IMG/VR virus record: IMGVR_UViG_3300025645_000410
Location: 1-25,526 of that record
DNA: 25,526 nt
Source: a virus
Strand: one strand, 5' to 3'
Positions 1 to 25,526 of this stretch are shown in pieces. Position 1 is the stretch's first letter, and every line of letters starts with the position of its first letter. A program made the translations under genes and the position numbers. Under the pieces are notes generated by a model. That model searched no databases and was not told the DNA's origin. It saw only the letters and a list, made by a program, of their open reading frames with translations.

Positions 1-560
1 ATCTTATCAGCTGTGATCATTCCCACTTTGGCAAGCCCTTTAATGTTATCTGTAGCATCACCCGTGAGTAGCTGTTGCATGACCCACATGTATGCTTCAC
101 TTTTAGATTGGTAATAGATTTTGTTTGTTCTGAAGTTATGATGCCAACCTTCAATACAGTTCAGATCTTTATCGATATGGGATACAATGAATGACTTACC
201 CTCATTACGAGCCATCTCAGCTGTGATAGCTGCATAGTCATCTGCTTCACCATCAATGCTTTCCATGGCGAATTCCTTGCAGTAGTCATACAGCATATCA
301 ATACGCTCTTTAACTTCAGGGGCCGTCTTATTTACCCGATGCGCTTTGTATTCGCTATCAACCAAGTATCTAAAGTTATCACTACCCTTGATATACACGA
401 TACCAGTAGCAGCGCCTGTTTCAGTCATGATCTTTTGAATAGCTGAGTCCATATCCTTCTTACAGAGTGACGGGGACTTTTGGACATGTGCTATCTGGTA
501 GATGATACTATCAGCGTCAATGATTGCTATTTCAATTTGTGTTTCTTCGTCGTCAAACAT
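1..560 (-). CDS. 5'-3' exonuclease (T7 gp6-like / FEN family), 3' end outside window
   Basis: Reading leftward from an ATG at 560, 186 codons stay open to the window edge. The translation begins MFDDEETQIEIAIIDADSI, the first acidic motif of PIN/FEN 5' nucleases. It later has ESIDGEADDYAA (second acidic cluster), SHIDKDLN, and GDATDNIKGL, the helix-hairpin-helix/metal motif typical of T7 gp6-type and Pol I-type 5' exonucleases. The family removes RNA primers and degrades host DNA. The start overlaps the stop of the DNA polymerase gene by one base (TAATG), so the two are probably translationally coupled. The C-terminus is not visible. The family call is secure; assignment to T7 gp6 specifically is by context. 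Confidence 0.88.
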   Translation of the reverse strand, partial: MFDDEETQIEIAIIDADSIIYQIAHVQKSPSLCKKDMDSAIQKIMTETGAATGIVYIKGSDNFRYLVDSEYKAHRVNKTAPEVKERIDMLYDYCKEFAMESIDGEADDYAAITAEMARNEGKSFIVSHIDKDLNCIEGWHHNFRTNKIYYQSKSEAYMWVMQQLLTGDATDNIKGLAKVGMITADK

Positions 561-2404
561 TAGTGTACCTCTGCATAATTTTTACCTGTATGTGCTGCAC
601 CATTCATGCACTCGATACCAAACCATTTAGGTGCTTCGGTGAATGCTTCAACGGACAGCGCTGAGACTTCTTCTGCGTCTTGATCTTTGCATATCACTAC
701 AAACTCGTCATGGTAGTGGAGCGCAAAGTAGTATTGGATACCCCGCTTATCAAGCTCTCGTTTCATGTAGACAATAGCTGCCTTGCATGTAACACCTTCA
801 GCAGTTTGTAGTAGATAGTTTAAGACTTGATGCTTAGAGCTAACGAATACAATCCTGCCATCAATGCCACGTATAAAAGCTTTATCAGCACCAAAAGCAG
901 CTGATGATCTTTCAAATTCACCTTCCAATCGTGTGATAAGTTCTTTCATTCCAGGAATCGAGTTAGCGAACTTCTCCTTGGCTGCAGCTCCGATTTTTGC
1001 ATCAGTAACACCAGTGAGAATACTCCCCAGCTTCCCAGCACCGCCACCAAATAAGAAAGCATAAAGAAATGGCTTGGCCAGCTTACGGGTAGTACCAAGG
1101 GCATCAGCATTACGCTGGTGAACATCACCATTAATAACTTCATTAGTAAACTCCTCATTACCTATGTAGTGGCATAGCCCACGCATTTGATTACCTGCGG
1201 AGTCAGCACCTACGATTGATGTTCCTTCTTCACAGACAAGAAGTGATCGCATTTCTTTTCCATAGACTGAATCGACTGATGGAATGTTTGCAACGACTTC
1301 GTGACGACATCTAAAAGTAGGAGTCCCGATAGTCCACATCTTGCCGTGTAAGCGTTTATCTGTTGTTGACTGTACATTTTCTATCCATCCTTTAAGAATC
1401 CCTTGTCGAGATCTGATTGTGTAATACTCGCTAATAGTAATGGCTGAACCACCAATAGCTTCAAGTGATGATTCAGTTATCTTAGGTGATTTCTTGATGA
1501 ACTTACCATTAACCTTTTCGAAGTTCCATTCATCAGGCTTCCAACCAATACTGTAGAGGTAGTCTTTTACTACTTCGATTTGCCCGACTTTACCCTGTTC
1601 AAAGGATATGCGAGAATACTCACCTTCGATTGGGCGTTCCTCTCGTCCTGATTCTTGCGTATAACCAAAGTGTTTAACTGTGGCAAGAGTATAGCACCCA
1701 TCTTTTCTCCATGCTGGTTTCTTTGATTCAAGACCATCTGTTTTAATACACCTCATTCCGATTAAAGGTTCCAGCACTTGTTCAATGCTAGCCATCTTAG
1801 CTTCTATTTCATTAAGCAGTTTGTTAGCACCCATCATATCAAACATCCAGCCTTTACGCCTGATGTCTGACTCGATAGCTGAGAATTCCATTTCTACATC
1901 CATACCTTTAACAAAGTTTGGATACTTTATAATGATCTTTTTAGCAGCTTCAGCAAGGATTTTATATACCTTAACATTAAGCTCTACATCTCGGATACAG
2001 TAGGTCAGCATCTCGGGGGTATACTTCGAGAAGTCATCGAAGGGTAGCTTAGGGAAACCTAACACTGAACCCCAACCTTCTAGACCATGCTTATGTGGTC
2101 GTGAATATTGGGTTAGCTGTGAGAGAATCCATGTGTCGATGACCTTGATTTTACTTGGTAGTTTGAATCCAAGAATGTGATCGAGTACAGGTAGATCGTA
2201 CCCAATAATATTATGACCATAGATAATGTCTGCTGTTGATATGAATGCTAGTCCTTCTGCGAGTGAGGGTAATGTGTCATCGTAGTTGGAGAAGCTGTGT
2301 ACTGTTCCAGTGTCTGAGTTAACAGCTACCATACACCATATCATATTAACTTCAGGTAAGAAGCCGTTTGTTTCTATGTCAACGCATAGCCTTAATTTAT
2401 TCAT
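560..2404 (-). CDS. Family A DNA polymerase with 3'-5' exonuclease domain (T7-like)
   Basis: A 614-aa replicative polymerase, shorter than the 704 aa of T7 gp5. The exonuclease motifs are visible: DIE at residues 9-11, N65/D70 in YGHNIIGYD, and Y135/D139 in YCIRD. Polymerase motif A is GADSAGNQMR (D401). Motif B carries R440, K444 and Y448 in TRKLAKPFLYAFLFGGG, and motif C is HDE at 565-567. All catalytic residues seem present, so it should be active and proofreading. The frame stays open to a TTG at 2473, but I chose the ATG at 2404. It begins MNKLRLCVDIE, directly ahead of ExoI, overlaps the upstream stop by 8 nt, and has a GGA about 13 nt upstream. No separate thioredoxin-binding insertion was identified by eye. 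Confidence 0.96.
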   Translation of the reverse strand: MNKLRLCVDIETNGFLPEVNMIWCMVAVNSDTGTVHSFSNYDDTLPSLAEGLAFISTADIIYGHNIIGYDLPVLDHILGFKLPSKIKVIDTWILSQLTQYSRPHKHGLEGWGSVLGFPKLPFDDFSKYTPEMLTYCIRDVELNVKVYKILAEAAKKIIIKYPNFVKGMDVEMEFSAIESDIRRKGWMFDMMGANKLLNEIEAKMASIEQVLEPLIGMRCIKTDGLESKKPAWRKDGCYTLATVKHFGYTQESGREERPIEGEYSRISFEQGKVGQIEVVKDYLYSIGWKPDEWNFEKVNGKFIKKSPKITESSLEAIGGSAITISEYYTIRSRQGILKGWIENVQSTTDKRLHGKMWTIGTPTFRCRHEVVANIPSVDSVYGKEMRSLLVCEEGTSIVGADSAGNQMRGLCHYIGNEEFTNEVINGDVHQRNADALGTTRKLAKPFLYAFLFGGGAGKLGSILTGVTDAKIGAAAKEKFANSIPGMKELITRLEGEFERSSAAFGADKAFIRGIDGRIVFVSSKHQVLNYLLQTAEGVTCKAAIVYMKRELDKRGIQYYFALHYHDEFVVICKDQDAEEVSALSVEAFTEAPKWFGIECMNGAAHTGKNYAEVH

Positions 2405-2873
2405 ATAGTATACATCCGTACATTTGTGCATATGGGGATTCGAAGACTCGTGCTTCAACCTCCATAGGGTCAAAGAAATAGGCTTCTTCTGGTTTAGTTT
2501 TATCGAACTTGAGTTTGGGTATCCTGAATCCTTTACGACCTGTTAGGTGCTGGCAGGCATGAACCATTTCGTGGCTAAGGATACTAACAAACCTACTCAT
2601 TGTGTAAGGGTTAGGTTCCCAATCATTCATGAATGGATCTCTTAGCTGGATTAGCAGCTTGTTTTCACCATCACAATGTACTGTTAGCCCTTCTGAGCTA
2701 GTTTCCTCATCATACTCCACTAAGCAGATACTTACCTTGAAAGGCACTGATGTAACTGGTGTAGCGAATCTAATAGAGTAGTCTTCTAGAATATTGAAGA
2801 ACATTTTCTTTATCAGGTGTTCTACGTTTGGTAAACAAACAACAGTAACCTTGATATTTTTGTATCTATGCAT
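2397..2873 (-). CDS. Putative zinc metallopeptidase-like protein (HExxH)
   Basis: A 158-aa protein with SHEMVHACQHLTG, giving H101, E102 and H105 of the HExxH zinc motif. About 33 residues later comes DPMEVEAR, where E138 could be the third ligand. This is the gluzincin-like arrangement of many small phage and ImmA/SprT-type metalloproteins, but no specific family can be named by eye. There is no signal peptide, so it should be cytosolic. The gene sits between a small membrane protein and DNA polymerase, overlapping each by 8 nt (ATGCATAG at its start). The substrate is unknown: cleavage of a host or phage protein during takeover is possible, but it might also be a structural zinc protein. 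Confidence 0.75.
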   Translation of the reverse strand: MHRYKNIKVTVVCLPNVEHLIKKMFFNILEDYSIRFATPVTSVPFKVSICLVEYDEETSSEGLTVHCDGENKLLIQLRDPFMNDWEPNPYTMSRFVSILSHEMVHACQHLTGRKGFRIPKLKFDKTKPEEAYFFDPMEVEARVFESPYAQMYGCILYE

Positions 2874-3048
2874 ATGTAACTTTTACCTTGGTTGATCCTA
2901 ATGCTTTACATTCATTGACTAGGTCGATGATCATTTCATTTTGAGCAGCTACTGCTTGGTACGCCTCATCTAATTTTGTGGAGATATACCATGTCCATGC
3001 CCCTAGTATAAGCATTGGGGTGAGGAGCAATACGAGGTCTTGGTTCAT
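2866..3048 (-). CDS. Small single-pass membrane protein
   Basis: A 60-aa protein starting MNQDLVLLLTPMLILGAW. One hydrophobic segment covers about residues 5-23, followed by a charged helical part with a coiled-coil look (STKLDEAYQAVAAQNEMIIDLV). The size and topology fit a spanin, a holin-associated protein or a membrane anchor, but nothing is diagnostic. The start overlaps the stop of the dCMP deaminase gene by 4 nt (ATGA), and its stop overlaps the start of the metalloprotein gene by 8 nt. The function is unknown. Confidence 0.7.
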   Translation of the reverse strand: MNQDLVLLLTPMLILGAWTWYISTKLDEAYQAVAAQNEMIIDLVNECKALGSTKVKVTYA

Positions 3049-3509
3049 AGGAGTCCTGACTTAGCCAACCACTCGGGTGTAGCAAATTTACTGTGATCAT
3101 GCACTTCATTTACAAGCACACCAGCCTTTTTGAGGAAGTCAACACCTTCAATGTACTTGTAAGTATCCCGGTAGACTAGCCGTGTGATAGATACTTGAGC
3201 TATTAGTTTAGCACATTCGATACATGGACTTAGCGTACTGTAGAGGGTTGCCCCTTCAGTACTCTGGGTTGATCGTGCTACTTTAGCGATAGCCTGTGTC
3301 TCTGCGTGTAGTACCTTAGATAGTGTTCTACCTGATGCATCTACTGTGCAGTTGTCTTGTCCGGGTAGTGTGCCGTTGTATGAGAAGGCAATGATGTTAT
3401 TGTCTTTAACGATCAATGCACCTACCTTGCGATCACGAGCATAGCTTTGGTTAGCTATTAGCTCTGCTGTTTTGAGATAGAATTCGTCCCAATCTGATTG
3501 TGTTTTCAT
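3045..3509 (-). CDS. dCMP deaminase (deoxycytidylate deaminase)
   Basis: A 154-aa zinc deaminase that converts dCMP to dUMP, feeding dTTP synthesis. HAE (H68, E70) and SPCIECA (C96, C99) form the catalytic zinc site. The N-terminal WDEFYLKTAELIANQSYARDRKVGALIV is the usual opening of the ComEB/dCMP deaminase family, which supports the ATG at 3509. That start lies 59 nt inside the end of the upstream gene, an unusually long overlap for this operon. With the neighbouring MazG-like gene and the deoxyribosyltransferase-like gene it forms a nucleotide-pool module. Confidence 0.94.
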   Translation of the reverse strand: MKTQSDWDEFYLKTAELIANQSYARDRKVGALIVKDNNIIAFSYNGTLPGQDNCTVDASGRTLSKVLHAETQAIAKVARSTQSTEGATLYSTLSPCIECAKLIAQVSITRLVYRDTYKYIEGVDFLKKAGVLVNEVHDHSKFATPEWLAKSGLL

Positions 3510-3636
3510 ATGTCTTTACGAGTTGATTTATTTTTAGGTCTAGCTCATCTAAGGCTAGGACATCATTGCCACTTACTGGGGCTGTTATTTCAAACCCGAT
3601 TGTATAGAATCCTCGTTTAGTTAGTTCTACTATCAT
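3451..3636 (-). CDS. Hypothetical 61-aa protein
   Basis: No family recognised. The protein begins MIVELTKRGFYTIGFEI and is mixed alpha/beta in look, with a helical C-terminal third. The frame stays open upstream to 3663, but the ATG at 3636 overlaps the stop of the MazG-like gene as ATGA, the habitual junction of this operon. Its 3' end runs 59 nt into the dCMP deaminase gene in another frame. Because of that overlap it is less certain than its neighbours. Confidence 0.6.
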   Translation of the reverse strand: MIVELTKRGFYTIGFEITAPVSGNDVLALDELDLKINQLVKTYENTIRLGRILSQNSRANS

Positions 3637-3908
3637 ACATCTTTTGGGAAGTATTCCTCCCATTGTTTGAAGGTTTCTTTCTTGTTGTAGTAACTTGCAG
3701 CTACTGCATCAGGGTTTAATCCCCAGTGTTCAGTCAGCTGCTCAATAGAGAATAGTAGTTGACCTATTTCTTCTTCAAGGTGCTTTTTGTTACTCTGTCT
3801 GTTACCATATTCAGTGTTTAACCCGAATCGGAATACTTTTGAGATTGCTTGAATTACTTCTGAGCATTCTTCTTGGCAGACAATTGGGATGAGGCTATCT
3901 TTAATCAT
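3633..3908 (-). CDS. MazG-like nucleotide pyrophosphohydrolase
   Basis: A 91-aa all-alpha protein with the first half of the MazG signature, QEECSEVIQAISKVFRFG (E13, E14, E17), and the second half HLEEEIGQLLFSIEQL. MazG enzymes hydrolyse (d)NTPs to (d)NMPs, and phage versions may clean the dNTP pool or lower ppGpp. In the usual motif the second half reads EExGD. Here the Asp position holds Gln (Q50), so one metal ligand may be missing. The start is 8 nt inside the preceding small gene, and the stop overlaps the next start by 4 nt. Confidence 0.82.
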   Translation of the reverse strand: MIKDSLIPIVCQEECSEVIQAISKVFRFGLNTEYGNRQSNKKHLEEEIGQLLFSIEQLTEHWGLNPDAVAASYYNKKETFKQWEEYFPKDV

Positions 3909-4068
3909 ATAAGTTCTCGATTTCTACTACGGTGAACGTGTCGTTATAATCAGTAACCAACCTATGCTGGTTTACATACATATACTCTACATCTAAGTTA
4001 ATATCTTCATCTGTTACACTATCATTATAGGTTAACTCAAACACACAGGTTACTGCTACTTTTCTCAT
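3901..4068 (-). CDS. Small hypothetical protein (55 aa), first gene after a phage promoter
   Basis: An ATG at 4068 opens 55 codons starting MRKVAVTCVFELTYNDSVTD and ending VVEIENLYD, an acidic beta-rich peptide. It has one of the best ribosome binding sites in the window, AAAGGAGT a few bases upstream. That SD lies inside the 3' part of the promoter-like element at 4072-4091, so any transcript started there would have a very short leader. Its stop overlaps the MazG-like start by 8 nt. No family recognised. Confidence 0.75.
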   Translation of the reverse strand: MRKVAVTCVFELTYNDSVTDEDINLDVEYMYVNQHRLVTDYNDTFTVVEIENLYD

Positions 4069-4071
4069 GGG

Positions 4072-4091
4072 ACTCCTTTAGGTACCGACTA
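4072..4091 (-). promoter_or_regulatory. T7-like phage promoter, leftward (copy g)
   Basis: On the minus strand this reads TAGTCGGTACCTAAAGGAGT. It shares the 13-nt core TAGTCGGTACCTA with seven other sites in the window. It lies exactly between the DNA ligase stop and the small gene at 3901-4068. It would boost the distal part of the leftward operon (MazG-like, dCMP deaminase, DNA polymerase, exonuclease). Its tail (AAAGGAG) doubles as a Shine-Dalgarno sequence. Confidence 0.75.
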
Positions 4092-4092
4092 C

Positions 4093-4974
4093 TTACATGT
4101 CACTCACATCACGCATACCAAGGTAGATTGGGTGGCGTGGTTTATCTTTAACACCAATAGCGAAGGATTTATACTTTACAATTGTTTGTTTGACTTGCAG
4201 TCTAGAGTTATCCCAGTACCACTGTCGTTCCTCTTGGGTGAACCCAGAGCCTATCTGGAATACTACACCTGTTGTTAGGTCTCTTACAACCAGAGCACCC
4301 ATTGTGTTCTTACCCACCATCCCTGAACGTTCAGTGGATCGTTGACCACGCCCTAATTCATTTGTTTTCTTTTCATTTGTGTTTTCCATTTCCTCAATCA
4401 TATCCATGACCATAGCTTCACTATCAACAAACCGTTTAAGCTTGAATGTATTGTTTTCCTTTAGTGTGGTACGACCTTGTTTATACTTACCTAGCATACA
4501 GCGGATGATTAACCCTTCATACCCTTGCTCAAGGAATTCCTCTTCTTTTGCTAGTAGTTCTTGCTCATTGTTTACTCGATACCCTTTTAGCCAGATGATA
4601 TTGTTAGGCAATCCTCGCATGGCTAGTGCTAGGGTGATTTGTCGCTCAACGAATACACCGGGTGCATCCCACTTATCAAACACATAGTATCGGAATGGCT
4701 CCATTTTGTCATGAGACATTACAGCTGAGTTAGTGTCTCGATACACAGTTTCAGAGGTGGGTTTTCCGATGATTAGCTCACCATCGAAACCATCAATACC
4801 TAAGCTTGTGAGAACACTTCGGATATATTTATTAGGGATATCTTTTAGTGTACGTGTCTTAGGGATACCATCAACAACTAGACAGCGGATACCATCTAGC
4901 TTAGGGAACACCATTACTGGATATTCTAGTTTAGATGTATTAGGGTTGGTTCGTTCAAGGAGCATTGGTTTCAT
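4093..4974 (-). CDS. ATP-dependent DNA ligase (T7-like)
   Basis: A 293-aa ligase that seals nicks through a covalent lysyl-AMP intermediate. Motif I is PKLDGIR with K25 as nucleophile. Motif III is FDGELIIG (E66), motif IV is EGLIIR (E153), and motif V is FKLKRF (K178, K180). The C-terminal part from about residue 205 (MGALVV, VFQIGSGF) fits the OB-fold domain. The size is in the range of minimal phage ligases (T7 gp1.3 is somewhat longer). The ATG at 4974 overlaps the preceding stop by one base (TAATG). A phage promoter follows the stop. Confidence 0.95.
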   Translation of the reverse strand: MKPMLLERTNPNTSKLEYPVMVFPKLDGIRCLVVDGIPKTRTLKDIPNKYIRSVLTSLGIDGFDGELIIGKPTSETVYRDTNSAVMSHDKMEPFRYYVFDKWDAPGVFVERQITLALAMRGLPNNIIWLKGYRVNNEQELLAKEEEFLEQGYEGLIIRCMLGKYKQGRTTLKENNTFKLKRFVDSEAMVMDMIEEMENTNEKKTNELGRGQRSTERSGMVGKNTMGALVVRDLTTGVVFQIGSGFTQEERQWYWDNSRLQVKQTIVKYKSFAIGVKDKPRHPIYLGMRDVSDM

Positions 4975-5270
4975 TAATGGCTTTCAGTGATATAGTCTGT
5001 CCAGAGTTTCTTATCGTAGCATAGCATGGGTTTACCCTTAGGTGGTACCCACAGAACAATATGTGAGTGTTCTCCTTCGTTACTACAGAGGAAATCGTAG
5101 ATCCATTGGTTGTAAAGCCCCTTGAAGACTTCACCCTCAAACTTTACCCACATCATTTCCTTTCCAGTGTCCGATGTGAATGTATCAACTTCTTCTACGA
5201 TTCCTTCATAGGTTGAAAACAGTTTATCACTGCCTGATACAAACTTAACAACTGTTTTCATTGGGGTCAT
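4974..5270 (-). CDS. Conserved-looking hypothetical protein (98 aa)
   Basis: Begins MTPMKTVVKFVSGSDKLFST and looks beta-rich (KEMMWVKFEGEVFKGLYNQW). No catalytic motif or membrane segment is visible. The start at 5270 overlaps the upstream stop as ATGA. A second ATG three codons in is possible. It directly precedes and is coupled to DNA ligase (TAATG), so a DNA-metabolism role is conceivable but unproven. Confidence 0.75.
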   Translation of the reverse strand: MTPMKTVVKFVSGSDKLFSTYEGIVEEVDTFTSDTGKEMMWVKFEGEVFKGLYNQWIYDFLCSNEGEHSHIVLWVPPKGKPMLCYDKKLWTDYITESH

Positions 5271-5521
5271 TTGAATGCTTCCTGTGCTGTATTGAATATG
5301 GTTGCTTCACGGACACTTTTAAATGCGCCATCAGGTGTTCTGATTGTGTATAGTGTTTCACGGATTACTTTTGGTACTGCATCACCACTTAAGCAGATAT
5401 CTTCTTTAACTCCACGGATTTGTGCCTTAACAACGATATCACGATCTTGCTTGAAGAACACTGTTGATGCTAATTCGAATTTCATTTCAATAATAAACTT
5501 TGTGTCATAACTCATATTCAT
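5267..5521 (-). CDS. Hypothetical protein (84 aa)
   Basis: Starts MNMSYDTKFIIEMKFELAST, with alternating polar and hydrophobic residues suggesting a small beta-sheet domain. The ATG at 5521 overlaps the stop of the DUF3310-like gene by 4 nt (ATGA), and its own stop overlaps the next start in the same way. An internal ATG two codons downstream is possible. No family recognised. Confidence 0.72.
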   Translation of the reverse strand: MNMSYDTKFIIEMKFELASTVFFKQDRDIVVKAQIRGVKEDICLSGDAVPKVIRETLYTIRTPDGAFKSVREATIFNTAQEAFK

Positions 5522-5952
5522 TCCCCTAAAAGTGTTTTGATATCGGCTACTCGGATTGGCTCATTACCATTAGCTATATATGCTGCAAGAAACTTGAGGT
5601 ACCAGATTGCTTTCTTAAGTTCTTGTAACTCAGCATCTTTACCACCCAATCGATCAATGTACTTCCTAGCCTGTAGCTCTACAGCAGCTTTGAAGTTATT
5701 GGGATCCCGCATATTAGGTAGATACTGCATAGCTTCTAGCCACTGTAGCTGCATGATGTAGCCTTGGTAGTGGCTTGGGTTGATAGCATCTGGCTTAGGT
5801 GTTGTTGGCCCTTTAGCCCAGAACATCCTATCCATTTGCAGATCATAAAAGTCATCAGCTGTTGATGCCCTATCAAGTGATTCTGCCATAGTTGGTGTGT
5901 GAGCTGGCCCACTGTAATCTTCGTTCATTCCAATTTCCTTAGTTCTAGACAT
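5518..5952 (-). CDS. DUF3310-like protein (T7 gp1.7-type nucleotide kinase relative)
   Basis: The central part reads DAINPSHYQGYIMQLQWLEA and continues with AVELQARKYIDRLGGKDAEL and KKAIWYLKFL. This is the usual signature of the DUF3310/SaV family found in T7 gp1.7 (a nucleotide kinase) and many other phages. The frame is open to an ATG at 5961, but that has no correctly spaced SD. The ATG at 5952 has GGAG 9 nt upstream and gives an 8-nt overlap with the preceding gene (ATGTCTAG), matching other junctions here. An ATG at 5928 with AAGGA is a real alternative. The N-terminal 50 residues are probably disordered. Kinase activity is inferred from T7 only. Confidence 0.85.
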   Translation of the reverse strand: MSRTKEIGMNEDYSGPAHTPTMAESLDRASTADDFYDLQMDRMFWAKGPTTPKPDAINPSHYQGYIMQLQWLEAMQYLPNMRDPNNFKAAVELQARKYIDRLGGKDAELQELKKAIWYLKFLAAYIANGNEPIRVADIKTLLGE

Positions 5953-6202
5953 TGTATACATCTCCGTTTTCAGCTGATTTTACATTTTCGTATGGAGCAG
6001 CTACTCTACGGTAGAACTCCATTTTAGCTCCTTCTAAGGCACCTACGATATCATTAATTCCTTGGTAGTTTCCAGATTGTTGCCAGTATTGATCACACAG
6101 GTAAGTAATTAGGTAGTTAAGTTCTCCGGGATTGTTGATGTAGATTTCATCAAGTGGTTGTAATTGGAAATCTAGGCGTTTGGTTTTTTTGATATAAGGC
6201 AT
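5945..6202 (-). CDS. DUF6899-like conserved phage protein
   Basis: An 85-aa protein starting MPYIKKTKRLDF, with PGELNYLITYLCDQYW, GALEGAKMEFYRRVAAPYE and a C-terminal ENGDVY. I recognise this arrangement as a widespread small phage protein usually labelled DUF6899. Its function is unknown; it often lies in nucleotide-metabolism clusters. The ATG at 6202 overlaps the upstream stop by one base (TAATG). Confidence 0.82.
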   Translation of the reverse strand: MPYIKKTKRLDFQLQPLDEIYINNPGELNYLITYLCDQYWQQSGNYQGINDIVGALEGAKMEFYRRVAAPYENVKSAENGDVYNV

Positions 6203-6375
6203 TAGATATGGATTCTTTTAGGTTGGAATAATTGAGCAATGATGCAGAGTGAACCAAAGCAGAGAATAGCTGTCCAGATTTGTAGTATCATTTGAATGAG
6301 ATGTAGTACCAAAGAGAATAAACGAAAACAATTGCTAATACAGGGATCATCCTTGATATCCTGAGTCATCATCAT
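6202..6375 (-). CDS. Small membrane protein (57 aa)
   Basis: A hydrophobic region spans about residues 17-50 (FRLFSLVLHLIQMILQIW and AILCFGSLCIIAQLF), enough for one long or two short membrane passes, followed by a basic tail QPKRIHI. The start is uncertain. Three consecutive ATGs lie at 6375, 6372 and 6369, and a GTG at 6411 would add a Cys-rich N-terminus ending FGGC. That extension vaguely resembles a lipobox but lacks a basic n-region. The stop overlaps the next ATG by one base. No family recognised. Confidence 0.5.
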   Translation of the reverse strand: MMMTQDIKDDPCISNCFRLFSLVLHLIQMILQIWTAILCFGSLCIIAQLFQPKRIHI

Positions 6376-6421
6376 CTGAGTACAACCACCAAATGAACAA
6401 CATAGTAGCACCCATAGCCAT
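6347..6421 (-). CDS. Possible tiny membrane peptide (24 aa)
   Basis: An ATG at 6421 opens MAMGATMLFIWWLY followed by an acidic tail DDDDSGYQG. It starts 8 nt past the stop of the deoxyribosyltransferase-like gene and overlaps the 57-aa membrane ORF in another frame. A single hydrophobic stretch with an acidic tail is plausible for a phage micropeptide. There is no clear SD, so the call is weak. Confidence 0.25.
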   Translation of the reverse strand: MAMGATMLFIWWLYSDDDDSGYQG

Positions 6422-6429
6422 GTAGGTTA

Positions 6430-6861
6430 TCATCGGAAGTATTCCCTTACAGCTTCTACAGCATCAGACACTGTGTAGTGAACCTCGGTGGCATACTGCA
6501 TAACGAATGGGTGTTTGAATTGGCCTTTTTCCAATATTACAATAATAATTTTATTTTTGGTATGAGCATGAGCAATTTCAGCCACTGTTCCCCATTTCTT
6601 TCCCGGTAGTTCATCCGATAGGTTGGCTAGTACCACTGACGAGTGTGAGATATCCTGTAGGTCACATTTCCAGATGCGTGCTGATGCATGTTCACTCTCA
6701 TCATTTACAAATGCTACTCTACGGGTTGGATCTAATGTATCGATATCATATTTGTTTAGCGTTAATGTTGCTGCATCACGCCATTCTGTTGATTCCTTGT
6801 AGTTGAGACCCTCAATTGGCCCTGCTAGGTATACATGCTGGTTATGTGGGAAGTGTTTCAT
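6430..6861 (-). CDS. Nucleoside 2-deoxyribosyltransferase-like protein
   Basis: A 143-aa Rossmann-like protein opening VYLAGPIEGLNYKESTEWRD, the usual YLAGPI motif of the nucleoside 2-deoxyribosyltransferase superfamily. GTVAEIAHA (E95) stands where the catalytic glutamate belongs. SSVVLANLSDE is the strand with the conserved acidic residue. Members swap bases between deoxyribonucleosides or hydrolyse N-glycosidic bonds, so here it may salvage host nucleotides. The start overlaps the stop of the upstream gene by 4 nt. The biochemical activity could instead be that of a deoxynucleotide hydrolase. Confidence 0.83.
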   Translation of the reverse strand: MKHFPHNQHVYLAGPIEGLNYKESTEWRDAATLTLNKYDIDTLDPTRRVAFVNDESEHASARIWKCDLQDISHSSVVLANLSDELPGKKWGTVAEIAHAHTKNKIIIVILEKGQFKHPFVMQYATEVHYTVSDAVEAVREYFR

Positions 6862-7160
6862 AGAATCTCTAGTAGGTTAATGAATTTAGCTGTGAACCAT
6901 AAGCCACCTTGTGACGCTGGTCGTTGGTGTACAGTGTAATCTACTGCTCGAATTTTAACCCACACTCTACCTTTCTTTGATAAGTGTGGTGCTAATGGTT
7001 CAGCACAGCAATGCCATCCCGGTCTAAATGCAAATCCTTTTGTTCGGTGTTCTTCAGCCTCATAGGTTTGGTACAATTGTAGCCGTTGTTTACGATTAAT
7101 GAACAATGGCCCTAAAGTACCGTCTTTTCGTAATCTGAATAGTTTATATGCGATTATCAT
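6858..7160 (-). CDS. Conserved phage hypothetical protein (100 aa)
   Basis: Contains KLFRLRKDGTLGPLFINRKQ and TKGFAFRPGWHCCAEPLAPH, ending with GGLWFTAKFINLLEIL. I recognise this pattern from many phage genomes, always without assigned function. The His and paired Cys (GWHCC) could bind metal, but there is no second clear pair. It overlaps both neighbours by 4 nt. Confidence 0.8.
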   Translation of the reverse strand: MIIAYKLFRLRKDGTLGPLFINRKQRLQLYQTYEAEEHRTKGFAFRPGWHCCAEPLAPHLSKKGRVWVKIRAVDYTVHQRPASQGGLWFTAKFINLLEIL

Positions 7161-7360
7161 ACCTTAACCTCTTCAACTTCAGACCATGCCGCTAGATGCA
7201 CTACGTTGCCCATAGAGTCCAAACAGTACGAGTACATACCATCGATATGCTTTAGCAAATAAGTGTCTCCTTGTGTACTCTCTGCTCCACCTGGTGGTGT
7301 TGCTGATTCACCCACTAGCTTGAAGTGGGTATTACGGTGAAGTTCGTATAGTTTAGTCAT
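7157..7360 (-). CDS. Conserved phage hypothetical protein (67 aa)
   Basis: A small protein with GDTYLLKHIDGMYSYCLDSMG followed by VVHLAAWSEVE, a recurrent small phage protein type that looks like a compact beta-barrel. The function is unknown. The ATG at 7360 overlaps the RNA ligase stop by 8 nt (ATGACTAA). Confidence 0.78.
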   Translation of the reverse strand: MTKLYELHRNTHFKLVGESATPPGGAESTQGDTYLLKHIDGMYSYCLDSMGNVVHLAAWSEVEEVKV

Positions 7361-8366
7361 ATTTTAATAGCCATTCATTGTTGATTACTTTAAATGATTC
7401 ACCCGTATTGCTGAGTGATTTGAATACAAGACCTTCTCGATGAGTTCCATTAAGCTCACTTTCTCCTTGTGCTTGGTAGAGGGTTTCGCTCATTTCTTGC
7501 TTAATTCCAGCTGTTTCCCAGATAACTGGTACGTGTTTTAACCCGAGTTCTTCACATAAAACCTTTCTATCATGCGGGAGTAGGTATTCTTGTGTTTGGA
7601 TATCAAAGATGTCATACACAAAGAACTGAGGTTTGGTCAGGTTGTATTGATTACCTTGGATACCCGGCCCACACAGCTCACCTTGGATAGCGAAGTCCCA
7701 CGATTCATCCTTATTAAACATTTCCATGTGGATGTTTTCTCTGATTGCTACATCCCAGAATGTGTTTCCTTCAGTTTGCTTTAGGTCTATATTACGACTG
7801 CATACACCGAACGTACCTTGGTGCTGGTATACTGTCATCGAACTACCATCAAGCTTTTCAGTGACCTCCCATTGTGTACCTTCTTCTTGCCATTGTGCGT
7901 ATTTAGCTTTGAGATTTTGAATACGTTCTTGGTCTGTCTTTTTGATGTATGGTGGGAAGTTACCTTTAGCCATACCTGCTAGACATGTTGGGATGGGTTT
8001 TTCATAGAGTTGGATGCCAAGGTATTCAGTGAGGTCGGTATCTACATCAGGTGGTGGGCAGTCATCATCTGCAACTAGGTCTAGGAGTAAACCTTGAGAG
8101 AAGAAACCTCTAAGCTTCTTTGTTCGTAGTCGTTCACCTACCACACCATTGAATGTTTTCTCTTTACCCTTAGCTAGGAATGGTGCTACTTTGAGTGGAA
8201 CCCATGAGTCGATTTCAATGTAGATAGCTAGATTGCCTACTTCGAATTGACCCTTTTTAACTACCACATCCCAACCACCAACACGGGCTAGTTCTACGTA
8301 GTCTGCATCAGGGATTGGAACGATTTGGTCGATCATTCTTATGGTTGCTAGTTTACGTTCAGTCAT
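7353..8366 (-). CDS. RNA ligase, Rnl5/DRB0094-like
   Basis: A 337-aa ligase. An N-terminal module (residues 1-125, with ARVGGWDVVVKKGQFEVGN and RTKKLRGFFSQGLLL) is the OB-like domain that distinguishes the Deinococcus DRB0094 (Rnl5) group. The nucleotidyltransferase core follows: motif I EKLDGSS (K171), CSRN (Ia), IQGELCGPGIQGN (E230, III), EGLVFK (E311, IV) and SFKVIN/LLKY (V). Such enzymes seal 3'-OH/5'-PO4 nicks in RNA or RNA-DNA hybrids and may repair tRNA or mRNA cut by host defences. No polynucleotide kinase gene is seen nearby. The start overlaps the upstream stop by 8 nt. Confidence 0.9.
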   Translation of the reverse strand: MTERKLATIRMIDQIVPIPDADYVELARVGGWDVVVKKGQFEVGNLAIYIEIDSWVPLKVAPFLAKGKEKTFNGVVGERLRTKKLRGFFSQGLLLDLVADDDCPPPDVDTDLTEYLGIQLYEKPIPTCLAGMAKGNFPPYIKKTDQERIQNLKAKYAQWQEEGTQWEVTEKLDGSSMTVYQHQGTFGVCSRNIDLKQTEGNTFWDVAIRENIHMEMFNKDESWDFAIQGELCGPGIQGNQYNLTKPQFFVYDIFDIQTQEYLLPHDRKVLCEELGLKHVPVIWETAGIKQEMSETLYQAQGESELNGTHREGLVFKSLSNTGESFKVINNEWLLKYD

Positions 8367-8532
8367 TTGCTAGTTCCTTCATTTTCTCAAGACAACTATT
8401 TACACGTTCATGCAGCATTACTCTACAGCATGAGATGCTGATTGGGTGGAATATACGACCACTATCGCTTTCTTCTTCCATATCAAGGTATGCAAAGAAT
8501 TCTTTCACAGCTTCTTTAAGTTGATCACTCAT
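8359..8532 (-). CDS. Conserved small phage protein (57 aa) upstream of RNA ligase
   Basis: An ATG at 8532 opens MSDQLKEAVKEFFAYLDMEE, then SDSGRIFHPISISCCRVM. I recognise the SDSGR-FHP-I-CCR pattern from small proteins common in phage genomes, with no known function. The paired Cys may bind metal. It overlaps its upstream neighbour by 8 nt (ATGAGTGA) and RNA ligase by 8 nt (ATGACTGA). Confidence 0.8.
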   Translation of the reverse strand: MSDQLKEAVKEFFAYLDMEEESDSGRIFHPISISCCRVMLHERVNSCLEKMKELAND

Positions 8533-8758
8533 CAGAGTTCTCCTTTAGGATTTCAGCTTCAATTGCACGGATTGTGGAGTCAGATAGTATCTCATAGACG
8601 TCTGCTCCATTTATTTTCGCTTCATATAGATCGACATACGCGGGATATCCTGATGTTACTTGTATATTATCTACGAATTCTGGTTCCTCTTTTTCCTCAA
8701 GTTCATACCAGCATTCTATCTGGACGTCATTTGTGGTGTAGTAGGTGTATTTGTTCAT
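8525..8758 (-). CDS. Hypothetical protein (77 aa), acidic
   Basis: Starts MNKYTYYTTNDVQIECWYEL, strongly acidic, with ADVYEILSDSTIRAIEAEIL near the end. It resembles small phage proteins of unknown function. The start overlaps the previous stop by 4 nt and the stop overlaps the next start by 8 nt. Confidence 0.75.
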   Translation of the reverse strand: MNKYTYYTTNDVQIECWYELEEKEEPEFVDNIQVTSGYPAYVDLYEAKINGADVYEILSDSTIRAIEAEILKENSDE

Positions 8759-8892
8759 GATAGTACCTGCATTAGCATGTTAAAGGATTGGATGAACATC
8801 ATTTGTCGTTGTGGATCAAGGTCTTTCCATGGTGGCATTGGATTAGACCACTTTTTGCAAATAGCATTGTAGTATTTTTCGATATCAGTCAT
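8755..8892 (-). CDS. Small hypothetical protein (45 aa)
   Basis: An ATG at 8892 opens MTDIEKYYNAICKKWSNPMP, then PWKDLDPQRQMMFIQSFNML. This is a compact helical peptide with the look of an Asp/Pro-rich small phage protein. Both ends overlap neighbours by 4 nt (ATGA upstream, TCATGA downstream), exactly as in the rest of the operon. This is the main argument that it is translated. Confidence 0.7.
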   Translation of the reverse strand: MTDIEKYYNAICKKWSNPMPPWKDLDPQRQMMFIQSFNMLMQVLS

Positions 8893-9104
8893 TCTTCAGT
8901 ACCATCCCTTGCGTAATCCATGTTGTAGCCTTCTGACTCAAGCTGTTCGATAATCTTCATCGGGATCTCGAAGCAGCCATCATAGTCGTATAGTTCCTTG
9001 TTGTTGAACCACATACCACCGCAGTCATCTTCACCTGTTTTATCATTTTTGAAGTACAAGTATTCACTTGCTATTGTATCACGGTAGATGGTATACTTAG
9101 CCAT
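8889..9104 (-). CDS. Hypothetical protein (71 aa), acidic
   Basis: Starts MAKYTIYRDTIASEYLYFKN and contains DDCGGMWFNNKELYDYDGCF. Aromatic- and Asp-rich, with no membrane segment. The start overlaps the upstream stop by one base (TAATG) and the stop overlaps the next ATG by 4 nt. No family recognised. Confidence 0.72.
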   Translation of the reverse strand: MAKYTIYRDTIASEYLYFKNDKTGEDDCGGMWFNNKELYDYDGCFEIPMKIIEQLESEGYNMDYARDGTEE

Positions 9105-9343
9105 TACATTCCTTTGATTTCTTTGAGTGCTGCACGAACTACTTGGAGTTTACGTGTGGTTTCTTTAGCTGTTTGCTTCTCTATGTTTAGGATGTTGAAA
9201 TAGAAGGCACCTGCTGATGTTGTTTTATCTGCTTTATCCCAGTATTCTGATACAAGTGCTCTGTCTAGTTTTTGACATTCAATCAGGTTTTTTAGATCTT
9301 TACGCAGGAGTTTTAATGTGAGTGCTTTAACTTTAGGATTCAT
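9104..9343 (-). CDS. Hypothetical helical protein (79 aa)
   Basis: Begins MNPKVKALTLKLLRKDLKNL, strongly basic and almost entirely helical in prediction by eye, with a second helix rich in Lys/Arg (KQTAKETTRKLQVVRAALKE). Nucleic-acid or protein binding is possible but unsupported. The start overlaps the upstream stop as ATGA. Confidence 0.72.
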   Translation of the reverse strand: MNPKVKALTLKLLRKDLKNLIECQKLDRALVSEYWDKADKTTSAGAFYFNILNIEKQTAKETTRKLQVVRAALKEIKGM

Positions 9344-9543
9344 TCTATGCTTTCAAAAGGAGTGTATGCTGTGAACCAACGGGAACCGATGACGTAACCA
9401 ATGTGTACTGCTCTATTATTTTTACCATCACGGTACATTTTTGAGATACGCCCACCACCTGCTTGTTGTTGCAATTGACGAAGGTTACGGGCGAGGACGA
9501 CTGATCCGTAGTTGTCAAGGAATAGGGTTAGCTTACCGTTCAT
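9340..9543 (-). CDS. Hypothetical protein (67 aa), basic
   Basis: Contains LARNLRQLQQQAGGGRISKM and AVHIGYVIGSRWFTAYTPFE. The GSRWFTAY-type C-terminus is familiar from small phage genes of unknown role. A basic N-terminal half could bind nucleic acid. It overlaps both neighbours by 4 nt. Confidence 0.72.
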   Translation of the reverse strand: MNGKLTLFLDNYGSVVLARNLRQLQQQAGGGRISKMYRDGKNNRAVHIGYVIGSRWFTAYTPFESIE

Positions 9544-9743
9544 ATTGTTTTCCTGTAGAGTGTATTCAGGGTCTCGAAGTCACCGTTATCATGCTTGTGT
9601 AGGATGAGTGATGTTCTCACTACTCGCGAGCCTAGTATTGGGTGGTCTAGCGCGTAGATACTTGCTACAGGCCATTCAGGATTTCCGTCATGGTCATAAA
9701 AGAATGCATTACCTTCATATTCAACAATTGGTTTGATTTTCAT
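9540..9743 (-). CDS. Hypothetical protein (67 aa)
   Basis: Starts MKIKPIVEYEGNAFFYDHDG and looks beta-rich; it ends DFETLNTLYRKTI. There is no motif that I can assign. The ATG lies one base after the upstream stop, and the stop overlaps the next start by 4 nt. Confidence 0.72.
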   Translation of the reverse strand: MKIKPIVEYEGNAFFYDHDGNPEWPVASIYALDHPILGSRVVRTSLILHKHDNGDFETLNTLYRKTI

Positions 9744-9744
9744 G

Positions 9745-10065
9745 TTATTTAGCTAAGTATAGGGCAATACGGGTTGACAGTGTTAACGCTTTACGGTAGT
9801 AGGTTTCTTCTTCATTTGACTTTTCGACAATTCCTAAGGCTGACATTAAAGCATGTGCTTGCTGTAGTTCTTCTTCTGCTTTTGTTTTACCGTCTTGGGC
9901 GTATTTGAGTGACAGTTCGGTATCTTTGATTTTCTTTTCTAGTTCGGTAATCTTTGTAGCTTGTGTTTTACGGAGGTTATACAGATCAACTACTTGCTCA
10001 CTGCTTAGTTCCATTTGAACTGTTTCATATTCTGTACCGGAGACTACGATTGTGATTGAACTCAT
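9745..10065 (-). CDS. Coiled-coil hypothetical protein (106 aa)
   Basis: An N-terminal beta hairpin (SSITIVVSGTEYETVQMEL) is followed by a long coiled coil over about residues 30-75 (KITELEKKIKDTELSLKYAQ), then a short helix. It probably oligomerises; its role is unknown. The ATG at 10065 has AAAGG about 9-10 nt upstream. It is the first gene after the leftward terminator at 10093-10136, so it may rely on readthrough. Confidence 0.75.
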   Translation of the reverse strand: MSSITIVVSGTEYETVQMELSSEQVVDLYNLRKTQATKITELEKKIKDTELSLKYAQDGKTKAEEELQQAHALMSALGIVEKSNEEETYYRKALTLSTRIALYLAK

Positions 10066-10092
10066 TATGATTACCTTTTGTCGTTTATGGAA

Positions 10093-10136
10093 TAAAACAA
10101 CCCCATCAAAGAGTCTTTCGACACCTTGTGGGGTTT
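10093..10136 (-). terminator. Rho-independent-type terminator after the SSB gene (leftward)
   Basis: On the minus strand, AACCCCA (10135-10129) pairs with TGGGGTT (10105-10099). A loop of about 23 nt contains a second small stem (AAAG/CTTT), and GTTTTATT follows. It lies 11 nt past the SSB stop and before the next gene of the operon. This suggests attenuation that makes SSB the most abundant product. Confidence 0.7.
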
Positions 10137-10146
10137 GATTTGCTAT

Positions 10147-10674
10147 TTAGAACTGGTCATCAGCTTTAGGTTCGTTTGAAGCTGGAGCTGAACCATCTTC
10201 CATGTCGAAGTCCATACCAACAGCTTTCTTTTCATATTTTACCAAGTTAACAATCTGGATAGCGCTCAGTGTAGTACTGATACCTGATTTAGTTACCTTC
10301 TGTGTCTTTGGATTTTTGATTTCATATGGCTTTTGGAATACCATAACATTACCTACTGAACCATTACCAACAATCTTTGGGTCAAGTGCAAGTTTGTTGT
10401 TATCAACACAACGTACTTTAGCTGCTTCAGTACCATCCTGTTTGAATGCATTCTTGCTCAGATTGATACCAACCATACCCTCACCCATGTCACGCACTTT
10501 ACGGTAGATCGAGAGTTCTGCCTCACGAGCAGCCGGAACAAGAACTTGGATGTCATAAATCATTTTGTCACCGGAGTAGTTATCAACTGGTGTATCAATT
10601 TTGACCCATTTGAATGTGACGTTCTTGATGATAGCGTTTGTCATTTCGGTGGTGGATTGTGTAGCTGTAGTCAT
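10147..10674 (-). CDS. Single-stranded DNA-binding protein (T7 gp2.5-like role)
   Basis: A 175-aa protein with a beta-rich core (residues 15-145, e.g. NVTFKWVKIDTPVDNYSGDK, GNVMVFQKPYEI) and an acidic tail ending KADDQF. An acidic C-terminus with a final aromatic residue is the hallmark of phage and bacterial SSBs; in T7 it contacts polymerase and helicase/primase. GSVGNVMVFQKPYEIKNPKT, followed by ISTTLSAIQI, fits phage ssDNA-binding proteins of the gp2.5/DUF2815 type, but I cannot separate the subfamilies by eye. It is the first gene of the leftward replication operon, and a terminator follows directly. Confidence 0.8.
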   Translation of the reverse strand: MTTATQSTTEMTNAIIKNVTFKWVKIDTPVDNYSGDKMIYDIQVLVPAAREAELSIYRKVRDMGEGMVGINLSKNAFKQDGTEAAKVRCVDNNKLALDPKIVGNGSVGNVMVFQKPYEIKNPKTQKVTKSGISTTLSAIQIVNLVKYEKKAVGMDFDMEDGSAPASNEPKADDQF

Positions 10675-10697
10675 TTTATTTACCTTAAGTTTAGTTT

Positions 10698-10714
10698 GAG
10701 ATCAATGAGATCTC
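10698..10714. other. Palindromic hairpin GAGATC/GATCTC in the divergent SSB-terS gap
   Basis: GAGATC, a 5-nt spacer AATGA, then GATCTC, between the SSB start and the rightward promoter. As an inverted repeat it could be an operator or a 5' leader hairpin of the leftward SSB transcript. Its role is unknown. Confidence 0.4.
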
Positions 10715-10741
10715 TTTGGGTGGTACTTTCTAGTGTCATAC

Positions 10742-10761
10742 TAGTCGGTACCTATTAGAGA
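10742..10761 (+). promoter_or_regulatory. T7-like phage promoter, rightward (copy a), for terS
   Basis: TAGTCGGTACCTATTAGAGA, sharing the 13-nt core with seven other sites. By analogy with T7, initiation would fall in TAGAGA. The transcript would begin with a 6-bp hairpin, ACCATC/GATGGT around a CTTC loop at 10761-10776, similar in position to the structured 5' leaders of T7 late mRNAs. The small-terminase-like start follows 35 nt downstream of the element. Confidence 0.78.
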
Positions 10762-10795
10762 CCATCCTTCGATGGTTATTTGAGAGAGATATTTT

Positions 10796-11272
10796 ATGTC
10801 ATATGATAATGGTGATGGTGCTAATGCCTCCCGTGATAAGAAACGCGATGAGATGCTTGCTGCTACTGGTGGTGTCCGTAAAGGATGTCACCCTAATACA
10901 CTAGCTAACCTCAAGAAGATTACTTCTGAGACTGCTAGGATGAATCAAGCTAAAGGTCAACAATCTAAACTGCTGAATAAGACTATTCAAGAGGAGTTTA
11001 AACTGAATGCTAAAGCTTTTCAGAACATCATGGCTGACCTACCTAGGTTGTCTTCTTTGGATGTACTTAGAATGGCTGTTCACACTGCTATTGCTAAGGA
11101 TAATTGGGAAGATGCTGCTAGGTATGCTGGCTTGCTTGCTGAGTTTGAAGCACCTAAATTACAGAGAATTGAATCATCAGTTACAACTAGAGCATCAGAA
11201 ATGTCTGACGATGAGTTGCGCTTGATGATTGCTTCTGAAGGGCTTACACCTTTATCTTTAGGTACCGACTAG
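10796..11272 (+). CDS. Putative terminase small subunit
   Basis: A 158-aa basic, helical protein. An N-terminal region with RKGCHPNTLANLKKITSETA is followed by helices, LRMAVHTAIAKDNWEDAARY and AGLLAEFEAPKLQRIESS, and by MSDDELRLMIASEGL near the end. The pattern of A--Y--PKL-R-E followed by MSDDEL is typical of small terminase subunits of P22/T7-like phages, but there is no diagnostic residue set. It is the only rightward gene between 1 and 16.7 kb, separated from terL by 6.5 kb of leftward genes. The last four codons and the TAG stop are the reverse complement of a leftward promoter core. A generic DNA-binding protein is the alternative. Confidence 0.6.
   Translation: MSYDNGDGANASRDKKRDEMLAATGGVRKGCHPNTLANLKKITSETARMNQAKGQQSKLLNKTIQEEFKLNAKAFQNIMADLPRLSSLDVLRMAVHTAIAKDNWEDAARYAGLLAEFEAPKLQRIESSVTTRASEMSDDELRLMIASEGLTPLSLGTD
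11252..11271 (-). promoter_or_regulatory. T7-like phage promoter, leftward (copy h), inside the end of terS
   Basis: On the minus strand this reads TAGTCGGTACCTAAAGATAA. A degenerate half copy, CAGTCGGTAACTAG, lies directly upstream of it. It would transcribe leftward, antisense across the whole small-terminase gene, and then into SSB and the replication operon, for which no other promoter of this type exists. The initiating region (AAAGATAA) departs from the others, so its strength is uncertain. Confidence 0.6.
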
Positions 11273-11499
11273 TTACCGACTGAATCTGGACGGTCTGAGA
11301 GCGGGTCGTATTCTTTTGCTGGTGTCTCGAAGATCTGCTTCAGGACATCTACAATCGTGATACCACCTCGCAGCATACTGTATGGTGGTGCTTCGATGAT
11401 TGTGGCGATGAACAGCTCTGAGGTGTAATCTTCACCAGACTCAACAAGGAGTTGGTAACCGTTAGAGCATTTGGTGATTGTTACTGATTGGTTGTTCAT
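11269..11499 (-). CDS. Hypothetical protein (76 aa)
   Basis: Starts MNNQSVTITKCSNGYQLLVE and ends AKEYDPLSDRPDSVGN; a beta-rich N-terminal half is followed by GGITIVDVLKQIFETP. The frame is open to an ATG at 11514, but the ATG at 11499 sits just after the stop of the preceding gene (TAACATG). The stop codon region overlaps the end of terS on the other strand by 4 nt. No family recognised. Confidence 0.65.
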   Translation of the reverse strand: MNNQSVTITKCSNGYQLLVESGEDYTSELFIATIIEAPPYSMLRGGITIVDVLKQIFETPAKEYDPLSDRPDSVGN

Positions 11500-11500
11500 G

Positions 11501-11680
11501 TTATAGTGATCCATCGATGATTAATGAGAAACGAGCTGTGATTGGCTTACCTAGCTCGTGGAAGGTGAGGTTTTCTATTTTTGTATCGGAGTCACCAAAG
11601 GTGCTTATGTATAGTTCATAAGCTAATTCTATGGTCTCATCCATTACTATCTCACCACATGAGTCTATGCAGATGTACAT
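11501..11680 (-). CDS. Hypothetical protein (59 aa)
   Basis: An ATG at 11680, with AGGAA 6 nt upstream, opens MYIC IDSCGEIVMDETIEL and ends TARFSLIIDGSL. The size and spacing (1 nt to the next ATG, 1 nt after the preceding stop) fit the packed gene arrangement around it. No motif assigned. Confidence 0.65.
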   Translation of the reverse strand: MYICIDSCGEIVMDETIELAYELYISTFGDSDTKIENLTFHELGKPITARFSLIIDGSL

Positions 11681-11681
11681 T

Positions 11682-12032
11682 TTATTTCCTATTGTAGATT
11701 GTGCGACCTAGATCATTTAGAGTACCTATGATGGTTGCTCTATGGCGTGGGAATATGCATTGGGTTTCTCCTTTCTTTACATATTGTTTGGGAATATCAA
11801 GAACCACTATTCTAGCTTCCTTGCTGTTGATGATGTGTTTGAGCTTACTTTTATACCACCAACGGTAGAATTGAGCTTTACTTGTAGCACCACATACTTG
11901 GCTTGGGTGCATGTAACCTAGCCCGTCATTTTCTGGGCATGGTAACTCAATCCAATGGCGGGAGAGTTTCCATAGGTCGCCTGTTCTACCTTCTTTAGGG
12001 TTTGTGCGGGATTCAACTCTGTAGACTTGCAT
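11682..12032 (-). CDS. Hypothetical protein (116 aa)
   Basis: Begins MQVYRVESRTNPKEGRTGDL, with HWIELPCPENDGLGYMHPSQ and VCGATSKAQFYRWWYKS, then a basic C-terminus. His and Cys residues are scattered but form no clear zinc motif. The start lies 115 nt inside the preceding frame, an exceptionally long overlap, with AGAAGAA upstream as a weak SD. No family recognised. Confidence 0.65.
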   Translation of the reverse strand: MQVYRVESRTNPKEGRTGDLWKLSRHWIELPCPENDGLGYMHPSQVCGATSKAQFYRWWYKSKLKHIINSKEARIVVLDIPKQYVKKGETQCIFPRHRATIIGTLNDLGRTIYNRK

Positions 12033-12133
12033 AGGAATTCTTCTATTTCAGATAGGATGTGACCGACTGGGTTGATGATTTGACCAGCCATTTTGAGGGG
12101 ATCTGTTTGGTGTTGTGGTGTGTATTGTGGCAT
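11918..12133 (-). CDS. Hypothetical protein (71 aa), heavily overlapping its neighbour
   Basis: The ATG at 12133 overlaps the upstream stop as TAATG, which supports translation. The first half, MPQYTPQHQTDPLKMAGQII and NPVGHILSEIEEFLCK, occupies otherwise empty DNA. The second half is read out of frame across 115 nt of the 116-aa gene. Either both are translated, or an indel has extended this frame into the neighbour. Confidence 0.45.
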   Translation of the reverse strand: MPQYTPQHQTDPLKMAGQIINPVGHILSEIEEFLCKSTELNPAQTLKKVEQATYGNSPAIGLSYHAQKMTG

Positions 12134-12600
12134 TATGTGTTTAGTTCCTTAAGTTTGGCTTCAAAGTCTTTAGCAAAGAATGAGGCTTGCAGCGTGTACG
12201 CTTTACCTAAAACCATGTGTATATCATCATCCGTCAACCCCACCCATTCGCGCTTTGGTGGTGATGTGTAGACGGGCTTTGCTTTAGGCTCGTTTGGGTA
12301 GGCAATAGCCAATACTGGCATACAACTCCAATCGTTCACAACTTTAAGCCAAGCCACAGGCTCCTGCTCGGACTTCATTAGGGCAATCGTCATGGCTTGA
12401 TCTGCTGCTATTCCTTCCCAATCTGTCTCCTGCTCTAGTTTCGACAAACCCATGACCGACATTGACGCGCTAGTTTCAGATTCGGTCAGACCATTGATAA
12501 GCACAGGCTCTGGTTGCGCTAGTCCACCGGGACGATACGTCATGTCTTCAGGTGTCCACTCCTGCTCTAATTGCGCTTGATGTTTGTGTGGTGTGTTCAT
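12133..12600 (-). CDS. Accessory hypothetical protein (155 aa), PVYTSPP type
   Basis: The C-terminal half has EPVAWLKVV, KPVYTSPPKREWVGLTDDDI and AKDFEAKLKELNT. This recurring EPVAW...PVY-PP...LTDDEI layout is common in phage accessory proteins, which I associate with phages of Betaproteobacteria. The N-terminal half is low-complexity and acidic. No function is known. The ATG at 12600 overlaps the upstream stop by 4 nt. The 34 nt around its start recur around 13167 with two mismatches, so the 5' end belongs to a duplicated segment. Confidence 0.7.
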   Translation of the reverse strand: MNTPHKHQAQLEQEWTPEDMTYRPGGLAQPEPVLINGLTESETSASMSVMGLSKLEQETDWEGIAADQAMTIALMKSEQEPVAWLKVVNDWSCMPVLAIAYPNEPKAKPVYTSPPKREWVGLTDDDIHMVLGKAYTLQASFFAKDFEAKLKELNT

Positions 12601-12614
12601 TCTGTTACTCCAAA
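12581..12614. repeat. 34-nt direct repeat, copy 1 (gene junction)
   Basis: Positions 12581-12614 match 13148-13181 with two mismatches in 34. On the minus strand each copy holds the end of a KFAELIIREC-type gene, an SD-like GGAGT, an ATG and the codons for M(N/K)TPHK. It marks one edge of a duplicated module. Confidence 0.8.
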
Positions 12615-12782
12615 GTGTTCCATAATTTCACCCATCGATGCGTATGCTTTATGTTTATAACCTATATCTAAACATTCTCGAATAATCAACTCGGCGAACT
12701 TTTGTATCTGACTGGCTTGCGCTTCGTAATAAGCGTGCAACCTTGCCTGTTCAGCAAGTTCCTGTATGCGGTTGGCTTTCAT
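12597..12782 (-). CDS. KFAELIIREC-type small phage protein (61 aa), copy 1
   Basis: Starts MKANRIQELAEQARLHAYYE and contains KFAELIIRECLDIG, ending GEIMEHFGVTE. This RIQELAEQA...FAELIIREC...HFGV type is a frequent stand-alone small phage protein. The frame is open far upstream (to 13097), but the ATG at 12782 overlaps the stop of a 31-codon ORF as ATGA. The upstream reading belongs to a frameshifted neighbour. A paralogue with the same core lies at 13172-13369. Confidence 0.7.
   Translation of the reverse strand: MKANRIQELAEQARLHAYYEAQASQIQKFAELIIRECLDIGYKHKAYASMGEIMEHFGVTE
12673..12701. repeat. 29-nt direct repeat, copy 1 (encodes FAELIIREC)
   Basis: Matches 13275-13303 with one mismatch. 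It encodes the conserved core of the two paralogous small proteins. With the 34-nt repeat it shows that a segment of this cluster was duplicated. Confidence 0.8.
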
Positions 12783-12874
12783 AACGGTGCGTCTTCGTAG
12801 TTGTTGGGATTGAACTTCGGCAGTGGTGCATTCGGCTGCTTCACGGGCAGCGTTAACGGGAAGGGCCAAGTCAT
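12779..12874 (-). CDS. Small Pro/Asn-rich ORF (31 aa)
   Basis: The ATG at 12874 overlaps the ancestral stop of the frameshifted gene as ATGA, and its own TGA overlaps the next ATG in the same way. The peptide runs MTWPFPLTLPVKQPNAPLPK and continues FNPNNYEDAPL. Coupling at both ends argues that it is a real gene hidden by the continuous neighbouring frame. Function unknown. Confidence 0.5.
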   Translation of the reverse strand: MTWPFPLTLPVKQPNAPLPKFNPNNYEDAPL

Positions 12875-13097
12875 TTTGCCCTCGCTTCCAGCATGGCGTT
12901 GGCCATCTTGTATGCCCGAGCAGCAGTGAAGGCAAAATATCTTCATGTAGGCTGTTGATCATGTCGGCCTGCATCGCTTTCGCTGCCAAGTAATTACGCA
13001 AGGTCATACCGTATTCGGACTCTTGGTTTAATTCGCCATCAGGAAAGCGCGTTTCATTTACTGGAAACGCTGGCCCGTTGTAGTTAACTGCATTCAT
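12871..13097 (-). pseudogene. Frameshifted GPAFP-type phage accessory gene
   Basis: From the ATG at 13097 (SD GGGAG upstream) the frame reads MNAVNYNGPAFPVNETRFPD and GMTLRNYLAAKAMQADMINS. This is a common phage protein type whose ending normally looks like A-KMADAML-AR. In the current frame the sequence continues as an unrelated LPSLLLGHTRWPTPCWKRG. In another frame, from about 12927, it reads YFAFTAARAYKMANAMLEAR and then AK-stop at 12871, which is the expected C-terminus. One base seems to be missing near 12925-12935 (GATATTTTG). The result is a disrupted gene, or a sequencing error, and the frame runs on to 12597 as a false 166-codon fusion. Confidence 0.7.
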
Positions 13098-13101
13098 ATC
13101 T

Positions 13102-13167
13102 TTACTCCCTCAAAAAAAAAACACGACTGCCGATGGGAACGGCGCACTGTTTGTGTGGTGTTTTCAT
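13102..13167 (-). CDS. Remnant or micro-ORF (21 aa) duplicating the MNTPHK start
   Basis: An ATG at 13167 with a good SD (GGAGT, 7 nt) opens MKTPHKQCAVPIGSRVFFLR. Its first six codons and leader copy those of the gene at 12600. The rest is unrelated and passes through a T10 tract. It is probably a truncated duplicate left by the same event that copied the upstream small gene. Confidence 0.3.
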   Translation of the reverse strand: MKTPHKQCAVPIGSRVFFLRE

Positions 13168-13171
13168 TTTG

Positions 13172-13369
13172 TTACTCCAAAATACTTAGTAAATCTCTTT
13201 GCATCAGGTCAATCATTTCAACCCAACTATCTGATTCCATGTTTGCTTTACTATACTTTTCTAACACGGTAACGCATTCTCGAATAATCAACTCAGCGAA
13301 CTTGTGCCTATCTAACCCACCCTTGCTATCAGTTGCTTGTAAAGCCAGTACATCAATTTGGTTATTCAT
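13172..13369 (-). CDS. KFAELIIREC-type small phage protein (65 aa), copy 2
   Basis: Starts MNNQIDVLALQATDSKGGLD and continues RHKFAELIIRECVTVLEKYS. It shares the core with the protein at 12597-12782. The frame is open further upstream, but the ATG at 13369 overlaps the stop of a small membrane-protein ORF as ATGA and has GGGAA before it. The longer reading would be an out-of-frame translation of that gene. Confidence 0.68.
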   Translation of the reverse strand: MNNQIDVLALQATDSKGGLDRHKFAELIIRECVTVLEKYSKANMESDSWVEMIDLMQRDLLSILE

Positions 13370-13476
13370 CTGTTTTCCCATAGTTCCCTTAGCCATACAT
13401 ACAACAGCATATAGATACCAATTGCACAACCAATGAACATCACTGTTACTGTCCACTTGAATACTTCATCCACCAT
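13366..13476 (-). CDS. Single-pass membrane micropeptide (36 aa)
   Basis: The ATG at 13476 overlaps the upstream stop as TAATG and the TGA overlaps the next start as ATGA, so it is coupled on both sides. The peptide MVDEVFKWTVTVMFIGCAIG continues IYMLLYVWLRELWENR. One membrane segment covers about residues 8-29, with charged ends. It may be a holin-like or regulatory membrane peptide; no family recognised. Confidence 0.65.
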   Translation of the reverse strand: MVDEVFKWTVTVMFIGCAIGIYMLLYVWLRELWENR

Positions 13477-13712
13477 TATTTATCTCCTTCGCTACGACCG
13501 ACCCTTACTTCCTTAACTTCAGTAATCTTACCATCAACAAATGTCTTCTGAATACCTGTTGAAGGATCAAATACAACTGATGTTTTTGCTTTTACATGGG
13601 CCTTACACCTTGCGATGAGGTCATTGTAGACTGCTCTGGCTGTGGTTGTTACAATAAGGGTCGGATCGTTAGACCGATCCTTCTTATGTGGTCTGTCTGA
13701 ATAATCACTCAT
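13476..13712 (-). CDS. Hypothetical protein (78 aa) carrying a repeat-encoded KKDRSNDPT segment
   Basis: Starts MSDYSDRPHKKDRSNDPTLI, then a helical part (ARAVYNDLIARCKAHVKAKT) and VFDPSTGIQKTFVDGKITEV. KKDRSNDPT is encoded by a 29-bp hairpin repeat that also forms the tail of the protein at 14004-14258. This suggests insertion of the repeat into coding DNA. The start overlaps the upstream stop by 4 nt. No family recognised. Confidence 0.65.
   Translation of the reverse strand: MSDYSDRPHKKDRSNDPTLIVTTTARAVYNDLIARCKAHVKAKTSVVFDPSTGIQKTFVDGKITEVKEVRVGRSEGDK
13658..13686. repeat. 29-bp hairpin repeat, copy 1
   Basis: Exactly identical to 14018-14046. Within it GGTCGG pairs with CCGATCC with one bulged T, or alternatively GGATCG pairs with CGATCC. 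A related element with the same bulged stem lies at 16197-16215 in the opposite orientation. Both 29-bp copies lie inside coding frames. Confidence 0.8.
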
Positions 13713-14002
13713 GATGTTAGTGCTATGGTTAGATTGTGTTGTAATGTTGGTAGTTTGTTTTGCTTTATGAGGATATCTAGTAGTGTTGTTACATCACTTT
13801 CTTTTAGGGTTATGCTGTAGGTGTATGAGGTTATTGTTACTGGTTCTTTAATTACTTGCATGTCTGTCTTTATTTTCCTTAGCCATATTACGCTTGTACA
13901 ATCTTCTAATTGACGACATAACTCGCTATTATTTTCAGCAGCACAACCCACACAACCTCTTAGTCTTGGTGCTGATTGGTATTCTATGCTATCTATTATC
14001 AT
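13709..14002 (-). CDS. Cys-containing hypothetical phage protein (97 aa)
   Basis: The first half has SAPRLRGCVGCAAENNSELC and QLEDCTSVIWLRK, a four-Cys arrangement (C-x2-C-x8-C-x6-C) compatible with zinc binding. The second half is a separate beta/alpha segment (TSYTYSITLKESDVTTLLDI). The ATG at 14002 has GGAAATAAT directly upstream. A short Cys-rich domain of this type with the R-RGC-GC opening occurs in other phage genes. Function unknown. Confidence 0.68.
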   Translation of the reverse strand: MIIDSIEYQSAPRLRGCVGCAAENNSELCRQLEDCTSVIWLRKIKTDMQVIKEPVTITSYTYSITLKESDVTTLLDILIKQNKLPTLQHNLTIALTS

Positions 14003-14003
14003 A

Positions 14004-14258
14004 TTATTTCCAGTTATGGGTCGGATCGTTAGACCGATCCTTCTTAGGCGCTAAATGCTTTCTAATTACACGGAATATATCCACAAGTATATCTGAGTCA
14101 CTATATTCTCCGAATGCATCTCGGCGTGATAGTGGTGAACTATTACCGATGAGGTCTGCGAAGTGTTGTGCTTCTGTTTCTGTGAGGATGAGCTTGATGG
14201 AAGCTTCGATGTGGACTGGGTTGTATTCTGTGTGTGATGGGATGTGAGTTACTTGCAT
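14004..14258 (-). CDS. Hypothetical protein (84 aa)
   Basis: Starts MQVTHIPSHTEYNPVHIEAS and contains ILTETEAQHFADLIGNSSPL. The C-terminal KKDRSNDPTHNWK is encoded by the hairpin repeat at 14018-14046, so the original tail may have been replaced. It is the first gene of the leftward cluster, next to the large gene-free region. AGAAAG about 9 nt before the ATG may serve as SD. Confidence 0.65.
   Translation of the reverse strand: MQVTHIPSHTEYNPVHIEASIKLILTETEAQHFADLIGNSSPLSRRDAFGEYSDSDILVDIFRVIRKHLAPKKDRSNDPTHNWK
14018..14046. repeat. 29-bp hairpin repeat, copy 2
   Basis: Identical to the copy at 13658-13686, 360 bp away, and overlapping the last codons of the 84-aa gene. See copy 1 for the structure. 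Confidence 0.8.
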
Positions 14259-14498
14259 GGTGGCTTTCTGGAGTGGATGGATTGGGTAGTGGATTGTGGG
14301 TAGATATTTGGGTAGTGGATTTGGTGTAGACCTCTGTGGTAACGTTCAAATAGTTCGTTTTCGGGTAGATTTCGATCAAATAATTAGTCTAACACAGCAG
14401 TCACACACAAAAACACTATCAATGTGAACTTTTGTACAGTAAACCGCAGTTTAACCTGATGTATCTTCAGCAGATACTACAGTTTTCCTGATGTATTT

Positions 14499-14518
14499 TA
14501 GTCGGTACCTATAGAAGA
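14499..14518 (+). promoter_or_regulatory. T7-like phage promoter, rightward (copy b)
   Basis: TAGTCGGTACCTATAGAAGA. The core is perfect; the initiation part (ATAGAAGA) is one base shorter before the purine run than in copies c-e. It is the first of three tandem sites and no rightward gene follows for 3.2 kb. Confidence 0.7.
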
Positions 14519-14576
14519 ACACATCCCATATATCTAAAAGTTATATAGAATGTAGTCATCATAACCAACTAACGAG

Positions 14577-14596
14577 TAGTCGGTACCTAATAGGGA
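14577..14596 (+). promoter_or_regulatory. T7-like phage promoter, rightward (copy c)
   Basis: TAGTCGGTACCTAATAGGGA. Of the eight sites this one has the initiation segment closest to T7 (TATAGGGA), suggesting a start at the G run. It lies 78 bp after copy b and 38 bp before copy d. Confidence 0.78.
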
Positions 14597-14614
14597 GTGT
14601 ACTGGCTGTAGTTT

Positions 14615-14634
14615 TAGTCGGTACCTAATAGAGA
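14615..14634 (+). promoter_or_regulatory. T7-like phage promoter, rightward (copy d)
   Basis: TAGTCGGTACCTAATAGAGA. The third tandem site. A transcript from here would run about 400 nt to the long hairpin at 14979-15045 before entering leftward genes in antisense. Confidence 0.75.
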
Positions 14635-14929
14635 AGGTTTTAGGAAAGGTTTCAGGGAAGTAGTTGTAGTGGACTATCTGTATATTCGCATGGTAATACA
14701 TCGTATGTAGATAGAGTCACAGCAGCCTAGTAGTAGCAGTACACATATGTAGGGGTGTGTACAGTCTTAATTGACAATGTGAGCCTAGGTAGACGGTGGT
14801 GGTTGATCTAATCAACTATTGCTGATCGTTGTACAACTACTTCCCGTTCCCCTACGGGAGTAATATTAGGTAATGTATTGGTGAATATACTGGTTGTAGA
14901 CTACCTTATGTTATTTGTTTGTTTTGTAT

Positions 14930-14971
14930 TATACTTTAAATATAATACTTTAGAGTATTCATTAAAGTATA
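14930..14971. other. AT-rich extended hairpin
   Basis: A perfect 10-bp stem, TATACTTTAA (14930-14939) with TTAAAGTATA (14962-14971), encloses a second 6-bp stem, AATACT/AGTATT, with a TTAG loop. It is almost entirely A/T and therefore easy to open, as expected for an origin unwinding element or cruciform. Confidence 0.65.
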
Positions 14972-14978
14972 TTTAGGT

Positions 14979-15045
14979 AACAAACACAACCAATCAGAGG
15001 CACCAGCAATAGAGTATTACTGGTAAATCTCTGTGGTTGTTTGTT
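14979..15045 (+). terminator. Long hairpin, possible rightward terminator
   Basis: AACAAACACAACCA (14979-14992) pairs with TGGTTGTTTGTT (15034-15045) with a 2-nt bulge. Inner stems are AGAG/CTCT and ACCAG/CTGGT, and the tail TTCTCTTTGTCTTT is U-rich on the plus strand. It would end transcripts from promoters b-d, giving RNAs of about 400-550 nt without a gene. A second TTTGTTTGTTTT at about 14916 could pair with the same left arm, allowing an alternative fold. Confidence 0.5.
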
Positions 15046-15091
15046 TTCTCTTTGTCTTTAATCTACAGGCAACATTCAGTATATACCTATA

Positions 15092-15334
15092 TTACTCTTT
15101 GATGGTCTCTGTTTCCTCTTCTGATGACTCGTAGACAGCGCCATACTCGATGATATTCCCCGGAAGATCCAGATTGAATGCTGCCTGAGTGAGCGCATCT
15201 AGTGACCTGCAAGTGATGTAGTTGTTGTCTCCTGAGTGGATGTACGATAAGCCGAACTCTTCAAGAGCCTCGGTGAATTCTTCTGTTGATTCAAAAGATG
15301 ACATGTCGATAGGTGAGAGGAGAAGGTATTTCAT
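15092..15334 (-). CDS. Acidic hypothetical protein (80 aa)
   Basis: Starts MKYLLLSPIDMSSFESTEEF and ends in a glutamate-rich tail (SSEEETETIKE). The net charge is strongly negative, which is typical of phage proteins that mimic DNA or bind host factors, but nothing specific is visible. The leader has GGATACACC before the ATG, similar to the other small genes of this cluster. Confidence 0.65.
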   Translation of the reverse strand: MKYLLLSPIDMSSFESTEEFTEALEEFGLSYIHSGDNNYITCRSLDALTQAAFNLDLPGNIIEYGAVYESSEEETETIKE

Positions 15335-15369
15335 GGTGTATCCTAGGTTGTGTTTAATGGGTCAAGGAG

Positions 15370-15398
15370 GCATAGAGTATGTTGAGGATACCCTATGC
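15370..15398 (-). other. Intergenic hairpin between two small genes
   Basis: GCATAG and GTAT pair with ATAC and CTATGC around a 7-nt loop with one mismatch. It lies between the stop of the 106-aa gene and the start of the 80-aa gene on the leftward transcript. No U-tract follows, so mRNA processing or stabilisation is more likely than termination. Confidence 0.5.
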
Positions 15399-15410
15399 TA
15401 TAGGTTGTGG

Positions 15411-15731
15411 TTAGAGGATGTTATAGAACCAGACATTGGCACTAGCACCACCAGCAGCGATGAATCGGATCTCCTGCTTGGTATCAAATGCTACCTGCAG
15501 TGCTTTAGTCAGCAGCTCAATAGCACGGTCACTGCTCATGCGGTCAATACGGCATTGACGTTTACGCTTGTCTGAGCATGTAGCTTCGATAGATCGAGTG
15601 ATCTCATTGAATGTCAACTCAACGATTGTTACTTGGTCACTCATGTTGTCAGCCATCGTTGGGTTGTTAGTCACGAATGGTACATTGATCTTGTTGATGG
15701 ACTTGAACGATGGTGTGAAAGATGTAGTCAT
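15411..15731 (-). CDS. Hypothetical protein (106 aa)
   Basis: Contains QVTIVELTFNEITRSIEATC, a basic central stretch (SDKRKRQCRIDRMSSDRAIE) and QEIRFIAAGGASANVWFYNI. It is beta-rich and ends hydrophobic. The ATG at 15731 has AGG about 9 nt upstream (TAGGCTACTATC). An internal ATG at residue 26 or 30 is possible. No family recognised. Confidence 0.65.
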   Translation of the reverse strand: MTTSFTPSFKSINKINVPFVTNNPTMADNMSDQVTIVELTFNEITRSIEATCSDKRKRQCRIDRMSSDRAIELLTKALQVAFDTKQEIRFIAAGGASANVWFYNIL

Positions 15732-15757
15732 GATAGTAGCCTAGTTTAGTTTAAAGG

Positions 15758-15777
15758 ACAAGGAACATACCCCTTGT
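15758..15777 (-). other. Leader hairpin ACAAGG/CCTTGT
   Basis: A 6-bp stem with an 8-nt loop, 26 nt upstream of the 106-aa gene start and after the 36-aa gene. It is one of a series of hairpins that separate the small genes of this cluster. A further TCTCT/AGAGA stem follows at 15784-15796. Confidence 0.4.
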
Positions 15778-15811
15778 TATGGTCTCTCTTCCAGAGAATG
15801 GTGGTTAGGTA

Positions 15812-15922
15812 TTAACCAATAACAACCTGGTACTCGCTGTTGCTATACAGACGGAGTATACAGAAGTCAGTTGTCTTGCGAACAAGTTTGTTGGTTGTAC
15901 GCTTGTAGATGTAGTAACACAT
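15812..15922 (-). CDS. Small basic hypothetical protein (36 aa)
   Basis: An ATG at 15922 with a strong SD (AAGGAG, 6 nt) opens MCYYIYKRTTNKLVRKTTDF and continues CILRLYSNSEYQVVIG. It is basic and beta-like. The consensus SD and the clean spacing from neighbours support it as real despite its length. Function unknown. Confidence 0.65.
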   Translation of the reverse strand: MCYYIYKRTTNKLVRKTTDFCILRLYSNSEYQVVIG

Positions 15923-15931
15923 GGTAGCTCC

Positions 15932-16120
15932 TTATAACGAGTTATGATCTTCAATGATCTCTTGCACTAATCGCATGATCTGTGTAGCAGCAATACCACC
16001 ACAGAAGAACATAGCCAAGATATGCAAGAGACCAAAGTCACCAGCCTCCATGATCTCGAGGAGTGACATTGCAGTGTAGAACCAAGTGATCCCAAGGATC
16101 ATGTGAAAGAGTTTAGACAT
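15932..16120 (-). CDS. Small membrane protein with two probable TM segments (62 aa)
   Basis: MSKLFHMILGITWFYTAMSL gives one hydrophobic segment, and GLLHILAMFFCGGIAATQIM a second, with an acidic hinge (EIMEAGDF) between them and an acidic tail. This is holin-like in size and topology, but it sits far from any lysis gene. The frame is open to 16162, but the ATG at 16120 has GGAG 8 nt upstream. Its role could equally be superinfection exclusion or another membrane function. Confidence 0.65.
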   Translation of the reverse strand: MSKLFHMILGITWFYTAMSLLEIMEAGDFGLLHILAMFFCGGIAATQIMRLVQEIIEDHNSL

Positions 16121-16160
16121 GGTAGTCTCCAGTTGTGAGGTCTCAGAATGAGCACTCTCC

Positions 16161-16178
16161 ATAGCCCCAAGAGGCTAT
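16161..16178 (-). other. Hairpin ATAGCC/GGCTAT downstream of the SSB-tail gene
   Basis: A 6-bp stem, extended by CC/GG past a bulged A, on the leftward transcript between the DDIPF gene and the two-TM protein gene. No U-tract follows. It continues the series of intergenic hairpins. Confidence 0.4.
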
Positions 16179-16196
16179 AGGCAGGGTTCTTAAGGA

Positions 16197-16215
16197 GGAT
16201 CGGTACGACCGACCC
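16197..16215 (-). repeat. Related bulged hairpin repeat (third copy, inverted)
   Basis: On the minus strand GGGTCGGTCGTACCGATCC. GGTCGGT pairs with ACCGA(T)CC, with the same bulged T as in the two 29-bp copies. It directly follows the stop of the DDIPF gene. The 15-mer TACGACCGACCCTTA here (16204-16218) also occurs at 13493-13507. Confidence 0.65.
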
Positions 16216-16617
16216 TTAGAAAGGGATGTCGTCAGAGTGAGCAACAGCTGAACGATTCACTGTGTTGTACCAAACCAACGCAGCATTAACATGCGGCAAG
16301 ACCTCTTCCAAGGTGTTCCACGAAGGAGCCTGCAAGTTGATAAGCAACTCCCACACGTCATCCAGCATGTGAGCCGAGGCGTATGCCTCACCATCAGAGC
16401 ACCGACCGTCCTCGTTAGACGCATCAAAGAACAAGTCCATAGTCTCAAACACAGACTGCCGGATGGGTGTAAACAAAGCCAACCAGCCAGCGTGCTGCCC
16501 AGGAGACAGGCTAGTGCCTTCAACCACACCAGCAGAGGTAGCCCAGTCCGAGTAGTCACGACGCAGGCAGTTGTCGCCGAAGTTAAGGACAGCGAGGAGT
16601 TGTTGTGATGTATTCAT
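16216..16617 (-). CDS. Hypothetical protein (133 aa) with SSB-like C-terminal tail DDIPF
   Basis: Starts MNTSQQLLAVLNFGDNCLRR; the body is acidic and Trp-rich (GWLALFTPIRQSVFETMDLF, MLDDVWELLINLQAPSW). It ends AVAHSDDIPF. The last five residues match the C-terminus of E. coli SSB (DDDIPF), the peptide that recruits PriA, RecQ, RecO, ExoI, HolC and others. The body shows no OB-fold signature that I can recognise, and the phage already has an SSB at 10147. I infer a protein that borrows or blocks host SSB-partner binding. The ATG at 16617 follows a hairpin leader (16629-16646) repeated before the A-depleted gene at 16923-17363. The frame is open to 16674. Confidence 0.7.
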   Translation of the reverse strand: MNTSQQLLAVLNFGDNCLRRDYSDWATSAGVVEGTSLSPGQHAGWLALFTPIRQSVFETMDLFFDASNEDGRCSDGEAYASAHMLDDVWELLINLQAPSWNTLEEVLPHVNAALVWYNTVNRSAVAHSDDIPF

Positions 16618-16628
16618 TGGGAAGCTTT

Positions 16629-16646
16629 CAGCGGACGAACCGCAAA
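16629..16646 (-). repeat. Leader hairpin B, copy 2 (before the DDIPF gene)
   Basis: The minus strand reads TTTGCGGTTCGTCCGCTG, an exact 18-nt match to 17375-17392. GCGG pairs with CCGC around a TTCGT loop. It lies 11 nt upstream of the ATG at 16617. Confidence 0.85.
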
Positions 16647-16648
16647 AC

Positions 16649-16664
16649 AGAGCAAAGACGCTCT
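16649..16664 (-). terminator. Hairpin with U-tract between the A-poor genes and the DDIPF gene
   Basis: On the minus strand AGAGC pairs with GCTCT around GTCTTT, followed by GTTTT. It resembles a short terminator or attenuator. Its GCGTCTTTGC centre is also close to the GCGTCTTGCC of leader hairpin A, so the leader of the DDIPF gene has the same order (hairpin A type, T-rich spacer, hairpin B) as the leader at 17375-17421. Confidence 0.5.
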
Positions 16665-16700
16665 CGGAAGGCACCGAAGAGGAGCCAACCGGGAAAGCCC

Positions 16701-16871
16701 TTAAGCAAACAAAGGCGCAATAGCAACAGCACCACTACGCCAAGTATACAGCGCACGAACAACCCGACCGTCACGGAGGCGCAGGAAGACAGGGACAACA
16801 GAACAACGAGCACCGCGACGAGCACGGGAAGAACGCAACGAACGAGCAAAAGAAACAGAACGAGCAGACAT
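16701..16871 (-). CDS. Basic 56-aa protein from adenine-poor DNA
   Basis: Starts MSARSVSFARSLRSSRARRG and continues ARCSVVPVFLRLRDGRVVRA, then LYTWRSGAVAIAPLFA. It is rich in Arg and Ser with no Lys, Asn, Gln, Glu or His. Only 8 of 171 coding-strand bases are A, three of them in the start and stop codons. The ATG is preceded by GGGG (an A-free SD substitute) and by a 32-nt leader copied from the upstream gene. It could bind nucleic acid through its Arg-rich first half. No family recognised. Confidence 0.6.
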   Translation of the reverse strand: MSARSVSFARSLRSSRARRGARCSVVPVFLRLRDGRVVRALYTWRSGAVAIAPLFA

Positions 16872-16887
16872 AGCAGACCCCAAGAAG

Positions 16888-16919
16888 AAAGACACGGGCA
16901 AGACGCCCAACGAGAACAA
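16888..16919 (-). repeat. Leader repeat A, copy 2 (32 nt)
   Basis: Exactly identical to 17390-17421. On the minus strand it contains a GGGC/GCCC stem with a GTCTT loop followed by GTGTCTTT. It occupies most of the gap between the stop at 16923 and the ATG at 16871, so here it is non-coding. Confidence 0.88.
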
Positions 16920-16922
16920 CGA

Positions 16923-17363
16923 TTAAGCAGCAGACACGCCACAGAAGTAACCGGGACACACACGGCCCGAAGAACCGGGAGCACCCCACAAGGACACGGG
17001 AGCACCGGAAGCGACAGCAACCCGAAGAGCAGCGACAAGAGCCACAGCAGCAGGCGAACCAACACCCCCCAAGCCAGAGCACAAGCAACGCAACACACCA
17101 ACACCGGGAACAGAGAGAACAACAGCACCACGAACCGCGTCCCACGACAACGAACCAGCAGGCAAGACAACGGGAGCACGAGACACGGGAACAAAGCGAG
17201 AGGAAGCAACAGAGCGACCCGACACAGACAACGAGGCAGGGACACCAGCACCCGAGGCCAGAGGGCAGGCAGCAGGAGCAGCAACAACAGCACGGAGCAA
17301 CGACGCAGCACCCACAACAGGGAAAGAAGAAACAACAGAAGCGAAAGAAGAAGAAGAAGCCAT
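16923..17363 (-). CDS. Adenine-depleted 146-aa protein
   Basis: Starts MASSSSFASVVSSFPVVGAA and ends PGYFCGVSAA. It consists almost only of Ala, Val, Ser, Gly, Leu, Pro, Arg, Cys and Phe, with one Asp, one Tyr and no Lys, Asn, Gln, Glu, His, Ile or Thr. Of 441 coding-strand bases only five are A: the start ATG, the TAA stop (two), one Asp codon and one Tyr codon. As remain where a start and stop need them, and codons follow a regular GNT/TCT rhythm; both favour this frame over the other open ones. The C-terminal half (SGLGGVGSPAAVALVAALRV, ASGAPVSLWGAP) hints at a Rossmann-like fold. I looked for DprA/SLOG motifs and found none clearly. GGTGG before the ATG may act as an A-free SD. The frame stays open upstream to about 17573. 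Confidence 0.6.
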   Translation of the reverse strand: MASSSSFASVVSSFPVVGAASLLRAVVAAPAACPLASGAGVPASLSVSGRSVASSRFVPVSRAPVVLPAGSLSWDAVRGAVVLSVPGVGVLRCLCSGLGGVGSPAAVALVAALRVAVASGAPVSLWGAPGSSGRVCPGYFCGVSAA

Positions 17364-17374
17364 AACAAAACCAC

Positions 17375-17392
17375 CAGCGGACGAACCGCAAA
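17375..17392 (-). repeat. Leader hairpin B, copy 1 (before the A-depleted gene)
   Basis: An exact 18-nt copy of 16629-16646, overlapping the end of leader repeat A by 3 nt. GCGG/CCGC stem with TTCGT loop, 11 nt upstream of the ATG at 17363, the same distance as in the other copy. Confidence 0.85.
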
Positions 17393-17421
17393 GACACGGG
17401 CAAGACGCCCAACGAGAACAA
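17390..17421 (-). repeat. Leader repeat A, copy 1 (32 nt)
   Basis: Exact copy of 16888-16919 with a GGGC/GCCC stem and T-rich tail. It is followed directly by hairpin B. Confidence 0.88.
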
Positions 17422-17570
17422 AGAAGAACCAACCCGAACGCGAGCAGACCCGAAGGAAAGACGCAAGGAAGGAACAGCGACCACCGCCCAAGGAAAGCAC
17501 CCAAGGAAAACAAGGGGGCCAGACAAGGAAAACAGGGGAAGCCAACAACAACACCTGATTCTTTGACACA
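17422..17570 (-). other. A-free leader upstream of the 146-aa gene
   Basis: About 135 nt (17422-17555) with no A on the minus strand, rich in TTTCCTTG-like short repeats (CAAGGAAA on the plus strand, at least three times). No stop codon can occur in any minus frame here, so no separate gene ends inside it. It is a 5' leader or an N-terminal extension using a GTG or TTG start. Past 17556 the composition returns to normal. Confidence 0.45.
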
Positions 17571-17695
17571 CACAGACAGGGTTCACCCCAGAGAATTTCA
17601 ATAAGTCACTACCCAAAAATTTATTAAAATTTTCCAGGAGCAAATTCAGCTCACAATTTATGAGCTTAAGTTTAGTCGGATTTCCTCCACTGAAG
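17571..17695. other. AT-rich intergenic region before the terL promoter
   Basis: Holds an A/T palindrome (AAAATTT/AAATTTT, 17616-17633), a hairpin AGCTCA/TGAGCT (17648-17666) and a truncated promoter copy, TTAGTCGG, at 17672-17679. This is where a leftward host-type promoter for the A-depleted operon would have to lie. I could not find a convincing -35/-10 pair. Confidence 0.4.
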
Positions 17696-17715
17696 TAGTC
17701 GGTACCTATTAGAGA
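17696..17715 (+). promoter_or_regulatory. T7-like phage promoter, rightward (copy e), for terL
   Basis: TAGTCGGTACCTATTAGAGA, the same 20-mer as copy a upstream of the small-terminase-like gene. The two terminase genes would therefore be transcribed from identical promoters despite being 6.5 kb apart. It lies 31 nt before the terL start. Confidence 0.8.
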
Positions 17716-17746
17716 GTTACCCACACTAACATCCCAAAGGACACAA

Positions 17747-19384
17747 TTGGCTATTACAAACAACACCAAGCTAGAAGCACTTCGCGAACTCAAGAAGAGA
17801 GAACGCCTAGCAGCTTACCAAGACAACTTCGAATTATTCGCCAGAGAGCAGATCAAGATTTTACCCAAGGATTCCTCCAAAGGATTCCTACCTTTTGAAT
17901 TCAATACAGCACAACATATTGTTAACGAAGCTATTGAGAAACAATTAAAGGAAAAAGGTAAAGTCAGAGCTATCATCTTAAAGGCTCGCCAGATGGGGCT
18001 TTCCACATATACCACATCCAGAGTATTCTGGAAGGCATATCTGAATCCCTACCACAAGTCAGTTGTCATGGCTCATGATGCAGCTACTTCTGACTCGCTC
18101 TTCACGATGTCCCGTAATATTATTGATTACATGACACCAGTGTTTAAGCCAGAGTTTAAGAAGTCTAATGCTAAAGAAATTATGTTTCAGCATAACGACT
18201 CGGGATACCGCCTATTTACTGCTGGAGCACCAGAGGCTGGTCGTGGTCAAACACCAACCATCTGCCACCTTTCTGAGGTAGCATTCTGGAATCATGACAC
18301 CAAGATTCTTTCAGGATTATTCCAAGGTATCTCTGAAGCTCCCGGCACAGAGGTTATTCTGGAGTCCACAGCTAATGGTATCGGCAATGAGTTTCATAGG
18401 CTATGGCTAGGAGCTGAGAAGGGCGAAAACGATTATATCCCTATCTTTGTTGCTTGGTTTCTTATGCCAGAGTACTCCCGTAAGGCTCCAGAAGGGTTTG
18501 AACAGACAGCTGAGGAGATAGTTCTTGTTACAAGGTATTCACTTACTGAAGACCAGCTATACTGGAGAAGGCTTAAGATTGCTGAAGGTGGATACGATAA
18601 GTTCCGTCAGGAGTATCCTTCTAATCCCGAGGAAGCATTTCTTGTCTCTGGCTCGAATGTATTTAACATTGAAAAGTTATCTCAACTAATACCACAACCA
18701 ATCCTAGCTCATAGAGAATTCAACTTTGAATCTCGTATGATGGAGGATGCTAGGGGTGGTTCTATCGAGATCTTTAAATATCCCACCTTTGAACATTCTT
18801 TTGCTATTGGAGCAGATGTATCATTAGGTGTAGGTAAAGATTATTCATCATGCGTTGTAATGAATGCAGAACGGGAGGTATGTGCAGTATACAGAAACAA
18901 TACCATTGATCCTTCTCAGTTTGGTGATCTACTATTCTATCTGGGCAGATACTATAATAATGCCCTTCTTGCGGTAGAATCAAACTCGATGGGTATAGCT
19001 ACGCTGAATAGGTTAACTCAAATGAAATATTTGAACATGTACTATCAGACTAAGATGGCTAATGTATCTAAAGAAGAAGGTAACCGTATTGGTTGGAGGA
19101 CTACCTCAGCCAGTAAACCCGCTATTATTGGCTTCTTAAAGAATGCTATTGAGCAGGGTGATGTGATGATTCCCTCAAGAACTATCATTGGTGAACTTAT
19201 GAATTATGTCTCAACTGATAATGGGAAGACTAATGCAAGTTCAGGATACAATGATGATACTGTGATTGCCTTAGCTATTGCTCTTGAAGTAATCAGAACT
19301 CATGGTGATAAACTAACAACAACAAATGTACCCTTCGCTCAGAAGATGGGGCAATACCAAGAGGTTAAAACAACATGGCTATAA
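17747..19384 (+). CDS. terL: Terminase large subunit
   Basis: A 545-aa DNA-packaging motor. Residues 75-90 (AIILKARQMGLSTYTT) hold the Walker A region and TICHLSEVAFW (E177) the Walker B/catalytic Glu. ILESTANGIGNEF fits the coupling motif, and NPEEAFLVSG is the usual linker. The RNase H-like nuclease follows with D357 in IGADVSLGVG, E411 in AVESNSMG and D503/D504 in NDDTV. All appear intact. The start is TTG with AAAGGA 4 nt upstream; no in-frame ATG fits better. The type resembles headful-packaging P22/Sf6-like TerLs more than T7 gp19, but this is only by eye. Confidence 0.95.
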   Translation: MAITNNTKLEALRELKKRERLAAYQDNFELFAREQIKILPKDSSKGFLPFEFNTAQHIVNEAIEKQLKEKGKVRAIILKARQMGLSTYTTSRVFWKAYLNPYHKSVVMAHDAATSDSLFTMSRNIIDYMTPVFKPEFKKSNAKEIMFQHNDSGYRLFTAGAPEAGRGQTPTICHLSEVAFWNHDTKILSGLFQGISEAPGTEVILESTANGIGNEFHRLWLGAEKGENDYIPIFVAWFLMPEYSRKAPEGFEQTAEEIVLVTRYSLTEDQLYWRRLKIAEGGYDKFRQEYPSNPEEAFLVSGSNVFNIEKLSQLIPQPILAHREFNFESRMMEDARGGSIEIFKYPTFEHSFAIGADVSLGVGKDYSSCVVMNAEREVCAVYRNNTIDPSQFGDLLFYLGRYYNNALLAVESNSMGIATLNRLTQMKYLNMYYQTKMANVSKEEGNRIGWRTTSASKPAIIGFLKNAIEQGDVMIPSRTIIGELMNYVSTDNGKTNASSGYNDDTVIALAIALEVIRTHGDKLTTTNVPFAQKMGQYQEVKTTWL

Positions 19385-19518
19385 ATCAAAAGATGTCCAG
19401 TGAAGAACGTAAAGTACTTCAAGGATTGATTAAACCAAAGACAGAAAATAAGCTAGTTAATCCTCAAGAGAAGATTGGCGATAAAATTCCTAAAGATTTT
19501 AATGCACGTACCTACTAA
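19375..19518 (+). CDS. Small basic hypothetical protein (47 aa)
   Basis: An ATG at 19375 overlaps the terL stop by 10 nt and opens MAINQKMSSEERKVLQGLIK, continuing PKTENKLVNPQEKIGDKIPK. It is highly charged and probably partly disordered. AGAGG about 10 nt upstream may be the SD. The next promoter begins 3 nt after its stop, so it fills the terL-portal gap neatly. No family recognised. Confidence 0.55.
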   Translation: MAINQKMSSEERKVLQGLIKPKTENKLVNPQEKIGDKIPKDFNARTY

Positions 19519-19520
19519 AT

Positions 19521-19540
19521 TAGTCGGTACCTAAAGAGAG
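19521..19540 (+). promoter_or_regulatory. T7-like phage promoter, rightward (copy f), for the head genes
   Basis: TAGTCGGTACCTAAAGAGAG, of the AAAG sub-type shared with the two leftward copies. It precedes the portal gene by 123 nt. Confidence 0.78.
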
Positions 19541-19630
19541 AGATTCCCTTTGTGTCAGTTGCTGGTGACTCGTGATGGAAAAAGTAGTTACACTAATAAA
19601 TAGCCATTGTTGGCTTGAATGATTGTATGC

Positions 19631-19646
19631 GAGCGTGAGATCGCTC
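19631..19646 (+). other. Leader hairpin before the portal gene
   Basis: GAGCG pairs with CGCTC around TGAGAT. The SD (AAAGG) and ATG follow 7-16 nt later. It probably stabilises or tunes the 5' end of the portal mRNA. Confidence 0.5.
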
Positions 19647-19662
19647 TTATGAAAGGTTAACA

Positions 19663-21912
19663 ATGGGAACAACAAATCAAGTAGTCCGTTTTACGGATAG
19701 ATTTAAAGAGAATGTAGGAGACGAAGAACTCCTAGCTATGATCGAACAGGGTGTAATGAACTCTGTTGGTGACTTCTTGAACAGCTCTGACTTAGCTCGT
19801 GAGCGACAGAAGGCCACCTATGAATACGGGATGATCCCGCAGTTCCACTTGACACCACAAGGTGTGTCTCAGATTGTATCTTCTGATACCGTGGAAGCTG
19901 TTGAAGGATATCTCGCTATCATTGCTGAACTAATGTTTAACAATAATAAGCTAGCTAAGTTTGTTCCTGTAGGATCGCTACCATCTGACTATCATAACGC
20001 TAAAATAGCTTCTGATCTGGTTAACTATACTATTTTCAAGCAGAATAATGGGTGGGAAATCCTAAATACATGGGTAAAATCAGCTCTTTTGTGGAAAAAC
20101 AGTATAGTTCGGTGGGAATTTATTGAAGATTTCGACTATTCTTTTGAAGAATATGATACAATTTCTCAAGAGAATTTGGACATTTTACTAGCAGATGATG
20201 AGCTAGAAGTGTTAGGAAAGCTCAAATATGAGCAAGAATTAACAACAAATCCAGAAACAGGTAATGCAGAATATGCTACAGTCTACAAAGATGTGCGTCT
20301 AAAACGTAAGCACAACAAGACCCGTATTCTCATTAAGAATGTTCATCCAGAATGCTTCCGTATTACCCGCGATGCACACTCTCTTGATGATGCTGCCTTC
20401 GTTGGTATCCAGATTGACATGACCCGTTCAGAGGTTCGTAAGTTCTTTCCTGATATTGCACAAGATATTGACTGGGATCAGATTGGAGATGGTAGCTATG
20501 ACTGGGCGACTAAGTACACTGAAGAACAAGCTGCTCGTAAGCGCCTTGTGGGTGAAGAATATTGGCTTGGTGGTAACAGTCGTGAACTCTTCCCATCTGA
20601 AGCTAATAGGCAGCTCACTGTTATTGAGTGCTGGCTCCGTGTTGATCGGGATGGCGACGGTATTGCTGAACTTAAGCATTTTATTATTGCTGGTTCCACC
20701 ATTTTACTTGAGGAAGACTGTGAGTCTATCCCTCTCGCTACCCTCTGCCCGTTTGAAGTACCACATGAGTTCTTTGGGCTATCCGTTGCAGACATGATCC
20801 GTCCAGCTACGATGGCTACTACAGCTATTATGCGTGGATTTGTTGAAAATGTTTATTTGACTAACTACTCGCCTAAGCTTGCTGACCCTAATGTTGTTGA
20901 CTTCTCTGCTTTGCAGAATATGAAGCCCAAGCAGATCATTGCGACTAACGGTAACCCACAAGGTGCTGTTGCTTCACTGACTCCTGACACTATTAGCCAA
21001 GGCACAGTACCACTTCTCGAATTACTCCAACAGCATAAAGAACAAGCCACTGGTTTGTCTAAAGCTGCTCAGGGACTGAATGATACATTGTATGTTTCAG
21101 GTAATTCAGATGAAAAGATGGCTCGTGCTCAGTCTGCTGCACAAATGCGTATCCAATACATGGCTCGTAGGTTTGCTGAGACAGGATTTACTCGTTTAGT
21201 TAATGGTGTTTACAAAACACTGCGTACTAAGCTTAAAGGTAAAACAGTTAAGTACTACGATCAGAATGACTTCTTTAAATCAGTTGACCCATCTACACTC
21301 CCAGACAATATGCTCATGACCATTGACGCAGATCTGGGTGAAAATAGTAATGGTAATGTTATCAAGAAAATGGATATGATTGGCGCAAAGCTTATCCCTG
21401 CACTTATGCAAGCTGGTGCTGGTGGGGCAGTTAACCCACAAGCAGCCGTTCGTATTGCGTGTAAGACTCTTGAAGCTATGGATTTAGACCCATTAGATTT
21501 CTTGGTAGACTACACAACTGATGATTTCAAGAAGCAAGCTGACCAATCGCGTCAGGGCGAAGTTGCTGCTAATGAGAAGAAACAGAAACTTGAAGAGCAG
21601 AAAGCTATGTTGGATATGGCACAGAGACAAGCAACCCTTGACCTGACTAATATCCAATCTAAGAACGCTATGCAGGATAATGCTAAACAACTTATGGTTG
21701 CGTTGGATAAGTCCCAACAAGAGTGGGCGAAACTCTATGTTGCTGCAGCTAAAGAGGGCGTTGAGTTACCCCCGCATAAGAGTATTGAAGAATTGCTTGG
21801 TATCGCTAAAGCGGTTATTAAGTCTGACATCAGTGATGCAAGCTCCCCACAAGGTAGCACACCACCACCCAATCAGCCTGGCCCAGCAATGGCACCTGAA
21901 CAACAAATGTAA
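19663..21912 (+). CDS. Portal protein
   Basis: A 749-aa head-tail connector. Early signature stretches are SSDTVEAVEGYLAIIAELMF and NDKLAKF-like repeats around GSLPSDYHNAKIASDLVNYT. A central beta-rich domain has NVHPECFRITRDAHSLDDAA, and ATGLSKAAQGLNDTLYVSG resembles the clip/stem region. A C-terminal Gln-rich coiled coil (about 630-690) ends with a Pro-rich tail. This matches the long portals of podovirus-type phages, where the helical barrel projects into the head. The position after terL and before scaffold/capsid agrees. The SD AAAGG and ATG at 19663 are clear. Confidence 0.9.
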   Translation: MGTTNQVVRFTDRFKENVGDEELLAMIEQGVMNSVGDFLNSSDLARERQKATYEYGMIPQFHLTPQGVSQIVSSDTVEAVEGYLAIIAELMFNNNKLAKFVPVGSLPSDYHNAKIASDLVNYTIFKQNNGWEILNTWVKSALLWKNSIVRWEFIEDFDYSFEEYDTISQENLDILLADDELEVLGKLKYEQELTTNPETGNAEYATVYKDVRLKRKHNKTRILIKNVHPECFRITRDAHSLDDAAFVGIQIDMTRSEVRKFFPDIAQDIDWDQIGDGSYDWATKYTEEQAARKRLVGEEYWLGGNSRELFPSEANRQLTVIECWLRVDRDGDGIAELKHFIIAGSTILLEEDCESIPLATLCPFEVPHEFFGLSVADMIRPATMATTAIMRGFVENVYLTNYSPKLADPNVVDFSALQNMKPKQIIATNGNPQGAVASLTPDTISQGTVPLLELLQQHKEQATGLSKAAQGLNDTLYVSGNSDEKMARAQSAAQMRIQYMARRFAETGFTRLVNGVYKTLRTKLKGKTVKYYDQNDFFKSVDPSTLPDNMLMTIDADLGENSNGNVIKKMDMIGAKLIPALMQAGAGGAVNPQAAVRIACKTLEAMDLDPLDFLVDYTTDDFKKQADQSRQGEVAANEKKQKLEEQKAMLDMAQRQATLDLTNIQSKNAMQDNAKQLMVALDKSQQEWAKLYVAAAKEGVELPPHKSIEELLGIAKAVIKSDISDASSPQGSTPPPNQPGPAMAPEQQM

Positions 21913-21918
21913 ACATGG

Positions 21919-21946
21919 TCACCACCTCTGCGAAGGTACGTGGTGA
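21919..21946 (+). promoter_or_regulatory. Hairpin sequestering the SD of the next gene
   Basis: TCACCAC (21919-21925) pairs with GTGGTGA (21940-21946), 14-nt loop. The right arm contains GGTGA, the only SD-like sequence before the ATG at 21953, so translation may depend on opening by ribosomes ending the portal gene just upstream. Confidence 0.5.
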
Positions 21947-21952
21947 TTCTCT

Positions 21953-22336
21953 ATGAAAGACACAATGGATAAGTATAAACAGAGTTTTACTGACCGTATT
22001 AAACCCAAGATGGATTATTCATCTGGGATGGGACAAGTTAAGATTGAACCATTCAAAGAATCCCAAATGGCTCTTGTCAAATCGCTATTTGCCAAAGAAG
22101 AGCGTGAGCAATTCTTTTCAGATGCTTATGGGGAAATCCTTACTGATCTCTTTGTTGCATGGCTTAAGACTGAGCCGCATGCTACTAAGGAACGAGATTT
22201 CTTATATGCCTCTGCTATGGCGCTTGGATCAGTGAAAGCTAAAATGGTTGGTATCGAGATGTATGGTGCTAATATGGCCTTCATCCAAAATCAAAATCAA
22301 AATAAACAATCCCAAGAAGGGGAAATGAATGAGTAA
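21953..22336 (+). CDS. Hypothetical head-module protein (127 aa)
   Basis: Starts MKDTMDKYKQSFTDRIKPKM, mainly helical (EREQFFSDAYGEILTDLFVA), with a Gln/Asn-rich tail (FIQNQNQNKQSQEGEMNE). It sits between portal and scaffold, where many phages carry small packaging or morphogenesis factors. The ATG at 21953 uses GGTGA as SD; an ATG at 21965 is possible. The stop overlaps the next start by 8 nt. No family recognised. Confidence 0.75.
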   Translation: MKDTMDKYKQSFTDRIKPKMDYSSGMGQVKIEPFKESQMALVKSLFAKEEREQFFSDAYGEILTDLFVAWLKTEPHATKERDFLYASAMALGSVKAKMVGIEMYGANMAFIQNQNQNKQSQEGEMNE

Positions 22337-22556
22337 GTATAATGAAGCACGAAATGTGCTAATCAAATCACGAGATGAAATCCTTCGAGAACTTGCTGTC
22401 TGTGGACAAGCTGGTGGCACTGGTCGTGCTGCTGCTTATGCCCCACAACTAGTAAATATTCAAGGTGCTATTGAAGCTATCGATCGTATTGAAGGTGCTG
22501 ATGTGCCTAAGGTAGATCGTATGGCAGCAGTACGCGCAGCTAAATCTGCACAATAA
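22329..22556 (+). CDS. Hypothetical helical protein (75 aa)
   Basis: Starts MSKYNEARNVLIKSRDEILR and continues ELAVCGQAGGTGRAAAYAPQ, then two short Ala-rich helices. It is coupled to the preceding gene by an 8-nt overlap. Its TAA stop is in the same frame as the scaffold gene that follows, so rare readthrough would fuse the two. Confidence 0.72.
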   Translation: MSKYNEARNVLIKSRDEILRELAVCGQAGGTGRAAAYAPQLVNIQGAIEAIDRIEGADVPKVDRMAAVRAAKSAQ

Positions 22557-22577
22557 ACAAGACACAAGGAAAAAAAA

Positions 22578-23717
22578 ATTAATGAATACACACGTAGCCA
22601 ACTCTCTACCAGTACGCCTGCCTCGGAAATTTCGAGCACAAGCTTTGATGACGGTTCCTATAGTGCAGAGAGTCAAGCAGCCAGCCTAGATGATATCATG
22701 CGAAACTCCCCAGTTGCAGAACTGTTGGGTCTCAAGGGGTCTCTACCAGAAGAGGATGAGGATGTCCAAACTCAAGATTCAGAATCGGACAATGATGTTC
22801 CCGATGGTTCTGATGATAAAAATGATACAGATGAAGATAATTCAAAATCTAAAGATGATGATAAAGAAGAAGGCAAGGATGATACGTCTACCCCTGACTC
22901 TGACTTACCAGCAGAAGAAGATATTGATTGGGAATACAAAGTACCTGTAACCATTAATGGCAAAACAGAACATATTTCCCTGGAAGAAATCCGCAAGGGT
23001 TATTCCACTGACCAACATCTGTCAAGTAAAGGTCGGGAACTTGGCGAACTGAAGAAACAGATCGAACAAGAAAGAACAGAAAAGCTGCAAGAGCTTGTTG
23101 ATATGGGCAATCTAGTTCATGAAGAACTAACTGCTGTAGAAACAAATCTTGGTAATGAATACCACAAACTAACGGCTGATATCGAGAAGGCCCGTGAAGA
23201 AGGTGATACCTATACAGCTCGCGACTTGAAAGAGAAACGTGAGCAAGTGCAAGAAAGTTATTGGAAGGCTAGGAATAGCCGTGAAGAGAAAACTAAAAGT
23301 ATTGCAGGTAAAATTCAACAGCAACAAGTGGAACGGCAACAAGAAATGCTGAAAGCGTATGGGGAAAATATCAGTAAACTGATCCCTGATTATTCAGACA
23401 AAGTTGCTAAAAGCGTTAGAGAATTCGCAATCAAGGAAGGCATTCCTGAAGCACTGCTAGAGTCTATCTATGACCCTACAGTCGTGAAGTTCATCAACGA
23501 TTACCGTAAGTTGAAAACAGCAAAAGATACAGGCGAAGTTAAGCGTAAAGCTGCAGCATCAGTGAAGTCAATCCCTACTAAATCAGGGCAACCAGCTTCA
23601 CAACGTGCTCGCGAATCCGAAAACAATGCCCGTGGTAAAGTTCTTTCAGGTCAAGGATCTAAACAAGACGAGTTAGATTTTCTAAAACGTATTTCTTCAG
23701 TGAGCAAAAAACTTTGA
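22578..23717 (+). CDS. Capsid scaffolding protein, probable AUU start
   Basis: A 379-aa acidic, helical protein: a disordered Ser/Asp/Glu-rich N-terminal third (EEDEDVQTQDSESDNDVPDG), a globular patch (YKVPVTINGKTEHISLEEIR), a long coiled coil (about residues 155-255) and a basic C-terminus ending RISSVSKKL. This is the scaffold layout, placed directly before the capsid gene. The first in-frame ATG is at 22698, but it has no SD. The frame is open from 22557, and the extra 40 codons (NEYTRSQLSTSTPASEISST, then SFDDGSYSAESQAASLDDI) have matching composition. AAGGA lies 7 nt before an ATT at 22578; no ATG, GTG or TTG occurs in frame between. I therefore place the start at ATT. Confidence 0.72.
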   Translation: MNEYTRSQLSTSTPASEISSTSFDDGSYSAESQAASLDDIMRNSPVAELLGLKGSLPEEDEDVQTQDSESDNDVPDGSDDKNDTDEDNSKSKDDDKEEGKDDTSTPDSDLPAEEDIDWEYKVPVTINGKTEHISLEEIRKGYSTDQHLSSKGRELGELKKQIEQERTEKLQELVDMGNLVHEELTAVETNLGNEYHKLTADIEKAREEGDTYTARDLKEKREQVQESYWKARNSREEKTKSIAGKIQQQQVERQQEMLKAYGENISKLIPDYSDKVAKSVREFAIKEGIPEALLESIYDPTVVKFINDYRKLKTAKDTGEVKRKAAASVKSIPTKSGQPASQRARESENNARGKVLSGQGSKQDELDFLKRISSVSKKL

Positions 23718-23750
23718 AATAAATAAACTCTTATAGAAAGGCTATATAAC

Positions 23751-24866
23751 ATGGCTGCAAATAATTTCGCAACTGGTGGCCCTAAGGCTGCTGCTCGCTC
23801 TGCCAGTGCTACTGGTAACTCCGTCAATGCTGGTGAACGCGAAGACCTCGCTAACTTCATCTCCATGATTTCTCGTGATGAGACACCTTTCCTTAGCTCC
23901 ATTGGTAAAACCAAAGCTACGGCAGTGTTCCACGAATGGCAAACCGACGAACTGGCTGCTCCTGCATCCGGTGCTGTCGCTGAAGGCGTGTCTTACGCCA
24001 CCACAAATGCTGCTCAAGGTGCTGAACCTTTCCGCACTCGTTTGGGTAACTACACTCAGATCAACAGCAAAACTGTTACCGTCACTGGCACCAAACGTGC
24101 TGTTGACCAAGCAGGTGTTGCTGACGAATACGCATACCAGCTCAAAAAGCGCGGTACCGAACTTCGTCGTGACGTCGAGTTTGACTTGGTTAATAGCTGG
24201 AAATCTAGCAATGGTTCAGGCACCCGTACATTCGGTGGTTACCAAGCTTGGATTAACTACACAGCTGCTTCTACCACACCTGCTACTGCTTTGAACGTGT
24301 TGGCTACTCCTTCCGAGTACGCTGCACCTACAAACATGGGTGGTGGTACTTGTGGTGTGTTCACCACTGTTACTTCTGCTGACAAAGTTAGCTTGGCCCT
24401 GTCGCACATCGACACTGTCATGCAAGCTGTGTATGAGAATGGTGGTAAAGCCACTAAGCTCATGCTGTCGCCTGCTAACCGTCGCGTGTTCTCGGCTAAG
24501 GCTCAAGCCGCTGGTTCTTCTACTACCAACGCTGGTGATGGCAACGTTCGTCGTAACATCGATGCTGATGGTAAACTCCGTCAGTCAGTTGAAATCTACA
24601 TGTCTGACTTCGGTGACATCATGGTTGTACCTAACTACGTGATGGGTATCTCCAACACTTCAGTTGCTGGTCTCGATCAAGCTGCTAACTTCTCCGCATT
24701 CGTGTATGACCCAATGTGGTTCAGCTATGCTTCCCTCCGTCCTTTGCAAGAAGTTGACTTGGGTCAGTTGGGTGATTCGATCATCGGTCAAATCGTTGAA
24801 GAAGGTTCATTAGAGTGCCGTAACCCTAAGGGAGCAGGCCTCATTTTCGGTCTGTCAGGTCTCTAA
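23751..24866 (+). CDS. Major capsid protein (DUF5309/SU10-like fold)
   Basis: A 371-aa HK97-fold capsid protein. The opening NAGEREDLANFISMISRDET, followed by PFLSSIGKTKATAVFHEWQTD, is characteristic of the DUF5309/SU10 major capsid group. GVSYATTNAAQ and NYTQINSKTVTVTGTKRAVD are its next conserved stretches. KLMLSPANRRVFSAKAQ and IYMSDFGDIMVVPNYVMG belong to the A-domain. Codon choice shifts to more C-ending codons than its neighbours, as expected for a highly expressed gene. The SD GAAAGG lies about 12 nt before the ATG. A terminator follows 10 nt after the stop. Confidence 0.93.
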   Translation: MAANNFATGGPKAAARSASATGNSVNAGEREDLANFISMISRDETPFLSSIGKTKATAVFHEWQTDELAAPASGAVAEGVSYATTNAAQGAEPFRTRLGNYTQINSKTVTVTGTKRAVDQAGVADEYAYQLKKRGTELRRDVEFDLVNSWKSSNGSGTRTFGGYQAWINYTAASTTPATALNVLATPSEYAAPTNMGGGTCGVFTTVTSADKVSLALSHIDTVMQAVYENGGKATKLMLSPANRRVFSAKAQAAGSSTTNAGDGNVRRNIDADGKLRQSVEIYMSDFGDIMVVPNYVMGISNTSVAGLDQAANFSAFVYDPMWFSYASLRPLQEVDLGQLGDSIIGQIVEEGSLECRNPKGAGLIFGLSGL

Positions 24867-24876
24867 GATCTAACTA

Positions 24877-24909
24877 AAAGGGAGAAGGAGAAATCTTTCT
24901 CCCTTTTTT
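24877..24909 (+). terminator. Rho-independent terminator after the capsid gene
   Basis: AAAGGGAGAA (24877-24886) pairs with TTCTCCCTTT (24897-24906), followed by a run of six T. A competing stem, GGAGAAA/TTTCTCC, overlaps it. It probably gives partial termination that keeps capsid transcripts in excess over downstream genes. Confidence 0.88.
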
Positions 24910-24925
24910 ATTTGGAGAAACAAAT

Positions 24926-25213
24926 ATGGAAATGCTAAAAATTACTGCTACTGATGGTACGCAGAAATATGTCCCAGACAATTATGTCGTATCAGTTAAT
25001 ACAGCTGCAGATACACTTGATGCAGGCTCTGATTATTCGGCACCTAAAGTTATTCGTGGCCGGATTACAGGTGTAACTTACTATGATGGTGCTAATGCTA
25101 CAGCTGGTGCCTTGGTGGTGGTTGTAGTACCTGCTAAGGGTGCTGGAGTTGCTACTTATGAGTATGGCTGCAAAACAATTGACGGAGCATTCTCTGTCGC
25201 AATGAGCAACTAA
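24926..25213 (+). CDS. Hypothetical protein downstream of the capsid, possible decoration protein (95 aa)
   Basis: Starts MEMLKITATDGTQKYVPDNY, an all-beta small protein with VIRGRITGVTYYDGANATAG and a run of Val (ALVVVVVP). The size, position and beta-rich look fit a head decoration or stabilisation protein, but no family is recognised. A good SD (GGAGAA) lies 7 nt before the ATG, directly after the terminator. Confidence 0.72.
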   Translation: MEMLKITATDGTQKYVPDNYVVSVNTAADTLDAGSDYSAPKVIRGRITGVTYYDGANATAGALVVVVVPAKGAGVATYEYGCKTIDGAFSVAMSN

Positions 25214-25226
25214 CCGGGAAGACACA

Positions 25227-25526
25227 ATGGGATACAGATCACAAGAAAATAATGCTAGAAGTTTTACAGTTAAAGAGGATACCTCGGACTTCAAGCTAGA
25301 ACAAGATGTTGGTGCGTATAAAGACTATGCTGCACAACAAAGAGAGCTAGATTCAGTAGCACACAATGGTCGTCAGTATAGATCCTTTGCGATCATCCCT
25401 GATATTGTTGCTATTGATATCTTAACAAAACATGGGCTTGATATTCATGCTCAGGAGTTCATGGATAACCCTGCTAACTTGCGTAAATTAAAGCAGATCA
25501 TTATCTCTGACTACCCACTGCTTCAA
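25227..25526 (+). CDS. Hypothetical protein, 3' end outside window
   Basis: An ATG at 25227 opens MGYRSQENNARSFTVKEDTS and stays open for 100 codons to the window edge. It contains YRSFAIIPDIVAIDILTKHG and ends LRKLKQIIISDYPLLQ. It is helical in its second half. GGGAAG about 7 nt upstream serves as SD. By position it may be a head-completion or adaptor-region gene; no family recognised. Confidence 0.75.
   Translation, partial: MGYRSQENNARSFTVKEDTSDFKLEQDVGAYKDYAAQQRELDSVAHNGRQYRSFAIIPDIVAIDILTKHGLDIHAQEFMDNPANLRKLKQIIISDYPLLQ

Follow-up and report, generated by a model that had tools for sequence, protein, structure and literature searches.

The window analysed here, a 25,526-nucleotide stretch of viral DNA (positions 1 to 25,526 of IMG/VR record IMGVR_UViG_3300025645_000410), encodes a small acidic protein, P0001, that ends in exactly the canonical DDIPF tip of bacterial single-stranded DNA-binding proteins (SSBs). 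Since unrelated early proteins in sister phages have ends of a similar kind, this one is probably a genuine docking tail and not a coincidence. We think it rather likely that it docks onto host SSB-interacting proteins, either as a recruiter or as a decoy. The first-pass annotation of this DNA had proposed an SSB-type tail on a protein that is not an SSB, and the exact canonical end, a permuted-tail control and the recurrence among sister phages all lend support to that proposal.

The P0001 gene occupies positions 16216..16617 of the minus strand, with its ATG at 16617 and its TAA at 16216-16218, and its translation of 133 amino acids ends in AHSDDIPF. The last five residues and the stop are encoded by GACGACATCCCTTTCTAA (16216..16233, minus strand), a DNA pattern found once in the window and in none of 100 shuffles. 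The ORF ending in SDDIPF that had been noted in the first pass does look like a coding gene in its codon-position composition, with A in only 8% of third positions. No Shine-Dalgarno-like sequence was found upstream of its ATG, and the A-free genes upstream of it likewise have no obvious one. In a minus-strand transcript whose start adjoins the divergent terminase gene (17747-19384, plus strand), P0001 comes third, and from this layout beside the terminase we infer that it belongs to the early class. The portal of the phage is of the SU10 type (E = 5e-128).

P0001 appears to stand outside the SSB proteins, no sign of an SSB domain being detectable in its sequence. It had no match in PHROGs up to E = 1 or among PDB sequences up to E = 10, and nothing above the cut-off in Pfam, where the one sub-threshold match (E = 0.1) was to a family other than SSB. 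Neither the OB-fold domain of PF00436 or the SSB PHROG (in Pfam, PHROGs and PDB sequences) nor a match to phrog_112 or SBB_T7 was found. An AlphaFold2 model made from the single sequence (mean pLDDT only 53) has four helices and no strands, and residues 118-133 fall below a pLDDT of 50 in a model that is weak throughout. These results bear out the earlier observation that the protein has no visible OB-fold signature, and the structure prediction of the protein alone that had been suggested as a check gave, at low confidence, an all-helical fold without an OB fold. The helical matches that Foldseek returned for this weak model (best E = 0.8) were all meaningless.

A small protein of early position with a helical model, a pI of 4.2 and a net charge of -13 might also be an acidic DNA mimic or a different early inhibitor of the host whose body does the work, with DDIPF being incidental. 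Considered as an Ocr-like anti-restriction DNA mimic, P0001 is acidic; PHROGs, the PDB and Foldseek with the weak model gave nothing that resembles a DNA mimic in family or fold, and its complete lack of lysine can be explained by the avoidance of A in this genome region. Furthermore, the permuted-tail control described below indicates that viral ORFs seldom end in this way by chance, and we consider an action through the body alone improbable.

By sequence comparison, the body of P0001 is an orphan. Its sole relative is encoded by IMGVR_UViG_3300006920_004767, which is 99.9% identical over 8.3 kb and carries the identical protein. A search of 50,697 phage records gave no homologue; genome contigs, viral contigs and PADLOC gave none beyond one near-identical viral contig, and 37 related phage records gave none, the last in a search run without a positive control. 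Roseobacter phage CRP-7, the closest isolate by terminase (59%), has its genes in this region on one strand and no counterpart of P0001.

Viral contigs were scanned for DDIPF followed by TAA with the second Asp codon fixed as GAC, which gave at least 120 stretches. Among the matches listed (80 loci), 80 of 82 terminate ORFs of at least 60 aa, whereas the permuted control PDIDF, written with the same codons and then TAA, occurs in 19 stretches of the entire collection, of which 6 lie in ORFs of at least 60 aa. A viral ORF that ends in DDIPF is thus rarely a chance product. The biggest identified group among the 78 distinct proteins of the matches listed is SSB-like (phrog_44 in 16, PF00436 in 15). 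The non-SSB proteins among these listed matches include a primase (phrog_21866), helicases, a DnaB-type helicase and an AEP primase, together with the small family phrog_1811 (matched by at least three members of the sample) and unassigned proteins, so that this phage is not alone in having an SSB-type tail on a protein that is no SSB. Such proteins resemble P0001 in joining a canonical SSB tail to a body that is not an SSB, but they are unrelated to it in sequence and many of them are replication enzymes. Viral proteins of about 73 aa with a DDDIPF end were also seen on three contigs (L163 1279-1497, L192 1958-2176 and L215 4580-4798).

Closer to the window, 80 terminase and 80 portal relatives yielded 56 distinct sister contigs with an A-poor region. 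Of the 371 distinct ends of early genes, 5 carry the pattern [DE]x0-3[ILVM]PF, where internal positions of these proteins would predict 0.03; the test relied on mechanical ORF calls and was prompted by the window's own protein, which counts among the five. Plain PF is found at nine of the 371 ends (0.52 expected). The five ends are SDDIPF of P0001, CDYIPF in contig L004, DQEIPF and MDIPF in two members of one family (L015 and L063) and SDDLLPF in L054. Outside the 56-contig set, L119 encodes another orphan that ends in EEDDDDIPF. Where an ORF with a ribosome-binding site has an acidic PF end in the 25 genomes compared, whole or partial, it is nearly always an SSB or a tailed early-region protein. 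In two families of the sister phages, Y and K, some members have the PF tail and others lack it, a patchiness that fits a movable module but also means that the tail is not essential to those bodies. P0001 as a diverged member of family K, which occupies the same place and has some PF tails, was ruled out by an hhalign probability of 0.1%.

Some family K and X tails have the DNA junction CCATTCTAAGGAGA in common, so that DNA exchange could explain part of the recurrence of tails, and CCCTTTCTAAGGG at the stop is able to fold into a short hairpin. The tail might on these grounds be a by-product of junction or hairpin DNA at gene ends and not a selected peptide. However, the codons used for it vary (ATC CCT TTC, ATC CCG TTC, CTC CCC TTC, ATT CCA TTC and ATC CCA TTT), the acidic residues would be left unexplained, and the A-poor gene of L054 keeps both Asp codons of its tail. 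We therefore judge a mere DNA by-product very unlikely.

The phage also encodes an SSB of its own, and the separate gene with a DDQF end that the first pass had reported is indeed there: a gp2.5-type SSB at 10147..10674 on the minus strand (phrog_112, gp2.5-like, E = 5e-10) that ends in ADDQF. Like this T7 gp2.5-type protein, P0001 has an acidic tail with a terminal Phe, but it lacks the gp2.5 domain and ends in DDIPF instead of ADDQF. The gp2.5-type SSBs of the group end in DDQF, DSQF, DSDF, NDDF, EEAMF, EEPMF, EEGMF, DDSPF, EDSPF, EDDIPF or DDDIPF. The SSB tail of the window has neither the Pro nor the hydrophobic residue, whereas the P0001 tail is host-type in the sense of the canonical bacterial tail with E. 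coli as reference, which may not be that of this phage's host. A host-type end on P0001 beside an SSB without Pro weakly favours host partners.

The same set of SSB ends bears on whether the P0001 tail may instead dock on the phage's own replication proteins, the normal binders of gp2.5-type SSB tails, in which case P0001 would be a replisome accessory or regulator and not host-directed. Sister SSBs ending in DDSPF, EDSPF, EDDIPF or DDDIPF mean that replisome proteins of the group may recognise such tails, and several of the viral DDIPF proteins described above are replication enzymes; yet the ADDQF end of the SSB that these partners would serve in this very phage differs from the P0001 tail in the two respects just named. 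Docking within the phage replisome strikes us as a possible but doubtful role. The numbers do not support a restriction of tailed early proteins to phages whose SSB no longer ends in PF: of 19 phages with a non-PF SSB, about 5 have a tailed protein (a count that takes in a weak NLPF case and a pair of near-identical genomes), and of 7 phages with a PF SSB, one has a KDVPF protein. In L329 (2334-2585), an ORF of 83 aa that has a ribosome-binding site ends in FKDVPF, and the SSB of the same phage ends in DDDDIPF.

The P0001 gene borders an early region devoid of A; this region is conserved throughout the group and may be a more striking feature than the tail. At window positions 16619-17605, the minus-strand transcript contains about 2% A over nearly 1 kb, and 56 distinct related contigs have a similar A-poor stretch, about 150-1200 bp long, upstream of their terminase gene. 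The A-free gene at 16923..17363 (minus strand, 146 aa) has A only in its start, its stop, one Asp codon and one Tyr codon, and the second gene at 16701..16871 (minus strand, 56 aa) is nearly A-free. Counted from the terminase side along the minus strand (10147-17363), A at fourfold-degenerate sites amounts to 0%, 0%, 9% (P0001), 17% and 34%, followed by 37%, 50%, 71% and then about 30-40%. The A-free gene of L015 (138 aa, upstream of the terminase) has an A-rich homologue at L134 3084-3437 (30% identity, E = 1e-12), so that genes seem to have been rewritten to avoid A, with changes of amino acids as the price.

The link between P0001 and the A-depleted genes that had been drawn from leader repeats holds up as well: the 18-nt repeat TTTGCGGTTCGTCCGCTG is present in two copies of 100% identity, one just upstream of P0001 (16629..16646, minus strand), where it holds the hairpin GCGG-TTCG-TCCGC, and one upstream of the A-free gene (17375..17392, minus strand). 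The first four early genes each have a hairpin with TCTT in its loop ahead of them (at 17405, 16903, 16658 and 16172, minus strand), one of which is the leader hairpin AGAGC-GTCTTT-GCTCT (16649..16664, minus strand); the entire minus strand has eight such hairpins, compared to 1.1 in shuffles, and an Rfam search of the leaders found no known RNA. A 34-nt intergenic stretch with the hairpin ATAGCC-TCTTGG-GGCTAT is identical at window positions 16151-16184 and at L004 2114-2147, and the two phages share it though their early genes have diverged.

Docking on the SSB tip is well known: it forms a hub in the DNA metabolism of bacteria, and inhibitors are being designed against it. Under the host-directed docking that we favour, a helical P0001 body would bear a short disordered C-terminal tail that imitates the acidic SSB tip with its DDIPF and free C-terminal Phe, and this tail would enter the SSB-tip pocket of host SSB-interacting proteins early in infection. 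Putative partners are ExoI, PriA, RecO, RecQ, the chi subunit of Pol III, DnaG and similar proteins, which P0001 would either recruit to the phage or withhold from SSB-coated DNA. These host partners may not be served by the SSB of the phage itself, which ends in DDQF and lacks the Pro.

The nine-residue tip of E. coli SSB binds PriA and chi by itself, and the SSB tip serves at least 17 partners (PMC7145534); since the tip suffices for binding, any protein with such a tip at an exposed C-terminus could fit the same pockets. Compared to the bacterial tip (MDFDDDIPF in E. coli), that of P0001 has the same last five residues, acidic and at a free C-terminus, and likewise follows a stretch of low model confidence. 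Unlike bacterial SSB, however, P0001 shows no OB fold in the searches or in its weak model, and its short tail lacks a long Gly/Pro/Gln-rich linker, while its docking is predicted. PriB engineered to carry a fused SSB tail became a stronger stimulator of PriA (PMC8509808). This PriB-SSBc chimera (PMC8509808) parallels P0001 as an SSB tail on a protein that naturally has none, but it is man-made, has an OB-fold body and carries the entire SSB C-terminal domain.

A dedicated non-SSB phage protein with an SSB tip is not described in the open-access literature that we searched, with subscription papers and preprints outside its scope. Tentatively, and with less than even confidence, we suggest that the phages of this group repeatedly put SSB-tip peptides on unrelated early proteins, which might act as interchangeable decoys or adaptors for host SSB partners in a job separate from that of their own SSB, whose tail has drifted from the host type. 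If it is true that phages commonly put the SSB tip on non-SSB proteins, these proteins would be natural probes, and perhaps natural inhibitors, of this hub, and the four-letter tail with its free Phe would make it easy to list candidates among phage genes of unknown function.
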